From Enterovibrio norvegicus DSM 15893 (GTDB taxonomy: Bacteria > Pseudomonadota > Gammaproteobacteria > Enterobacterales > Vibrionaceae): 64,000 nt of DNA. Positions 1 through 64,000 of this stretch are shown one piece after another. A program made the translations under genes and the position numbers. Every line of letters begins with the position of its first letter. The first letter of the stretch is position 1. The notes under the pieces are model-generated. The model did no database searches and was not told the DNA's origin. It saw only the letters and a program-made list of their open reading frames with translations. Location: contig NZ_FOWR01000019.1 of assembly GCF_900115495.1 (NCBI RefSeq), forward strand, positions 1-64,000, given 5' to 3'.

Positions 1-60
1 TGGCAGAGCAGCGGATTCCAAATCCGCGTGTTGGGAGTTCGAATCTCTCCACCCCTGCCA
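1..60 (+). tRNA. tRNA-Trp (CCA), 5' end cut off by the window edge
   Basis: The window opens inside a tRNA. The anticodon arm (5-bp stem, loop TTCCAAA) gives anticodon CCA, so tryptophan. The T arm with the TTCGAAT loop follows, then the acceptor strand and an encoded CCA at 58-60. Roughly the first 16 bases lie outside the window. In vibrios a tRNA-Trp commonly closes an rRNA operon after tRNA-Asp. An rRNA operon just upstream is therefore likely but cannot be seen here. Confidence 0.95.
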
Positions 61-65
61 CATTT

Positions 66-95
66 AAGGCTCCAGCAGAAATGCTGGAGCCTTTT
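66..95 (+). terminator. Rho-independent terminator after tRNA-Trp
   Basis: A perfect 12-bp stem (AAGGCTCCAGCA paired with TGCTGGAGCCTT) closes on a four-base loop and ends in a T run. It sits six bases after the tRNA and would end the tRNA or rRNA-operon transcript. Confidence 0.9.
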
Positions 96-120
96 CGTTT
101 CTGTCACTTTTTCAAAGTGA

Positions 121-173
121 TGTTGGGAGCTGGAACGCCAGCCCGGTCGAATCTCTCCACCCCTGACACATTT
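121..173 (+). repeat. Degenerate second copy of the tRNA-Trp 3' end
   Basis: Bases 121-129 repeat tRNA positions 29-37, and 147-173 repeat positions 39-65 (T arm, acceptor strand, CCA region and flanking cattt) with one mismatch (CCA became ACA). Between the two blocks the tRNA base 38 is replaced by 17 unrelated bases. No anticodon arm is present, so this is not a functional tRNA. It may be a remnant of a duplicated tRNA or an old integration scar. Confidence 0.75.
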
Positions 174-286
174 TTCGTCCTAAAGACAGCTATTCCAACA
201 TAGAGCATTTATCTCCCTTCCTTAGCGCTTCGAAGGTTTAAGGCGTATCATACGGCTATTGTTTCTCATCATCACGGTCAAGAACC

Positions 287-670
287 ATGAATCAAGCTGT
301 CCTACTCTCATTTATCGCGTTAGGCGGTGCTGTTGGTGCCTGCTCTCGATACCTTATTTCAGAACTGTGTGTCGTCTTGCTAGGACGCGGGTTTCCCTTT
401 GGTACATTGACCGTCAATGTCATTGGATCTCTTGCAATGGGGCTACTCGTTGCTGCTCTAGAACAAGAAACCTTTGTTCCAGGTCCCTGGAAGCATCTTA
501 TTGGGTTGGGTTTCTTAGGTGCATTGACGACATTTTCCACTTTCTCAATGGATAATGTATTGATGATTCAGCAAGGTGAATGGCTGAAGATGGGGCTGAA
601 CGTTGTACTCAATGTGGTGGTGTGTATTTTTGCTGCATGGGCGGGTTTTCAGCTTTTAATGCGCGCCTAA
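287..670 (+). CDS. crcB: Fluoride channel CrcB/Fluc
   Basis: This 127-residue membrane protein belongs to the CrcB/Fluc family, dual-topology dimers that let fluoride leave the cell. Four hydrophobic segments are visible. Family motifs present are GGAVGACSRY near residue 13, the polar GTLTVNVIGS stretch near residue 44, and GALTTFSTFSMDN around residues 77-89, which carries the fluoride-lining Phe/Thr/Ser residues. The length is normal. I chose the ATG at 287; the overlapping +1-frame reading is a shadow. No crcB-type fluoride riboswitch was recognised upstream, so its regulation is unknown. It stands alone between the tRNA region and the thiamine operon. Confidence 0.93.
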   Translation: MNQAVLLSFIALGGAVGACSRYLISELCVVLLGRGFPFGTLTVNVIGSLAMGLLVAALEQETFVPGPWKHLIGLGFLGALTTFSTFSMDNVLMIQQGEWLKMGLNVVLNVVVCIFAAWAGFQLLMRA

Positions 671-674
671 TCAC

Positions 675-695
675 ACCTTCTGCGGTTGAGAAGGT
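675..695 (+). terminator. Possible weak terminator after crcB
   Basis: A perfect 7-bp stem (ACCTTCT with AGAAGGT, seven-base loop) begins five bases after the crcB stop. The T tract after it is short, so it may be a weak terminator or simply a 3'-end hairpin. Confidence 0.35.
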
Positions 696-725
696 TTACC
701 CGATTACCTATACTGCTCGATGATA

Positions 726-813
726 CTTGTCGGAGTGCCATTTGGCTGAGACTGCGAAAGCGGGATCCGTTGAACCTGATCAGGCTAATACCTGCGAAGG
801 AAACAAGAGAAGA
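726..813 (+). promoter_or_regulatory. TPP (THI-box) riboswitch upstream of thiC
   Basis: The conserved elements of the TPP aptamer are present in order: CTTGTCGGAGTGCC, GGCTGAGA, GGATCCGTTGAACCTGATC and the closing AATACCTGCGAAGG with AACAAG. The element lies about 115 bases before the thiC start and reads in the same direction. Downstream, GCCGTAGG near 823 could pair with CCTATCCGGC near 892, which may be part of the expression platform; that pairing is inference. Binding of thiamine pyrophosphate is expected to turn down the whole thiC-H operon. Confidence 0.95.
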
Positions 814-913
814 AAACTTACATGCCGTAGGTGTATCTATTTTTTGATAGGTTTATTTATGTGCAAATATCACTCTTGAAGCGCCTATCCGGCAAGCATT
901 TATTCCCACATAA

Positions 914-2842
<1,929 letters not shown>

Positions 2843-2851
2843 GGAGTCGGT

Positions 2852-3532
2852 ATGAAGGCTTCGAATGTATTCGTCAGTCAGCCTTTTGAAAAAATGGAGG
2901 AGGGCTTAGGCCCTCTTTACCCTGTGGTTGATGACATTGCGCTGCTTAAGAGATTGTTGGCGCATGGCGTACGAACAGTGCAGCTTCGGGTTAAAGACCC
3001 AAACCATCCTCATCTCGAAGCAATGATAGAAGACGCGGTTGGGTACGGTGAGCTTTATAACGCACAGGTGTTCATTAATGACCACTGGGAAAAAGCCTTA
3101 TCAGCCGGCGCTTACGGCATACATTTGGGACAGGATGATCTAAAAAGTGCTGATCTGAATGCCATTGCGAAAGCAGGGATTCGCTTAGGTGTGTCGACAA
3201 GAACGGCAGAGGAACTGCAATTAGCCTTATCTTTAAATCCGAGCTACTTGGCGATTGGACATATATTTCCTACCCCTACCAAGCAGATGCCAACCCCTCC
3301 TCAAGGCATTGAGCAACTAAAAACACATTTACGGACTGTGAATGGAAAAGTTCCGACCGTGGCCATTGGCGGTATCGATCTATCTGTCGCGTCAGAGGTA
3401 TGGCAATCAGGCGTTGATGCCATTGCTGTCGTTCGTGCTATCACTCAATCCGAAGATCTAGCCGCAACACTTCACTCTTTTGCAGACATTCTGACAGAGG
3501 AGGCGAGAAATGAACTTTCCACCGCTCTCTGA
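2852..3532 (+). CDS. thiE: Thiamine-phosphate synthase ThiE
   Basis: ThiE couples hydroxymethylpyrimidine diphosphate to the thiazole phosphate to give thiamine phosphate. The 226-residue TIM-barrel protein shows the family motifs QLRVKD, FINDHWEKAL, GIHLGQDDL, GVSTRT, IGHIFPTPTK and the phosphate-binding VAIGGI. It has about 20 extra N-terminal residues relative to short homologues; the ATG at 2852 has GGAG just upstream. It starts nine bases after thiC and its 3' end overlaps thiF by 23 bases, so translation of the two is probably coupled. Confidence 0.96.
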   Translation: MKASNVFVSQPFEKMEEGLGPLYPVVDDIALLKRLLAHGVRTVQLRVKDPNHPHLEAMIEDAVGYGELYNAQVFINDHWEKALSAGAYGIHLGQDDLKSADLNAIAKAGIRLGVSTRTAEELQLALSLNPSYLAIGHIFPTPTKQMPTPPQGIEQLKTHLRTVNGKVPTVAIGGIDLSVASEVWQSGVDAIAVVRAITQSEDLAATLHSFADILTEEARNELSTAL

Positions 3533-4301
3533 TGACGCGTTTGATCGATACAGCCGTCAAATCATGCTGGCTGATTGGGGGGAGAAATCTCAACAAAAAC
3601 TCGCGGTAGCCAAGGTCTTGATTGTTGGGTGTGGCGGGCTAGGGACCGTGGCGGGACTGTATCTTGCCGGAGCAGGGGTGGGGCATCTTGTATTAGCCGA
3701 TGATGATGATGTCGAATCTTCCAATTTGCCTCGTCAGGTTGCTTATCGCGAAACGGATGTAGGCACCCCCAAAGCCAAAGCGCTGAGTGCCCAACTCAGC
3801 GCGTTGAATCATCGTATTCATTGTCGACCTGTTGAGCGCCGTCTCTCGGGAAAATCGCTTTCTTTGGAAGTGTCTCTTGCCGATCTGGTATTGGATTGCA
3901 GCGATAACCTAGAGACGCGCCAAGCCATCAACGAGGCTTGTTTTACCTCGAAAACGCCCCTTATCTCTGGTGCAGCAATCGGTTGGAATGGTCAGTTAAT
4001 GGTGTTTGATTTTGCTCGTGCGAAGACACCTTGCTACCACTGTTTGTTCCCTGCGAAACATGATGAAACGACACGAAACTGCCAATCAGCAGGCGTTATT
4101 GGGCCTGTTGTTGGTGTGATTGGTAACTTTCAGGCACTTGTCGCACTGCAATACCTGACCCAGCCAGAGAAACCTGCAACGCGCTTTTATCACCTTGATG
4201 GGCTCACATTATCTTGGCAAATGATGCACGTTCCTCAGGACCCCGCATGTACAGTTTGTCAGGTTCAAAAGAAGGCGGTGATAAATGAATATTTGGCTTA
4301 A
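3510..4301 (+). CDS. thiF: Sulfur-carrier adenylyltransferase ThiF
   Basis: ThiF activates the C terminus of ThiS by adenylation so that it can receive sulfur for thiazole formation. The 263-residue E1-like protein has the nucleotide-binding GCGGLG at residues 40-45 and the D..SNLPRQ loop near residue 71. Structural zinc pairs Cys175/Cys178 and Cys247/Cys250 are present, with the candidate catalytic Cys191 in NCQSAG. AGGAGG lies upstream of the ATG inside the end of thiE. Its own end overlaps thiS by 17 bases. MoeB-like proteins share this fold, but the neighbouring thiS settles the assignment. Confidence 0.96.
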   Translation: MNFPPLSDDAFDRYSRQIMLADWGEKSQQKLAVAKVLIVGCGGLGTVAGLYLAGAGVGHLVLADDDDVESSNLPRQVAYRETDVGTPKAKALSAQLSALNHRIHCRPVERRLSGKSLSLEVSLADLVLDCSDNLETRQAINEACFTSKTPLISGAAIGWNGQLMVFDFARAKTPCYHCLFPAKHDETTRNCQSAGVIGPVVGVIGNFQALVALQYLTQPEKPATRFYHLDGLTLSWQMMHVPQDPACTVCQVQKKAVINEYLA

Positions 4302-4485
4302 TGAACAAGCGTATACAACGATTGATGCTTGCGATCTTAAAGCACTCATTACTGAATTGTCGCTGCCAGATAATGCTGTCGCGGTAGCAATTAATGGCGA
4401 TATTGTCCCGCGTCACCAGTGGCAAGACACGCCATTAGAGGAAGGTCTTCAAATTGCTGTTTTTCAGGCTATTGCAGGAGGATAA
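4285..4485 (+). CDS. thiS: Sulfur carrier protein ThiS
   Basis: This is a 66-residue ubiquitin-like carrier that ends in the required Gly-Gly, to which ThiF adds AMP and which is then converted to a thiocarboxylate. The sulfur is passed to ThiG. Length and C terminus (QAIAGG) are typical. It overlaps thiF at its 5' end and is followed two bases later by the thiG start, placing carrier, activator and acceptor enzymes in one translationally coupled block. Confidence 0.96.
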
Positions 4486-4487
4486 CC

Positions 4488-5258
4488 ATGTTGAGAATTG
4501 CAGATAAAGTTTTCGCTTCTCGCCTTTTTACGGGAACAGGCAAGTTTTCAAGCACCAAAGTGATGGCAGAAAGCATTGCGAAAAGTGGTTCAGAACTGGT
4601 CACTATGGCACTTAAACGTGTTGATGTTCGAAATCGAGATGATGACATTCTTGCGCCCCTTTTAGCCTCTGATATCCATTTGCTTCCCAACACGTCAGGT
4701 GCCAAAACTGCAAAAGAGGCAATATTCGCGGCGCGTTTAGCGCGTGAGGCATTGGGCACAAACTGGCTAAAACTGGAAATTCATCCAGACCCTAAATATT
4801 TGATGCCCGATCCAATTGAAACGCTCAAGGCTGCCGAACAGTTAGTCCAAGAGGGCTTTATTGTGTTGCCTTACTGCCATGCAGATCCGGTGCTGTGTAA
4901 GCGACTTGAAGAGGTTGGGTGCGCTGCTGTCATGCCGCTTGGTGCGCCAATTGGGAGTAATAAGGGTCTGGTTTCTAGCGACTTTCTCGACATCATTATC
5001 GATCAAGCAAAAGTGCCGGTTGTGGTGGATGCTGGGATAGGCGCACCTTCTCATGCTGCATTTGCAATGGAAAAAGGTGCGGATGCTGTGCTCGTCAATA
5101 CGGCTATCGCCACCGCAGCAAACCCTGTCGCCATGGCGTATGCGTTTAAATTGGCGGTTGAAAGTGGCCGAATGGCCTATGAAGCTGGGTTGGCAGGTAG
5201 AGCACAACACGCGGTGGCATCGAGCCCTTTAACGGCTTTCTTAGATGAGCTTGCTTGA
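4488..5258 (+). CDS. thiG: Thiazole synthase ThiG
   Basis: ThiG builds the thiazole phosphate ring from deoxyxylulose phosphate, dehydroglycine and ThiS thiocarboxylate. The 256-residue barrel shows [19 protein letters not shown] (Schiff-base lysine region), [27 protein letters not shown] and [13 protein letters not shown]. An in-frame upstream start at 4419 would overlap thiS. The ATG at 4488 is preferred because AGGAGG lies just before it and homologues begin at this point. It is followed by thiH after 15 bases. Confidence 0.97.
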
Positions 5259-5273
5259 GAATAGGGAGACGAC

Positions 5274-6386
<1,113 letters not shown>

Positions 6387-6399
6387 GTACAACTCAACG

Positions 6400-6425
6400 A
6401 AAAGGCTCCAGAAGGAGCCTTTTAT
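6400..6425 (+). terminator. Terminator of the thiamine operon
   Basis: A perfect 10-bp stem (AAAAGGCTCC with GGAGCCTTTT) around a four-base loop, with a T run, lies 14 bases after the thiH stop. It could also work from the other strand for the convergent aminopeptidase gene. Confidence 0.88.
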
Positions 6426-6451
6426 TCAACACGCATAAAGTTAACTTTATG

Positions 6452-8233
6452 TCACAAAGGTACTGTGGCTTGCTTAAGCCACGCTAAGTCTTCACCCTCG
6501 AGAGACGGACTCACGTCTTGCCATACTTTCTGATGGTAATCGTTCCACCATGTGATCTCGCTATCGGTCAGTAGAGAAACATCGACGAGTCGACGATCAA
6601 TCGGTGCGCGGGTCAGTGATTCAAAGCCCAGCACCGTCATATCACCTTTCGTTGGCACTTCCACGACGATTTCCAAGTTCTCAATGCGAATACCGAATGC
6701 GTCTGCGCGGTAGTAACCAGGCTCGTTAGACAGCACCATACCTGGAAGCAATGCGACGGTGTTTGGCGCTTTTGCGATACGTTGAGGGCCTTCATGCACG
6801 CTAAGGAAGTGACCGACGCCATGGCCTGTGCCATGGTCGTAATCAAAACCGTGCGCCCATAGGTGTTGACGGGCAAGTGCATCTAATTGGCTGCCACTGG
6901 TGCCTTTCGGGAAGCGTGCCGTACCCAATGCAATATGGCCTTTCAGTACTAAGGTGAAGGCGGTTTTCACTTCGTCTGAGCACTCACCAATCGCAATGGT
7001 TCGCGTGATGTCGGTGGTGCCATCTGGATACTGGCCGCCTGAATCCACCAAATACACATTGTTGAGCTCAAGATCACCTGGCTTTGGTTGGTTTAGGTGA
7101 TTGTAATGACACATTGCGGCGTTTCCGCCCGCGGCAGAGATAGTGTCAAAGCTCAAATCGGCAAGGGTGTCATCTTTTTCACGGAAGCTGAGAAGCGTGT
7201 CAGAAAGCTCGGCCTCATTAGGAAGGCTTCCCGCTGCGACTTGTGCATCGACCCATGCGAGGAAGCGGCTCACTGCAACACCGTCGCGAATATGGCAGGC
7301 TTTGATACCTGCGATTTCAGTGCTGTTTTTAGCGGCTTTTGGCAACATGCAGGGATCGGCTGCATGCACGATGTGCGCGCCATGTTGGGTAAGCACTTGG
7401 CTTGCCCATGCATTGCTTGTTTGTGGATCAACCAAGACTGTCTTTCCGCTCAAAGAGGCTAAAGAAGCTTCGAGAGCGTCAGGTGCTTGAACGGAAACAC
7501 CCTTTCCAACATGCGCAGCGAAAGCGTTTGGCAGGCGAGCAGGGTCGATGAAAAAGGTCACGTTGCCGTTGGCTTCGATCAATGCGCTTGAAAGTAACAC
7601 GGGCAGGCGCGATACATCGCCGCCGCGGATATTAAGCAGCCAACAAATACTATCAAGCTGGCTTAACAGTGCAGCGTCTGCACCTGATGTTGAAAGGGCT
7701 TGACCGATGACGTGACGTTTGTCTTCACTGCTTTGACCTACAAGGTTATTCTCCATCAATCGTGCGTCAGTGAGTAACGGAGCTGGGCGGTCATGCCACA
7801 AGGTATCGATTGGGTTACTGTCGATGCGAATGAGCTCAAGGGAGCCGTCTACTACTGATTCCGCTTGTGCTAACCAATTGGCGCTGTGAAGACGTGGATC
7901 CACGGCCACTTTGCTGCCAAGTGGCAATGTATTAAGTAGCCACTGCAGTGCAGGTTCTTCAATCAGGTGGCGGTATTCAAAAGTATCGGCAGGGACTTGC
8001 TTGCGCACTTGCACCGTGTAGCGACCATCGACAAACATCGCTGCTTTTTTGCGAGTGATCACCGCTGCGCCAGCCGAGCCTGTAAATCCTGTTACCCAGT
8101 GGAGGCGTTCGTTGTGTTCTGGGATGTATTCGCCAAGAAATTCGTCTTCATGTGGGATAATCAGCGCGTCCAGAGACTGGTCATCTAGCCAACGTCGTAA
8201 AGCCTCGACGCGTTCAGCAGTCGTAGTGTGCAT
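6452..8233 (-). CDS. Xaa-Pro aminopeptidase (peptidase M24, long form)
   Basis: This is a 593-residue cytosolic metallopeptidase that removes an N-terminal residue ahead of proline. It has two creatinase-like N-terminal domains and a C-terminal pita-bread domain. Metal-ligand motifs are VDSGGQYPDGTTDITRT (two Asp), HGTGHGVGHFLSVHEGP (His), SNEPGYY (Glu) and RIENLEIV (Glu), all intact. The three-domain length is that of the long eukaryote-like AMPP class, not the 440-residue E. coli PepP. The open frame extends to 8338, but the ATG at 8233 has AGGA seven bases upstream and matches the homologue start. It lies 79 bases downstream of a LysR gene on the same strand. Confidence 0.93.
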   Translation of the reverse strand: MHTTTAERVEALRRWLDDQSLDALIIPHEDEFLGEYIPEHNERLHWVTGFTGSAGAAVITRKKAAMFVDGRYTVQVRKQVPADTFEYRHLIEEPALQWLLNTLPLGSKVAVDPRLHSANWLAQAESVVDGSLELIRIDSNPIDTLWHDRPAPLLTDARLMENNLVGQSSEDKRHVIGQALSTSGADAALLSQLDSICWLLNIRGGDVSRLPVLLSSALIEANGNVTFFIDPARLPNAFAAHVGKGVSVQAPDALEASLASLSGKTVLVDPQTSNAWASQVLTQHGAHIVHAADPCMLPKAAKNSTEIAGIKACHIRDGVAVSRFLAWVDAQVAAGSLPNEAELSDTLLSFREKDDTLADLSFDTISAAGGNAAMCHYNHLNQPKPGDLELNNVYLVDSGGQYPDGTTDITRTIAIGECSDEVKTAFTLVLKGHIALGTARFPKGTSGSQLDALARQHLWAHGFDYDHGTGHGVGHFLSVHEGPQRIAKAPNTVALLPGMVLSNEPGYYRADAFGIRIENLEIVVEVPTKGDMTVLGFESLTRAPIDRRLVDVSLLTDSEITWWNDYHQKVWQDVSPSLEGEDLAWLKQATVPL

Positions 8234-8312
8234 GTATCGTCCTATTATTCTCTGTTTGAATGATCGTAACGTTCTAAATGGGTTGAAACCCTGTGGTTTC
8301 TTAACCTCTACG

Positions 8313-9281
8313 CTATCTGTTTTCCTCTGCCGCTGCAATTTCTGTCATATGTCTGCAACGTGAAATAATTAACTCCCTTAACCAATGGTGTCCCGGATCG
8401 CTTTGTCGGCTTTGATGCCAAAACAAGGTGTATGCCATGGGAGGGAGAGGTTCTGGAAGCGTCAGCACCATCATGTCGAGTTGTTTGGCGACCGAATAAG
8501 CAAAATGTGAAGGGGCAGTAAATACGAGATCGGTGTGCGTACAAAGGCTTGCCGCACTATTAAAGTCTGGCACATACATAGCGATATCCCGTTCAAGGCC
8601 TCGCTCTGCCAGTTTATAGTCTAGTAACCAACGATCACTGCCATCACACCGAACTTGCACATGCCGCTGTTTCAAATAGATGTCCATGTTCCAGTCAGCA
8701 CTAAGGATCGGGTGGTCTTTTCTTACGATGACACGTTGCTGATCTTGATAGAGTTCTTCATAGATGATGCCTTTTGGTGGCATCAGCGTCAGCATGGCAT
8801 CCGCAGGGTTTAGGTCTTTCCCTGTGATGCCAAAGTCGACGTCTCCTCTCGCCATGGCATCAAAGGTATGCGGACCCCATGCTTCTGTGTCTAACGTGAT
8901 GGATGGCGCGGCATCAAGAATTTCACTGAGAAAGCGGGGAAGTAACAACGGATACGCGCTTTCAACCAAGGCAAAATGAAAGCGACGGTCGCTGGTTGCT
9001 GGACTGAATTCGTCGGTCACTATTAACCCTTCGATATGGCCAAGTAAATTCTTTAGTCCTGCCTTTAAAGAAATGGCCTTCGGGGTGGGGTGAAGCCCTC
9101 GCGAAGTGCGGTTAAACAGTGGGTCATCAAACTGCGTACGTAATTTTGCGAGGTTCTTACTTACCGCGGATTGGCTAAGGTTCAACCTTTGTGCTGCGCG
9201 CGTGACGTTGCATTCTTCGATCAATACATGGAGGCAAATCAGGAGGCTGAGATCGTAACGAAGCAACTGGTTGAGGTTCAT
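8313..9281 (-). CDS. LysR-type transcriptional regulator
   Basis: This 322-residue protein has an N-terminal winged helix-turn-helix (VTRAAQRLNLSQSAVSKNLAKLR, around residues 22-44, typical LysR) followed by a periplasmic-binding-protein-like effector domain. The upstream in-frame start at 9326 is rejected; the ATG at 9281 matches the usual MNLNQLLRYDL family opening. It is divergent from the drug-exporter gene at 9382 across a 100-base gap, the classic arrangement for a LysR protein that controls its neighbour. The effector is unknown. It could also read through into the aminopeptidase gene. Confidence 0.92.
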   Translation of the reverse strand: MNLNQLLRYDLSLLICLHVLIEECNVTRAAQRLNLSQSAVSKNLAKLRTQFDDPLFNRTSRGLHPTPKAISLKAGLKNLLGHIEGLIVTDEFSPATSDRRFHFALVESAYPLLLPRFLSEILDAAPSITLDTEAWGPHTFDAMARGDVDFGITGKDLNPADAMLTLMPPKGIIYEELYQDQQRVIVRKDHPILSADWNMDIYLKQRHVQVRCDGSDRWLLDYKLAERGLERDIAMYVPDFNSAASLCTHTDLVFTAPSHFAYSVAKQLDMMVLTLPEPLPPMAYTLFWHQSRQSDPGHHWLRELIISRCRHMTEIAAAEENR

Positions 9282-9381
9282 TGAATGATATTCCAAATGG
9301 TCATGTCTAACCTGAATATAAACCATTTTTGTTCATATCTGAATGCGACTACACTCCGCGTTAAATAATCAGGAGTACGTT

Positions 9382-10578
9382 ATGTCCGCCCCTTCTTCAA
9401 AACCTGATAGTCGCCTTGTTGCGTTAATGGTCTTGCTGGTGCTTTTCAGCCCACTGGCTATTGATATCTATCTACCTGCTATGCCGCTAATGGCCACTGA
9501 ATTTGATGTCGCGCCAACGCGTATTCAAGACACCATCTCATGGTTCTTGGTGAGCCTCGGTGTGGGTCAACTCTTGGCTGGCCCATTGGCTGATCGCTTT
9601 GGCCGTCGTCCTGTTGCTATGGCAGGCATTGCGATTTATGCCGTTAGCTCAGGCATGGCATGGGTAGCTCAATCACTCGACGCACTCTTAATTGCCCGAT
9701 TACTGCAAGGTGCTGGTGCTAGTGCAACGTCTGTGTGTGCATTTGCGGCTGTTCGAGACAGCTTTGGTGCGAAAAAAAGCGGCCAAATGATCAGCTACCT
9801 TAACGGTGCTATCTGTTTTATTCCTGCGCTTGCGCCACTTCTCGGTAGTTGGCTTACGCACATGTTCGGCTGGCGTTCAAATTTCAGTTTCATGATGGCG
9901 TATGCGGTTGTGGCATTTGTGTTGGTGATGACGCTGTTCCGTGAAACCCGACCCGCAGATACCGATACCAGTGGTCGCTTACTAAGCCCTTCGCGTTATT
10001 GGCAAGTGCTTAAAGAGCCTGTGTTTGTTTACCATGCGGTACTTTGCTTGCTGGCGATGTCTGTCATTCTTGCGTATGTCACCTCGGCACCCGTGAGATT
10101 GATTTCGGAACTTGGCTTATCCATGGAAGCCTTCACCTTGTGGTTTGGTACCAATGCGGCCTTCAATATTTTCGCGTCAATGACAGCGCCAAAAGTCATC
10201 GAAAAATTTGGCAGTCGTAAAACACTGAATGCAGGCATGGTGACCTTGTTGTTTGCGGGCTGCTTGATGGCGGCATTGAGTGGCACACAACAGGCGTGGG
10301 CATTTATGTTGCCAGTGATTGTGTCTTCATTTGGTTTTGCGTGGATTTTAGGTTCAGCCGCAGGTAAAGCCCTGGAGCCATTTGGTCAGCGCGCAGGTAC
10401 GGCCGCTGCATTGTTGGGTTTATTCCAAATGAGTGGCGCTGGCACCTTGGTGAGTTTGACACAGCGTGCTGGTCTGAGTGAGCCGCACTTGCTGGTCTTC
10501 CACATGCTGTTACTAGCACCAGGCCTATTTGTTCTTTGGTCATCAGCTGGTAAGCGCTGGCACACGGCTGAATGCTAA
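9382..10578 (+). CDS. Bcr/CflA-family multidrug efflux MFS transporter
   Basis: This is a 398-residue inner-membrane transporter of the DHA1 major-facilitator group, with about twelve hydrophobic segments. Family signatures include SPLAIDIYLPAMP in the first helix, the loop 2-3 motif GPLADRFGRRPV and RLLQGAGASA in helix 4. Such proteins export drugs such as bicyclomycin, sulfonamides or chloramphenicol by proton antiport; the actual substrate cannot be read here. The ATG at 9382 has AGGAG eight bases upstream; the longer frame from 9343 lacks a site. The divergent LysR gene is the likely regulator. Confidence 0.92.
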   Translation: MSAPSSKPDSRLVALMVLLVLFSPLAIDIYLPAMPLMATEFDVAPTRIQDTISWFLVSLGVGQLLAGPLADRFGRRPVAMAGIAIYAVSSGMAWVAQSLDALLIARLLQGAGASATSVCAFAAVRDSFGAKKSGQMISYLNGAICFIPALAPLLGSWLTHMFGWRSNFSFMMAYAVVAFVLVMTLFRETRPADTDTSGRLLSPSRYWQVLKEPVFVYHAVLCLLAMSVILAYVTSAPVRLISELGLSMEAFTLWFGTNAAFNIFASMTAPKVIEKFGSRKTLNAGMVTLLFAGCLMAALSGTQQAWAFMLPVIVSSFGFAWILGSAAGKALEPFGQRAGTAAALLGLFQMSGAGTLVSLTQRAGLSEPHLLVFHMLLLAPGLFVLWSSAGKRWHTAEC

Positions 10579-10658
10579 ACCTGCTGACTAAGTGTTAAAG
10601 AATACAAAATGATAAGACGCGAAAAGCGCAGGGTCTCGACAACCCAATAACAAATCTT

Positions 10659-10692
10659 CGCCCGCCAATTCTTATTGTGCGGGCATTTTTTT
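10659..10692 (+). terminator. Terminator after the MFS gene
   Basis: The stem GCCCGCCAAT pairs with ATTG-T-GCGGGC (one bulge, loop TCTT) and is followed by seven T. It lies 80 bases after the MFS stop. A short palindrome, TTGCTT-AAT-AAGCAA, follows at 10694-10708. Confidence 0.88.
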
Positions 10693-10776
10693 GTTGCTTA
10701 ATAAGCAAAGGGAGTATATTTAGTGTGCAACCTTTTCCTTTCCACCCCTACATACACTAATAGGCAGTCATAATTT

Positions 10777-11067
10777 ATGTCGATGTCGACAATCGAATTA
10801 GCACGTCATCTGGAAATGCTTGAAGAATCGCCAGAGAAAATGATGTTCGGAAAACTTCTCACTGAATTAAGCGGTATGAGCGAAGAGCGTGTTCAGCGAG
10901 CAGCACGTCAAGTGCCTATCAGCGGCCTGCGTGAGCTGGTACATCAGTTTAATAAGGTGATTCACGATCGTCGTGGTGAGCGCGTACAAGAGCTTGCACA
11001 AGAGATGGCGAATGATGGTATTTCAGCAGAAGAGCTGCGCCAATATTTAGCGCAGCGTACTCGCTAG
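10777..11067 (+). CDS. Small helical protein of unknown function (96 aa)
   Basis: I do not recognise a named family. The protein is 96 residues, highly charged and almost entirely predicted alpha-helical, with no signal peptide or membrane segment. The C-terminal part (ANDGISAEELRQYL) loosely resembles the linker segment of H-NS-like proteins (a DGI..EL pattern), but no DNA-binding loop follows. It has its own upstream terminator-bounded space, so it is probably transcribed alone. Start codons at 10777 and 10783 are both possible. Codon use matches its neighbours, which supports a real gene. It converges with the EamA gene after only 19 bases. Confidence 0.75.
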   Translation: MSMSTIELARHLEMLEESPEKMMFGKLLTELSGMSEERVQRAARQVPISGLRELVHQFNKVIHDRRGERVQELAQEMANDGISAEELRQYLAQRTR

Positions 11068-11086
11068 AATTAAATATTCCCCTGAA

Positions 11087-11965
11087 CTACGTTTTACTTT
11101 TTCGCTGCTGAACCAAAAGACCTGCAACAATCATTAGCAATCCGACCAGCGTTGTTGGATGGATTTGTTCGCCTATGATCGTGGCAAGTAGCAATAAAGA
11201 AATAAATGGCGAAATAAAAATGAGATTACTGATACGCGCTGTATTTGACGCTAACTTAATGGCATTTAACCAAAGCACGAACGTGATCCCCATTTCGAAT
11301 AAACCAACATAGCTAACTGCTAACCAGCCTTGCCAAGGAATGCCGCTCCAATCGCTGGTATAAAGGCTCAGTCCAATCGAAAAGGGCAGTGACAGAAGAA
11401 AACCAAGCAGTAGACCTATAACCGGGTCGGCTTGGTTTTTTGCATTTAGAATCCAATACCCGGCCCACAGTAAAGTGGATAGCAGCGCCAAGCCAACCCC
11501 TAATGGACTGTCAAAATTCAACGCAAGCACATCCCCTTTTGTGGCAATCACCACCACCCCGGCATAGCCAAGTACCGCAGCAATCCAATCTTGTTTACGG
11601 ATTTTTTGCCCCATAAAAATGGCCGCCATCAGCGTGAGCGTAATTGCCCAGCTGTAATTAAGGGGTTGGGCTTGAGAGGCGGGCAGCAAATCGTAGGCTT
11701 TAAAAAGCACCAAGTAATAAACCAGTGGGTTAATTAAACCCAGCATCAAATAATACAGTGGGCGCTTCGACAGTGTGGCGGTGAGCGTGTTCAGTGTGCC
11801 TTTCCACGCCGCAATTGCCGCAAGAGACAGGGCTGACACGACACTCGCTGCGGCAAGCATTTGGATGGGGTCCATGTAAGTGAGGGTGATCTTGAAGGCT
11901 GTTGCGACGGTTGACCACAGCAACACCGCAGCCAATCCGTAGCCGATCGCAAGGCGGTCGTTCAT
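11087..11965 (-). CDS. EamA/DMT-family transporter
   Basis: This 292-residue inner-membrane protein has about ten hydrophobic segments arranged as two EamA repeats. The first-helix motif LLWSTVATAFK and the second-repeat LSTLLWAGYWILNAK are typical of drug/metabolite exporters of the YdcZ/RhaT/EamA group. The substrate is not predictable. The start overlaps the upstream open frame of rmuC, but the real rmuC start lies 134 bases away, so the two genes are divergent. The last residues (QQRKSKT) form the usual basic cytoplasmic tail. Confidence 0.88.
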   Translation of the reverse strand: MNDRLAIGYGLAAVLLWSTVATAFKITLTYMDPIQMLAAASVVSALSLAAIAAWKGTLNTLTATLSKRPLYYLMLGLINPLVYYLVLFKAYDLLPASQAQPLNYSWAITLTLMAAIFMGQKIRKQDWIAAVLGYAGVVVIATKGDVLALNFDSPLGVGLALLSTLLWAGYWILNAKNQADPVIGLLLGFLLSLPFSIGLSLYTSDWSGIPWQGWLAVSYVGLFEMGITFVLWLNAIKLASNTARISNLIFISPFISLLLLATIIGEQIHPTTLVGLLMIVAGLLVQQRKSKT

Positions 11966-12098
11966 GACGAATCATTCCATTGAGAAAGAGAGAGCATGCA
12001 GTCTAGAGCAATCGGTGACCATTAGAAAAGCTGGACATTTATCCAGTGCTTTATTAGCCTTCAATACTGGTTATGGCGTGAAATTAAAAGGTTATCGC

Positions 12099-13613
12099 AT
12101 GCAGATAGAAAGCCTGCTTTCGGATGGAATGATTTGGGCTGCAGCAGGCGCTGGAGTCACGGCGATTGTTGGCACAATATTTCATCGACTCTCACAGCGA
12201 AACCTTCGCGATCTGATGATGCAGCAACAAGAAGCCGATGAGAAAATCAGCCAATCCACTATTTTACGTCTTGAAGCCGAAACGCGCACCTTGCAGGGTG
12301 AGCTCGATGGCATGGACTTAGAGCGTGACCGATTGAGCAATGAACTTCGACATCAATATGGCAAGTTGACTGCCGCGGCCGAAAAACTGCGTCAGATGGA
12401 CATCATCCGCAGTGAAAAAGACCAGCTGTCTGACACCGTTGAAACCCTTCGAGACCACAAAGCCGCGTTAGAACTTTCTCTTCGAGAGCAGCAAACCCGC
12501 ACGGAAGAGCAACTTGAAGCCGCTGATGCAAAAATTCGATTGCTTGAAGGTGCGGAAGAGCGTCTGCGTGTTCAGTTTGAAAGCTTAGCGAACAAAGTGT
12601 TTGACCATAAAACCCGCACCGTGGATGAGCAGAACCGTCAGAGTTTAGAAAGCTTACTTGGGCCGTTGAAAAACCAACTAGAAGGTTTCCATAAGCAGGT
12701 TTCTGACAGTTTCGGCGAGCAAGCCAAAGAGCGCCACACCCTGATCCATGAAATAAAAAGCCTGCAAAAGCTCAATGAAGACATGACCCGAGAAGCGGTG
12801 AACCTCACTCAAGCATTAAAAGGCGACAATAAGCAGCAAGGAAATTGGGGTGAAGTGGTGCTTGCTCGTGTGCTGGAAGAGTCAGGACTTCGCGAAGGGC
12901 ATGAATACCAAACGCAGGTCAGCCTCGAAAATGAACAAGGCAAGCGATATCAGCCGGATGTGATAGTGCGTCTACCCCAAGGGAAAGACGTGGTTATCGA
13001 CGCCAAAATGGCGCTGGTGGCTTACGAACGTTACTACCATGCGGAAACCTTAGCGGACAAAGACAGTGCCCTGCGAGAGCATGTAGCGGCGATTCGCGGG
13101 CATATCCGTGGCCTTGGGCGTAAAGATTATCATCAGCTTCACGGCATTCAGAGTTTGGATTATGTGCTCATGTTTATTCCGGTTGAGCCAGCGTTCCAAA
13201 TTGCCCTTGAAGCCGAGCCCTCATTGATTCGGGAAGCCCTCGATAACAATATCATGCTTGTGAGTCCGACCACTTTGCTGGTGGCACTTCGCACCATCAA
13301 TAATCTATGGCGATATGAGCACCAAAACCAAAATGCCCGTTTAATTGCGGAAAAAGCCGCCAAGCTTTATGACAAAATTCGCTTGTTTGTCGTAGACATT
13401 GAAGTGCTGGGCGGTGCGTTGGACAAAGCGACCGACAGTTACCAAGGTGCGCTTAATAAGCTTTCTACTGGGCGCGGGAACATATTGCGTCAGGCGGAAG
13501 GCTTTAAAACACTGGGTGTGGAAGTAAAACGGGATATTAGTGTGGCGATGCTGAAAAGAGATGCGTCAGACGATGAAGACGACGCGCCAGCCTTGTCGGC
13601 ATCTCGTGATTAA
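12099..13613 (+). CDS. rmuC: RmuC domain protein (DNA recombination protein)
   Basis: RmuC limits inversions at short inverted repeats and carries a nuclease-like fold. The 504-residue protein has an N-terminal membrane anchor (WAAAGAGVTAIVGTIF), a long coiled coil of about 170 residues, and the conserved core with NKQQGNWGEVVL, YQPDVIVRLP, VVIDAKM and LVSPTTLLVALRTI. The VIDAK motif resembles restriction-fold catalytic residues. The open frame reaches back to 11964, but AAAGG before the ATG at 12099 and the homologue length favour this start. It precedes ubiE as in E. coli. Confidence 0.93.
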   Translation: MQIESLLSDGMIWAAAGAGVTAIVGTIFHRLSQRNLRDLMMQQQEADEKISQSTILRLEAETRTLQGELDGMDLERDRLSNELRHQYGKLTAAAEKLRQMDIIRSEKDQLSDTVETLRDHKAALELSLREQQTRTEEQLEAADAKIRLLEGAEERLRVQFESLANKVFDHKTRTVDEQNRQSLESLLGPLKNQLEGFHKQVSDSFGEQAKERHTLIHEIKSLQKLNEDMTREAVNLTQALKGDNKQQGNWGEVVLARVLEESGLREGHEYQTQVSLENEQGKRYQPDVIVRLPQGKDVVIDAKMALVAYERYYHAETLADKDSALREHVAAIRGHIRGLGRKDYHQLHGIQSLDYVLMFIPVEPAFQIALEAEPSLIREALDNNIMLVSPTTLLVALRTINNLWRYEHQNQNARLIAEKAAKLYDKIRLFVVDIEVLGGALDKATDSYQGALNKLSTGRGNILRQAEGFKTLGVEVKRDISVAMLKRDASDDEDDAPALSASRD

Positions 13614-13730
13614 GCCTGACCTCTTATCCGCGGCACGAACCGCTTTTCGCCTTTGTGGGTATAAAGTACACTAAGCAGCAAAAATAACGGGCATTTTCTT
13701 AGCACGTCCGCTATTACTCAGGGGTTTACG

Positions 13731-14510
13731 ATGACAGATACGACACAGGGCGTGACGCAAGACGCGGATCAGAATACCACTCACTTTGGCTTTCAAACGA
13801 TCGCCAAAGAAGACAAAGTCAGCATGGTGGCAAATGTCTTCCACAATGTGGCAGCGAAGTACGACATCATGAACGACGTGATGTCTATGGGTATTCACCG
13901 GATTTGGAAGCGCTTCACCATCGATTGCAGTGGTGTGCGTCCAGGTCATCGCGTGTTGGACTTGGCTGGTGGAACCGGCGATCTGACAGCAAAATTTTCC
14001 CGCATCGTGGGTGATAAAGGTCAGGTGATTTTGGCTGATATCAATAACTCGATGCTCAATGTTGGCCGCGATAAACTGCGTGACATCGGCATTGTTGGCA
14101 ACGTGAATTACGTGCAAGCCAACGCCGAAGAACTGCCATTTCCAGACGATTATTTTGACTGCATCACCATTGGTTTTGGTTTGCGTAACGTCACCGACAA
14201 AGACAAAGCATTACGCTCTATGTATCGCGTGTTGAAACCCGGTGGCCGCTTGTTGGTGCTGGAATTCTCAAAGCCCATCGTAGAACCACTGTCGAAAGTG
14301 TACGACGCCTACTCCTTCCACCTGTTACCGAAAATGGGCGAACTCATTGCTAACGATGCGGAAAGTTACCGCTATCTTGCAGAGTCTATTCGCATGCACC
14401 CAGATCAAGAGACCTTGAAAGGGATGATGGAAGGTGCAGGTTTCGAGCAAACGAAATATTTCAACCTGACCGGTGGCATTGTTGCCTTGCACCGCGGTTA
14501 CAAATTCTAA
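13731..14510 (+). CDS. ubiE: Ubiquinone/menaquinone C-methyltransferase UbiE
   Basis: UbiE methylates the ring carbon of demethylmenaquinone and of the ubiquinone intermediate using S-adenosylmethionine. The 259-residue protein has the UbiE signature [21 protein letters not shown], the SAM-binding loop [10 protein letters not shown] and the second signature FGLRNVTD. It is the first of three ubiquinone genes (ubiE, ubiJ, ubiB) with spacings of 9 and -4 bases, so they form an operon. Confidence 0.97.
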
Positions 14511-14519
14511 GGTGCTGCT

Positions 14520-15152
14520 ATGCCACTCGATCCGTTAGTGACCGCCGTTGTCGAAACCAGCATCAATACGCTGATCCGTCAAGACAGCGAGAGTCAACGC
14601 CGTTTAGCGCGCCTAAAAGGTAACGTGCTGCGCGTCAAACTGACCGACATCAACAAACAGTTGGTGTTTGTGTTTAGCCAGCAAGTTGATGTGTTGGCAG
14701 CGTTTGAAGGTGATGCCGATTGCGAGCTTGCGCTTGCGGTTTCCGTGCTGCCTCAGCTAAAAGACAAAGCCAACCTGACCCGTTTGATCAAACAAGACAA
14801 ACTGCATTTAGACGGTGATATCGACATTGCTCAGCATTTTTCTAGCTTGTTGAATGGGCTAAACCCAGACATTGCAGAATGGTTGTCTCACTATACCGGT
14901 GATGTGGTTGCACATACCGTGGTGAGAACGGCACAACAAGGCATCGCGTTTCTCAAAGATGTCGGTAAGCGCCAGCAGCGTTATGCCGCAGAATTGGTGG
15001 TTGAAGAGTGGCGCTTAGCGCCCGGCGCATTGGAAGTCGCGTATTTCGCTGACCAAGTGGATGATGTGCAAAGCCATGCCTCGCGTCTTCAAGCACGTAT
15101 TGATGCGTTTGAACAAAAGCTAAACGTAGTCGCTAAGGTGGAGAGCGCATGA
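14520..15152 (+). CDS. ubiJ: Ubiquinone biosynthesis accessory factor UbiJ
   Basis: UbiJ is a lipid-binding accessory protein with an SCP2 sterol-carrier-like domain in its first half. With UbiK it helps hold ubiquinone intermediates in the soluble Ubi complex. This copy is 210 residues, the normal length, with the SCP2 domain at about residues 15-115 and a helical C-terminal part. It lies between ubiE and ubiB and overlaps ubiB by four bases (ATGA type), which secures the identification. Confidence 0.94.
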
Positions 15153-16783
15153 CACCCAGCGAAATTCGCCGTTTATACCAAATCACAAAAGTTCAGCTAA
15201 ATTACGGTCTTGATGAGCTTTTACCAAAACAACCTATTACGCGTGGGCCTCACCTCATGCGAAAAATGCTGTTTTGGCTAAAAAATTGTCATGAAGACAA
15301 AGTGCTGGGCGAGCGCCTACGGTTGGCATTGCAAGAGCTCGGGCCGGTCTGGATAAAGTTCGGACAGATGATGTCAACGCGTCGAGATCTGTTTCCGCCA
15401 GCGATTGCTGACCAACTCGCCATGCTGCAAGACCAGGTTGCCCCATTTGACGGCAAGTTGGCGAAATCGCAGATGGAAGAAGCACTCGGTGGGCCTATTG
15501 AAACTTGGTTTGATGATTTTGATGAAACGCCCTTGGCATCTGCATCTATTGCGCAGGTGCACACCGCGATATTGAAAGAAAATGGTCGCGAGGTCGTGCT
15601 CAAAGTTATTCGCCCTGACATCCTTCCTGTTATTCAAGCCGACATTAATCTGATGTACCGCATGGCGCGCATCGTCGCCCGTTTCTTGCCAGAAGCGCGT
15701 CGTTTAAAGCCGGTCGAAGTGGTGCGTGAATACGAAAAAACACTGCTTGATGAGCTCGATTTGATGCGTGAAGCGGCCAATGCCATCCAGCTTCGTCGTA
15801 ACTTCGAAAATGACCATATTCTCTATGTGCCGGAAGTCTTTAGCGATTACTGCCGTACACGCTTGATGGTGTCTGAGCGCATCTATGGCATTCAAGTGTC
15901 AGACATGGAAGGCCTACGAGAAAACGGAACCGATTTAAAACTCCTTGCTGAACGCGGCGTACAGGTATTTTTCACACAAGTTTTCCGTGATAGTTTCTTC
16001 CACGCTGACATGCACCCGGGCAATGTGTTCGTGTCTTATGACCACCCTAAAGACCCACAATGGATTGGATTGGACTGTGGCATTGTTGGTACGTTAAACC
16101 GTGAAGACAAACGCTACCTTGCAGAGAATTTCTTGGCGTTTTTCAATCGAGACTACCGTAAAGTCGCCGAACTGCACGTTGATTCAGGTTGGGTGCCGCA
16201 TGACACCAATGTGGATGAGTTTGAATTTGCGATTCGCACCGTGTGTGAGCCTATTTTCGAAAAGCCACTGTGTGAAATTTCCTTTGGCCATGTGCTGTTG
16301 AACCTGTTTAACACCGCGCGTCGCTTTAATATGGAAGTGCAGCCACAACTTGTCTTGTTGCAGAAAACCCTGTTGTATGTAGAAGGGCTAGGGCGTCAGC
16401 TTTATCCGCAACTCGATTTGTGGGATACCGCCAAACCTTTCCTTGAAGACTGGATGTCTCGACAGCTAGGTCCAAAAGCGTTGATAAACGCAATTAAAGA
16501 AAAAGCACCATTTTGGGCTGAAAAACTGCCGGAGTTACCGGAACTTGTTTACGATAGCTTAAAGCAGGGACGTCAGGTAAACCAACGCATGGACGCTATG
16601 TACCAAGAGTTTATGTTGGCACGCCGACAGCATAACCGCGCTCGCTTCTTACTTGGGGTGGGTGCTACATTGCTCGTTACCTCTGCCATACTGTATAGCA
16701 ATCACGTGGATCTTCTCCCTCACGTTGCTGGTGGTACGGCATTGTTGAGTTGGTTATTCGCATGGCGAGCATTTAATAAATGA
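15149..16783 (+). CDS. ubiB: Ubiquinone biosynthesis ATPase/kinase-like protein UbiB
   Basis: UbiB is an atypical ABC1/ADCK kinase-fold ATPase needed for ubiquinone synthesis, anchored to the inner membrane. The 544-residue protein shows the family-defining KFGQ motif ([12 protein letters not shown]), the Ala-rich loop ASASIAQVH, the catalytic-loop-like HADMHPGN and the metal-binding LDCGIVG. Two hydrophobic helices at the C terminus (about residues 500-540) are the membrane anchor. It closes the ubiEJB operon. Confidence 0.97.
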
Positions 16784-16897
16784 TTCCATTGTCCTATCAA
16801 CGTGAAGTAGATTGGGGCATATCAAATAAGTTGTAGCATTGAGCGCGTAGACTCCTGTTACTTTTTTTACACCACATAACGCAGAGGTAGCACTAGC

Positions 16898-17128
16898 ATG
16901 GGTGGTATTAGTATTTGGCAACTGCTGATTGTCGCAGTGATCGTAGTTCTTTTATTCGGAACGAAGAAATTGCGTAACATTGGCGGTGACCTCGGCTCAG
17001 CAGTAAAAGGCTTCAAAAAAGCCATGACTGACGACGAGAAAAAAGACGCTGATTTTGTCCAGGAAAAACTGGAAGAAAAAGACAGCACTGCACAGAAAAG
17101 TGAAGCGAAAGACAAAGAGCAGGCATAA
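16898..17128 (+). CDS. tatA: Twin-arginine translocase subunit TatA
   Basis: TatA forms the size-adjustable channel of the Tat pathway for folded proteins. The 76-residue protein has a single N-terminal helix ([18 protein letters not shown]), the [22 protein letters not shown] hinge and amphipathic helix, and a charged tail. The ATG at 16898 has AGAGG upstream. It begins the tatABC block, with tatB three bases after it, in the same ubiB-tat order as E. coli. Confidence 0.97.
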
Positions 17129-17131
17129 TCC

Positions 17132-17500
17132 GTGTTTGATATCGGTTTTTGGGAGCTGATCCTGATCGCGGTTGTTGGTCTGGTGGTTCTCGGCCCTGAA
17201 AGGTTACCCGTGGCTATTCGTAATGTGTCTCGCTGGATTGGTGCAGCACGAAGAATGGCAGGGTCTGTGCGCGATGAACTTGAGCAAGAGCTCAAGATTC
17301 AAGAGCTGCAAGATAACCTGAAAAAAGCCGAGCAGATGGGAATGCAAAACCTGTCACCGGATCTACAGCAGTCTGTTGATGAGCTAAAAAAAGCAGCTGA
17401 AGACGTGCAGCGACCTTATGAAAATAAGAACGCAGGTGAACCTATCGCCAACACCGATTCTGCTCCTGCTTCCAGCCCAGCCAAAGATAAAACCGAATAA
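17132..17500 (+). CDS. tatB: Sec-independent translocase subunit TatB
   Basis: TatB joins TatC in the twin-arginine signal receptor. The 122-residue protein starts with GTG and opens with the family motif [25 protein letters not shown], one membrane helix and the Gly-Pro hinge. A long amphipathic helix (about residues 25-95) and an unstructured Ala/Pro/Ser tail follow. It is shorter than E. coli TatB (171) because of the tail only. Confidence 0.96.
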
Positions 17501-17538
17501 CGGTTTTTGGTCGGGCTCCAGTTTTTTGTCGAGAAACT

Positions 17539-18297
17539 ATGTCATCTGTAGAAGATACCCAACCGCTCATTAGTCATCTTGTCGAACTAAGAGATCGCCT
17601 GTTACGTGCTTTGTTGGCCGTGCTGGTGGTTTTTTTAGGTTTGGTGTATTTCGCCAACGACATTTACACCTTTATTTCTGCGCCGTTGGTCGATCGCTTA
17701 CCGGAAGGCACCAGCATGATTGCGACAGATGTGGCATCGCCCTTCTTTACGCCAATAAAATTAACGCTGGTGGTATCGGTATTCGTTGCGGTTCCTATGA
17801 TCTTGTACCAAGTGTGGGCGTTTGTCGCGCCTGGCTTATACAAGCATGAGAAGCGCTTAATCATGCCTTTGTTAGCGTCGAGCTCACTGCTGTTTTACTG
17901 CGGCGTGTCTTTTGCTTATTTCGTTGTGTTCCCTCTGGTGTTTGGCTTCTTTACGTCAATTGCCCCCGTGGATGTCGAAATTGCCACTGACATTGCGAGC
18001 TATCTGGATTTTATCTTGGCCCTGTTCATGGCCTTTGGTATCGCGTTTGAAATCCCTGTTGCCATCATTTTGTTGGTGTGGACAGGCGCGGTAGATCCAG
18101 ATGAATTACGCACCAAGCGCCCTTACATCATTGTTGCGGCATTCGTGGTGGGCATGTTCCTCACGCCGCCAGACATCATTTCGCAAACATTATTGGCGAT
18201 TCCAATGTGTTTTCTGTTTGAAGTTGGTTTGTTCTTCTCCCGCTTTTACAAGCCACGTGAAGAGCTCAATGACGAAGAAAGTGAAGGTCAGAACTAA
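17539..18297 (+). CDS. tatC: Sec-independent translocase subunit TatC
   Basis: TatC is the polytopic core of the Tat receptor and recognises the RR signal peptide. The 252-residue protein has six hydrophobic segments. It shows the N-terminal signature [15 protein letters not shown], the SPFFTPIKL loop, [10 protein letters not shown] and the late [10 protein letters not shown] motif. It lies 38 bases after tatB and is followed by a terminator. Confidence 0.97.
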
Positions 18298-18312
18298 GCG
18301 TTTTCAATCCCT

Positions 18313-18338
18313 AAAAGCCAGTTTTATACTGGCTTTTT
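18313..18338 (+). terminator. Terminator after tatC
   Basis: A 10-bp perfect stem (AAAAGCCAGT with ACTGGCTTTT) with a five-base loop and T run sits 15 bases after the tatC stop. It suggests that tatD has, at least partly, its own promoter in the following 70 bases. Confidence 0.85.
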
Positions 18339-18409
18339 CTTTATCTGTTGCCATGAAGTTTCACCACGGCATTGCCGCCGACACCACGTTTGAATAAAGG
18401 ACATACACA

Positions 18410-19189
18410 GTGATTGATATTGGAGTGAACCTCACCAGCAGCCAATTTGATGCCGATCGAGAAGAGGTTGTCCTTCGTTCTCAAGAGGCCGGTATCACTG
18501 CCATGGTGCTGACGGGGACTGATCTCGAATCTAGCCCTGCTGCTGCGAAGCTTGCGGAGCAATATCCGGGATTTGCGTATTCCACCGCAGGCGTCCATCC
18601 TCATGATGCAAAAAGCGTGGAGGATTTATCCTTACCGAGCGTTCGAGAATTAGCATCCTTGCCCCATGTTGTGGCTGTTGGTGAATGTGGATTGGATTTT
18701 AATCGCGATTTTTCACCAAGACCGCAGCAAGAAGCTGTCTTTGATGCGCACTTGGCATTGGCCGCAGAACTTAACATGCCGGTCTTCCTGCACTGTCGTG
18801 ATGCTCATGCGCGTTTTATGACGATTCTTTCGCCATGGATAAGCAAACTGCCGGGCGCTGTTCTACATTGTTTTACGGGCTCAGAAGACGAGTTGAAAGC
18901 GTGTCTTGAGCTGGGCTTACATATTGGCATCACAGGGTGGGTTTGTGATGAACGACGCGGGCAAGCGCTACGTGAAATTGTGCCTTTGATTCCTGATGAC
19001 CGCTTGATGATTGAAACCGATGCGCCGTATTTGCTGCCGCGGGATCTCGCACCAAAGCCGAAATCACGTCGTAACGAACCCTGTTACTTGCCACATATCG
19101 CCAACGAGATCGCGACATTGCGTCAGCAGGACACTGAGCAGTTGATCACAATAACCACACAGAACAGTCGTCGATTCTTCAGACTGTAA
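18410..19189 (+). CDS. tatD: TatD-family metal-dependent DNase
   Basis: TatD is a magnesium-dependent 3'-5' DNase/RNase of the amidohydrolase superfamily; despite its name it is not needed for Tat export. The 259-residue protein starts at GTG 18410 (MIDIGVNL). It lacks the usual HxH because this subgroup begins with D.G.N. Other metal-site motifs are present: [30 protein letters not shown] and the late ETDAPYL. These match the E. coli TatD type. It lies between tatC and hemB. Confidence 0.94.
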
Positions 19190-20287
<1,098 letters not shown>

Positions 20288-20308
20288 TGCTTTTTGCCCT
20301 CCAAAGAC

Positions 20309-20335
20309 AAAATGCCAGCTTACGCTGGCATTTTT
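20309..20335 (+). terminator. Terminator after hemB
   Basis: AAATGCCAGC pairs perfectly with GCTGGCATTT across a four-base loop and is followed by T residues, 22 bases after the hemB stop. Confidence 0.88.
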
Positions 20336-20353
20336 CATTCTGAGCTTTAAAAT

Positions 20354-20409
20354 TTCTCGCTTCTCGCTTCTCGCTTCTCGCTTCTCGCTTCTCGCTTCTC
20401 GCTTCTCGC
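20354..20409 (+). repeat. Tandem repeat, eight copies of TTCTCGC
   Basis: Eight uninterrupted 7-bp units TTCTCGC occupy these 56 bases with no mismatch. They end one base before the asnC stop codon, which lies on the other strand. The array is outside any recognised gene, in the 3' region shared by hemB and asnC. Perfect short units of this kind gain and lose copies by slippage. Confidence 0.97.
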
Positions 20410-20410
20410 T

Positions 20411-20872
20411 TTAAGGTGCAACATTCCGTTTAATGGGATTTTGCAGCGAGATCAGCGTTTCGGTTGATTGCACTTCATCGATCGCTTGTAGTTTGTCGAT
20501 CAGCACATATTGCAGTTCTTCGATTGAACGGCACATCAGCTTAACAAAAATGTTGTAAGCCCCTGTCGTGTAATAGGCTTCAACCACTTCATCCAATTGC
20601 TGCAGTTTTTCAATCGCTGAATGGTAATCGCGCGCTGCGTAGAGATTGATGCCGATAAAACAACATACGTCATAGCCAAGCGCTTTGGTGTTCACCAGTA
20701 CTTCCGTACCTGTAATAATGCCAGCAGCTTTCATTTTTTCTACGCGCACATGAACCGTGGCTGGGCTGACAGAAAAGCGTTTACCCATCTCCGCGTAAGG
20801 GACTTTCGCGTCGCTCATCAAGGTGTGAAGTATCTGACGATCTAAATCATCTAACTTAACAATTTCATTCAT
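20411..20872 (-). CDS. asnC: Lrp/AsnC-family transcriptional regulator AsnC
   Basis: This 153-residue regulator has an N-terminal helix-turn-helix (VPYAEMGKRFSVSPATVHVRVEKMK, around residues 23-47) and a C-terminal RAM ligand-binding domain. It matches E. coli AsnC closely, including HVRVEKMKAAGIITG, LGYDV.CFIGI and the C-terminal LISLQNPI. E. coli AsnC responds to asparagine and controls the adjacent asnA; no asnA is present here. The start at 20872 replaces an upstream frame from 20926. It is divergent from the GGDEF-EAL gene across 121 bases. Confidence 0.93.
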   Translation of the reverse strand: MNEIVKLDDLDRQILHTLMSDAKVPYAEMGKRFSVSPATVHVRVEKMKAAGIITGTEVLVNTKALGYDVCCFIGINLYAARDYHSAIEKLQQLDEVVEAYYTTGAYNIFVKLMCRSIEELQYVLIDKLQAIDEVQSTETLISLQNPIKRNVAP

Positions 20873-20993
20873 TGGTATCGCTAAACTCCATGTTACCCGC
20901 AGTTTTCGTGCATGAAACTTGACCACTTCATTGTCTAGCCAATACGGTGTACTGACATTTCACACAGTGATAAATTCATCCAAATCCATTTTT

Positions 20994-23900
20994 ATGCATC
21001 AGATAATTAAGTGTTTTTTTCTACTCGTATTGATGCTGAAAAGCAGCCTTCTGTTGGCTGCTGATCAGGTCCTTGCCATACATTCTTATCACCCTGATTT
21101 TTTCTGGACGGAATCGCTCGTCAAAGGGATAGAAAAGGGGGTTGAAGGGCAGGACATTGTGGTTGAACACACGTATCTTGATACAAAACGCATTCAAACA
21201 CCCGACTACCTTTCGCAACTTAAACAACTTTATCAGTCTCGCCTACAAGATCACCACTACGACGCGATATTAACCACAGATAATGTTGCGATGTGGTTAG
21301 TGGATGAACTCGGCGACACCTTAGGGGATACCCCTGTCATCTTTTCTGGCCTGAATATTGATACCGCACAATCCTTTGAAAGAATCCCACGTTTAAGCGG
21401 TGTGAAAGAACTGGTCAATGTCCCTGATAATATTGCCTTGATAAAGACCCTTCATCCTGACACGAAACGTGTTTGGGTTGCATTAGATGATGGCTATTCA
21501 AGCAATCAATATTGGAATGCCATTGAAGAACAGCTCGATGGCGTGCCAACGTTGGATGTGACAGTAAATCGTCTTCACAACATGCGATTTGATGAACTTG
21601 TGACGCGGATATCGACCCTAGAAGCAGGTGATGTGGTGTTTTTTGTCTCGTATTTTAAAGATGCGAGCGGCGCGTTTATGGAGCACAAAGATTTGTTACG
21701 CCAAATATCAGCCACCTCATTAGTACCAATCTACGGCGCGAGTAGCTTCATGCTGCCTTACGGCGTGATTGGCGGCATCATGGTGGACGGTGAGTATCAT
21801 GGAGAGGTACAGGCTTCTTTGTTAGGAGATGCGCTGAATAAATACAACATGCCTACTGTTATCGACGATGCAAACCAACTGATGTTCCAATACGATACCG
21901 CTAAGCGCAATGCGATTGATATATCCCAATTTTCTGACGCTATCGTTGTTGATCGTCCTCCCTCTTTCTGGGTCTCGAACCAAGATGCGGTAATGAGCAG
22001 CTTAGCGATCATGTTCGTCTCGGGCGTGATCATCGCCATGCTAACCAAGCAGATGAATAAACAACGACAAAGCGAGCGCGCATTGGCGCAAAGCCGTGCC
22101 TTGTTTAAAGGGGTGTTTGACCAAAGCCACCAATATATCGCTATGCTGGATTATCGCGGGCGTGTCGTTTCAGCAAACAGTGCATTTCAATTCTTATTCC
22201 CTGACATGTTGTCGCGCGAAATGCTGCCGATTTGGCGTTGGTCTGATTGGCTTAGCTCAGACCGCTTAAAGCTGCACATTGAGTCCTTGATTGAAGGACA
22301 AACCAGTCGCTTTGAAATCTGCATAATTTCTGAACAGCAAAACGAAATCATTCTGGATGTGGCGCTCAAGGCGTTGCCTGATCACAGCCATGCGGATGCG
22401 CAAATTCTGTTTGAAGCCCGTGATATCAGCCAGCGCAAAAATGCCGAGCAAAAGCTGCAGCGTAGCGAAGTGGAATATCGCATGCTCTATGAGCAACAGC
22501 CCGTGATGTTGCTGACCATCGACCAACAGTCTCGCATTCAGTCCGTTAATCAATGTGCATCTGAGTGGCTTGGCTTTTCCAAGCGCCATATGCTCGGACA
22601 TAAAGTGACGGAGTTCTATGCCGATGAAAGTTTGCCGCCGCAATCTCTTGTGAGTGAAAACAACCGTGAACGCTTTGGCATTTGGCGACGCGATATTCGT
22701 TATGTCACCAGTGATGGGAAAGAGCGCTGGATACGCGAAAGTGTGCGTTCAACTCAAGTGAAATCACAGTTGCTTCTGGTGGGGGAAGACATCACTGAAA
22801 ACCGCCGCATGGAATCGCAGCTTCGTTATCAAGCACAGCATGACTTCCTGACAGGGCTGCTTAACCGCACCTATTTTGAAATGCGTCTCGTGGATGCGCT
22901 GCAAGAATCGGCAGACACCGAATCGGTGCATGCCTTGTTCTACATCGACCTTGATCAGTTTCGCGTCATTAATGACACTGTGGGTCACGAAGCTGGCGAT
23001 GAGGCCCTCAAGCAAACGGGTCAGGTGCTTCGTAGCATCTTGCCTCATGGTGCGACGTTAGCGCGTCTTGGTGGTGATGAGTTTGCGGTAATTTGTTACC
23101 ACTGCAATGAAGTAGCGGCCTTGGCGCAAGGCGAGAAAATTCTCGACTCGTTGAGTGGTATGGATTTCTACTGGGATAACACGCGCCTCGCGTTAGGGTG
23201 TTCTGTCGGGATCAGGTTGCTTGATAAAACCGCAGGTACGCCACAGCAAGTGCACGCACAGGTCGACACGGCGTGCTACGCCGCTAAGCATGATGGCCGA
23301 AGCAGAGTGCACCTATATCGCCCTGATGACCAAGAGCTTCGCCGTCATGAGCGCGAAATGGCCTTTGTAAACAAAATCTACGCAGCGCTAGCAGAAGACA
23401 GGCTTGAGGTTTATGCCCAACCGATTGTGAGCGTGAGTTCAAGACTGAAGGAAAAAATGTATTTCGAAGTCTTGGTGCGTATGCGCGATGAAGACGGTAA
23501 CCATGTGGCTCCGGGGCAATTCATTCCTGCTGCTGAGCGCTACAACATGGCGCACTTGATTGATAAGCGTGTGATTGAAAAAACCTTGGGTTGGTTTGAA
23601 GCCCATCCCGTCTTTGTTGACGAAATCGCCATGATTTCAGTGAATTTATCCGGTCGCTCTATGAGCGATCAGAGCTTTATCACCTTCCTGCTCGATGCGC
23701 TGAAAAACAGTGTCTTGCCAAGCAATCGTATTTGTTTGGAGATTACAGAAACAGCGGCCATCGGTAATTTATCCGATGCGATAGAGTTGTTCACCAAACT
23801 CAAAGCGTTGGGATGCACCATTGCGTTGGATGATTTCGGCTCAGGGCTTTCCTCTTTCGGTTATCTCAAACGCTTACCTGTCGACATCATTAAAATTGAT

Positions 23901-24146
23901 GGTCTGTTTGTGAAAGACATCGTGGATGATGAAACAGATTACGTCATGGTGCGTGCTATCCATCAACTTGCTAGCCAAATGGGTAAAAAGACAGTGGCGG
24001 AATTTGTCGAGAACGAAGCCATTTTGACGCGCCTCAAATCGCTCGGCGTGGATTACGCCCAGGGCTATCACTTCAGTATTCCTAAGCCGATGCAGCATTT
24101 GATTGAAGATCATGTGGGCATTCATTTGGATGTATCGACGAGCTAA
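20994..24146 (+). CDS. Periplasmic-sensor PAS-GGDEF-EAL protein (c-di-GMP turnover)
   Basis: This 1050-residue membrane protein has a signal peptide (1-23), a periplasmic ABC-substrate-binding-like sensor (about 25-310) and a membrane helix (about 335-352). Two PAS domains (about 370-485 and 490-605), a GGDEF domain (about 615-770) and an EAL domain (about 785-1040) follow. The cyclase motif GGDEF is intact at 693-697; no RxxD inhibitory site precedes it. The phosphodiesterase site reads EVL instead of EAL, and the other catalytic motifs are present: EITET, DDFGSG (946-951), KIDG, AEFVE and QGY. Both activities are therefore possible, and the net direction cannot be told from sequence. The ligand is unknown. 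It probably has its own promoter and ends at a terminator. Confidence 0.93.
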   Translation: MHQIIKCFFLLVLMLKSSLLLAADQVLAIHSYHPDFFWTESLVKGIEKGVEGQDIVVEHTYLDTKRIQTPDYLSQLKQLYQSRLQDHHYDAILTTDNVAMWLVDELGDTLGDTPVIFSGLNIDTAQSFERIPRLSGVKELVNVPDNIALIKTLHPDTKRVWVALDDGYSSNQYWNAIEEQLDGVPTLDVTVNRLHNMRFDELVTRISTLEAGDVVFFVSYFKDASGAFMEHKDLLRQISATSLVPIYGASSFMLPYGVIGGIMVDGEYHGEVQASLLGDALNKYNMPTVIDDANQLMFQYDTAKRNAIDISQFSDAIVVDRPPSFWVSNQDAVMSSLAIMFVSGVIIAMLTKQMNKQRQSERALAQSRALFKGVFDQSHQYIAMLDYRGRVVSANSAFQFLFPDMLSREMLPIWRWSDWLSSDRLKLHIESLIEGQTSRFEICIISEQQNEIILDVALKALPDHSHADAQILFEARDISQRKNAEQKLQRSEVEYRMLYEQQPVMLLTIDQQSRIQSVNQCASEWLGFSKRHMLGHKVTEFYADESLPPQSLVSENNRERFGIWRRDIRYVTSDGKERWIRESVRSTQVKSQLLLVGEDITENRRMESQLRYQAQHDFLTGLLNRTYFEMRLVDALQESADTESVHALFYIDLDQFRVINDTVGHEAGDEALKQTGQVLRSILPHGATLARLGGDEFAVICYHCNEVAALAQGEKILDSLSGMDFYWDNTRLALGCSVGIRLLDKTAGTPQQVHAQVDTACYAAKHDGRSRVHLYRPDDQELRRHEREMAFVNKIYAALAEDRLEVYAQPIVSVSSRLKEKMYFEVLVRMRDEDGNHVAPGQFIPAAERYNMAHLIDKRVIEKTLGWFEAHPVFVDEIAMISVNLSGRSMSDQSFITFLLDALKNSVLPSNRICLEITETAAIGNLSDAIELFTKLKALGCTIALDDFGSGLSSFGYLKRLPVDIIKIDGLFVKDIVDDETDYVMVRAIHQLASQMGKKTVAEFVENEAILTRLKSLGVDYAQGYHFSIPKPMQHLIEDHVGIHLDVSTS

Positions 24147-24171
24147 GGGTATGACCTTGGGTTTGTTTCTT

Positions 24172-24197
24172 AAAAGCAGCCTATGAGCTGCTTTTTT
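24172..24197 (+). terminator. Terminator after the GGDEF-EAL gene
   Basis: The stem AAGCAGC with GCTGCTT, a six-base loop and a run of T lies about 26 bases after the stop codon. Confidence 0.85.
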
Positions 24198-24292
24198 CAT
24201 GGGCTTATTCACGGTGATGTGGCGCGTTTTTGCTCTGTGTTCCTTGTATGAGCCTGATATACTCGCCGAGATTACTTTTCCGGAGAGTTCAG

Positions 24293-25063
24293 GTGCACAT
24301 TGCTTTATCTTGCGACGCGCCAGCGCGTGCAGATACCCTGGCTGAGATTGCTCAGCGCTGGGGTCTTACCCATGATGCGGGTGCCATATTCGCCCTCGTT
24401 TTAACCGAATCCCGTTTAGAGCTTCGTAAGCTTGATGAGCCTAAGTTGGGCGCGGTATACGTTGATTTGGTTGGCGGTGCGGCGGGACATCGACGCAAAT
24501 TTGGTGGTGGCAAAGGGCAATCCATTGCCAAAGCGGTTGGATTGAACAAAGGCGCGACACCGACGGTGCTTGATGCAACGGCGGGTTTGGGTCGAGATGC
24601 ATTCGTATTGGCGTCGTTAGGCTGTAAGGTGCAAATGGTTGAGCGTCACCCTGTGGTGGCTGCATTGCTTGAAGATGGATTAATGCGTGCTAAAGCGGAT
24701 GCGGACATCGGCGGCTGGGTCAGTGAGCGTTTGTCGATGGTGCATGCTTCTAGCCATGATGCGTTAAACCAATTGGTGAATGACGCCACGTTAACCCGCC
24801 CAGATGTTGTATACCTCGACCCTATGTATCCGCATAAAAAGAAATCGGCACTGGTGAAAAAAGAAATGCGTGTTTTTCAATCATTGGTCGGTGCTGACAA
24901 CGATGCCGATGGCTTGTTTGCGCCAGCCTATGAGCTTGCGACCAAACGTGTGGTCGTGAAGCGTCCTGATTACGCGGAATTTCTTGCCGATAAAACGCCA
25001 TCGACGCAGATTGAAACCAAAAAGAATCGCTTTGATGTGTATGTAAAAGCAGCAATGCGCTGA
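24293..25063 (+). CDS. rsmJ: 16S rRNA (guanine-1516-N2) methyltransferase RsmJ
   Basis: RsmJ (YhiQ) places the m2G1516 mark on 16S rRNA using S-adenosylmethionine. The 256-residue protein matches E. coli RsmJ over its length: RKFGGGKGQ, the SAM motif [49 protein letters not shown] and [13 protein letters not shown] chose the GTG at 24293 because GGAG lies seven bases upstream and homologues begin here; the frame stays open to 24230. A small gene follows on the same strand. Confidence 0.94.
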
Positions 25064-25100
25064 TCGCGTCATCAAGAGCTGTAAACCGGAGACTGAAGCG

Positions 25101-25256
25101 TTGGCAAAAACACTGTGTGACTGGAAGAGCCGAGACATTGAAGGCGATTTGTCAGAACTGACAAAACTGGTCAAAAAACCAGAGTTCGTGTGTAAGAAGT
25201 GCGCACGGGTAGCGAACACCAAAAAAGTGCTGTGCAAACCCATATCACTCAAGTGA
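25101..25256 (+). CDS. Small cysteine-rich protein downstream of rsmJ (about 51 aa)
   Basis: The frame from TTG 25101 encodes about 51 residues with cysteines at CDW, CKKC and LCKP, rich in Lys. The CKKC pair plus a later Cys suggests a small zinc-binding or redox motif, but the function is unknown. GGAG lies nine bases before the TTG. The frame is open back to 25047 without an ATG or GTG; the upstream residues (VIKSCKPETEA) also look protein-like, so initiation from the ATC at 25071 or another unusual codon is possible. From memory, short proteins of this pattern occur in other gammaproteobacteria; I cannot verify this here. Confidence 0.6.
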   Translation: MAKTLCDWKSRDIEGDLSELTKLVKKPEFVCKKCARVANTKKVLCKPISLK

Positions 25257-25284
25257 TTAGGTTTAGCGAATACAATATAACGTA

Positions 25285-25315
25285 TAAATGATAACGCCCC
25301 CGAGTCGGAGGCGTT
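25285..25315 (-). terminator. Terminator downstream of the 30-aa membrane protein gene
   Basis: Read on the minus strand, AACGCC-T-CCGA pairs with TCGG-G-GGCGTT, then ATCATTTA follows. It lies 16 bases after the stop of the small minus-strand gene at 25331 and supports that gene being transcribed. Confidence 0.6.
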
Positions 25316-25330
25316 AGAAGGGCGTGGGGT

Positions 25331-25423
25331 TTACTCCATGCCTTTGACCATCAGTACCGTTAGCAGACCGGTAACTACCGATACCAACAGGCCTGAGATG
25401 ATCATCCAAGGTAACATATCCAT
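25331..25423 (-). CDS. Very small single-helix membrane protein (30 aa)
   Basis: The minus strand encodes MDMLPWMIISGLL and a further hydrophobic stretch (VSVVTGLLTVLMV), ending KGME. This is one membrane helix with a charged C terminus. The frame starts with ATG at 25423 and stops at 25331, and a hairpin terminator follows directly. Upstream, GTGAG could serve as a weak ribosome-binding site. It is isolated between the rsmJ block and hemY. No family is recognised. Its compact start-helix-stop-terminator layout is typical of bacterial small membrane proteins. Confidence 0.55.
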   Translation of the reverse strand: MDMLPWMIISGLLVSVVTGLLTVLMVKGME

Positions 25424-25588
25424 GATCAGTTGAGCTCACTTTACAAATTTTAGCGTTATAGTTTTTGTTACCGCTCTATTTGATACCAGTTACCTTGCCT
25501 TAACAATACGCTGTAAATAGCCCTTAATCATTATTAACGACTCGAAACACATGGGGTTGTTAATCGGTCTATTTGCTAAATTTGTGAA

Positions 25589-25614
25589 TAAAAAAACGCC
25601 CGTTTGGGCGTTTT
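25589..25614 (-). terminator. Terminator of the hemCDXY operon
   Basis: AAAACGCCC pairs with GGGCGTTTT around a four-base loop. On the minus strand it is followed by a T run, 44 bases after the hemY stop. A second short hairpin (TCGCCT with AGGCGA) lies between it and the gene. Confidence 0.85.
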
Positions 25615-25657
25615 GTGTATCTGTGATTTTTCGCCTGCTTTAGGCGATTTGCAGATG

Positions 25658-26851
25658 CTACGACGAAGACGTTGGAGGCAATGCGAGCTTCAACGCTTCA
25701 CGTGAAACGCTGTTGGCAATGCCTGATTCGTTGAGCTTCTCCAACGTATCAACCAGCCATGCATAGTCGGTCACGTCAGGACGAGCTTCCAGCGCGCGCT
25801 CAAAGTGCTGTCTTGCCTCAGCCCATTTTCCTTCTCGGAAATACAATTGTCCCAATGCACTGTTGGTCACTGGGTTGTTTTCGTTGTAACGCAGCAACTC
25901 TTGAAGTTTTAAGATCACTGGGTGGTAATCAGGCAGCGTAAGCTCAGGAATCAAGCTGATCAGCGACTCGTCAGGCTGCTTCTTCAGGTTTTCACGTAAA
26001 ATTACATAAGCTTCTGAATCCGAACGGCGAGCAATCAACTGTTTCACCAAACACGCAATCAATGACGTTTGCTGACGTGCCGCGCGTGACAAACTGTTCC
26101 AGTGTGCCAGTAAGCCATCGCTGCCTTTCTGGGTCGCGATGTAAGCCATCAGACCACATTCCGCCTTTATCTCAAGCTTATGGACTTCTTCATCAGAGAG
26201 CGCTTTAACGCGCTTCAGAGACGGCAATAAGCGAATGAGAGCCTGCCAATCTTGCAGTTGTAGATAGGTATCTTTTAGCAGTGTCAGCAAAATCGCATTG
26301 CGCGGGTGTGCATCAATCAAACCTTGCAGACTGGCGAGTGCCTCTTCGTACTGCCCTTGGCGGTATTGAAGCTTGGCGCGTGTCAGAGACGTCGCCAAAT
26401 TGTCGGAGCCAAAATCCGCCGCTTTTTGTAGGTAGCGGTCACGGCTTTCGACATCACCACGCCCTTGTGCGGCTTCCGCAGCGGCAAGGCAGTTCAACAA
26501 AGGAGCATCGCTATGTGAAGCGCCTTTGACGACCAATTTCTCCGCTTGCTTCCAATCGCCTTCCAGCAATTTCATTAAGCCATCGTTGGTCAGCTTGCGT
26601 GCTTTCTTGTTCTTACGACCGGAGAACCAACCGCGGGTTGAACTCGAAATCGAAAGCAGTTTGCGCACAAGAAACTCGAGAATGAAAAAAGCAGCAAACG
26701 CGGCGATGACCAAAATGATCAAGGTGGTTAAGCTCATTTCAATGGTCTGGTTGGCCGCGGAGATCAGTACATAACCTTGGTTGCCCGCAAGATCGGGCCC
26801 CACGATTAAGCCAGCAATCAGCGCAATGACCAGTAAAAGGATTTTGATCAT
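25658..26851 (-). CDS. hemY: HemY-type TPR membrane protein
   Basis: The protobacterial HemY is an inner-membrane protein with two N-terminal helices (residues about 1-20 and 40-62) and a large TPR-repeat region. It is not the oxidase also called HemY. Its role in haem metabolism is supported by operon context and interaction data in the family, but no enzymatic site is visible. This copy is 397 residues. Its start overlaps the end of hemX by four bases, so it is the last gene of the hemC-D-X-Y operon. Confidence 0.92.
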   Translation of the reverse strand: MIKILLLVIALIAGLIVGPDLAGNQGYVLISAANQTIEMSLTTLIILVIAAFAAFFILEFLVRKLLSISSSTRGWFSGRKNKKARKLTNDGLMKLLEGDWKQAEKLVVKGASHSDAPLLNCLAAAEAAQGRGDVESRDRYLQKAADFGSDNLATSLTRAKLQYRQGQYEEALASLQGLIDAHPRNAILLTLLKDTYLQLQDWQALIRLLPSLKRVKALSDEEVHKLEIKAECGLMAYIATQKGSDGLLAHWNSLSRAARQQTSLIACLVKQLIARRSDSEAYVILRENLKKQPDESLISLIPELTLPDYHPVILKLQELLRYNENNPVTNSALGQLYFREGKWAEARQHFERALEARPDVTDYAWLVDTLEKLNESGIANSVSREALKLALPPTSSS

Positions 26852-28074
26852 TGGGTGCTCTCCTCTGTTGGGAGTGCCTCAGCTTCCGCCGGCAGTGGCG
26901 ACAAATCACGACGCAAGCGCTCAGACAGTGCTTCGCTGATCAAATCTTGGCTGTGCAGCACTTCCGGGTAATTCACGGAAATGGTTTGCTCACTCAAGTG
27001 TGTCAGGGTGGTGATGAAAGCTTCTGTCGATTTCGCGTCTTGGTTATAGAAACGCTCTGCCCATGCTTTTGCTGTGCTCAATGATTCTGCGTACAAACGA
27101 CCATTTTCGCGATAAACCGCCGTGATGGCTTGGTCTAGCTTCGCTTTGAGGTTTTCTTGTAAGTAGAAAGTTTGAGCCGGTGTCAGCAGCGGGACCACAT
27201 CGCCTTCGCGTTTGCGGTACGTGATGAATTTACCCACAAAGTCATTCATCGACGCTTTCAGGTTTTGTTCCCAATCACTGACGTCTGAAGAGACCTTCTC
27301 CGGTGCAACCTCTTCGGCTTGCGGCATGATGGCGTTTGCCAGTGGCAACGTATCAACTTCTTGCTGAAGGCTGTTCAAACGAAGAACCAGACCGTCTCGG
27401 TCAATACGCTTGAGTGCTTTCAATTGCATGATGTCTTTTGCCATGGCTTGGCGAATAGGTGTCATTGAAGGGTCGTTGAGTTCGGCAATACGCTGGTCAG
27501 CATTTTCCATCAAGGTGGTTGCTGTTAGCACATCATGCACCAACCAAAGCTGACGACCCGCTTGGTTTACCAGGTATTCCGCCTCAGCAAGCAGCCAATC
27601 GTTCGGGCGACGACCTTTCATGTCGGCCAATGCAGATTGTAGGCTGACGATGGTTTTGTCTTGTTGCTTGATAAGCACTTGCGTGTTTTGCGCTGCGCTT
27701 GCCAATGCTGCCTGGTTTTGTTTCTCGCTATCAGACAATGCGCTTTTCAGTGCATCGACTTGGGATGCCAGCGCCGATATGTCAGCATTGTATTGCTGTG
27801 ACTGCTGGTGGCCGTGATAGTAAAGGCCTGCACCTAGCGCAATCACCAAAATAATGGCAACAGCCGCTAACTTGTTTCCGCCACGTTTTTGTTCTTTGGC
27901 AGGCTTTGCTTCAGGCGGCGTTGATGCCGTTTTCTTCTCAGCATTTGAAGGCTTGCTGTTAGAGGGTTGAGAGCTGGCAACAGTGTTTGACGAACTAGGC
28001 GTCTCCTTGCCTGAAGAGGATGCTGGCGCCGACGTGTTTTTATCCGTGCCTGATGTTTTATTCTTGTCTGTCAT
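26848..28074 (-). CDS. hemX: HemX, membrane protein of the hem operon
   Basis: This 408-residue protein has a disordered Ser/Thr/Lys-rich N terminus (about 1-67), one membrane helix (LAAVAIILVIALGAGLYYH) and a coiled coil, followed by the HemX domain with the family motif RRPNDWLLAEAEYLVNQAGRQLWL. It is often named uroporphyrinogen-III C-methyltransferase, but no SAM-methyltransferase domain is present, so that name is not supported here. It overlaps hemD by 17 bases and hemY by four. Confidence 0.92.
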   Translation of the reverse strand: MTDKNKTSGTDKNTSAPASSSGKETPSSSNTVASSQPSNSKPSNAEKKTASTPPEAKPAKEQKRGGNKLAAVAIILVIALGAGLYYHGHQQSQQYNADISALASQVDALKSALSDSEKQNQAALASAAQNTQVLIKQQDKTIVSLQSALADMKGRRPNDWLLAEAEYLVNQAGRQLWLVHDVLTATTLMENADQRIAELNDPSMTPIRQAMAKDIMQLKALKRIDRDGLVLRLNSLQQEVDTLPLANAIMPQAEEVAPEKVSSDVSDWEQNLKASMNDFVGKFITYRKREGDVVPLLTPAQTFYLQENLKAKLDQAITAVYRENGRLYAESLSTAKAWAERFYNQDAKSTEAFITTLTHLSEQTISVNYPEVLHSQDLISEALSERLRRDLSPLPAEAEALPTEESTQ

Positions 28075-28831
28075 CCGAATGTCCCGAGTTGTTCATCTCG
28101 TGTAATACGTGAAACAGTGTGCGGTTGGCGGCACTGTATACACAGCTAATCGTGGAAAAACCAAGGCCAATTGCTTGATTGTAAATCCGTTTGCTAGGCA
28201 CCAGTATATGGCATTCTTTTAGCCATTGCTGGTCACACTCTGAGATTGTCTGACACAAAAGTGAGAGTTGCTCACCACTGGTCACCACAATGGTGTCGAC
28301 ATATTCACGACGCCACTGTTCTGTAAGTGATGATAAGTGCTCACTCTCCCAGTGTCGTTGATATGCTTCAAAATAGTGGATGTGCGCGCCTTGCGCGTGA
28401 AGGGTTTCCCCTAACAATGCGCGGCCACCATTCCCCCGTAGAATAAGAACTGACAGTGTGCTGGGCGCAGAAAATACAGGCAGGGCTAACATGCCTTCGC
28501 TGTCTTCGGTTTGGGGAAGGTAAGCCTCAATGGCGCTATGTTCTTTCCATGTAACCGCGGTTTTTTCACCCACTGCGACATAATGTAAATCGTGTCGCCA
28601 AGGCTGATGTTGCTCACGAAGGTGGCGATGCGCATAGTCGACCGCGCGAGGGCTTACCGCGACCACCACGCTGTTGGAAGGCAATGCCGCCAATGTGTCG
28701 CTGAGGGTGTGCAGATCTTTTCCGTCAGAAAAAGACAATAAAGGCGCGGGCAGCGCCTTTATTCCTGCTTGGTTAAGGCTATCAGCCAGCTCGTGACACG
28801 CAGGAGCTGGGCGAACAACCAATACCGTCAT
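28058..28831 (-). CDS. hemD: Uroporphyrinogen-III synthase HemD
   Basis: HemD closes hydroxymethylbilane with inversion of ring D to give uroporphyrinogen III. The 257-residue protein has the two-lobed HemD architecture; the family is poorly conserved, and recognisable pieces are [12 protein letters not shown] at the start, [32 protein letters not shown] and [10 protein letters not shown]. Position directly after hemC, with a four-base overlap, makes the identification firm. Confidence 0.93.
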
Positions 28832-29763
28832 ATTTCGTCCTGATACAACTTTTCAAGAATAGGGCGTGCGCCGTCTTCAAGCAGTTGTTCCGCCAGACCT
28901 GTTCCCAACTCTTCTGCTTTTTCTAGTGGGCCCGTCACTTCGCCGCGAATGATTTGGCTACCATCAGGCTCGCCGACAAGCGCACGAAGGAAAATCTGAT
29001 CGCCTTGAATCACTGAATAGCTGCCGATCGGCACCTGACAACCACCTTGTAGGCGATTGTTCATGGCGCGTTCGCACAGCACGCGGAACGTGGTGTTCGC
29101 ATCAGCCAAAGGCTCTAACAGCGTGCGAACACGTTCGTCATCAAGACGACACTCGATGCCCACAGCGCCTTGACCGACGGCAGGAAGAATTTCTTCTGGT
29201 TCGATTTCAGCACGAATACGGTCGTGAAGGTTCAAACGTTTTAGGCCTGCGGCGGCCAAAATGATCGCGTCATACTCACCTTTATCCAGTTTGCCTAAAC
29301 GCGTGCCGACGTTACCGCGCAAATCCTTCACCACTAAATCTGGGCGCATTTCGCGAACCTGACATTGGCGACGAAGACTTGATGTGCCCACAATTGCGCC
29401 TTTTGGCAGATCGGCAAAGCCATTGTATTTGTTAGAGACAAACGCATCTCGCGGGTCTTCACGCTCACAAATCGTGACAAGGCCAAGGCCTTCTGGGAAC
29501 TCAACAGGCACGTCTTTCATGGAATGCACGGCGATATCCGCACGCCCATCTAACATGGCTTGTTCAAGCTCTTTCACGAATAACCCTTTCCCACCAACTT
29601 TTGCCAGTGGCGTATCAAGAATAATGTCACCTTTGGTCACCATAGGAACAAGTTCAACCACCAAACCTGGGTGAGTGGATTCGAGGGCTGCTTTTACATA
29701 TTCAGCCTGCCAAAGAGCCAGCGGGCTTTGTCGTGTCGCGATGCGGATCGGTGTTGAGTTCAT
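28828..29763 (-). CDS. hemC: Hydroxymethylbilane synthase (porphobilinogen deaminase)
   Basis: HemC joins four porphobilinogen units into hydroxymethylbilane using a covalently bound dipyrromethane cofactor. In the 311-residue reading from 29763, the cofactor cysteine is Cys242 within [11 protein letters not shown], the same number as in E. coli. The substrate-binding motifs [22 protein letters not shown] and GTSSLRRQ are intact. An in-frame ATG four codons upstream (29775) is possible, but GGAAG sits just before the chosen one. It is the first gene of the hemCDXY operon and divergent from cyaA. Confidence 0.96.
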
Positions 29764-30143
29764 GTTGGCTTCCATTTGTTTCTATTACGCTAATCGTATC
29801 ATCGCTTCATCGTCCTTGATAACGGAAGGTGATGGTGAAGGTTAAAACGTGCGAAGTGTGGCAGGATGGGCTAGTCTTGTGTGACGAGGATCTATTTTTT
29901 AGGGCTGATTCAGAAGGCGAAATAGAACGCGGTTCACCTTCCTTTGAAGCTATTATGAGATAGCGTGTTGTCTCTCTCACAGTTTTGCTCATATAGTGAA
30001 CGAAGTGATGGGAAAACAAGAAACCATTGCTCGCTTTACGCTCCAGCTAAAAACTGTTAGATTGATCACGTTTTTGTCCATGGGTGTCGATGTCTTCTTT
30101 ATTCTCGACCCCGCTACGTTGACTCGGATGTCGGCAACTTTGG
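29764..30143. promoter_or_regulatory. Divergent control region between hemC and cyaA
   Basis: This 380-base gene-free stretch must carry the promoters of both hemC (minus) and cyaA (plus), as in enterobacteria. The sequence TGTGA-CGAGGA-TCTAT at 29880-29895 matches the left half of a CRP site well and the right half poorly. CRP repression of cyaA is known in E. coli, so this is a candidate only. No other structure was recognised. Confidence 0.4.
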
Positions 30144-32705
30144 ATGTTTATCTTGCAAAACTATGTTGATCAGCAAATAGAGCGCCTCGATGCTTTCAAC
30201 CAAGTAAGGTTGGAACGTGCTCGAAGCGCTATGCACTCACAGGCCATTAACGTGTTTAACGTTTTGCCTGTCTTGCTGCACTTTAACCATCCAGCCATTC
30301 CGGGCTATTTGGAACGTAGCGTCGTCCACGGAATTTCTAGTTTTACCCTTTCTGATTTGCAGCGCGATTTCGTGAATGACTGTGCACTTGCCGTCGACAG
30401 CGCGATCCCTGACAAACCCCTTTCTGACGAATTCCCAATCAAAGGTCTTTTCTCCATGGGCAGCACTGCCTCGATGGGACAAAGCCTGTCGAGCGATCTC
30501 GATATTTGGGTGTGTGTTCAGCAATGGGTTAGCGAAGATCAGCGCGCCATGCTCGACAGCAAATGTTCGATGATTTCAGATTGGGCGATGGCACAAGGCG
30601 TCGAAGTGAACTTCTTCGTGATGTGCGAACAGCGTTTCCGCAAAAACCTTGCCCAAGCCATGACCTCCGATAACTGTGGGTCAAGCCAGCATTACCTTCT
30701 TCTTGATGAATTCTACCGCTCTGCGCTGCACCTCGCAGGTCAACAACTGCTGTGGTATCTCGTGCCGCCAGAAATGGAAGATTGTTACGAAGAGTATGTG
30801 GGCGAGATGATCGCAAGCGGCGCAATTTGCCGCGATGATTGGGTCGATTTTGGTGGACTGCCGTCGATCCCTGCTGAAGAATATTTCGGCTCAAGCCTTT
30901 GGCAGCTATACAAGAGTATCGACTCTCCTTATAAGTCGGTGCTGAAAGCTATCCTACTCGAAGCATACTCATGGGAATACCCAGGCACGCAGCTTCTGAG
31001 CGTGGACGGCAAACGCCGTTTTTATTCTGGCATGTTAGATGTTTACCAATCTGACGCGTATTACTTGATGCTGGAAAAAGTGACGCGTTACCTTGAGCGT
31101 ATTGACGACCACCGCCGTCTGGATTTGGTGCGTCGTTGCTTCTACCTCAAAACCCACGAAAAATTGACCCGCGAGCCGGGACCAGGTTCCGTGCCATGGC
31201 GCCGTGAAGTGCTGTGTGTATTGACCCGTGAGTGGGGGTGGAGCCAAGACGACGTTGCGCGTTTAGATAACCGCCGCAATTGGAAAGTGGAAGAAGTTAA
31301 AGAGGCGCACAACGAGCTGCTTGAAGCGCTGATGTTGAGCTACCGCAACTTGATTCGCTTCGCACGTCGTAATGACATTACTTCGGCAATCAGCCCAGAA
31401 GACATCAGTATTCTGGCACGTAAGCTGTATGCCGCGTTCGAAGTGCTGCCAGGCAAAGTGACCTTGCTGAACCCGCAATTGTCGCCAGATTTGCACGAGC
31501 CGAACCTGACCTTGATTCAAGTGCCAGAAGGCCGTAGTAACCCGCCGGGGTGGTACCTCTACAAGCAATCGCTCAAGCCTGTCGACATCATCGGCCGTTC
31601 GCCCCTTGAACATAACCGTTATTTGTCGAAGTTAGTCGCATGGGCGTATTTCAATGGCATGTTGACCGAATCGACGTGTTTGCACTCCGTGGCGCGCAAC
31701 AGCAATGTGGACATTGATAAGCTTTATCAATTAGTGAGTGACATGCGAAACACCTTCTCGGTGCGCCGTCCTCAGCCTTCATTGCAGGCGTTGTCTAGCC
31801 CGTGTGAAATTCGCAAACTGGCGTTGTTTATCAACCTTGAGCAAGACCCAACGTCTGAGCTCAAGCAGCCTGCTGTGCGTTTCGATTTTAAAAACACCGA
31901 TATTTTCAGCTATGGACCTGAGCAAGAGTGCTTGGTCGGCAGCGTTGACTTGGTTTACCGCAACAGTTGGAACGAAGTGCGAACCCTTAACTTTAAGGGT
32001 GCGAACGCCATGCTGGATGTGTTGAAAACCTTGTTGGGTAAAATGCACCAAGACGCCATTCCACCCGAGTCGGTCGATGTGTTCTGCTATGCCGGTAAGA
32101 TGCGTGGTTTGATCCGAAACTTGGTGTACCAACTGGTGGCAGAGTGTATTGATATGCGCTTGAAGCCGGTTGATCAGGAAAAACGCCGTCGCTTTAAAGC
32201 GATTCGAGTGGCAGACCAAACGTTCGGCCTGTTCTTCGAGCGTCGTGGCGTGTCTGTGCAGAAACTCGAAAACTCTGTCGATTTCTACCGCTCTATCTCG
32301 ACCAACAAAATCAATGGTTCGCCAGTGGTGGTGCTTGATAAAGACGGTGAAGTGCATCCGCCCGAAGTGGTTGATGCGTACGCGAGTGAAGGGCTTATCC
32401 AATTCTTCTTCGAAGATTGCGAGCAAGGCTTCAATATTTACGTGCTAGATGAAAACAACCGCGTCGAAGTGTACCGCCAGTTTAGCGGTGATAAAGATGA
32501 AATGGTGCAGGGCGTAAACCGTTTCTACACGTCGTCACAAGACAAGGTGTCGTTTACAGGCCAGGCGGTTAACTTCAACCTGCCACAGTTCTACGACATT
32601 ATTCATCATGCTGATGGCCGTGCTCAGGTTATTCCATACAAGAGTGGTCCTTGGCAGCGTAGCGCCGAAGCGAACGCAGAAACGTCGCAATACGCGTCGC
32701 GTTAA
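30144..32705 (+). CDS. cyaA: Class I adenylate cyclase CyaA
   Basis: CyaA makes cAMP for CRP-dependent catabolite control. The 853-residue protein belongs to the enterobacterial class I family. The catalytic nucleotidyltransferase signature GSTASMGQSLSSDLDIWV lies at residues 106-123, with the paired acidic residues Asp118 and Asp120. The C-terminal half is the regulatory region linked to the glucose phosphotransferase system. The start at 30144 aligns with E. coli CyaA; the ribosome-binding site is poor, consistent with the weak translation known for cyaA. It converges with cyaY. Confidence 0.97.
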   Translation: MFILQNYVDQQIERLDAFNQVRLERARSAMHSQAINVFNVLPVLLHFNHPAIPGYLERSVVHGISSFTLSDLQRDFVNDCALAVDSAIPDKPLSDEFPIKGLFSMGSTASMGQSLSSDLDIWVCVQQWVSEDQRAMLDSKCSMISDWAMAQGVEVNFFVMCEQRFRKNLAQAMTSDNCGSSQHYLLLDEFYRSALHLAGQQLLWYLVPPEMEDCYEEYVGEMIASGAICRDDWVDFGGLPSIPAEEYFGSSLWQLYKSIDSPYKSVLKAILLEAYSWEYPGTQLLSVDGKRRFYSGMLDVYQSDAYYLMLEKVTRYLERIDDHRRLDLVRRCFYLKTHEKLTREPGPGSVPWRREVLCVLTREWGWSQDDVARLDNRRNWKVEEVKEAHNELLEALMLSYRNLIRFARRNDITSAISPEDISILARKLYAAFEVLPGKVTLLNPQLSPDLHEPNLTLIQVPEGRSNPPGWYLYKQSLKPVDIIGRSPLEHNRYLSKLVAWAYFNGMLTESTCLHSVARNSNVDIDKLYQLVSDMRNTFSVRRPQPSLQALSSPCEIRKLALFINLEQDPTSELKQPAVRFDFKNTDIFSYGPEQECLVGSVDLVYRNSWNEVRTLNFKGANAMLDVLKTLLGKMHQDAIPPESVDVFCYAGKMRGLIRNLVYQLVAECIDMRLKPVDQEKRRRFKAIRVADQTFGLFFERRGVSVQKLENSVDFYRSISTNKINGSPVVVLDKDGEVHPPEVVDAYASEGLIQFFFEDCEQGFNIYVLDENNRVEVYRQFSGDKDEMVQGVNRFYTSSQDKVSFTGQAVNFNLPQFYDIIHHADGRAQVIPYKSGPWQRSAEANAETSQYASR

Positions 32706-32721
32706 ACCCCTCTCTGATTTC

Positions 32722-32746
32722 TTTTGCCGCCAAACGTGCGGCAAAA
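32722..32746 (+). terminator. Hairpin at the 3' end of cyaA
   Basis: TTTTGCCGC pairs perfectly with GCGGCAAAA (seven-base loop), 17 bases after the cyaA stop. No T tract follows on the plus strand, so it may act as a 3'-end stabiliser or a poor terminator. Confidence 0.45.
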
Positions 32747-32777
32747 AATGCTGATAGCGATGTCCCGCTATCAGCAT
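32743..32777 (-). terminator. Terminator of cyaY
   Basis: On the minus strand a perfect 12-bp stem (ATGCTGATAGCG with CGCTATCAGCAT, six-base loop) is followed by six T. It begins 26 bases after the cyaY stop codon and is a textbook intrinsic terminator. Confidence 0.88.
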
Positions 32778-32802
32778 CTCTTCAAAAGCCGATCTATGCG
32801 TC

Positions 32803-33114
32803 TTACCAATTCACGTCTTCGCCAGCATGCTTGCTGCACTCTTGCTTGACCATGTCCATGAATTCAACGCCTGACTTGCTGCAAATCCACTTTCCGTCTT
32901 TGTAAGCGAAATGGAATCCACCTGAGCGGGACGCCAACCAAATCTCTGACATCGGTTCTTGACGGTTGATAATGATCTGGCTGCGGTCTTCAAAATCGAT
33001 GGTGAGCACGTTCCCAGACGTCTCATAATCGATATCCGCACCACTCTCGTCGATGCCTTCTTCGATGGTCATCCATTCTGCATCAACCAGTTCGTGGTAT
33101 TGGGTTGTGTTCAT
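32803..33114 (-). CDS. cyaY: Frataxin-like iron-binding protein CyaY
   Basis: CyaY is the bacterial frataxin that binds iron and tunes iron-sulfur cluster assembly by IscS. The 103-residue protein shows acidic residues clustered in the first helix (EWMTIEEGIDESGADIDYE), then NVLTIDFED, the sheet motif IIINRQEPMSEIWLASRSGGFHF and the closing WICSKSGVEF. The length is standard. It is divergent from lptM, with 74 bases between the two starts. Confidence 0.96.
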   Translation of the reverse strand: MNTTQYHELVDAEWMTIEEGIDESGADIDYETSGNVLTIDFEDRSQIIINRQEPMSEIWLASRSGGFHFAYKDGKWICSKSGVEFMDMVKQECSKHAGEDVNW

Positions 33115-33188
33115 TGCATTCCGTCCTATTGCTTTTCAGTGTGTTGATGCGATTATAGAGGGCATTAACTTTTGGATCACTGGCATTA

Positions 33189-33359
33189 ATGATGCGAACT
33201 ACCCTGAAACTCTTTGTGCTGGCAGCCGTCACCGTGTTGTCAGCCTGTGGTCAGCAAGGCCCACTTTACTTTCCAGCAGATGCACCCGCGCAAAATTCTG
33301 CGCCAGCAACTTCGGATACCACTCAGGATACACAGCCTCAGGCCGCCAGTCAGCCATAA
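33189..33359 (+). CDS. lptM: LPS-assembly-associated lipoprotein LptM (YifL)
   Basis: This is a 56-residue lipoprotein with a positively charged start (MMRTTLK), a hydrophobic stretch and the lipobox LSAC. After the lipidated Cys comes GQQGPLYFP, matching the G.KGPLYFP of E. coli YifL/LptM, and then an Ala/Gln/Pro-rich tail. LptM binds the LptDE translocon in the outer membrane and helps it mature. The gene sits immediately upstream of lysA-dapF, as in E. coli. Start codons at 33189 and 33192 are equally possible. Confidence 0.9.
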   Translation: MMRTTLKLFVLAAVTVLSACGQQGPLYFPADAPAQNSAPATSDTTQDTQPQAASQP

Positions 33360-33385
33360 CCCAATCTGGACAGGGAAGGACAACG

Positions 33386-34639
33386 TTGGACTATTTTAAC
33401 TATCAGAATGACGGACAACTGTGGGCAGAAGATTTGCCGCTTGCGCAGTTGGCTGACACATACGGCACTCCACTTTACGTTTATTCACGTGCGACGCTTG
33501 AGCGTCACTGGCATGCGTTTGACAGTGCTGTAGGCGATCACCCGCATCTGATTTGTTATGCCGTGAAGGCAAACAGCAATTTAGGTGTATTGAATGTACT
33601 GGCGCGTTTAGGTTCAGGCTTCGACATTGTGTCGCTGGGTGAACTTGAGCGTGTATTGGCCGCAGGTGGCGATCCGGCAAAAGTCGTGTTCTCTGGTGTG
33701 GGCAAAAAAGCAGATGAAATGGCACGCGCACTGTCGCTTGGCATCAAGTGCTTTAATGTGGAATCAGAAGCTGAACTGGACCGTCTCAACCACGTCGCTG
33801 GCGAGTTGGGCAAAGTGGCGCCGGTTAGCCTTCGCATTAACCCAGATGTTGATGCGAAAACCCACCCGTACATTTCGACAGGCCTGAAAGAAAACAAATT
33901 CGGTATCGCCTTTGACCGCGCACGTGAGGTGTATAATTACGCCAACAGCCTGCCAAACCTCAATGTGCATGGCATCGATTGCCACATCGGCTCTCAATTG
34001 ACCAACCTTGCACCGTTTATTGAATCGACCGATCGCTTGTTGTCTTTGATTGACCAATTGGGTCAAGACGGCATTGAAATCTCGCACCTTGATGTGGGCG
34101 GCGGCTTGGGCGTGACCTACCACGACGAGAAGCCACCAGAGCCATCTGATTACGCCAAAGCCTTGCTTGACCGTTTATCAAATCACCAAGGCATTGAGCT
34201 GGTGTTTGAACCGGGTCGTGCGATTGCGGCTAACGCGGGCGTGTTGCTGACGCGTGTCGAGTTCCTTAAGCACAACGAAGAAAAGAATTTTGCCATCATT
34301 GATGCGGCGATGAATGATTTACTTCGTCCTGCGCTATACCAAGCGTGGCAAGACATTGTGCCTGTAGCACCGCGTGCGGGCGAGCCGAAAACCTATGATC
34401 TGGTTGGCCCAATCTGTGAAACGGGCGATTACCTCGGTAAAGACCGTGCATTGAATATTGAGCCGGGCGATTTGTTGGCGGTACGTTCATCTGGTGCATA
34501 CGGGTTTGTGATGTCATCGAACTACAACTCTCGTGCACGCGCGGCTGAAATCATGGTCGATGGTAACACTGCCCATGTAGTGCGTAAGCGTGAAGTGCTT
34601 GAGTCACTGTGGGAATTAGAGCAAGTATTGCCTGAGTAA
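33386..34639 (+). CDS. lysA: Diaminopimelate decarboxylase LysA
   Basis: LysA converts meso-diaminopimelate to lysine with PLP. From the TTG at 33386 the protein is 417 residues. AAGGA lies five bases before it, and the opening MDYFNYQ fits Vibrio homologues; the longer frame from 33053 would overlap lptM and cyaY and is rejected. The PLP lysine is Lys61 in CYAVKANSN. Other motifs are HIGSQ, DVGGGLG, EPGRAI and the C-terminal-domain GPICETGD, with the final SSGAYG. It is followed by dapF, which makes its substrate. Confidence 0.97.
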   Translation: MDYFNYQNDGQLWAEDLPLAQLADTYGTPLYVYSRATLERHWHAFDSAVGDHPHLICYAVKANSNLGVLNVLARLGSGFDIVSLGELERVLAAGGDPAKVVFSGVGKKADEMARALSLGIKCFNVESEAELDRLNHVAGELGKVAPVSLRINPDVDAKTHPYISTGLKENKFGIAFDRAREVYNYANSLPNLNVHGIDCHIGSQLTNLAPFIESTDRLLSLIDQLGQDGIEISHLDVGGGLGVTYHDEKPPEPSDYAKALLDRLSNHQGIELVFEPGRAIAANAGVLLTRVEFLKHNEEKNFAIIDAAMNDLLRPALYQAWQDIVPVAPRAGEPKTYDLVGPICETGDYLGKDRALNIEPGDLLAVRSSGAYGFVMSSNYNSRARAAEIMVDGNTAHVVRKREVLESLWELEQVLPE

Positions 34640-34648
34640 AGGATCCGG

Positions 34649-35479
34649 ATGCAGATACAATTTTCGAAAATGCATGGGCTTGGCAACGACTTTATGGTCG
34701 TTGACTGCGTGACGCAAAATGCATATTTCTCCCCGGATATGATCCGTCGATTGGCGGACAGAAACACCGGTGTGGGCTTCGACCAACTTTTGGTTGTTGA
34801 GCCTCCGTACGATCCGGAAAGTGACTTTCACTACCGGATCTTTAATGCGGACAGCAATGAAGTAGAGCAGTGTGGCAACGGTGCCCGCTGTTTTGCGCGC
34901 TTTGTGCGAATGAAGGGCCTCACCAACAAGCATCAAATCAATGTCAGCACCAAATCTGGCAAGATGGTGCTGAAAATTGACAGTGACGATGCGGTGACGG
35001 CCAACATGGGTGAACCGATTTGGTCACCTGCGAAAATTCCGTTTCGCGCAAATGCGGAAGAAAAAACCTATATTTTACGTGTAGACGATAAAACTTTGTT
35101 TGTTGGCGCTGTCAGCATGGGCAATCCTCACTGTGTGACGGTTGTTGATGATGTTGATACCGCTGACGTGGAAACCCTTGGCCCGTTGGTTGAATCGCAC
35201 GAGCGATTCCCTGAGCGTGTGAATGCGGGATTCATGCAAGTGGTCTCGCGTAACGAAATCCGACTTCGCGTGTATGAACGCGGTGCGGGCGAAACCCAAG
35301 CATGTGGAAGCGGCGCGTGTGCAGCCGTGGCTGTTGGTATCACTCAAGGTTTGTTGGATGAATCTGTCACCGTGCATTTGCCGGGGGGTTCATTACACAT
35401 TCGTTGGCGTGGGCTCGGTCATCCGCTGTTTATGTCGGGTCCTGCTTCTCATGTATATGATGGACAAATAACCGTATGA
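34649..35479 (+). CDS. dapF: Diaminopimelate epimerase DapF
   Basis: DapF turns LL- into meso-diaminopimelate, needed for lysine and murein. The 276-residue protein has the two catalytic cysteines in CGNGARC (Cys75) and ACGSGACA (near 219), and the N-terminal [11 protein letters not shown]. It lies nine bases after lysA and overlaps the next gene by four bases, so the lysine/murein block is one transcript. Confidence 0.97.
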
Positions 35480-36144
35480 CGGAGCTTTCCAAGCTCGAAG
35501 GGCCATTGGCACAAGCACTTACCGAAGATGCCGTGGCCAGCTTTTTGAAAGATAACCCTGATTTTTTCCAGCGTCAGCCTCAGTTGCTGACACAATTGCG
35601 TATCCCTCACACTGAGCGTGGTGCGGTGTCTTTGGTCGAAATCCAACTGGGTCGTTTGCGCGAGCGTGTTGGCGAGTTAGAAGAAGACATCACACAGCTA
35701 ATGAGCATTGCGGCGGGCAATGAAAACTTGTTCCGTGCATTTTCTCATGCCCATAAAGCCTTGTTTGCTGCTGACAGTGAAAGTGGTATTCACCAAGCAC
35801 TGCGCGAACTTGCAACATCGTTGAACCTGACGGTCACCTTGCGCCTTTACGATGGCGACAAAGGGTTGAACCGTCAGGGGGTCGATGCGGTAAAAGCGGC
35901 ACATTTTTGTGGTCAGCGCATTTACCTCGGTCGATTACGTAAGAATGACGGCGAGTACTTCGTTCATGCAGCACCAGAGTTAGGTTCGTACGCGCTGGTT
36001 CCTGTGTACAAAGGAAAGGAGTTGGGCTTTTTATCGTTTGCCAGCAAAGACGGCGGACATTTCCAACCGAGCATGGATACCTTGTTCGTGGAACAAATCG
36101 CCGAGCATATCGCCATTCTTCTTTCCAAGTGGCAGGCGGCTTAA
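35476..36144 (+). CDS. DUF484 family protein (YigA-like)
   Basis: This 222-residue cytosolic protein belongs to the DUF484 family. It has an N-terminal helical part with [16 protein letters not shown] and a C-terminal GAF-like domain ending in [15 protein letters not shown]. The function is unproven; the gene is nearly always between dapF and xerC, as here. It overlaps dapF by four bases and its stop overlaps the xerC start, which indicates translational coupling. Confidence 0.92.
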
Positions 36145-37058
36145 TGAGCTTGCCAGCCACGCTGGAAAACCCCCTCGTCCGTTTCTTTGACTACATGATC
36201 CGCGAGCGCGGTTTAAGTCGTCATACTGAATCTAATTACCGTCAGCAATTGCAGGCGTGTGCCGAGTTTTTGGTTCGCTCCGAAGTGACCCATTGGCAGG
36301 ATGTGGATTCGGCGTGGGTGCGCCAAATTGCCAGCCAAGCCAAGCGCGACAAGCTCAAACCCGGCAGCATTGCCCTTCGGCTGTCTGCGCTGCGTAGCTT
36401 CTTTGATTTCATGGTGAGAGATGGCGCAATGGGTGCAAACCCTGCGAAAGGTGTTGCTGCACCCAAGCAAGGCCGAACCTTACCTAAAAACCTCGATGTG
36501 GATGAAATTGACCAGTTATTGTCGGTTAATGACGATGACACGTTGTCGATCCGCGATCGCGCCATGATGGAATTGATGTACGGTGCAGGTCTGCGTTTGT
36601 CGGAACTGATCGGACTGAACCTTCGTGATGTGGCGGTGCGCAAAGGGGATATACGCGTGATCGGTAAGGGCGATAAAGAACGCGTCGTGCCGTTTACAGG
36701 TAAAGCGCAAGAGTGGTTGGTTAACTGGTTAAAAGTGCGTAACCAATTGCTTAAAGGGCCGGAAGAGGCCTTGTTTATTTCCAAACTTGGAAACCGTATT
36801 TCGCCACGCAGCGTACAAAAACGTATGGCGGAGTGGGGACAGAAACAAGCGGTTAGCAGCCACATTAATCCCCACAAGCTTCGACACAGTTTTGCCACGC
36901 ACATGCTGGAATCATCCGGTGACTTGCGTGCGGTGCAAGAGTTGCTTGGGCACGCCGACTTGTCGACAACCCAAGTGTACACCCACCTCGATTTTCAGCA
37001 CTTGGCGAAGGTATATGATGCCGCGCACCCAAGGGCTCGAAAGCGTAAAGGGGAGTGA
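36144..37058 (+). CDS. xerC: Tyrosine recombinase XerC
   Basis: XerC with XerD resolves chromosome dimers at dif. The 304-residue protein has an N-terminal SAM-like core-binding domain (about 1-105) and the catalytic domain with all six residues seen: Arg151, Lys175, His244, Arg247, His270 and the nucleophile Tyr279. I chose the ATG at 36144 (MSLPATLEN), which overlaps the preceding stop; the upstream start at 36129 adds five non-conserved residues. It is followed by yigB after ten bases. Confidence 0.96.
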   Translation: MSLPATLENPLVRFFDYMIRERGLSRHTESNYRQQLQACAEFLVRSEVTHWQDVDSAWVRQIASQAKRDKLKPGSIALRLSALRSFFDFMVRDGAMGANPAKGVAAPKQGRTLPKNLDVDEIDQLLSVNDDDTLSIRDRAMMELMYGAGLRLSELIGLNLRDVAVRKGDIRVIGKGDKERVVPFTGKAQEWLVNWLKVRNQLLKGPEEALFISKLGNRISPRSVQKRMAEWGQKQAVSSHINPHKLRHSFATHMLESSGDLRAVQELLGHADLSTTQVYTHLDFQHLAKVYDAAHPRARKRKGE

Positions 37059-37068
37059 TGTCTAAATC

Positions 37069-37800
37069 ATGAAGTTCTATCGACGCTGGCAACCTGTGAA
37101 CGCATTGACGTTTGATCTTGATGACACGCTTTACGATAACCGTGTGGTCATCGTGCGCGCTGAACAGTTGTTGCTCGATTGGTTGGAAGACCGCTGTGAA
37201 GCCATGGCGGCTTTTGATTGGTCACAATGGCAAGTGATGCGCCAACGAGTGATTGATGAGAATCCGTCATTGATTGGGTTTGTCACGGAAATACGCCGCG
37301 CACAGATCGTGCTGGCAGCCACTCTATGTGGTTTGCATGCACCGGAAGCGCGCCTGCTGGCTGATGACGCAGTGGCATTTTTCTTGTTTGAGCGCAGCAA
37401 CTTCACTGTGCCTGATGAGGCGTTAGAAACCTTGTCTTTGCTTGCGTCTCGTTACCCGCTGGTGGCGATCACCAATGGCAATGTAGACAGCGATAAGCTT
37501 GGTTTAACGCCGTATTTTAAACAGGTGCTGAGAGCTGGGCCTGATGGTGCGGCTAAGCCTGACGGCACGTTGTTTGTCAAAGCCCAACAAGCGTTGGCCA
37601 TGCCCGCCTCTGACATTCTTCATGTGGGCGACCATTTGAAATCGGATGTGCGTGGAGCGGTGTTGGCAGGTTTTAAAGCGTGCTGGTTCAATGACACGCG
37701 CCAACCTTTGACGCAGCAGCGTCGTGCGTCACTCTTACCTGATGTGGAAATTTCTCACCTCAGTCAGCTTCTGACGCTGACAGGGTGTGTAGAGTCTTAG
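37069..37800 (+). CDS. yigB: HAD-family phosphatase YigB (5-amino-6-(5-phosphoribitylamino)uracil / FMN phosphatase)
   Basis: This 243-residue haloacid-dehalogenase-fold hydrolase shows motif I TFDLDDTLYDN (the two catalytic Asp), motif II AITNG, motif III Lys in KPDGTLF, and motif IV HVGDHLKSDV. E. coli YigB acts on FMN and on the riboflavin intermediate; that substrate is inferred here from orthology. It closes the lptM-lysA-dapF-DUF484-xerC run. In E. coli uvrD follows directly, whereas here a four-gene minus-strand operon lies in between. Confidence 0.92.
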   Translation: MKFYRRWQPVNALTFDLDDTLYDNRVVIVRAEQLLLDWLEDRCEAMAAFDWSQWQVMRQRVIDENPSLIGFVTEIRRAQIVLAATLCGLHAPEARLLADDAVAFFLFERSNFTVPDEALETLSLLASRYPLVAITNGNVDSDKLGLTPYFKQVLRAGPDGAAKPDGTLFVKAQQALAMPASDILHVGDHLKSDVRGAVLAGFKACWFNDTRQPLTQQRRASLLPDVEISHLSQLLTLTGCVES

Positions 37801-37843
37801 GGCGGGCAATATTTTTTGCCCCATATTTGTTCGTCCAAACAAT

Positions 37844-37869
37844 AAAAAAAGCGCCTAGGCGCTTTTTTT
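37844..37869. terminator. Bidirectional terminator between yigB and doxX
   Basis: Seven A, the palindrome GCGCCTAGGCGC and seven T form a symmetric terminator that can stop both the yigB transcript and the convergent buf operon. A smaller hairpin (GGGCAA with TTGCCC) precedes it at 37804-37821. Confidence 0.88.
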
Positions 37870-37888
37870 GTCTCTCTTGCTGACGTTA

Positions 37889-38326
37889 CTAGCCACGCCG
37901 TTTAAGAAAGTTATCAACGGCTGCCAAGCCTGGGCCAAGGATAACGGTCGCCAGCAGCATGATGCCCCACATTTGGTGATCGTAGAACCCTTTCTCCCAC
38001 AGTGCTGGGTATGACACAACCGCGACGATGTTGAACACAAACAGTGCAAGCGCAGCAGGGCGCGTCAACAAACCCAATACCAAAAACACGGGAAGGATCA
38101 ATTCAGCCGCGGTGCCAAGGTAAGCCGCAAGCTCCCAAGGTAGCACGGGCACTTGGTACTCATATTCAAACAAGTACAAGGTGCTGTCCCAACTGGCGAT
38201 CTTTGTTTGGCCTGCGCGGAAAAACACCCACGCCACCCAAAGGCGACTTATAAGCAACAGTACTGGAACCAAAGGCTTTAGCGCGGATTCCATCAGGCTA
38301 TCAATTTTATTTAATACAGCAATCAT
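37889..38326 (-). CDS. DoxX family membrane protein in the bufferin operon
   Basis: This 145-residue protein has four membrane helices and DoxX features: SRLWVAWVFFRAGQTKI, the helix with TAAELILPVFLVLGLLTRPAA, and a C-terminal helix ending NFLKRRG. DoxX proteins often accompany MNIO-dependent peptide operons and may be an electron carrier or membrane partner; this role is inference. It lies 66 bases after bufC on the same strand and is the last gene before the shared terminator. Confidence 0.88.
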   Translation of the reverse strand: MIAVLNKIDSLMESALKPLVPVLLLISRLWVAWVFFRAGQTKIASWDSTLYLFEYEYQVPVLPWELAAYLGTAAELILPVFLVLGLLTRPAALALFVFNIVAVVSYPALWEKGFYDHQMWGIMLLATVILGPGLAAVDNFLKRRG

Positions 38327-38392
38327 CTGCTATTTCCTTTTCATTCTCAGTCATCAAATAACGTGCTGTGCCAAGCTAAATCAGTGCGTAGG

Positions 38393-39151
38393 CTAAAGTT
38401 GGTCAGCAATATCAAAGTGTTCAAACACACCACGCTGAACCGCGGGTGCGATGTGTTTAAGCAGTTCTGGGTCAATGCCACCTAAGGTGCTTTCATTGCT
38501 CGCCACGATCAGTGAGGCTTCCTCTGCATCAATGGCTTGCAACTGAATGCCTTGCTCGTTCATCAACAAAAGCACGGTTTCACTTTCTGATAAATCGAGG
38601 GCTTGCAGTGCATTCCCATCATTGTTTGTCACTGCGTGCCAAATGCTGGCAGCCGGAAAGCGGCTTTGAAGCAGTCGCACAGACGGCGCGACAGTCAGCT
38701 TCAGCGCATCAAAGTCTTCGGGAGCAACCTGCGCGAGGGCGTCCAAAGGGAAATCCGTGGCGCAAGATGCGTGTTTGTTCACCGCTTGTATTAACCACTC
38801 TAACGTCGCGATGTCGGCCAGGTAGGGCACGGCATCAATGATGTTAGGAATGGCATTAATGGTGGCGTCAAAACCATCGCCATATTGGTCGGCACGCGCA
38901 TCAAGCATGGGCGTATTCAATACATGGTGTCGCGCCAAAGCATTGAAGCAGTCTTCACCGACAAGAGCGTGTACCACGGGATACACGACTTCAAGGTACT
39001 CCGATAGCGTCATCACGAAGTTATTGCGATACACCTGGAGCAGTGCATCGGGCTCCGCGACGCCTTCGTCAACGGGCAGCGCGTAGGGCTGGTAATGCAG
39101 CGCTTGGCTGAACTGCTGTTGCAACGAGGCCAATGACGGTGAGTCACTCAT
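38393..39151 (-). CDS. bufC: BufC-type partner protein (DUF2063)
   Basis: This 252-residue protein has the N-terminal DUF2063 domain (ALLQVYRNNFVMTLSEYLEVVYPVVHALVG) and a C-terminal domain of the same family. In bufferin systems this protein partners the MNIO enzyme and is thought to bind the precursor. DUF2063 is sometimes labelled putative DNA-binding, but nothing here indicates DNA binding. Its start overlaps bufB by four bases, showing tight coupling. Confidence 0.88.
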   Translation of the reverse strand: MSDSPSLASLQQQFSQALHYQPYALPVDEGVAEPDALLQVYRNNFVMTLSEYLEVVYPVVHALVGEDCFNALARHHVLNTPMLDARADQYGDGFDATINAIPNIIDAVPYLADIATLEWLIQAVNKHASCATDFPLDALAQVAPEDFDALKLTVAPSVRLLQSRFPAASIWHAVTNNDGNALQALDLSESETVLLLMNEQGIQLQAIDAEEASLIVASNESTLGGIDPELLKHIAPAVQRGVFEHFDIADQL

Positions 39152-40002
39152 GACGCCTCCTTACGCACCATTGAAGCGACGGCTTTAACAATGCGGTCGG
39201 CTTTCGCCGCTTCTGCCAATAACACTTCTGGCGCAGGGATATCTCTGTCCCACTCAATCAAGGTGTGTCTTGGACCATGTTGGGATATCCATTGTTCATA
39301 GAGCGCCCAAACAGGCTCAGAGACAGGCTGGCTGTGTGTATCAATCCAAATCTCGCCTTCTGGCAAGGGATTGACAGTAAAGCCTGCCAAGTGAATTTCT
39401 TTCACGCTGTTAGGGTCAATAACATCGAGGTAGTGCTGCGCGTCAAAGCCATGGTTAAAGGCACTGACGTGAATATTGTTTAGGTCGAGCAGTAAGCCAC
39501 ACCCCGTTCGACGAGAGACTTCGGTGAGAAAATCCCATTCCGACAAGGTCGAATGACTGAAGCTCAAATAACTGGATGGGTTTTCAACCAAGATTTGACG
39601 ATTTAAGTAGTCCTGCGTTTTGTCGACATTGGTGCAAAACACATCGAGGGCTTCTTCGGTATAAGGCAGGGGCAACAGGTCATTGAAGTATTCCCCGTTA
39701 ACCGAACTCCAACTTAAATGCTCTGACACAAATAGTGGGTCAATGGCATCAATCAAATGCTTGAGCTGTTGAAGGTGTTGAACATTAATGGGGTCAGTCG
39801 ACCCAAGTGACAACCCAACGCCATGGCAACTGATGGGGTATCGGCGCTGCAAAGAATGCAGCGCCTGAAACGCATCGGAATCAGGTTGGAAAAAATTCTC
39901 ACTGTGTACTTCTAACCATCCAATATCCGGGGATTCTTGTTCGAAGTAGTCGTGGTGTGGATGACGTAACCCAACACCGACCCAAGGAGATATTTTTTCC
40001 AT
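39148..40002 (-). CDS. bufB: BufB-type multinuclear non-haem iron oxidase (MNIO, DUF692)
   Basis: This 284-residue TIM-barrel protein is of the DUF692 family, which contains iron enzymes that oxidise cysteine residues in ribosomal peptides. Metal-ligand motifs run through the chain: EVHSENF (Glu31, His33, Glu35), CHG (His60), SEHLSW, ENPSSYLSF, DLNNIHVSA, EIHLAGF, DTHSQPV and IEWD. The set looks complete. The gene is 24 bases after the bufA precursor and overlaps bufC. The product is expected to convert Cys residues of BufA in the cytosol before export. Confidence 0.92.
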   Translation of the reverse strand: MEKISPWVGVGLRHPHHDYFEQESPDIGWLEVHSENFFQPDSDAFQALHSLQRRYPISCHGVGLSLGSTDPINVQHLQQLKHLIDAIDPLFVSEHLSWSSVNGEYFNDLLPLPYTEEALDVFCTNVDKTQDYLNRQILVENPSSYLSFSHSTLSEWDFLTEVSRRTGCGLLLDLNNIHVSAFNHGFDAQHYLDVIDPNSVKEIHLAGFTVNPLPEGEIWIDTHSQPVSEPVWALYEQWISQHGPRHTLIEWDRDIPAPEVLLAEAAKADRIVKAVASMVRKEAS

Positions 40003-40026
40003 ACCTTTTCTTCCGTAATTGTCAGC

Positions 40027-40287
40027 TTATGATGAGGTGCTTGAGCTACCTGACAAACGATCACATAGGCCTTTTGGTACAACGATGAATGCATCAGATT
40101 GTGCGTCTTTAGTAGAGGTACCTGCACATGAGCTGGTGTTTGTTGCACAGTCATTTTTACCGGCTTTGGCTACGCCATAGCACTTCTCTTTTTCTGCAGC
40201 GTGAACCGCGGTGGTGGTCAGGGTAGTTGCACCCACAGCAAGTAAACCGGTAACAGCAGCAGCAACAGCAAGATTGGTCTTTTTCAT
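40027..40287 (-). CDS. bufA: BufA1-type bufferin precursor (DUF2282)
   Basis: This 86-residue exported peptide has a Sec signal peptide (1 to about 30, ending TTAVHA), then a mature region with four cysteines at 36, 47, 54 and 75. The spacing and motifs [22 protein letters not shown] and VVPKGLC are the DUF2282/BufA1 pattern. By published family knowledge such peptides are modified on Cys by the MNIO enzyme and bind copper in the periplasm. The ATG has GAGG nine bases upstream. It is the first gene of the operon, facing uvrD across 393 bases. Final residues are Ser-rich (GSSSTSS). Confidence 0.92.
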
Positions 40288-40680
40288 GTTTAATCCTCAC
40301 TCTTAGGACTCAGCAGTCCTCAAGATTATCAATCGGTTGTGGTAGGGCGGGTCTTCAATAACGCGCTCAATTAAAAAGATAGGCTGTGAGGACAAAAACT
40401 TTCGCATTGGCGTCCATTTTTTCGCCATTAACGCACCGTTTCGTGGTTTTTTTAAGCAAAATATTTTTTAAGCTCATGATATATAGTCTTAAAACATCAT
40501 GTGGTAAAAAAGAAAAAATATTCACAAACATGATGCTTTTTCGGTAATCACCTGGGTGAAGATGATGAATGAGAGGGGTGGTTTCCATTTTGAGCTCAGA
40601 AAATCGGCGTGAAGCGAGCAACGCACGCCACTTTGGGTATATAATCCTCAACCAGTGTATAAATAACCAGTGAATGAACG
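40288..40680. promoter_or_regulatory. AT-rich divergent region between bufA and uvrD
   Basis: No gene is supported in these 393 bases; the open frame on the minus strand is very AT-rich and lacks protein character. The centre (about 40440-40550) is strongly AT-rich. It holds an interrupted inverted repeat CATCATG/CATGATG near 40495 and 40533. Near uvrD, a TATAAT at 40640-40645 is a candidate -10, and AACCAGTG is directly repeated with 15-base spacing. No ECF-sigma gene lies beside the buf operon, so its regulator is elsewhere. Confidence 0.4.
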
Positions 40681-42858
40681 ATGGACGTATCCCACCTCAT
40701 AGATGGTCTCAACGATAAACAACGCGAAGCCGTGGCTGCGCCGCTTGGCAACTACTTGGTGCTGGCGGGAGCGGGAAGTGGTAAAACCCGTGTGCTTGTT
40801 CATCGTATCGCTTGGTTAATGCAAGTGGAGCAGTCATCGCCTTTTTCTGTGTTGGCGGTAACCTTCACCAATAAGGCGGCGGCAGAAATGCGTGGTCGTA
40901 TCGAACAACTGATGCATGGTACGGCGTCAGGACTTTGGTGCGGGACCTTCCACGGTTTGTGTCACCGCATTCTGCGCGCGCATCATCTGGATGCGAGCTT
41001 GCCGCAGGATTTCCAAATTCTCGATTCAGATGACCAACAGCGTTTGCTGCGTCGTTTGATCAAAGCGCAAAACTTGGATGAGAAACACTGGCCAGCGCGT
41101 CAGGCGTCTTGGTACATCAATGCCAAAAAAGACGAAGGGCTGCGCCCACAACACATTGACGCGCAATTCGATCCGGTAGAGAAAACCTGGCTACGCGTTT
41201 ACAGCGCATACCAAGAAGCGTGCGATCGTGCAGGCTTGGTTGATTTCGCTGAACTCCTGTTGCGTTGTCATGAATTGCTGCGCGATAAAGCCCATATTCG
41301 CGAGCACTACCAAGCGCGCTTTAAGCACATCTTGGTGGACGAATTCCAAGATACCAACAACATCCAATACGCATGGCTTCGCATGATGGCGGGCACACAA
41401 GCCAGCGTTACGATCGTGGGCGATGATGATCAGTCTATCTACGGCTGGCGCGGTGCGAAAATTGAAAACATTCAACGTTTCTTGGATGATTTCACTGCCG
41501 CGAAAACCATTCGTCTTGAGCAGAACTACCGTTCAACGGGTAACATTCTAAAAGCTTCTAACCACTTGATTGAAAACAATGCCGAACGCATGGGCAAGAG
41601 CCTGTGGACGGATGGCAAAGAAGGTGAGTTGATTTCGGTTTACAGCGCGTTTAATGAATTGGATGAAGCGCGTTTTGTTGTCGGAAAAATCAAAGCGTGG
41701 CATGACGATGGGGGCGCCCTGAATGATTGCGCCATGTTGTACCGAAATAACGCCCAATCCCGTGTGCTGGAAGAAGCCTTGATTCAAGCGGGCTTGCCTT
41801 ACCGTATTTATGGCGGCATGCGATTCTTCGAGCGCCAAGAGATCAAAGATGCGTTGGCTTACCTGCGTTTGATGGCGAACCGTTTTGATGATGCTGCCTT
41901 TGAACGCGTAGTGAATACCCCCACCCGTGGTTTGGGCGATCGCACCTTAGAAACCATTCGTCTGGCAGCGCGTGATCGCGGCGCGACAATGTGGGAAGCC
42001 AGTACACAACTTCTGGAAGAGCAAGTGCTGGCAGGCCGTGCAGCGAACTCACTGCGTCGTTTTATCGAACTGGTGAACGCACTGGAAGACGATACCCGTG
42101 AAATGGCCCTGTTCCAACAAACGGATTACGTCACCAAACACTCTGGCCTTCGTGCGATGTACGAAGCGGAAAAGGGTGAGAAAGCCCAAGCACGTATTGA
42201 TAACTTGGAAGAGCTGGTGACGGCCACCCGCCAATACGAAGTGCCTGAAGAGGTACAGGAAACCATGTCGCCATTGTCGGCGTTTTTGTCTCATGCGGCG
42301 CTGGAAGCTGGTGAAGGCCAAGCCGATGAGTTTGAAGATGCGGTGCAATTAATGACGCTGCACAGCGCCAAAGGTCTCGAATTCCCATTGGTCTTCATGG
42401 TGGGTGTGGAAGAGGGCATGTTCCCAAGCCAAATGTCGTCAGAAGAAGCTGGGCGTTTGGAAGAAGAACGCCGCCTTTGTTATGTCGGCATGACCCGTGC
42501 GATGAAAAAGCTCTTCATTACTTACGCAGAAATGCGCCGTGTTTACGGCAAAGACATGTTCCATAAAGCATCTCGCTTTATTCGTGAATTACCGGAAGAG
42601 TGCTTAGAAGAAGTGCGGATGCGCGCGAAAGTGACGCGCCCTGCAGCGTCTAGCGGTCGTTTCTCGCAAACGCAGACCCAATCAAACTTCAACCAAACGG
42701 GCTTTGCACTTGGACAACGTGTACAGCACCCTAAATTTGGCGAAGGCACCATCATTAACTTTGAAGGCAGTGGCGGTCAAAGCCGTGTGCAAGTGGCCTT
42801 TAATGGCGAAGGCATTAAGTGGCTGGTGACGCAATATGCCAAGCTTGAAGCTTTGTAA
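40681..42858 (+). CDS. uvrD: DNA helicase II UvrD
   Basis: UvrD is the 3'-5' superfamily 1 helicase of nucleotide-excision and mismatch repair. The 725-residue protein has all helicase motifs: GAGSGKT (motif I), VDEFQDTN (II), VGDDDQSIYGWRGA (III), the QNYRST region (IV) and TLHSAKGLEF (V), plus the C-terminal extension ending in the Tudor-like PKFGEGTIINFEG. The start MDVSHLIDGLNDKQREAV aligns with E. coli. No LexA box was recognised upstream. Confidence 0.97.
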   Translation: MDVSHLIDGLNDKQREAVAAPLGNYLVLAGAGSGKTRVLVHRIAWLMQVEQSSPFSVLAVTFTNKAAAEMRGRIEQLMHGTASGLWCGTFHGLCHRILRAHHLDASLPQDFQILDSDDQQRLLRRLIKAQNLDEKHWPARQASWYINAKKDEGLRPQHIDAQFDPVEKTWLRVYSAYQEACDRAGLVDFAELLLRCHELLRDKAHIREHYQARFKHILVDEFQDTNNIQYAWLRMMAGTQASVTIVGDDDQSIYGWRGAKIENIQRFLDDFTAAKTIRLEQNYRSTGNILKASNHLIENNAERMGKSLWTDGKEGELISVYSAFNELDEARFVVGKIKAWHDDGGALNDCAMLYRNNAQSRVLEEALIQAGLPYRIYGGMRFFERQEIKDALAYLRLMANRFDDAAFERVVNTPTRGLGDRTLETIRLAARDRGATMWEASTQLLEEQVLAGRAANSLRRFIELVNALEDDTREMALFQQTDYVTKHSGLRAMYEAEKGEKAQARIDNLEELVTATRQYEVPEEVQETMSPLSAFLSHAALEAGEGQADEFEDAVQLMTLHSAKGLEFPLVFMVGVEEGMFPSQMSSEEAGRLEEERRLCYVGMTRAMKKLFITYAEMRRVYGKDMFHKASRFIRELPEECLEEVRMRAKVTRPAASSGRFSQTQTQSNFNQTGFALGQRVQHPKFGEGTIINFEGSGGQSRVQVAFNGEGIKWLVTQYAKLEAL

Positions 42859-42888
42859 ACAAGGTTTGAATGACTGAACAGCGACAAT

Positions 42889-42920
42889 AAAAAAGGGTGG
42901 TCATGATGACCACCCTTTTT
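42889..42920. terminator. Bidirectional terminator between uvrD and the DUF2780 gene
   Basis: AAAAAGGGTGGTCA pairs with TGACCACCCTTTTT over a three-base loop. T runs on both strands allow it to serve uvrD and the convergent DUF2780 gene. Confidence 0.9.
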
Positions 42921-42978
42921 GCGTTTTACTGCGTCTTCCGTTGAAAGACAACGTTTATCGCAGAGAGAGCAGAAGCGA

Positions 42979-43476
42979 TTATGCTGCTTGACCCCAAAGG
43001 CTAGACAAGTCGCTAAGCAGAGATTCGCTCGCGCCTTCGTTACCCAAGAACTTCAAGATCATTGGTGCATACTCTTGCACCATGGCAGGGTCGAGACCCA
43101 AAGCAGTAAAGACTTTGTTTACTGACTCCATGTTGTTGAGCATGCTGCCGAGGTCGCCAGGGATGGCGCCTGTCAGCGAATCCAAGCCTGGAACCATTTT
43201 GGTCAGCTCGCTCGCTTGGTCTGTGCCCAGTTCCTGATAAGCCATCGCAAGAAGTGCACCGGCACCGCCTGCTGCTTGCTCGTCATTCACTTTCAAGCCT
43301 TCAGCAATCTGTGACGTTAGCGGGTTGTCTGCCGCTTCTTTGCTTACACCGGTCAGTAGATTGCTTGCTTCTTTTGTCGCTTCACCCACCAAACCGTCTA
43401 GGCTCAGTGCATGTGCTGGCAACGCGGCCATCGTTAATACGGCTGAAAGTGCCATCACATTTAGTTTACGTAACAT
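42979..43476 (-). CDS. DUF2780 (VcgC/VcgE family) exported protein
   Basis: This 165-residue protein has a signal peptide (MLRKLNVMALSAVLTMAALPAHA, cleavage near residue 23). A small helical domain of the DUF2780 family follows, typical of vibrios and first named VcgC/VcgE. The mature part is rich in Ala, Leu, Gly and acidic residues with no Cys. The function is unknown; location is probably the periplasm. AGGAGG lies before the start. It is separated from ggt by 30 bases, so the two could be co-transcribed. Confidence 0.85.
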   Translation of the reverse strand: MLRKLNVMALSAVLTMAALPAHALSLDGLVGEATKEASNLLTGVSKEAADNPLTSQIAEGLKVNDEQAAGGAGALLAMAYQELGTDQASELTKMVPGLDSLTGAIPGDLGSMLNNMESVNKVFTALGLDPAMVQEYAPMILKFLGNEGASESLLSDLSSLWGQAA

Positions 43477-43506
43477 TGTGCTCCTCCTGAAGGGCGTTAT
43501 TTCTGG

Positions 43507-45279
43507 CTACTGCGCCGTTACCAATCCTTCGCGCCTTGGGTCGGCTCCGCCTTCCAAAGTGCCACTATCGATAACAATACCGTGTATACCAGAGGTTAAG
43601 TCACGAATATTTACTTCAAAACCCATCTCTTCAAGGGCAGGTTTGAAGCTTTCAGCATCGGTACCCGCTTCTACATCATAGGTGCCAAAACGGTTAACCA
43701 AATGCGGGAGGTCGATGGCTGACTGTACATCCAATCCCCAGTCTAGGTGTGCAACCAATGTTTTCGCCACATAACCGATGATACGGCTACCACCCGGCGA
43801 ACCAACGGCCATGTAGGGTTTGCCATCGCGCATAACGATAGTCGGTGCCATCGACGAGCGTGGACGTTTACCCGGCTCGACTCGGTTGGCGATAGGCATG
43901 CCATCTTTGTGGGTTGCGAAAGAGAAGTCGGTCAGCTCGTTATTGAGTAAGAAGCCGCGTGTCATCAAGCGCGAGCCAAACCCATTTTCGATGGTGGTGG
44001 TAATCGACACAACGTTGCCTTCTTTATCCACGATAGAAAAGTGGCTGGTGGAAGGCAGCTCAATGGATTGGTCATCGGCCCACTCTGGCGCGACTCTAGC
44101 GTGAGTAAATACAGGTTTGCCCGGTGCTGCATTGTCTAATGCTGCATCACCGCTAATCAGATCTGCGCGTGTTTTGAGGTACTCAGGTGATAACAAGCCC
44201 TCAGTTGGCACTGGCACAAAGTCGCTGTCTGCGATGTAACGACCACGGTCAGCAAAGGCGAGACGAGAGGCATCGCCAATCAAACGCCAGCTTTCGGGGT
44301 TGTCTTTGCCCAAGGTTTTCATTGGGTAGTTGCTTAAAATACCGAGGATTTGGCCAACGGTAATACCGCCAGACGTTGGTGGGCCCATGCCACAGATTTT
44401 GTATTGGTGATAAGGCGCACACACTGGATTGCGCTCAATCACGCGGTAATTCGCGAGATCTTTCTTACTCAAAATACCTGGATTGCCCGCGGCATTTTGC
44501 ACCGTGGCAACGATGTCATCGGCGATGTCACCTTCATAGAAGTTGTCGATATCTTCCGCGACCAATTTCAGCGTATTCGCATACTCTTGGTTCACTAAAC
44601 GATCGCCAACGTTGAGTGGGTTGCCGGTGTCATCAAAGAAATAGCGGTAAGTGCTTGGGTAGCGGCGCAGTCTGTCTGCATCGCCTTCAATCAAAGCAGC
44701 AAGACGGGGGGACACTTCAAAGCCGCTCTCCGCCAATGCGATCGCTGGTGCGAGCACTTTACGCCAAGACAGATTGCCAAGCTTGGCGTGGGTGTCATGC
44801 ATTAAACGCATGGTACCTGGTGTACCCACGGACAAACCACCCACGACAGCATCGTAGAATTTCAGCGGTTGACCATTGTCATCGAGGAACAGGCTTGGTG
44901 TGGCATCCAATGGCGCGGTTTCACGTCCATCATAAGTGGTCAGCGCTTGTTTTTGTTCATCCCAAAACACCAACAAGGCACCGCCACCGATCCCTGAGCT
45001 TTGTGGCTCAACCAATCCAAGGACAGTTTGTACCGCGACCATGGCATCAATGGCGTTACCGCCTGCAAGCAGTATTTGTTCGCCTGCCTTACTGGCATGA
45101 GGGTTGGCAGAGGCCACCATCCATTGTTCACCTTTCACGCTTTTACGCATGACACTGCCAGTGGCAAGTTCGGGGGCGATAGCATCCGTTGCTTGTCCTT
45201 CGCTGGTTGCGTTGGCGGTGCCGCCGAAGGCAAAACTCAGCAAGAGCGCGGAGAGTGAGAGATAGGGGAGTTTTTTCAT
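43507..45279 (-). CDS. ggt: Gamma-glutamyltransferase
   Basis: Ggt is a periplasmic N-terminal-nucleophile hydrolase that removes or transfers the gamma-glutamyl group of glutathione. The 590-residue precursor has a signal peptide (MKKLPYLSLSALLLSFAFGGTANA). The autocatalytic cleavage site is at Thr411 within PSTSHFSIVD, giving large and small subunits. Substrate-site motifs DGRETAP, PPTSGG and the GSPGGSRI oxyanion region are present. The open frame extends to 45447, but the ATG at 45279 has AAGGA upstream and begins the signal peptide. Confidence 0.95.
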   Translation of the reverse strand: MKKLPYLSLSALLLSFAFGGTANATSEGQATDAIAPELATGSVMRKSVKGEQWMVASANPHASKAGEQILLAGGNAIDAMVAVQTVLGLVEPQSSGIGGGALLVFWDEQKQALTTYDGRETAPLDATPSLFLDDNGQPLKFYDAVVGGLSVGTPGTMRLMHDTHAKLGNLSWRKVLAPAIALAESGFEVSPRLAALIEGDADRLRRYPSTYRYFFDDTGNPLNVGDRLVNQEYANTLKLVAEDIDNFYEGDIADDIVATVQNAAGNPGILSKKDLANYRVIERNPVCAPYHQYKICGMGPPTSGGITVGQILGILSNYPMKTLGKDNPESWRLIGDASRLAFADRGRYIADSDFVPVPTEGLLSPEYLKTRADLISGDAALDNAAPGKPVFTHARVAPEWADDQSIELPSTSHFSIVDKEGNVVSITTTIENGFGSRLMTRGFLLNNELTDFSFATHKDGMPIANRVEPGKRPRSSMAPTIVMRDGKPYMAVGSPGGSRIIGYVAKTLVAHLDWGLDVQSAIDLPHLVNRFGTYDVEAGTDAESFKPALEEMGFEVNIRDLTSGIHGIVIDSGTLEGGADPRREGLVTAQ

Positions 45280-45413
45280 TGGAATTCCTTTTGCCACCTG
45301 AACTGTTGGTCTTTCAGTATAGTTCGCCATCGCTAGGGTTATGTGTCGGAAATTCGAGGCAAAAGGGAAATTTATTGAGACGTTACGGAAAGATAGAGAC
45401 GGAGGGCTGTGAA

Positions 45414-45440
45414 AGAAAAACGGCACATTAAGTGCCGTCT
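45414..45440 (-). terminator. Terminator of rarD
   Basis: ACGGCAC pairs with GTGCCGT over a five-base loop and on the minus strand is followed by TTTTTCTTTC, 34 bases after the rarD stop. Confidence 0.8.
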
Positions 45441-45473
45441 TGAACATGACGTACGAATGAACACGGTATCGCG

Positions 45474-46385
45474 TTAAGGCTGCGCTTTCTTTTCGTGTCG
45501 TTGTTTTCGCTGCTGCTTCACCGCATCAAATGTAAAGACCACCAGTGCTGTCCAAATGAAGATGAAGGTCGTCGCTTTGTCAGCGGTAAACGGTTCGTTG
45601 TACAAACCGATCGCCAACAAGAACATAATGCTAGGGCCGATGTATTGGAAAAAGCCTAGCGTCGACAAACGTAATTTAGTGGCTGCGCCGTTAAAACAAA
45701 GCAGGGGTAGCGTCGTGACGACACCCGCCGCGATCAGTAAGACATTCATGCCGATACTGTTATTGAGCAAGTTGGATGTCGTGCTTTCTGCAATGAAAAA
45801 AAGGTAAATGATTGAGGCGGGTAACAATACCAAGGTTTCAATGAAAAGCCCGGTCGCTGCATCCACATTGATTTTCTTACGCAGCAATCCGTAAACGCCG
45901 AAGCTGCTCGCGAGCACCAACGCGACCCAAGGCAGCGAGCCAAAGGTGACCAACTGAATCCCCACTCCAGAAGCCGCCAAAGCAACAGCAAACCACTGTA
46001 GTTTTCGAAAGCGTTCGCCGAGAAACACCATACCCAGCACGACATTCAACAATGGGTTGATGTAATACCCTAAACTGGCGTCGAGCATGCGGTTACTGCC
46101 AACGGCCCAAATAAATATGAGCCAGTTACTGGCAATGACAATGGCCGTGATCGCGAGCAATGCCATGCGTTTTTTGTCTTTAAATAACAGACGAACACGC
46201 GCAAAGCTGCTGCTCATATAAACAATGGCGGCTAAAAAGAAAAACGACCAGAGTATTCGATGCATGACGACTTCAAGAGCAGGAACGTCAGTCAGCGATT
46301 TAAAGTAAATGGGGGCAATCCCCCACATGGTATACGCGCCAAGGGCGAGTAAAACGCCACGGCGGGTTTGTTGCGCATCATTCAC
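45474..46385 (-). CDS. rarD: EamA-family transporter RarD
   Basis: This 303-residue inner-membrane protein has about ten helices and is of the RarD subgroup. The opening NDAQQTRRGVLLALGAYTMWGIAPIYFK aligns with E. coli RarD (chloramphenicol-sensitivity protein). The frame runs up to 46553, but the GTG at 46385 matches the homologue start and has GAG eight bases upstream. The C terminus is basic (KQQRKQRHEKKAQP). The substrate is unknown. It is divergent from recQ. Confidence 0.9.
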   Translation of the reverse strand: MNDAQQTRRGVLLALGAYTMWGIAPIYFKSLTDVPALEVVMHRILWSFFFLAAIVYMSSSFARVRLLFKDKKRMALLAITAIVIASNWLIFIWAVGSNRMLDASLGYYINPLLNVVLGMVFLGERFRKLQWFAVALAASGVGIQLVTFGSLPWVALVLASSFGVYGLLRKKINVDAATGLFIETLVLLPASIIYLFFIAESTTSNLLNNSIGMNVLLIAAGVVTTLPLLCFNGAATKLRLSTLGFFQYIGPSIMFLLAIGLYNEPFTADKATTFIFIWTALVVFTFDAVKQQRKQRHEKKAQP

Positions 46386-46708
46386 TGCGGTATCTCGTGT
46401 TATTTTCCTTCCATGGTTAAAGCGACTGCCTGTGCGGCAAATGGAAGGGCGGTTTAAAGAATAAATGTCGAAATATGACGAAATAAGCAGCGAAATATAA
46501 GGATGAAGTGGCATTGTCACTGCCGAACGGCTGAGCAATGGCATTGAATGCAAATTGTTTTGCTGCTTTGGTAGTATATGGATGATGCGAGTTTAATCAC
46601 ACCCTCAGAGTGACAAATAGGTGAGAAAATTTCGTACAACGCCAGCATCGCTTTCAACATTGCCGTGGTGCGTTTAGAATGAGCGCCAATTCTTCGAAGA
46701 GAGGCGCT
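46386..46708. other. Gene-free divergent region between rarD and recQ
   Basis: These 323 bases should hold the promoters for rarD and recQ. I see no riboswitch, strong hairpin or regulator site. The stretch around 46550-46590 is AT-rich with a possible TAGTATAT -10-like sequence, but nothing decisive. Confidence 0.5.
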
Positions 46709-48559
46709 ATGACCCCTACTGATTCGGCCGCGTTAACGTCGGAAATCGCTCACGATCACTCTGTTCTGCAGACGGTATTCGGTTACCACAGCTATCGCGA
46801 CGGTCAGAAAGAAATCATTGATGCTGTGATTGCAGGTCAAGATTGCTTGGTCATTATGCCCACAGGCGGCGGTAAGAGCCTGTGCTATCAAATTCCTGCC
46901 TTGATGCGTGATGGCATCACGATTGTCATTTCCCCGCTGATTTCTTTAATGAAAGATCAGGTCGACCAATTGCTCGCAAACGGTGTGCAGGCAGCGTGCT
47001 TGAACTCTTCGATGACACCAGACGAACAAAGCGAAACGTGGAAATCACTGCGTGAAGGCAACCTGAAACTTTTGTATGTGTCGCCTGAACGTGTGTTGAT
47101 GCGAGATTTCATCGAACGTCTGCAATCGATTCAGGTTGGACTGATCGCCGTGGATGAAGCGCACTGTGTGTCACAGTGGGGGCATGATTTCCGCCCAGAG
47201 TACGCGCAACTTGGCATGTTGAAACAACACTTTGTTGATGTGCCCGTAATGGCGCTGACGGCAACGGCTGATGACACCACTCGCCAAGATATTTGCCAGC
47301 GTTTGGCCTTGGATTCGCCAAACATTTACCTCGGCAGTTTCGACAGACCTAACATTCGCTACACCTTGCTTGAAAAGCACAAGCCCCTCGCGCAGCTCAC
47401 TCAATTTCTGACTACCCAGTCAGGCCAAAGCGGCATTATTTACTGCAATAGTCGAAAGCGTGTTGAGCAGGTCGCGGAAAAACTGTGCGACCAAAATATC
47501 CGTGCGGCGGGCTACCACGCAGGCATGAGCAACGAGCAACGCGGCTTTGTGCAAGACGCTTTTCAACGCGATGACATTCAAATCGTGGTGGCCACCGTGG
47601 CATTCGGTATGGGGATCAACAAACCCAACGTGCGGTTTGTTGTGCATTACGACATTCCGAGAAACATCGAATCCTACTATCAGGAAACGGGCCGTGCGGG
47701 GCGCGATGGCTTGCCAGCGGAAGCGGTGATGTTCTATGACCCGTCAGACATTGGTTGGCTACATCGCTGTTTGCAAGAAAAGCCTGAAGGCCCGCAAAAG
47801 CAGGTGGAAAGCCACAAACTGAATGCCATGGGGGCTTTTGCTGAAGCCTTAACGTGTCGTCGTTTGGTGCTACTGAACTACTTCGGTGAATACCGCGAGA
47901 AGCCGTGCGGCAACTGCGACATTTGCCTAGACCCACCTACTTTGTTTGATGGTACTGAGCAGGCGCAAAAGGCGCTGTCTTGTGTGTACCGCGTGAACCA
48001 AAGCTTTGGTGTGGGTTATGTGGTGGAAGTGCTTCGCGGCATGCAAAACCAACGCATTAAAGATCATGCCCATGAAAAGCTCAGCACTTATGGATTGGGT
48101 AAAGATAACAGCCATGAATATTGGGTTAGCATTTACCGTCAGTTGATTCATCGCGGGTACTTGGTGCAGAACATTGCGCGAAGCTCGGTGCTGCAATTGA
48201 CCGAAGAAGCGCGTCCATTATTACGTGGTGAAATTGCGCTGGAATTGGCCGTACCGCGTTTAGGTTTGTCGCCGCGCAGCAAAGCAGACAAGCTTGGTAA
48301 GCGTAATTACGATAAAAAACTCTTCGCGAAACTGCGTAAATTGCGTAAAGCCATTGCCGATGAAGAAGACGTCCCGCCGTACGTGGTGTTTAACGATGCC
48401 ACCTTGATTGAGATGGCGGAGATGATCCCAACCTCGCAAGGTGAGTTGCTCGCAGTGAACGGCGTGGGTCAACGTAAGCTCGAAAAATACGGCAATGTCT
48501 TTTTGGACGTGATTGAAGATCACATCACCATGGACTCAAACGATGCCAGTTACGGATAA
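46709..48559 (+). CDS. recQ: ATP-dependent DNA helicase RecQ
   Basis: RecQ is the 3'-5' helicase of the RecF recombination pathway. The 616-residue protein has Walker A MPTGGGKSLCYQ, the DEAH box VDEAHCVSQWGHDFRPEY, the GRAGRDGLP motif VI and the RQC zinc-binding cysteines (CRR, PCGNCDIC). A C-terminal HRDC domain ends it. An upstream ATG at 46679 would add ten residues but lacks a ribosome-binding site; GAGG lies just before 46709. The end overlaps the DUF3630 gene by 17 bases. Confidence 0.95.
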   Translation: MTPTDSAALTSEIAHDHSVLQTVFGYHSYRDGQKEIIDAVIAGQDCLVIMPTGGGKSLCYQIPALMRDGITIVISPLISLMKDQVDQLLANGVQAACLNSSMTPDEQSETWKSLREGNLKLLYVSPERVLMRDFIERLQSIQVGLIAVDEAHCVSQWGHDFRPEYAQLGMLKQHFVDVPVMALTATADDTTRQDICQRLALDSPNIYLGSFDRPNIRYTLLEKHKPLAQLTQFLTTQSGQSGIIYCNSRKRVEQVAEKLCDQNIRAAGYHAGMSNEQRGFVQDAFQRDDIQIVVATVAFGMGINKPNVRFVVHYDIPRNIESYYQETGRAGRDGLPAEAVMFYDPSDIGWLHRCLQEKPEGPQKQVESHKLNAMGAFAEALTCRRLVLLNYFGEYREKPCGNCDICLDPPTLFDGTEQAQKALSCVYRVNQSFGVGYVVEVLRGMQNQRIKDHAHEKLSTYGLGKDNSHEYWVSIYRQLIHRGYLVQNIARSSVLQLTEEARPLLRGEIALELAVPRLGLSPRSKADKLGKRNYDKKLFAKLRKLRKAIADEEDVPPYVVFNDATLIEMAEMIPTSQGELLAVNGVGQRKLEKYGNVFLDVIEDHITMDSNDASYG

Positions 48560-48881
48560 CCGCATTCTGACACACGCCAGCGTTGCCCTTTTTGATATCG
48601 AAGAAGGGCGCTTTGTGTTGGCCATTGATGATCTTGATTTTGACAATGCAGAGGCTTATGCCGCTGCGTTTTGCCAATTGATGGATGCAGCCATCATTGA
48701 AAAGCAAATGGATGCCGATTTGATGAGCTGGTTGGTCGATTTTGAGGGCGTACAATTTATGTTAAAAGCCGAGCATTACAGCGCAAGTTTATGGCTAGAA
48801 CGCCTTGGTGCAGAAGGCGATGATGAACTTTCATTCTTGAATCATTGGCTCTCTAATCAACTCCTTTCCTCACACTCCTAA
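48543..48881 (+). CDS. DUF3630 family protein
   Basis: This 112-residue acidic cytosolic protein starts at ATG 48543 inside the end of recQ (an alternative TTG lies at 48513). Its sequence fits DUF3630, a small family found after recQ in vibrios and Shewanella: FDIEEGRFVLAIDDLDFDN, FEGVQFMLKAEHYSASLWLE. No motif points to a function. The overlap with recQ implies translational coupling. Confidence 0.75.
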   Translation: MPVTDNRILTHASVALFDIEEGRFVLAIDDLDFDNAEAYAAAFCQLMDAAIIEKQMDADLMSWLVDFEGVQFMLKAEHYSASLWLERLGAEGDDELSFLNHWLSNQLLSSHS

Positions 48882-49019
48882 AGGCAGTTGGCAATCGAAA
48901 GATTTGCTGTATAATTCGCCACCTTCTGATCCATTCGTTAAGAATGAGCGCGCCAAATAGGTTCGCGAATCAGTGAAAAATAAGGTGTTAAGTCCAAAGG
49001 CTTAGCATTTGTAGTTAAT

Positions 49020-49050
49020 TTGGGTTCCCTCGCCCCCAATGACAAAAAGG
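49020..49050 (+). promoter_or_regulatory. PreQ1-I riboswitch overlapping the yhhQ ribosome-binding site
   Basis: The layout is that of the small preQ1-I aptamer. A 5-bp stem TTGGG (49020-49024) pairs with CCCAA (49035-49039), a pyrimidine-rich loop TTCCCTCGCC lies between, and an A-rich tail TGACAAAAAGG follows. The tail ends in the Shine-Dalgarno AAAAAGG at 49044-49050, six bases before the ATG of yhhQ. Pseudoknot pairing of the tail AAGG with loop CCCT would hide the ribosome-binding site when preQ1 binds. The gene it controls imports a queuosine precursor, which fits. Confidence 0.85.
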
Positions 49051-49056
49051 TTCACA

Positions 49057-49737
49057 ATGAGCACTTTTACGCCCGCGCAACAGCGCAAAGCCCTTTCATA
49101 CTTGGTGGTTTTCCACCTCGTCATCATTGCATCTAGCAACTATTTGGTTCAGCTGCCTTTTACCATTTTTGGTTTTCATACCACTTGGGGCGCTTTTACC
49201 TTCCCGTTTATTTTTCTGGCAACAGATTTAACGGTACGTATCTACGGTGCAGGCATGGCACGCCGGATCATCTTCAGTGTCATGGTGCCGTCACTGCTGA
49301 TTTCATATGTGTTGTCTGTGCTGTTCTATCAAGGACAGTATCAAGGCCTCGCACATCTGACGGAATTTAACCTATTTGTCGCCCGCATTGCCGCCGCAAG
49401 TTTCATGGCATATATGCTGGGACAAATCCTCGACATTCATGTGTTCAATCGTCTGCGTCAAACCAAGAAATGGTGGGTTGCCCCTAGCTGCTCAACGCTA
49501 TTTGGTAATGCGATTGATACCTTGGCGTTCTTTGCGATTGCGTTTTACAACAGCCCTGATGCCTTTATGGCGGAAAACTGGAAGGAAATCGCACTGGTGG
49601 ATTACGCATTCAAGCTGGTGATCAGTCTTGGATTGTTTGTGCCGATGTACGGTGTGCTGCTGAACTATGTTGTCAGTCGTATCACCAAGGTGGATGCGAA
49701 CGTTGCTATTGAGCAGCCGAGCTCAAGCCGCGTCTAA
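49057..49737 (+). CDS. yhhQ: Queuosine precursor transporter YhhQ
   Basis: YhhQ (COG1738) imports 7-cyano-7-deazaguanine or preQ1 for queuosine modification of tRNA. The 226-residue protein has about six membrane helices with the family motifs IASSNYLVQLP, TFPFIFLATDLTVRIYG and the C-terminal ALVDYAFKLVISL. The ATG at 49039 lies inside the riboswitch stem; the true start is ATG 49057, placed six bases after AAAAAGG. A terminator follows 28 bases after the stop. Confidence 0.94.
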   Translation: MSTFTPAQQRKALSYLVVFHLVIIASSNYLVQLPFTIFGFHTTWGAFTFPFIFLATDLTVRIYGAGMARRIIFSVMVPSLLISYVLSVLFYQGQYQGLAHLTEFNLFVARIAAASFMAYMLGQILDIHVFNRLRQTKKWWVAPSCSTLFGNAIDTLAFFAIAFYNSPDAFMAENWKEIALVDYAFKLVISLGLFVPMYGVLLNYVVSRITKVDANVAIEQPSSSRV

Positions 49738-49765
49738 CGCAAAAACACAGTTTTGAGGGAAGAGG

Positions 49766-49791
49766 AGCCGGTCGAGAGATCGGCTTTTTTT
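49766..49791 (+). terminator. Terminator after yhhQ
   Basis: AGCCGGTC pairs with GATCGGCT (one G-T pair) around GAGA and is followed by seven T. Confidence 0.88.
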
Positions 49792-49906
49792 ATGTCACTT
49801 GAACCGAAATGATGGGCTTTGTTGCTCCGAAACAAATCGTGCAACGTTGGAATTACTATACTCGCTAGACGGGCGCTTGGACGCTTTTGTAATGAGGATG
49901 TTTACC

Positions 49907-50344
49907 ATGATTATTCGAGAAGGCACGCTGGCAGAAGCCGTGAACGTGCTCGGGAAAATTGAAGAGTTCGCGCGTGTTGAAACGTTAGCATCTCTTAAAC
50001 GGCGCATAGGCGACAAAGCATGTCTTGCACTGGTGGCTGACGACGATGGCGAATTGGTTGGCGTTAAACTTGGCTATCAACTGGATGACGATTGTTTCTA
50101 TAGCTGGATCGGCGGCGTGACTAAGCAAGGGCGTCGTCGAGGCATTGCACAAGGCTTACTGCACGCGCAGGAGCGTTGGGTGGCAAGCCATGGTTACCAA
50201 ACCATTCGCGTGAAGTCTCGCAACTGCTATGCGGGCATGCTGTGCTTGTTGCTGAATAATCACTACCACATAGAGCATTTAGAAAAGAAAGATGAATTGG
50301 CGCAGTACCGCCTACATTTTGTGAAAAAGATCACATCTAACTAA
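49907..50344 (+). CDS. GNAT-family N-acetyltransferase
   Basis: This 145-residue acetyltransferase has the acetyl-CoA binding loop near residue 73-80 reading QGRRRGIAQGLL (the R/Q-x-x-G-x-G/A pattern) and the preceding strand IGGVTK. The C-terminal strand IRVKSRNCYAGML is typical of the GNAT fold. The substrate is unknown. The frame is open back to 49799, but ATG 49907 has GAGG nine bases upstream. It stands alone, just before ryhB. Confidence 0.88.
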   Translation: MIIREGTLAEAVNVLGKIEEFARVETLASLKRRIGDKACLALVADDDGELVGVKLGYQLDDDCFYSWIGGVTKQGRRRGIAQGLLHAQERWVASHGYQTIRVKSRNCYAGMLCLLLNNHYHIEHLEKKDELAQYRLHFVKKITSN

Positions 50345-50372
50345 AGACTGAAGAAAAATTGAACGAAAGGGC

Positions 50373-50407
50373 TTGCCAGATGATAATGAGAATGGTTATT
50401 ATTATCT
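50373..50407 (+). promoter_or_regulatory. Fur-regulated promoter of ryhB
   Basis: The stretch GATAATGAGAATGGTTATT (50382-50400) matches 15 of 19 positions of the Fur box. It lies inside a promoter with -35 TTGCCA (50373-50378) and -10 TATTAT (50397-50402). Fur with iron should block RNA polymerase here and so repress RyhB when iron is plentiful. Confidence 0.85.
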
Positions 50408-50408
50408 C

Positions 50409-50553
50409 GTCCTAAGGCGAAACGCGATATCTTCGCTGAGGGGCACACGACATTGCTCACATTGCTTCCAGTATATGTATTTGCATTAGACTGCGCCTTT
50501 TCTAGCAGTTTACCCTGATGCAGGCGACGCCCCTTCCGGCGTCGCTTTTTTCT
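50409..50553 (+). ncRNA. ryhB: Iron-responsive small RNA RyhB
   Basis: RyhB is the Hfq-dependent sRNA that shuts off non-essential iron-protein mRNAs when iron is short. The core ACGACATTGCTCACATTGC followed by TTCCAGTAT, at about 50447-50473, is the same as the conserved E. coli and Vibrio RyhB core. A Fur box and promoter lie just upstream, and a GC-rich terminator (GGCGACGCC...GGCGTCGC, T run) ends it near 50553. The 5' end at about 50409 is estimated from the -10 and should be taken as plus or minus a few bases. Confidence 0.93.
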
Positions 50554-50587
50554 TTTTGGCTTACCTCTTTTATCTCTTGAGTTCGAA

Positions 50588-51238
50588 TTATCCCAACTCC
50601 ACCAATTTCGCGACCAATTTGTTGATGCCTGACGCCGCCTCACTGACACTGCTAGCCAGCATATAAGCGGGGGTTGAAAGCACGCGACGGCTTTGATCCA
50701 AAACGAAGTCATCGACAGGGCATTGGATGTGTTCACCGCCCATCGCATTGAATGCGGCAGCCGTCTCAGGATCATTTCCTATGGTGCCTTTTGCGCCAGG
50801 GCCATAGATCGCAGGGATCAGTATGGGAGAAATACACAAGTAGCCTACCGGTTTCTCTGCTTCAGCGAAGGCTTTACATGCCGCCAATACGTCTTCTTGT
50901 ACTGTCATCGCCGTGCCATTGACGGCGAAATCACACAAGTTCTTTGCCACACCAAAACCGCCCGGCAGTAGCAATGCATTGAACTCTCGAACATCTAGCG
51001 CAGAGAGAGGGCGCACCTCGCCACGCGCAATGCGTGCCGATTCTTCCAGTACATTCCGTGATGCGCCGCTTTCTTCGCCTGTTTGATGATTAAGCACGTG
51101 GCGCTTTTCAATATCCGGTGCGAAGCAATGCCATTTCGCGCCAGCTTGTTCTATCGCGAGGAGGGATAGCACTGCTTCATGAATTTCTGTGCCATCAAAG
51201 ACACCACACCCAGATAAAATCACGGCAATATTTTTCAT
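50588..51238 (-). CDS. elbB: Glyoxalase ElbB (DJ-1/PfpI family)
   Basis: ElbB is a DJ-1/PfpI-fold protein with weak glyoxalase activity. The 216-residue protein shows AVILSGCGVFDGTEIHEAVL, the LLPGGFGVAKNLC strand, and the nucleophile-elbow cysteine in VGYLCISPIL. The ATG at 51238 has GAGG eight bases upstream; an in-frame GTG at 51247 is less likely. An isoprenoid-pathway role was once proposed but is not established. It is divergent from polA across a long non-coding stretch and converges with ryhB. Confidence 0.93.
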   Translation of the reverse strand: MKNIAVILSGCGVFDGTEIHEAVLSLLAIEQAGAKWHCFAPDIEKRHVLNHQTGEESGASRNVLEESARIARGEVRPLSALDVREFNALLLPGGFGVAKNLCDFAVNGTAMTVQEDVLAACKAFAEAEKPVGYLCISPILIPAIYGPGAKGTIGNDPETAAAFNAMGGEHIQCPVDDFVLDQSRRVLSTPAYMLASSVSEAASGINKLVAKLVELG

Positions 51239-51419
51239 TCTCAGCACCTCGTATCAGTGGACAATCGAAAAGAGTGGCAGCGGAATGATGCCTATCTAAT
51301 CATCAAAAGAAGTTCAGATTATGAGCAAAGCGATGTGTATTTGAATGCAACGAGATCACATCCTTTCATTTCAGGATGAAAATTTGGTTTTTCGTCGAGT
51401 TGAGAGAGGAATAATTTAT

Positions 51420-51614
51420 TTTTCCACAGCCGATGATCTGATCACGATCCTGATCACGATCAAAGTGTTGGTGTTAACTGTTTATAAAATAAAGAATTAA
51501 TTTCCGTATTTTATAAATACACACAAGCGATCTAACACGTTAAAAATAAATACCAACAAACTTATCCACAGAACGGCGTGTGTTGTATAACTCTGTGTAG
51601 GGTTTTAAATGATC
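51420..51614. other. Origin-like region: GATC cluster, AT-rich tract and DnaA boxes upstream of polA
   Basis: The 631-base gap between elbB and polA contains an unusual block. Five GATC sites fall within 27 bases (51435-51461), formed by two tandem copies of CTGATCACGATC. A near-consensus DnaA box TTTTCCACA sits at 51420-51428 and a perfect one, TTATCCACA, at 51562-51570. A one-mismatch box (TTATAAACA on the minus strand) is at 51479-51487. An AT-rich tract (51481-51560) lies between the cluster and the perfect box; further GATC sites are at 51354, 51529 and 51611. The rest of the gap (51615-51869) has nothing recognisable besides the presumed polA promoter. The function is unknown. Confidence 0.6.
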
Positions 51615-51869
51615 GTCTTTTTCGGCCTACGGTGTGAATTTCCAACATTTATCTCAAGTCTGCCGACCACTTATACCTCATCAACCTGAATGTGAGCATC
51701 TTCATGTTGGGAGGGTAAAAGCCATTTTCAGCTTATCTTTCTTCATAAAGCACGCCGAATCCTGCAACTTCTGGATGTTTGGGTAACTATCTCTCAATCG
51801 TGGGTTAACAGATTTCTCTAGTCATGGCATCCTTACCTATCCATCATTTTCCGGTTAGCTAAGACAGTT

Positions 51870-54671
51870 ATGGCCATGAATCCTGAAAACCCGTTGATTT
51901 TGGTCGACGGCTCTTCCTACCTTTACCGCGCGTACCACGCTTCTCCTAATCTCACCAATGCAAAGGGTGAACCGACGGGTGCCGTGTATGGCGTCGTAAA
52001 CATGCTACGCAGTTTGGTGAAGCAGTATCCAAAATCAAATGTGGCGGTGATTTTTGACGCCAAAGGAAAAACCTTCCGCGACGACATGTACAGTGAGTAC
52101 AAAGCAAATCGTCCGCCAATGCCGGATGATCTTCGCGGTCAGATCGCGCCATTGCACGCGATCATTGAAGCCATGGGCTTCCCAATGATGGTGATCGAAG
52201 GCGTGGAAGCGGATGACGTGATCGGTACGCTCGCGACACAAGGTTCGGCGGCGAGTATGCCGATCTTGATCAGCACGGGTGATAAAGACATGGCGCAGTT
52301 GGTTGATGAAAATGTCACGCTGATCAACACCATGACCAATGTCATTATGGATCCGCAAGGCGTGCATGATAAGTACGGCTTCGGCCCAGAACACATCATC
52401 GATTACCTCGCACTGATGGGCGATAAAGTCGATAACATTCCTGGCGTTCCTGGTGTGGGTGAGAAAACGGCGACGGCGCTGATCGCAGGCATCGGTGGCT
52501 TAAGTAAGCTGTATGACAACCTCGACCAAATCGCAGGTTTGGGCTTCCGTGGTTCTAAAACCATGGCGAAGAAGCTCGAGGATAACCGAGAAAATGCTTA
52601 CCTGTCTTATGAGCTTGCCACCATCAAGCTGGATTGCGAATTGCCTGCTCGCCCTGAAGAATTGATCAATGGCGCTGCGGATAACGAGAAGCTGGTAACG
52701 CTATTTACAGAATTGAACTTCAAGCGTTGGCTTGCAGAAGCGCAAAGCGGCAATGCAGGGATTGATTCTGTTGCAGCTGGCGCTTCTTCTTCTGCACCTG
52801 CGGGTACTTCATCAACCGCTGCCGCGAAAGACGCTGAATTCTCTGCGGCTGCCATTGATCGCAGCCAATATGACACGGTATTGACCGAAGAAGCATTCCA
52901 CGCATGGATGGAAAAACTGCGCGCAGCTGACGTGGTGGCGTTCGACACCGAAACAGACAGCCTTAATTACATGGAAGCTAACTTGGTTGGTCTTTCCTTC
53001 GCCATTGCACCGGGTGAAGCGGCGTATGTTCCTGTTGCGCACGATTACCTTGATGCGCCTAAGCAATTAGATCGTGATTGGGTGATTGCTGAAATGAAGG
53101 GCTGGCTGGAAGATGCGGGCGCGTTGAAGGTGGGTCAAAACCTGAAATATGACGCCAGTGTGTTGGCACGTTACGACATCAACATGAAGGGTATCGCGTT
53201 CGATACCATGTTGGAGTCTTACGTCTATAACAGTGTGGCTGGCCGTCATGATATGGACAGCCTTGCGACGCGTTACCTGCAGCATAAATGCATCAGTTTT
53301 GAAGAAATCGCAGGGAAGGGGAAAAAGCAGCTAACCTTCAACCAAATTGAACTTGAGCAAGCTGCGCCTTACGCGGCGGAAGATGCAGATGTGACGTTAC
53401 GATTGCACCTTGCGCTGATGGGACACATCAACAGTGATGACAAGCTCAAAGCCATTTTCGAGCAATACGAAATGCCATTGGTGCCTGTGCTTTCGCGCAT
53501 TGAACGCCACGGTGTTTTGATCGATAGCGATATGCTGGGTAAACAGTCGCAAGAAATTGCGGCGCGTTTGGATGTCCTAGAGAAAGAGACGTTTGAGTTG
53601 GCAGGTGAAGAGTTTAATCTCAGCTCGCCAAAACAGCTGCAAGCCATTCTGTTTGAAAAAATGGGGCTGCCGGTCATCAAAAAAACACCGTCAGGCACAC
53701 CTTCAACCAATGAAGAAGTGTTGCAAGAGCTTGCGTTGGATTACCCGCTACCAAAACGCATTTTGGAATACCGTGGATTGGCGAAGCTAAAATCCACCTA
53801 CACTGACAAATTGCCGAAGATGGTGAACCCAGCTACCAAGCGTGTTCACACGTCTTATCATCAAGCCGTCACCGCAACAGGACGTTTGTCTTCAACCGAT
53901 CCTAACTTGCAGAACATTCCAATTCGTAATAAAGAAGGTCGTCGCATTCGCCAAGCCTTCATTGCACCTGCAGGTAAAACCATTCTGGCTGTCGATTACT
54001 CCCAAATCGAACTTCGTATCATGGCGCATTTGTCGGGTGATGAAGCGTTAATTGATGCATTCCGACACGGTAAAGACATCCACAGTGCCACTGCTGCAGA
54101 AGTTATGGGCATTGATATTTCGGATGTGACGTCTGAAATGCGTCGACGTGCGAAGGCGATTAACTTTGGTTTGATCTACGGCATGAGTGCATTTGGTCTA
54201 GCGAAGCAGTTGGGGATCCCGCGTGGTGAAGCGCAGCAGTACATGGAACGTTACTTTGAACGCTACCCTGGCGTGAAGCAATACATGGAAATCACACGTT
54301 TGCAGGCGGCGGAGCAAGGGTATGTTGAAACCATCTTTGGGCGTCGACTGCACCTGCCAGAGATCAAATCAAGCAATGGTATGCGCCGTAAAGCAGCGGA
54401 ACGTGCGGCGATTAACGCACCTATGCAGGGCACGGCGGCTGATATCATCAAACGTGCGATGATTTTTGTTGATGGCTGGATCCAACAGCAACCAGAAGGA
54501 CGTGTGTCACTTATCATGCAAGTGCACGATGAATTGGTGTTGGAAGTAGATACCGAATACCTGTCTGAGGTAGAAGCGATGGTTTGCAGGCTCATGGAGT
54601 CCGCAGCAATGCTAGAAGTGCCTTTGATTGCAGAATCAGGTAGCGGTATTAACTGGGACCAAGCCCACTAA
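51870..54671 (+). CDS. polA: DNA polymerase I
   Basis: PolA removes RNA primers and fills gaps. The 933-residue protein has the 5'-nuclease domain (about 1-300, with [13 protein letters not shown] and [12 protein letters not shown]) and a linker rich in Ala/Ser. The 3'-5' exonuclease domain has its DxE catalytic pair intact ([10 protein letters not shown]). The polymerase domain carries motif A DYSQIELR, motif [15 protein letters not shown] and motif C VHDELV. Starts at 51870 and 51876 are both possible. Spot 42 and engB follow, the same order as E. coli. Confidence 0.98.
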
Positions 54672-54722
54672 AACCAAGCTCTTCAGCGGTTTTCTATCGG
54701 CTGTCACTTAAAGTTTAAAGCG

Positions 54723-54753
54723 AAAAAAGTCCACGGAAGTGGGCTTTTTTTTC
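54723..54753 (+). terminator. Terminator of polA
   Basis: AAAGTCCAC pairs with GTGGGCTTT (one T-G pair) across GGAA, followed by eight T, about 55 bases after the polA stop. Confidence 0.88.
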
Positions 54754-54861
54754 GACCAAATGAAACAAGATGAATACACCTCGTGTTCTTTTTTATAATT
54801 TTATGAAAAAAAATTACGTAAAGGGTTTTCTTAATCGAACATTTGGTATACAGTTATTCGC

Positions 54862-54971
54862 GTAGGGTACAGAGGTAAGATGTTCTATCTTTCAGACCTT
54901 TTGTTTCACGTTATTGGATTTAGCTGATTCAGCAGCCCCGGTCGATGTATATCGACCGGGGCATTTTTTAT
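54862..54971 (+). ncRNA. spf: Spot 42 small RNA
   Basis: Spot 42 is a CRP-controlled sRNA that represses secondary carbon metabolism. The first 40 bases (GTAGGGTACAGAGGTAAGAT, then GTTCTATCTTTCAGACCTTT) are identical to E. coli Spot 42. The middle hairpin (TTAGCTGATTCAGC) and the terminator CCCCGGTCGATGTATATCGACCGGGG with T run complete it at about 110 bases. TACAGT at 54849-54854 is a plausible -10. Location between polA and engB is the conserved one. Confidence 0.97.
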
Positions 54972-55124
54972 GCGGAAAACCCAACGTCATCCCCATCTCT
55001 TTAATTGTAACAAAACTCTTATTTAGCAATGACTTAACTGTTATTTTTGGTGTGTAAACTTTTTTGTACAAACTAAATTAGAGTAAATACTTTAGTTTGT
55101 CAGTGCTGACGCTATAATAACCAC

Positions 55125-55228
55125 TGCTTCTTATTCTTAATGTGTCGAGACTCACTGCGGTAGTGTTTAAGACAGTGCATCTCCATGTTGATTCTGGCCG
55201 ATCTGACTCTCAGTTCGGCCATTTTTTT
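55125..55228 (+). ncRNA. Candidate small RNA between spf and engB
   Basis: A TATAAT box at 55113-55118 is followed, about 80-110 bases later, by a strong terminator: GGCCGA-CTGA pairs with TCAG-TCGGCC (55196-55220) and then seven T. No open reading frame of credible length lies between them. CACTG and CAGTG could form a 5' hairpin (55153-55177). The layout is that of a stand-alone sRNA of about 100 bases. The start is estimated; the identity is unknown to me. Confidence 0.55.
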
Positions 55229-55291
55229 ACCCTTCATTCTGTAACTCAATTCCAGTAATTCTGTAGCCAAAAAACATGTTTAAATCATGAT

Positions 55292-55319
55292 AATTCTTAT
55301 AGAAAAATAAGAATTTTTT
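55292..55319 (+). terminator. AT-rich hairpin with T run
   Basis: AATTCTTAT pairs perfectly with ATAAGAATT around a six-base loop, followed by further T. An all-AT-biased stem makes a weak terminator. No gene ends just before it. Confidence 0.35.
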
Positions 55320-55489
55320 GGATAACTAAAAACATGATGAATCATAAGGTTAAAAGGCGGAATGAATTAGCTGTCTGTTAAGTAAGGCAAAAAAACAGGT
55401 GATGCGGGTGGTGTGGACTTGCGAGGATGAGAATCATTGCTGACACTGATTCTATAACGAATAAAAAAACCTCCTATTTCTCTCCCGTT

Positions 55490-55516
55490 ACCCCACCCAC
55501 GAGGTGGGGTTTTTTA
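55490..55516 (+). terminator. Orphan plus-strand terminator beside engB
   Basis: ACCCCACC pairs with GGTGGGGT across a five-base loop and six T follow on the plus strand only. No plus-strand gene ends here. It could end a short transcript from about 55380 or block plus-strand readthrough into engB. Confidence 0.65.
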
Positions 55517-55526
55517 TTTGGCACGC

Positions 55527-56204
55527 TTATTCCGCAGAATCAACGTCCACTGATACTGCGTCAGCGCTGTCTTCAACGTCAGTCTCAACACCGCTTTCAT
55601 GATAGGGGAAGTACCAGCCATCAAGTTTTTTGCGCAGTTTATCTACGCCAACACCTTTGAGTGATGAGTAGAGTTCGACTTCCACATCGCCGCCAAAATC
55701 TTTTGCTGCTTCACGAACCTTCACCAGCTCTGCTTTACGTGCGCCGCTTTTCAGCTTGTCACACTTGGTGAGCAGAGCAAGAACAGGAAGGTTCGAATCT
55801 ACCGCCCAGAAAATCAGTTGCTGATCGAGCTCTTTCAGTGGGTGACGGATATCCATTAACACCACCAAGCCCTTGAGCTGATCACGTTTTTGCAAATATT
55901 CCCCAAGGGATTTTTGCCATTTTTTCTTCATTTCCAGGGGGACTTGCGCAAAGCCATACCCAGGTAAGTCAACGATGTGGCATCCCTCATCCACTTTGAA
56001 AAGGTTAATTAATTGAGTGCGACCTGGTGTCTTACTCACCTTTACCAGACCCTTATGATCACATAGTCTGTTAATAGAGCTCGATTTACCCGCGTTCGAT
56101 CTGCCTGCAAAGGCAACCTCGATCCCGGTATCAGCTGGCAGGGCACGAATGTCCGGTGCACTGGTAATAAAGTGGGTATTGCGATAGTTGAGTGAAGGAT
56201 TCAC
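55527..56204 (-). CDS. engB: Ribosome-biogenesis GTPase EngB (YihA/YsxC)
   Basis: EngB is an essential GTPase involved in large-subunit assembly. The 225-residue protein has G1 [10 protein letters not shown]3 DLPGYGFA, G4 TKCD and the C-terminal SSLKGVG (G5). The last 20 residues are acidic ([19 protein letters not shown]). It lies opposite polA and spf, in the usual place, and diverges from the cytochrome c4 gene across 149 bases. Confidence 0.95.
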
Positions 56205-56353
56205 TGTTAACTCCGTCTCGACTTTATGTAGTCGACTGATTACTTTTATGTGAAATTGTGTAAAATATCCGTGCTCGGTTTTTGCTCAATGATTGTATCA
56301 TGATGGCGCGAGCATCGTGGTATCGGAAGCTTGATAATTATAAATGGAATGTC

Positions 56354-56971
56354 ATGAAGAAATTAGCGCTATTACTCACCTTACTTGCGAGTTTTACCGT
56401 TTATGCACAGGGTGATGCAGAAGCAGGTAAAGCAAAATCAGCCACTTGCGCAGCTTGTCATGGCGCTGATGGTAACAGCCTCATCGCTGCAAACCCAGTT
56501 TTGGCAGGCCAGCACGAAAAATATCTTTTGAAGCAACTTAAAGATTTTAAGTTGGGAATGACCTCTGGTGGTGCTCAAGGCCGAAATAACGCCGTCATGG
56601 CCGGCATGGTTGCCTCTCTGTCAGAAGAAGACATGTCCGATCTCGCGGCATACTTCGCGGCACAAACACCGAAAGCCGGTAGCACGCCTGAATCGTCAAT
56701 CCCTGTTGGTGAGCAATTGTACCTCGCAGGTGATAAAGAGCGTGGCATTGCAGCGTGTATTGCCTGTCATGGCCCTCGTGGTAACGGCACGGCACTGTCC
56801 GGTTTCCCTAAAATCTCTAGCCAACATGCGGATTACATCAAATCTCAGTTGATGGCATTCCGTGATAAGCAGCGAAACAACGACATGAATGGCATGATGC
56901 AAATTGTTGCCTCAAAGCTTTCCGACAAAGAGATTGAAGCCATTTCTCTTTATGTGGGCGGTTTGCACTGA
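56354..56971 (+). CDS. Dihaem cytochrome c4
   Basis: This 205-residue periplasmic protein has a signal peptide (MKKLALLLTLLASFTVYAQ) and two c-type haem sites: CAACH at Cys32-His36 and CIACH at Cys135-His139. These sit in two similar class I cytochrome domains, each with a later Met ligand (MAGM, NGMMQ). This is the cytochrome c4 arrangement, an electron donor to terminal oxidases. The frame opens at 56282, but the ATG at 56354 begins the signal peptide. A c4 gene opposite engB is the usual order in pseudomonads and vibrios. Confidence 0.94.
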   Translation: MKKLALLLTLLASFTVYAQGDAEAGKAKSATCAACHGADGNSLIAANPVLAGQHEKYLLKQLKDFKLGMTSGGAQGRNNAVMAGMVASLSEEDMSDLAAYFAAQTPKAGSTPESSIPVGEQLYLAGDKERGIAACIACHGPRGNGTALSGFPKISSQHADYIKSQLMAFRDKQRNNDMNGMMQIVASKLSDKEIEAISLYVGGLH

Positions 56972-57016
56972 TCACCATCCTAATGCCGTAATCTGGCATT
57001 GAAAGGTGAAGTTATC

Positions 57017-57045
57017 AAAAAGGCAGCGAAAGCTGCCTTTTTTCT
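57017..57045 (+). terminator. Terminator after cytochrome c4
   Basis: AAAGGCAGC pairs with GCTGCCTTT across a four-base loop, followed by T-rich sequence. A second small hairpin (AATGCC with GGCATT) sits just upstream at 56982-57000. Confidence 0.88.
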
Positions 57046-57239
57046 TTTTGGGCATTTTTCCTGTCTACGTGTAAGCGATCGACCATTGTTAGACGTGTCA
57101 TACGCGCGAAAAAATGACAGACTTTGTTTTTTTGTTCTACATTTCAGGTAGATATTTAATTCCCTTAAAAATGGGTAGTGCGTTTTGTGAAACATGACCT
57201 GTTTTGTTTTCGAGAGACTCGTAAACTTATCTATGTCGA

Positions 57240-57592
57240 CAGGGAACACGACACGGAATGGACCATCAGGACGATGACGCAGGGTGCGTAGCGGACAAAC
57301 GGATACTGGCTCTGGATGAGCCTTAGAAAGAACAGGATGTTTTGTTGTCAGGATGACAAGCGGTGTGAAGGAATAACGCCGATAGGACACTCTCTGGACG
57401 AGAGAAGGACACCCGCCAGGATGGTGGAGACAACAGGACGTTGACGAGCAAAACTCAAATAAAAACGGCAGGAAGCCCTATCACAAAAGGAATATTGTTC
57501 ACCGGGAAGTGGTGTTACTGTTAGGGATGAAAACGGTAAAATCCGTTCTTTAGAACGCTATAGAGCGACAGGCCTTGCCTGTCGCTTTTTTC
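57240..57592 (+). ncRNA. csrB: CsrB-family small RNA (CsrA sponge)
   Basis: This stretch lacks credible genes but carries about 20 GGA motifs in 300 bases, many as AGGA in hairpin-loop-like settings, with four CAGGATG or close variants. That pattern is the CsrA-binding repeat of CsrB/CsrC RNAs. It ends in a clear terminator (AGCGACAGGC with GCCTGTCGCT, T run) at 57564-57592. A TATCTA -10 candidate at 57228-57233 puts the start near 57240; the exact 5' end is uncertain. By family knowledge it titrates CsrA and is turned on by the VarS/VarA (BarA/UvrY) system. Vibrios have several such RNAs; which paralogue this is cannot be told. Confidence 0.88.
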
Positions 57593-57645
57593 TTATCCAT
57601 CTTTCTGATACATTTCCGCCATTCACTTTGGTGTAGAAATCTCCA

Positions 57646-58293
57646 ATGACCCTTGATTGCCCGCTTTGTCAGTCGACCTATGTCGTCGATTTTGAGCAGG
57701 ATAAACGTCGCCGATATTTCCGTTGTGACCCTTGTTCACTGGTTTTCGCCGATCCTGCTAGCCGACTGTCACCGGATGAAGAGAAAGCGCATTACGACCT
57801 GCATGAGAATTCGGCGGAAGATGAAGGCTATCGCCAGTTTCTGAGCCGCGTTGCCATGCCACTGAGCGAAAAGCTCGGTATGACCTCTCAGCGAGGCTTA
57901 GACTTTGGTTGTGGGCCAGGCCCTGTGTTGGCCAGCATGCTGGCGGATAAAGGGCATACAATGTCGATTTACGATCCGTATTTTTCGCCCGACACCACGG
58001 TGCTCGAGACGCAATACGATTTCGTTACCTGCACTGAAGCGATTGAACATTTTTACTTGCCTCACAAGGAATGGAGACAGTTACTGAGTCTGGTTAAGCC
58101 TGGAGGCTGGTTAGCTATCATGACCAAGCTCGTTATTGATGCTGACGCGTTTAGGTGCTGGCATTACAAGAACGATCCAACCCACGTGAGTTTTTTTAGT
58201 CGCGAAACGTTCTGCTTTTTGGCAGATCGTGATGGTCTTGACGTGGACTTTGTTGGTAACGACGTAATTTTACTGAGGAAGAAAAACGAATGA
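57646..58293 (+). CDS. Class I SAM-dependent methyltransferase with N-terminal zinc-finger-like motif
   Basis: This 215-residue protein starts with a CPLC...CDPC pair of motifs (Cys5, Cys8, Cys27, Cys30) that probably binds zinc. A Rossmann methyltransferase domain follows, with GLDFGCGPGPVLASML as the SAM loop, then TCTEAIEHFYLP and LVKPGGWLAIMTK. The substrate is unknown. It overlaps yihI by four bases, so it is co-transcribed with yihI and the DUF2489 gene. It begins 54 bases after the CsrB terminator. Confidence 0.88.
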   Translation: MTLDCPLCQSTYVVDFEQDKRRRYFRCDPCSLVFADPASRLSPDEEKAHYDLHENSAEDEGYRQFLSRVAMPLSEKLGMTSQRGLDFGCGPGPVLASMLADKGHTMSIYDPYFSPDTTVLETQYDFVTCTEAIEHFYLPHKEWRQLLSLVKPGGWLAIMTKLVIDADAFRCWHYKNDPTHVSFFSRETFCFLADRDGLDVDFVGNDVILLRKKNE

Positions 58294-58841
58294 CCCGCAA
58301 GAAGAAAGCACGCAAAGTCGGCTCTGAAGGTCCTGCACAATACAGTGACCGTTCATTGAGCAAAGATGACGTTGCGTCATTGGCACGCAAACGCGCAAAC
58401 CGTCGTAAAGGTTTGAAAGCGGGCTCTCGCCATTCTGATGGTAAAGTCGAAAAGCAACGCCAAATCAACGCAACAAGAGACCCACGTTTGGGTAGCAAAA
58501 AGCCTATCGCATTGATTGTTGAGCAAAAGCCACATCCAAAGTCAGCAGAAGGTAAAAAGGTTCGTCGCCTAGATGCTGCAAAAGAATTGGATATGCTGGA
58601 AAACGATGCACAACTAAATGTGTTGTTAGACCGTATTGAAAATGGCGAGAAGCTAGGTGCAGGTCTGCAGTCTTACGTTGATGAGAAACTGGATCGCATT
58701 GAAGCGTTGATGGCACAGCTTGGCTTGCTGGAAGAAGAGCAAGAAGATGCGCCAGTTGAACAGCCAAAAGGAAAGAAATCGCGCCGAGGCGACGATGATT
58801 TATTGGCTGAGTTTGAAAACCTAAAATTCGATCAGGAGTAA
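58290..58841 (+). CDS. yihI: Der GTPase-activating protein YihI
   Basis: YihI activates the ribosome-assembly GTPase Der and thereby delays large-subunit assembly. The 183-residue protein has the family layout: a very basic, low-complexity N terminus (TRKKKARKVG, RKRANRRKG, KGLKAG), the DPRLGSKKPI motif, and an acidic C-terminal helical domain ending in AEFENLKFDQE. It overlaps the methyltransferase gene by four bases. Confidence 0.93.
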   Translation: MTRKKKARKVGSEGPAQYSDRSLSKDDVASLARKRANRRKGLKAGSRHSDGKVEKQRQINATRDPRLGSKKPIALIVEQKPHPKSAEGKKVRRLDAAKELDMLENDAQLNVLLDRIENGEKLGAGLQSYVDEKLDRIEALMAQLGLLEEEQEDAPVEQPKGKKSRRGDDDLLAEFENLKFDQE

Positions 58842-59339
58842 GTGTTGGAGACTCTTCCTTTAGGTGTTGTGGCGCTTGGCGGTGCCATTGTTCTTGGGTT
58901 AGCAAGTTATGCTGGTTGGTTGTTGTCGAAACTTCGTCGACAAACTCGCTTTCAGGCTGCGCAACAAAAAGCGGCGATTACCCAAAGAAATAACAAGATC
59001 ATCGAAAGCGTTGATGTGATTGCGATGGCAACATTGCAAGATCAATGCGATTTGTCAGAAGCGGCGATCCGTCTGTTTATGATCATGGATCACCTACAGG
59101 GAGAAAAGCGTGTGGATTACCCGACGCGCTTTCCTGCGCTTTATGAATTGTATGACGTGGTTAAGGACATGCCACGTGGTGACGCCCGAAAGGCCATCCC
59201 GAAAAAAGAAAGGATGCGTCATGATTTAGAACGCATGAAAACGGAAACTCGTCTTCAGGATGCGATCAAAATCGAACTCGAAGAAATCCTCGCTTTTACT
59301 GGTGCCAAGATGACACCTATTCGGACGTTAGCGAGCTGA
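58842..59339 (+). CDS. DUF2489 family membrane-anchored protein
   Basis: This protein of about 165 residues has one N-terminal membrane helix (VVALGGAIVLGLASYAGWLL) followed by a helical cytosolic domain of family DUF2489. The function is unknown. It starts with GTG at 58842 directly after the yihI stop. A TTG one codon later (58845) has better spacing to the AGGAG at 58834-58838. It is in the usual place between yihI and hemN. Confidence 0.88.
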   Translation: MLETLPLGVVALGGAIVLGLASYAGWLLSKLRRQTRFQAAQQKAAITQRNNKIIESVDVIAMATLQDQCDLSEAAIRLFMIMDHLQGEKRVDYPTRFPALYELYDVVKDMPRGDARKAIPKKERMRHDLERMKTETRLQDAIKIELEEILAFTGAKMTPIRTLAS

Positions 59340-59395
59340 TCGCTTCGATCAGTCCAGCAAAATTGCCGTTGAGCAGCGAGATTGATTCATCTGAC

Positions 59396-59428
59396 ACCGG
59401 AGAGTGTGGCAAAATAATACTCTCCGGT
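59396..59428 (+). promoter_or_regulatory. Perfect 10-bp inverted repeat before hemN
   Basis: ACCGGAGAGT (59396-59405) pairs perfectly with ACTCTCCGGT (59419-59428) over a 13-base A/T-rich loop, 23 bases before the hemN start. A poor T tract follows (TTGTTC). It could be a terminator for the upstream operon, an operator, or a leader hairpin. Confidence 0.6.
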
Positions 59429-59451
59429 TGTTCATATTGGGCGAAATATAC

Positions 59452-60825
59452 ATGTCAAAACAGCAAATCATTTGGGATCAGAGTCTGATCGAGAAGTACA
59501 ACTACTCAGGCCCTCGTTATACCTCCTATCCAACCGCGCTGGAATTCCATGAGGTGTTTACCGCCGCGGAATTTGACATGGCATGTACCCAATATCCGGA
59601 GAGAAACCTTTCTCTCTACGTCCATATCCCGTTTTGTCATACGCTTTGCTACTACTGTGGCTGCAATAAAGTCATTACACGTCATCAGCACAAAGCAGAT
59701 GCGTATTTGGATGCGCTAGAGCAAGAGATCCGTCAGCGTGCGTATTTGCTGCATGATCGTAACGTGACACAACTTCATTGGGGGGGCGGCACGCCAACCT
59801 TTTTGACCAAAGAGCAGGTCACTCGATTGATGGGGTTGCTTCGCCAAGAATTCCAACTGGATGACAATGCTGAAATCAGTATCGAAGTGGATCCGCGTGA
59901 AATCGAGCTGGATATGCTTGATCACCTGCGCAGTGAAGGCTTTAACCGTTTAAGTATTGGCGTTCAGGACTTTGATAAAACCGTGCAGAAAGCGGTGAAC
60001 CGTGAGCAGGATGAAACCTTCATTCGTGACATGGTGTCGCGTGCTAAAACCTTGGGCTTCCGCTCAACCAACCTTGATTTGATTTATGGCCTTCCACACC
60101 AAAACGGTGAAACATTTGCGAAAACCTTGTCGCAAGTGCTTGAGATGAAGCCGGGACGCTTGTCCGTTTTCAATTATGCGCACCTACCATCCTTGTTTGC
60201 TGCTCAGCGTAAAATCAAAGATGACGATTTACCGTCGCCACAAGTGCGTTTGTCCATGTTGGAGCAAACCATTGGTACGTTGACGAGTGAAGGCTACCAG
60301 TTCATTGGTATGGATCACTTTGCGTTGCCGGATGATGAGCTTGCTGTGGCACAGCGTGAAGGAAACCTTCACCGCAACTTCCAAGGCTACACTACGCAAG
60401 GCGACTGTGATTTACTAGGTTTGGGTGTGTCAGCGATTTCCATGATTGGTGACTGTTATGCCCAAAACCAAAAAGAGCTGAAGAAATATTACGGCCAAGT
60501 GGAAGAACAACGTCATGCGCTTTGGAAAGGTGTCATGTTAGATGGCGACGATTTGTTGCGCCGTGAAGTCATTAAATCGCTGATCTGTAATTTCTATCTT
60601 GATAAGTCCGAGATTGAAGGCACCTATGACATTGAATTCGACACCTACTTTGCCGAAGACTTATCGCTGCTACAGTGCTTCGTTGATGATGAGCTGGTGG
60701 AGGTGGATGCGAAAAGCATCAAGGTGACGCTGAAAGGCCGCTTACTGATCCGCAATATTTGTATGTGTTTTGACACTTACCTTCGCGATCGTGCACGTCA
60801 GCAGCAGTTCTCTCGCGTGATTTAA
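59452..60825 (+). CDS. hemN: Oxygen-independent coproporphyrinogen III oxidase HemN
   Basis: HemN is a radical-SAM enzyme that oxidatively decarboxylates coproporphyrinogen III without oxygen. The 457-residue length equals that of the E. coli enzyme. The cluster cysteines are Cys62, Cys66 and Cys69 with the extra Cys71, in HIPFCHTLCYYCGC. HWGGGTPT and the SIEVDPRE strand follow. The ATG at 59452 matches homologues; the frame is open 48 bases further up. A strong bidirectional terminator follows. Confidence 0.97.
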   Translation: MSKQQIIWDQSLIEKYNYSGPRYTSYPTALEFHEVFTAAEFDMACTQYPERNLSLYVHIPFCHTLCYYCGCNKVITRHQHKADAYLDALEQEIRQRAYLLHDRNVTQLHWGGGTPTFLTKEQVTRLMGLLRQEFQLDDNAEISIEVDPREIELDMLDHLRSEGFNRLSIGVQDFDKTVQKAVNREQDETFIRDMVSRAKTLGFRSTNLDLIYGLPHQNGETFAKTLSQVLEMKPGRLSVFNYAHLPSLFAAQRKIKDDDLPSPQVRLSMLEQTIGTLTSEGYQFIGMDHFALPDDELAVAQREGNLHRNFQGYTTQGDCDLLGLGVSAISMIGDCYAQNQKELKKYYGQVEEQRHALWKGVMLDGDDLLRREVIKSLICNFYLDKSEIEGTYDIEFDTYFAEDLSLLQCFVDDELVEVDAKSIKVTLKGRLLIRNICMCFDTYLRDRARQQQFSRVI

Positions 60826-60884
60826 TGTGATGAGTGACGAAAGGTGATCGCTACACGGGTTAGCGAGATCACCAAAGACAAAAA

Positions 60885-60914
60885 CGAAAAAAGCCGCTAT
60901 CGCGGCTTTTTTCG
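60885..60914. terminator. Bidirectional terminator between hemN and the 37-aa gene
   Basis: A perfect 13-bp stem (CGAAAAAAGCCGC with GCGGCTTTTTTCG) with a four-base loop lies 60 bases after hemN and 16 bases after the stop of the small minus-strand gene. A further hairpin (GGTGATCGCTA with TAGC-GA-GATCACC) precedes it at 60843-60873. Confidence 0.92.
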
Positions 60915-60929
60915 ATCTGGCGTTTGCGC

Positions 60930-61043
60930 TTACGCGCCGCTGCCAAGGCTGAATACAGCCAGTACCACAGCAAGAGCTGCCGCTGCCAGTTGACCTGGAC
61001 CCGCAGCTGCCATTTCATTCAGTGTAAATAGTGCGTCGAACAT
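60930..61043 (-). CDS. Small membrane protein (37 aa)
   Basis: The minus strand encodes MFDALFTLNE, MAAAGPGQ and then one hydrophobic helix (LAAAALAVVLAVFSLG) before the stop. GGAT lies about nine bases before the ATG at 61043. The gene is bounded on both sides by strong terminators (61098-61130 and 60885-60914), so it must have its own promoter in the 60 or so bases between. That isolation argues for a real, separately expressed gene. No family is recognised. Confidence 0.6.
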   Translation of the reverse strand: MFDALFTLNEMAAAGPGQLAAAALAVVLAVFSLGSGA

Positions 61044-61098
61044 GAACGTTTCATCCGGCGTGTTAAAAAATCGGCGGCATTGTACGTCAGCTACGCTC

Positions 61099-61130
61099 AA
61101 AAAAACACCAGCAATTTGCTGGTGTTTTTC
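61099..61130 (-). terminator. Terminator of add
   Basis: AAAAACACCAGCA pairs with TGCTGGTGTTTTT over a three-base loop, with T runs on both strands; it lies 67 bases after the add stop on the minus strand. Confidence 0.88.
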
Positions 61131-61196
61131 GTCATGCTCAGTGCTGATTCGGTTACCGTTCAGCGTACTGCTGTCAATATATTGTTTTAACGAGGT

Positions 61197-62201
61197 TTAC
61201 GCGCGCGCTTGTGCTTTTGCGCGGAGTTCCGCTTTTTCACTGTCTGACAAGTAGGCGATCGCTAGGCCATTTTCTTGCAGTTGAGTGATTTGGGCTTGGC
61301 TCAAGCCTGCTTGTGGCGCAGCAACGTCATATTCGTGTGGCAGCTCAATACCCGAAACTGCAGGGTCATCGGTATTGAGAGATGCCAAGATGCCGTGCTC
61401 AAGGAAGGCTTTCACTGGGTGCGTCGCGAAGCTCTCGACAGTGCTGGTTTGTACGTTTGACGTTAGGGCGGATTCGATACCAATGCGGTGCTTGGCAAGG
61501 TAATCCATTAAGCGTGGATCTTGGATGGCTTTTACGCCGTGGCCAATACGGGTCGCGCCTAATTCGTTAATGGCTTGCCACATGCTTTCAGCGCCAGCAG
61601 CTTCGCCCGCATGCACGGTGACATTGAGGCCTGCTTTGCGTACTTTTGCGAAATGGTCGTTAAATTGCTCACCAGGCTGTCCAAGTTCATCACCGGCTAA
61701 ATCAACGGCGACGAGGTGCTGTTTGAGTGCCAATAACGCATCCAATTCTTGCATGCAAGCGTCCACACCAAAGGTGCGGCTCATGATGCCAATCAGGTTG
61801 GTTTTCACGCCGAAATCTTGGCTACCGGCTTTTACACCGTCAATCACGGCTTCAACCACACCTTGCACGGGCAGATTATGCTTCATGGCCATGTAGTAAG
61901 GAGAAAAACGCAGCTCAGCGTAATCAATGCGGGCATTCAATGCGTCTTCGACGTTCTCGTAAGCAACACGGCGCACCGCGTCCAGATCGCCAAGTACAGC
62001 GACACCCCAATCCAATTTGGACAGGAAGCCAACCAAATCAGGTTCGTTAGACATCACTTGTACGTGTGGACGAAGTGTCTCGATGGTGGTCGCAGGGAGC
62101 GCCATTCCGAACTTCTGACCCAGTTCCAAAATGGTATTAATACGAATATTGCCATCAAGATGACGGTGAAGGTCCGTCAGTGGAAGGTGGGTTGCGATCA
62201 T
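61197..62201 (-). CDS. add: Adenosine deaminase
   Basis: Add converts adenosine to inosine in purine salvage. The 334-residue barrel has the zinc ligands of the DLHRHLDG motif, the catalytic HAGEAAG (His, Glu), GHGVKAI and the late NTDDPAVSG with paired Asp. The ATG at 62201 has AAGGA nine bases upstream; an in-frame TTG two codons earlier is less likely. No adenine riboswitch like that of V. vulnificus add is present upstream; an imperfect inverted repeat lies there instead. Confidence 0.95.
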
Positions 62202-62272
62202 AGCCAAATATCCTTAAATCAACTTTTGAGAAGTATAAGGACTAAAAATAGGCGCGTCAGTAGATTGGTGAA

Positions 62273-62304
62273 GACAAACCACTCGATTGAGCGGTTTTGT
62301 TGTC
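62273..62304. repeat. Imperfect inverted repeat upstream of add
   Basis: GACAAACCACTC and GAGCGGTTTTGT form near-complementary arms around GATT, about 70 bases before the add start. The symmetry suggests an operator or leader hairpin; no regulator can be named. Confidence 0.45.
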
Positions 62305-62353
62305 AGTGTTAACCAAAATTGTTGATTTATTGCTCAGCGATTAAAGAACTGAA

Positions 62354-62399
62354 CCTATTCATCATGCGTAAGGGCGGTGACTGCCCTTACGCGAATAGG
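62354..62399. terminator. Long two-part hairpin downstream of ntrC
   Basis: A perfect inner stem GCGTAAGGGC/GCCCTTACGC (62366-62375 and 62383-62392) is extended by an outer stem CCTATTC/GAATAGG after a five-base bulge. It begins 14 bases after the ntrC stop on the minus strand. There is no T tract, so it is either a Rho-type or non-canonical 3' end, or a stabilising structure. Confidence 0.55.
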
Positions 62400-62412
62400 C
62401 TCATCGGTGAAT

Positions 62413-63819
62413 TTAAGGGATGTGCAGTTCTTTGAGTTTACGTGTCAGTGTGTTGCGCCCCCAACCGAGCAGTTTGGCAGCTTCTTGCTTGTGGCCTCTC
62501 GTGTGGCTGAGAGCCTCTTGCAACAAGATGCGTTCAAATTCAGGCAAGGCTTCTCTGAGCAGGTTGTCATCGCCGTTACCCAACGAATGCTTTGCCCACT
62601 GTGAGAGCGCACTTTGCCAACCGCCACCTTCGCCTTCTTCAGCGATATCGGTCGGTTGTAGCAACTCTGGCGGAAGGTCTTCGGGCAAAATTTCTTTGCC
62701 ACTGCCCATCACGGTTAGCCAACGACAGGTGTTCTCGAGCTGACGCACGTTGCCCGGCCAAGCGAGGCCTGAAATCAAATCGAGCGTGCTGGCATGCAGC
62801 GATTTCACTTCAATATCAAGCTCATCAGAGGCGCGCTTGAGGAAATGTTTGGCAAGCTGGCCGATGTCTTGGCGACGTTCTCGCAGTGGCGGAAGGTGAA
62901 CGCGAATAACATTGAGGCGATGGAATAAATCTTCACGGAAGCTACCTTCTGCCACCAATTTTTCGAGGTTTTGGTGCGTTGCGGCGATAATACGCACATC
63001 AACGTTAATCGCTGAATGCCCACCGACACGATAAAACTGCCCGTCCGCCAATACGCGCAGCAAGCGGGTTTGAATATCTAACGGCATGTCGCCGATTTCA
63101 TCCAAAAACAGCGTGCCGCCATTGGCTTGCTCAAAACGGCCTTGGCGAATGCTATTCGCCCCAGTAAATGCGCCTTTCTCATGGCCAAACAATTCAGATT
63201 CAATCAAATCTTTCGGAATGGCTGCCATGTTCAAGGCGATAAACGCATTCTTGGCGCGTGGGCTATGACGGTGCAAGGCATGGGCAACTAACTCTTTGCC
63301 TGTGCCCGATTCACCGTTAATCAAAACGGAAATGGATGAGCGGGATAAACGGCCAATGGCACGAAACACTTCCTGCATCGAGGGTGCTTCACCAATGATC
63401 TCCGGCACGGTTTCTTGTGATTCACGCGGAGAGCGTTGTCGTTTTTGCTCTTGGCTGTGTGAAACAGCACGCTCAACCAAGGCAACAGCTTCGTCAATGT
63501 CGAAAGGTTTCGGCAAGTACTCGAATGCGCCTTTTTTGTAGGCACTCACTGCTGCGTCGAGATCCGAGTGTGCGGTCATGATAATGACGGGCAGGGTTGG
63601 GTATTCTTCCTGAAGACGATTGAGCAGGGTAAAGCCGTCTGTTCCCGGCATACGGATGTCTGAGACCAACACATCGGGCACTTCTCGGTTTAAGCCTTCT
63701 AACACGCTGTCTGCATCTGCGAACGTCTCACAGGCCAAGCCAGCGGCGTTTAGCGTGCGTTCTAATACCCAGCGAATTGAGCTGTCGTCATCAACGACCC
63801 AAATTAATCCTTTGCTCAT
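62413..63819 (-). CDS. glnG: Nitrogen regulation response regulator NtrC (GlnG)
   Basis: NtrC activates sigma-54 promoters under nitrogen shortage. The 468-residue protein has the receiver domain with phospho-acceptor Asp54 and Lys104. The AAA+ domain follows, with GESGTGKE (169-176), the sigma-54 contact loop GAFTGA (216-221) and Walker [15 protein letters not shown]-terminal Fis-type helix-turn-helix ([19 protein letters not shown]) completes it. All are intact. It lies nine bases after the ntrB gene, its sensor kinase; glnA is likely upstream outside the window. Confidence 0.97.
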
Positions 63820-63828
63820 GAGCTCCCC

Positions 63829-64000
63829 TTAGCGACGAATTGGTAACAAAATGGTGAAGGTGGTATGCCCCGGCCAGCTGCTGACATGAATGTTGCCTTT
63901 ATGCTGATCAATGAGGTTTCGCGTAATAGAAAGGCCTAGCCCAGTGCCGCCAGCGCGTCCTGATACCATGGGGTAAAAGAGCGTGTCTTGAAGGTCGGGG
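63829..64000 (-). CDS. glnL: Nitrogen regulation sensor kinase NtrB (GlnL), C-terminal end only
   Basis: The last 56 codons of a histidine kinase lie here; the gene continues past the window edge. Visible are the ATP-binding end with [12 protein letters not shown] (G box) and the closing [13 protein letters not shown] before the stop TAA. Position directly before ntrC identifies it as NtrB. Confidence 0.95.

Follow-up and report, generated by a model that had tools for sequence, protein, structure and literature searches.

The junction between the core genes yigB and uvrD of Enterovibrio norvegicus DSM 15893 is occupied by a bufferin-type operon, and it raises two questions: when did the operon come to lie there, and how is it switched on with no sigma-factor gene beside it? 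We examined both in the 64,000-nucleotide stretch of contig NZ_FOWR01000019.1 that carries the locus (hereafter the window) and in genomes of the family and the order.

Gene content and bufferin type of the operon

Four genes lie on the minus strand in the order bufA, bufB, bufC, doxX. The first, bufA (40027..40287), encodes an 86-residue Buf1 (DUF2282) bufferin precursor (Pfam DUF2282, 81.3 bits, cut-off 22.4). The product of bufB (39148..40002) is a 284-residue bufferin maturase of the MNIO family (DUF692), which passes both NCBIfam MNIO_BufB (380 bits, cut-off 310) and Pfam PF05114 (MbnB_TglH_ChrH; 354.4 bits, cut-off 25). A DUF2063 partner protein of 252 residues is encoded by bufC (38393..39151; Pfam DUF2063, 64.8 bits, cut-off 27.2), whose reading frame overlaps that of bufB by 4 bases, and the operon ends with doxX (37889..38326), encoding a DoxX-family membrane protein of 145 residues (Pfam DoxX, 69.4 bits, cut-off 23.6). 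These matches lie far above chance level. The flanking genes are both on the plus strand: yigB (37069..37800; NCBIfam PRK10748, 229.8 bits, cut-off 225) is convergent with the operon, and uvrD (40681..42858; PRK11773, 1305.9 bits, cut-off 965) is divergent from bufA, with the two start codons 393 bp apart. A consensus scan placed an intrinsic-terminator-like hairpin 3' of doxX, between doxX and yigB (37844..37869, minus strand), in a region where 8 such hairpins were seen vs 3.2 expected. An Rfam scan returned a single match, below threshold.

Open reading frames and Pfam and NCBIfam matches thus bear out the gene order and flanks given in a preliminary description of this DNA, as well as its bufferin-type identity: precursor, MNIO, DUF2063 and DoxX genes, the core of a bufferin cluster (PMC12452194), are all present. 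BufA was filed as Buf1 because it is a DUF2282 member and scores below the cut-off of the NCBI BufA2 model (26.7 bits, cut-off 60); no Buf1 model matched it in the NCBI model library. The score and the four cysteines, against six conserved in Buf2, both place it outside Buf2, although the BufA2 model matches all 18 family BufA members examined (best E 3.5e-7). Membership of the HvfA/oxazolin (EGKCG) group is not indicated either: the BufA sequence contains no EGKCG repeats, BufB falls short of the HvfB model (225.4 bits, cut-off 360), and BufC matches the HvfC model weakly (26.5 bits, cut-off 142); this model matches 13 of 15 family BufC members. By sequence, BufB matches the solved MNIO proteins 3BWW and 8HCI and the MbnB entries of the PDB, where no partner protein matched BufC; the length of BufC agrees with that published for two-domain (DUF2063 + RRE) partners (PMC12452194). 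The closest BufB among the named matches listed, 97% identical, is that of Enterovibrio baiacu.

The precursor itself is strongly conserved. An alignment of 18 family members, which are near-identical, has 34 invariant positions, including Cys 36, 47, 54 and 75, and exactly four cysteines occur in 61/61 precursors from 58 junctions. At least two serines stand among the last eight residues in 57 of these 61. In Buf1 peptides, four cysteines are conserved, the first and last forming a disulphide and the central two being modified, according to PMC12452194. The four cysteines and the Ser-rich tail to which the preliminary description drew attention are therefore present in BufA, and we reject them as distinctive traits: the former are a Buf1 hallmark (PMC12452194) and the latter is common in the family. 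By eye, the BufA N-terminus shows lysines, a hydrophobic stretch and an AxA-like site, a putative signal peptide of the Sec type. Separately, a tandem pair of bufA genes precedes bufB at three of the 58 junctions (L063, L067 and L068, all Photobacterium).

The genome contains one other MNIO match, on contig C89 (L001:1187-3083), in a system of the Buf2 kind. Like the window operon, this system combines an MNIO above the BufB cut-off with a DUF2063 protein, and its MNIO is 42% identical to the window BufB; in contrast, its precursor is a BufA2 (102 bits, cut-off 60), the window's bufA being the one DUF2282 match in the genome.

Age of the uvrD site

The preliminary description had proposed that the operon was inserted into the core block here, and comparison of the junction in relatives was among its suggested checks. 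Of 150 Vibrionaceae genomes surveyed, 148 have a located uvrD, 123 an MNIO match at E up to 1e-20 and 132 a located yigB. The MNIO adjoins uvrD divergently in 118 of the 148. The remaining 30 comprise 26 without an MNIO match and four with an MNIO elsewhere, namely G002, whose MNIO and uvrD are each close to a contig end, and three genomes (G062, G074 and G113) with a distant MNIO only (30-31% identity). The two genomes in which uvrD was not located, G018 (without an MNIO) and G073 (with an MNIO beside yigB), are outside this count. Carriers of the site can be linked to Enterovibrio/Grimontia, Photobacterium and Vibrio, and a precursor gene was present at all 58 junctions examined out of the 118. 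In Photobacterium (n = 50), yigB adjoins uvrD in every genome and the operon lies between them in 49. In Vibrio (n = 50), yigB is next to uvrD in none, being on the uvrD contig at least 34 kb away in 20 and on other contigs in 30, and the operon stands beside uvrD in 41. A search for named loci through BufB gave 21, of which all 20 from Vibrionaceae have a divergent uvrD together with bufA, bufC and doxX; since several are contigs already in the family survey, they overlap it in part and do not sample the family independently. The remaining locus, from an acidobacterium, lacks this arrangement save for a weak DoxX match.

The site appears confined to the family. Our order-wide control of 119 genomes included 70 from other families with an MNIO match, whatever its type, at E up to 1e-30; uvrD was located in 69 of them, and in none of these 69 does an MNIO lie within 10 kb of it. 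In these families, 32 MNIO matches are on the uvrD contig, at distances of 517 kb or more, and all others are on different contigs. Within the Vibrionaceae, BufB distances track UvrD N-terminal distances (r = 0.70 over 56 junctions), a correlation reached in none of 2000 permutations.

A recent, independent insertion of the same operon between yigB and uvrD in the E. norvegicus lineage would account for the orientation of its genes against both flanks and for the closed yigB-uvrD junctions of three genomes without an MNIO match (107 bp in G019, 210 bp in G069 and 241 bp in G082). We consider it very improbable, given the occupied junction in 118/148 family genomes and the correlated distances of BufB and UvrD. 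Moreover, G069 and G082 look like losses because 6/8 and 49/50 genomes in their respective genera carry the operon. The family survey and the order control together lead us to reject a recent event. Instead, the operon probably arrived once at uvrD, near the origin of the family, and was then inherited mainly vertically, with several losses; site counts and the BufB/UvrD distance correlation, rather than a tree, underlie this dating. Insertion into the core block is thus not peculiar to this genome, and within the Vibrionaceae the operon proves largely ancestral at the site, the outcome that the preliminary description had set against its own proposal; because the site is absent from all 69 genomes of other families, an insertion near the family's base remains likely.

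A fixed-spacing element upstream of bufA

We aligned the bufA-uvrD gap of 14 Enterovibrio/Grimontia genomes. Most of it is unconserved, apart from two blocks before bufA and a stretch by uvrD. The two blocks form a promoter-like element, CGAAAGTTTT-N11-CCTATCTTTT (40374..40404, minus strand), supported by the alignment, a matrix search and pattern scans; its second block begins 96 nt upstream of the bufA start codon. Across the family the consensus is YGAAAKWWTT-N11-YCTWTC. The matrix search covered 58 of the 118 junctions (57 fetched, plus the window) and allowed spacings of 8 to 21. The spacing is exactly 11 in 56/58, and 57/58 exceed the 95th percentile of shuffled sequences when scored with a matrix trained on these same 58 sequences. 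The element is absent from G020, where the operon is present, and in G147 it scores 13.2 at a different spacing; low scores, of 15 to 20, were obtained for G022, G024, G108, G130 and G137. Of the 20 loci from named Vibrionaceae, a stricter regular expression recovered the element at 13; four of the seven missed are Photobacterium.

The element is also rare. With two mismatches allowed, the window contains one match vs 0.06 expected, and the exact pattern occurs once in the genome, compared with 0 for a reversed-pattern control. Over 12 genomes, the exact pattern gave 10 sites in nine genomes, nine of the sites at bufA, and was absent from G046, G021 and G072. The one extra exact copy lies in a Vibrio genome (G051; L112:1501-1531), approximately 125 nt before an open reading frame that by eye resembles a flavin reductase. 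Allowing two mismatches gives 7 matches in the E. norvegicus genome vs 8 for the reversed pattern, so no wider regulon can be claimed. No such element was detected in the 390 nt searched upstream of the C89 Buf2 system (best score 0.5), which in this respect differs from the window operon. Outside the family, a close Buf1 precursor locus in G036 (L025:1217-1477) has a partial element with the second block CCGGTT, whose score of 14.2 lies between the 95th and 99th percentiles of shuffles; the other loci searched outside the family score 3.2 (L027) or below 2 (seven loci).

Two further features of this region were observed. The 5' end of the bufA mRNA (window 40319-40373, minus strand) may carry a stem-loop of varying sequence 3' of the promoter. 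In a set of 56 family sequences that omits G020 and G147, which are without a good element, 47 have a stem score of at least 10 after the promoter, vs 35% of letter shuffles; the window copy is weak and gave no such stem. Folding of this 5' end has a mean z of -1.25 against dinucleotide shuffles, with 26/56 below -1. The second feature, immediately 5' of uvrD (window 40655-40670, minus strand), is a CTG-N10-CAC site that is near-invariant in the 14 Enterovibrio/Grimontia genomes. We take it to resemble a LexA box; the loose pattern occurs 35 times in the window vs 35.7 by chance.

Candidate regulators and proposed function

No sigma or anti-sigma gene was found among the open reading frames between yigB and uvrD, the main ones of which were scanned against Pfam, in agreement with the preliminary description. 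This differs from Caulobacter, where Buf1 operons CC3254-CC3257 and CC2907-CC2905 share the DUF2282, DUF692, DUF2063 order and the four-Cys precursor (PMC3511200, PMC12452194), and CC3254-CC3257 also the DoxX gene. There, sigF and a gene for a DUF1109 negative regulator (CC3253 and CC3252) stand beside CC3254, and the sigma-F site, GTAACC-N16-CGAA (PMC3511200), is clearly different from CGAAAGTTTT-N11-CCTATCTTTT. Both the promoter element and the neighboring genes therefore speak against sigma-F-type control in the window. The earlier expectation that regulation differs from the better-studied cases holds for the promoter; an unlinked regulator is not unprecedented, since the sigma-F-dependent DUF2282 operon CC2907-CC2905 is likewise located away from sigF (PMC3511200).

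Which factor might read the element? Two short blocks, a fixed spacing and an unconserved spacer have the form of a sigma-factor site, and on that form we infer that a sigma factor acting in trans recognizes it. The genome has 12 Sigma70_r2 loci, four of which were assigned to RpoD, RpoS, RpoH and FliA by open-frame length; the other eight were taken as ECF. None of the eight is beside the operon, and by eye none has a DUF1109-like partner. One is a PRK12517-type ECF gene with a DUF3379 neighbor (L118:498-1782, contig C25); a literature search on DUF3379 found no paper. We then compared sigma loci in 20 further genomes, taking Sigma70_r2 hits among the matches listed and reading 50 loci. The PRK12517-type ECF was found, among the matches listed, in 16 of the 21 genomes, including all nine surveyed genomes with the fixed-spacing element (G000, G016, G046, G063, G101, G072, G023, G041 and G024, the last with a weak element) and also G147, with its weak element of other spacing. 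It was not found among the matches listed for G020, where two of seven loci were read, as RpoE and SigZ types. Among ten surveyed operon-less genomes it is present in six (G093, G097, G043, G082, G019 and G149) and was not found in G077, G004, G069 and G119, among the matches listed and with few loci read. No strong element lies upstream of the 16 PRK12517-type genes, and with a best score of 5.1 there is no sign of their autoregulation; the highest score at any sigma locus, 15.5 at spacing 10, comes from the operon-less G043. On these thin grounds the PRK12517-type ECF is the best, weakly supported, candidate regulator of bufA.

A more specific proposal is that a dedicated alternative-sigma promoter, YGAAAKWWTT-N11-YCTWTC, has the bufferin operon as its one strong target in Vibrionaceae and is recognized by a distantly encoded ECF factor, the PRK12517 type being one candidate. 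This is tentative; we would put it somewhat below even chances. It has to be weighed against the element being an activator site before a housekeeping promoter, or a variant of an RpoH- or RpoE-type general sigma site. The TGAAA of the element is similar to the 5' half of heat-shock promoters, and the RpoE consensus is partly matched by GAAAGTTTT. RpoE itself was identified by sequence in six genomes (E. norvegicus, G147, G020, G119, G069 and G077), with frequent matches in the others. Yet G020 has RpoE and lacks the element, a simple consensus scan found no sigma-70-type promoter at the element, and the second block is CCTTTC in 14/14 Photobacterium sequences, unlike TATAAT. Together with the sigma-site form of the element, these observations make an activator or general-sigma site rather unlikely.

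Taken as a whole, the locus is in all likelihood a canonical Buf1 bufferin operon that reached uvrD around the base of the family and would have its own conserved promoter and an ECF-type sigma factor in trans. By analogy with characterized relatives, BufA would be synthesized with a Sec signal peptide, BufB and BufC would oxidize its two central cysteines to thiooxazoles, and the modified peptide would be exported to sequester copper in the periplasm, with DoxX as a putative accessory membrane protein. Thiooxazole formation is reported to cost about 4 Da per modified cysteine. After its arrival at the junction, the operon would have descended mainly vertically, with losses, and bufA would be transcribed from its own promoter with the help of an alternative sigma factor of the ECF type whose gene lies at another locus.

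The operon might instead serve mainly another metal or stress, such as gold, chromium or oxidative stress. The corresponding genes of Legionella are responsive to gold as well as copper (PMC5413113), the Caulobacter operons were found to be sigma-F-dependent in a chromium study (PMC3511200), and doxX hints at further stresses (PMC12452194). Because the characterized Buf1 product binds copper and helps growth under copper excess (PMC12452194), we regard such a main role as improbable and favor copper buffering. The gig (gold-induced genes) operons of Cupriavidus and Legionella are themselves called bufferin clusters in PMC12452194; that of Legionella has a metal-induced promoter and is carried by an integrative element present in some strains only (PMC5413113), whereas most of the family genomes sampled have the operon of the window at a core locus. 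Captophorins, reported as enriched in Vibrionales, likewise pair an MNIO with a DUF2063 partner and have DUF2282 among their precursor classes (PMC12668002).

As a system, then, the operon is ordinary; its site is old, and its conserved promoter-like element was not found in print. The words "uvrD" and "promoter" are absent from the main text of PMC12452194 and PMC12668002, and no paper on the bufferin-uvrD junction or the bufA promoter was found by title or abstract opening among the matches listed, which mostly exclude subscription literature. What had been supposed a local insertion is instead shared across the family: most Vibrionaceae genomes sampled have, beside uvrD, a RiPP operon predicted to buffer copper. 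The conserved element offers a concrete, testable starting point for learning how expression of a bufferin operon is turned on where no sigma gene is adjacent. If the proposed dedicated promoter is real, the family would have kept, for as long as it has existed, a one-target copper-response circuit with an unlinked regulator.
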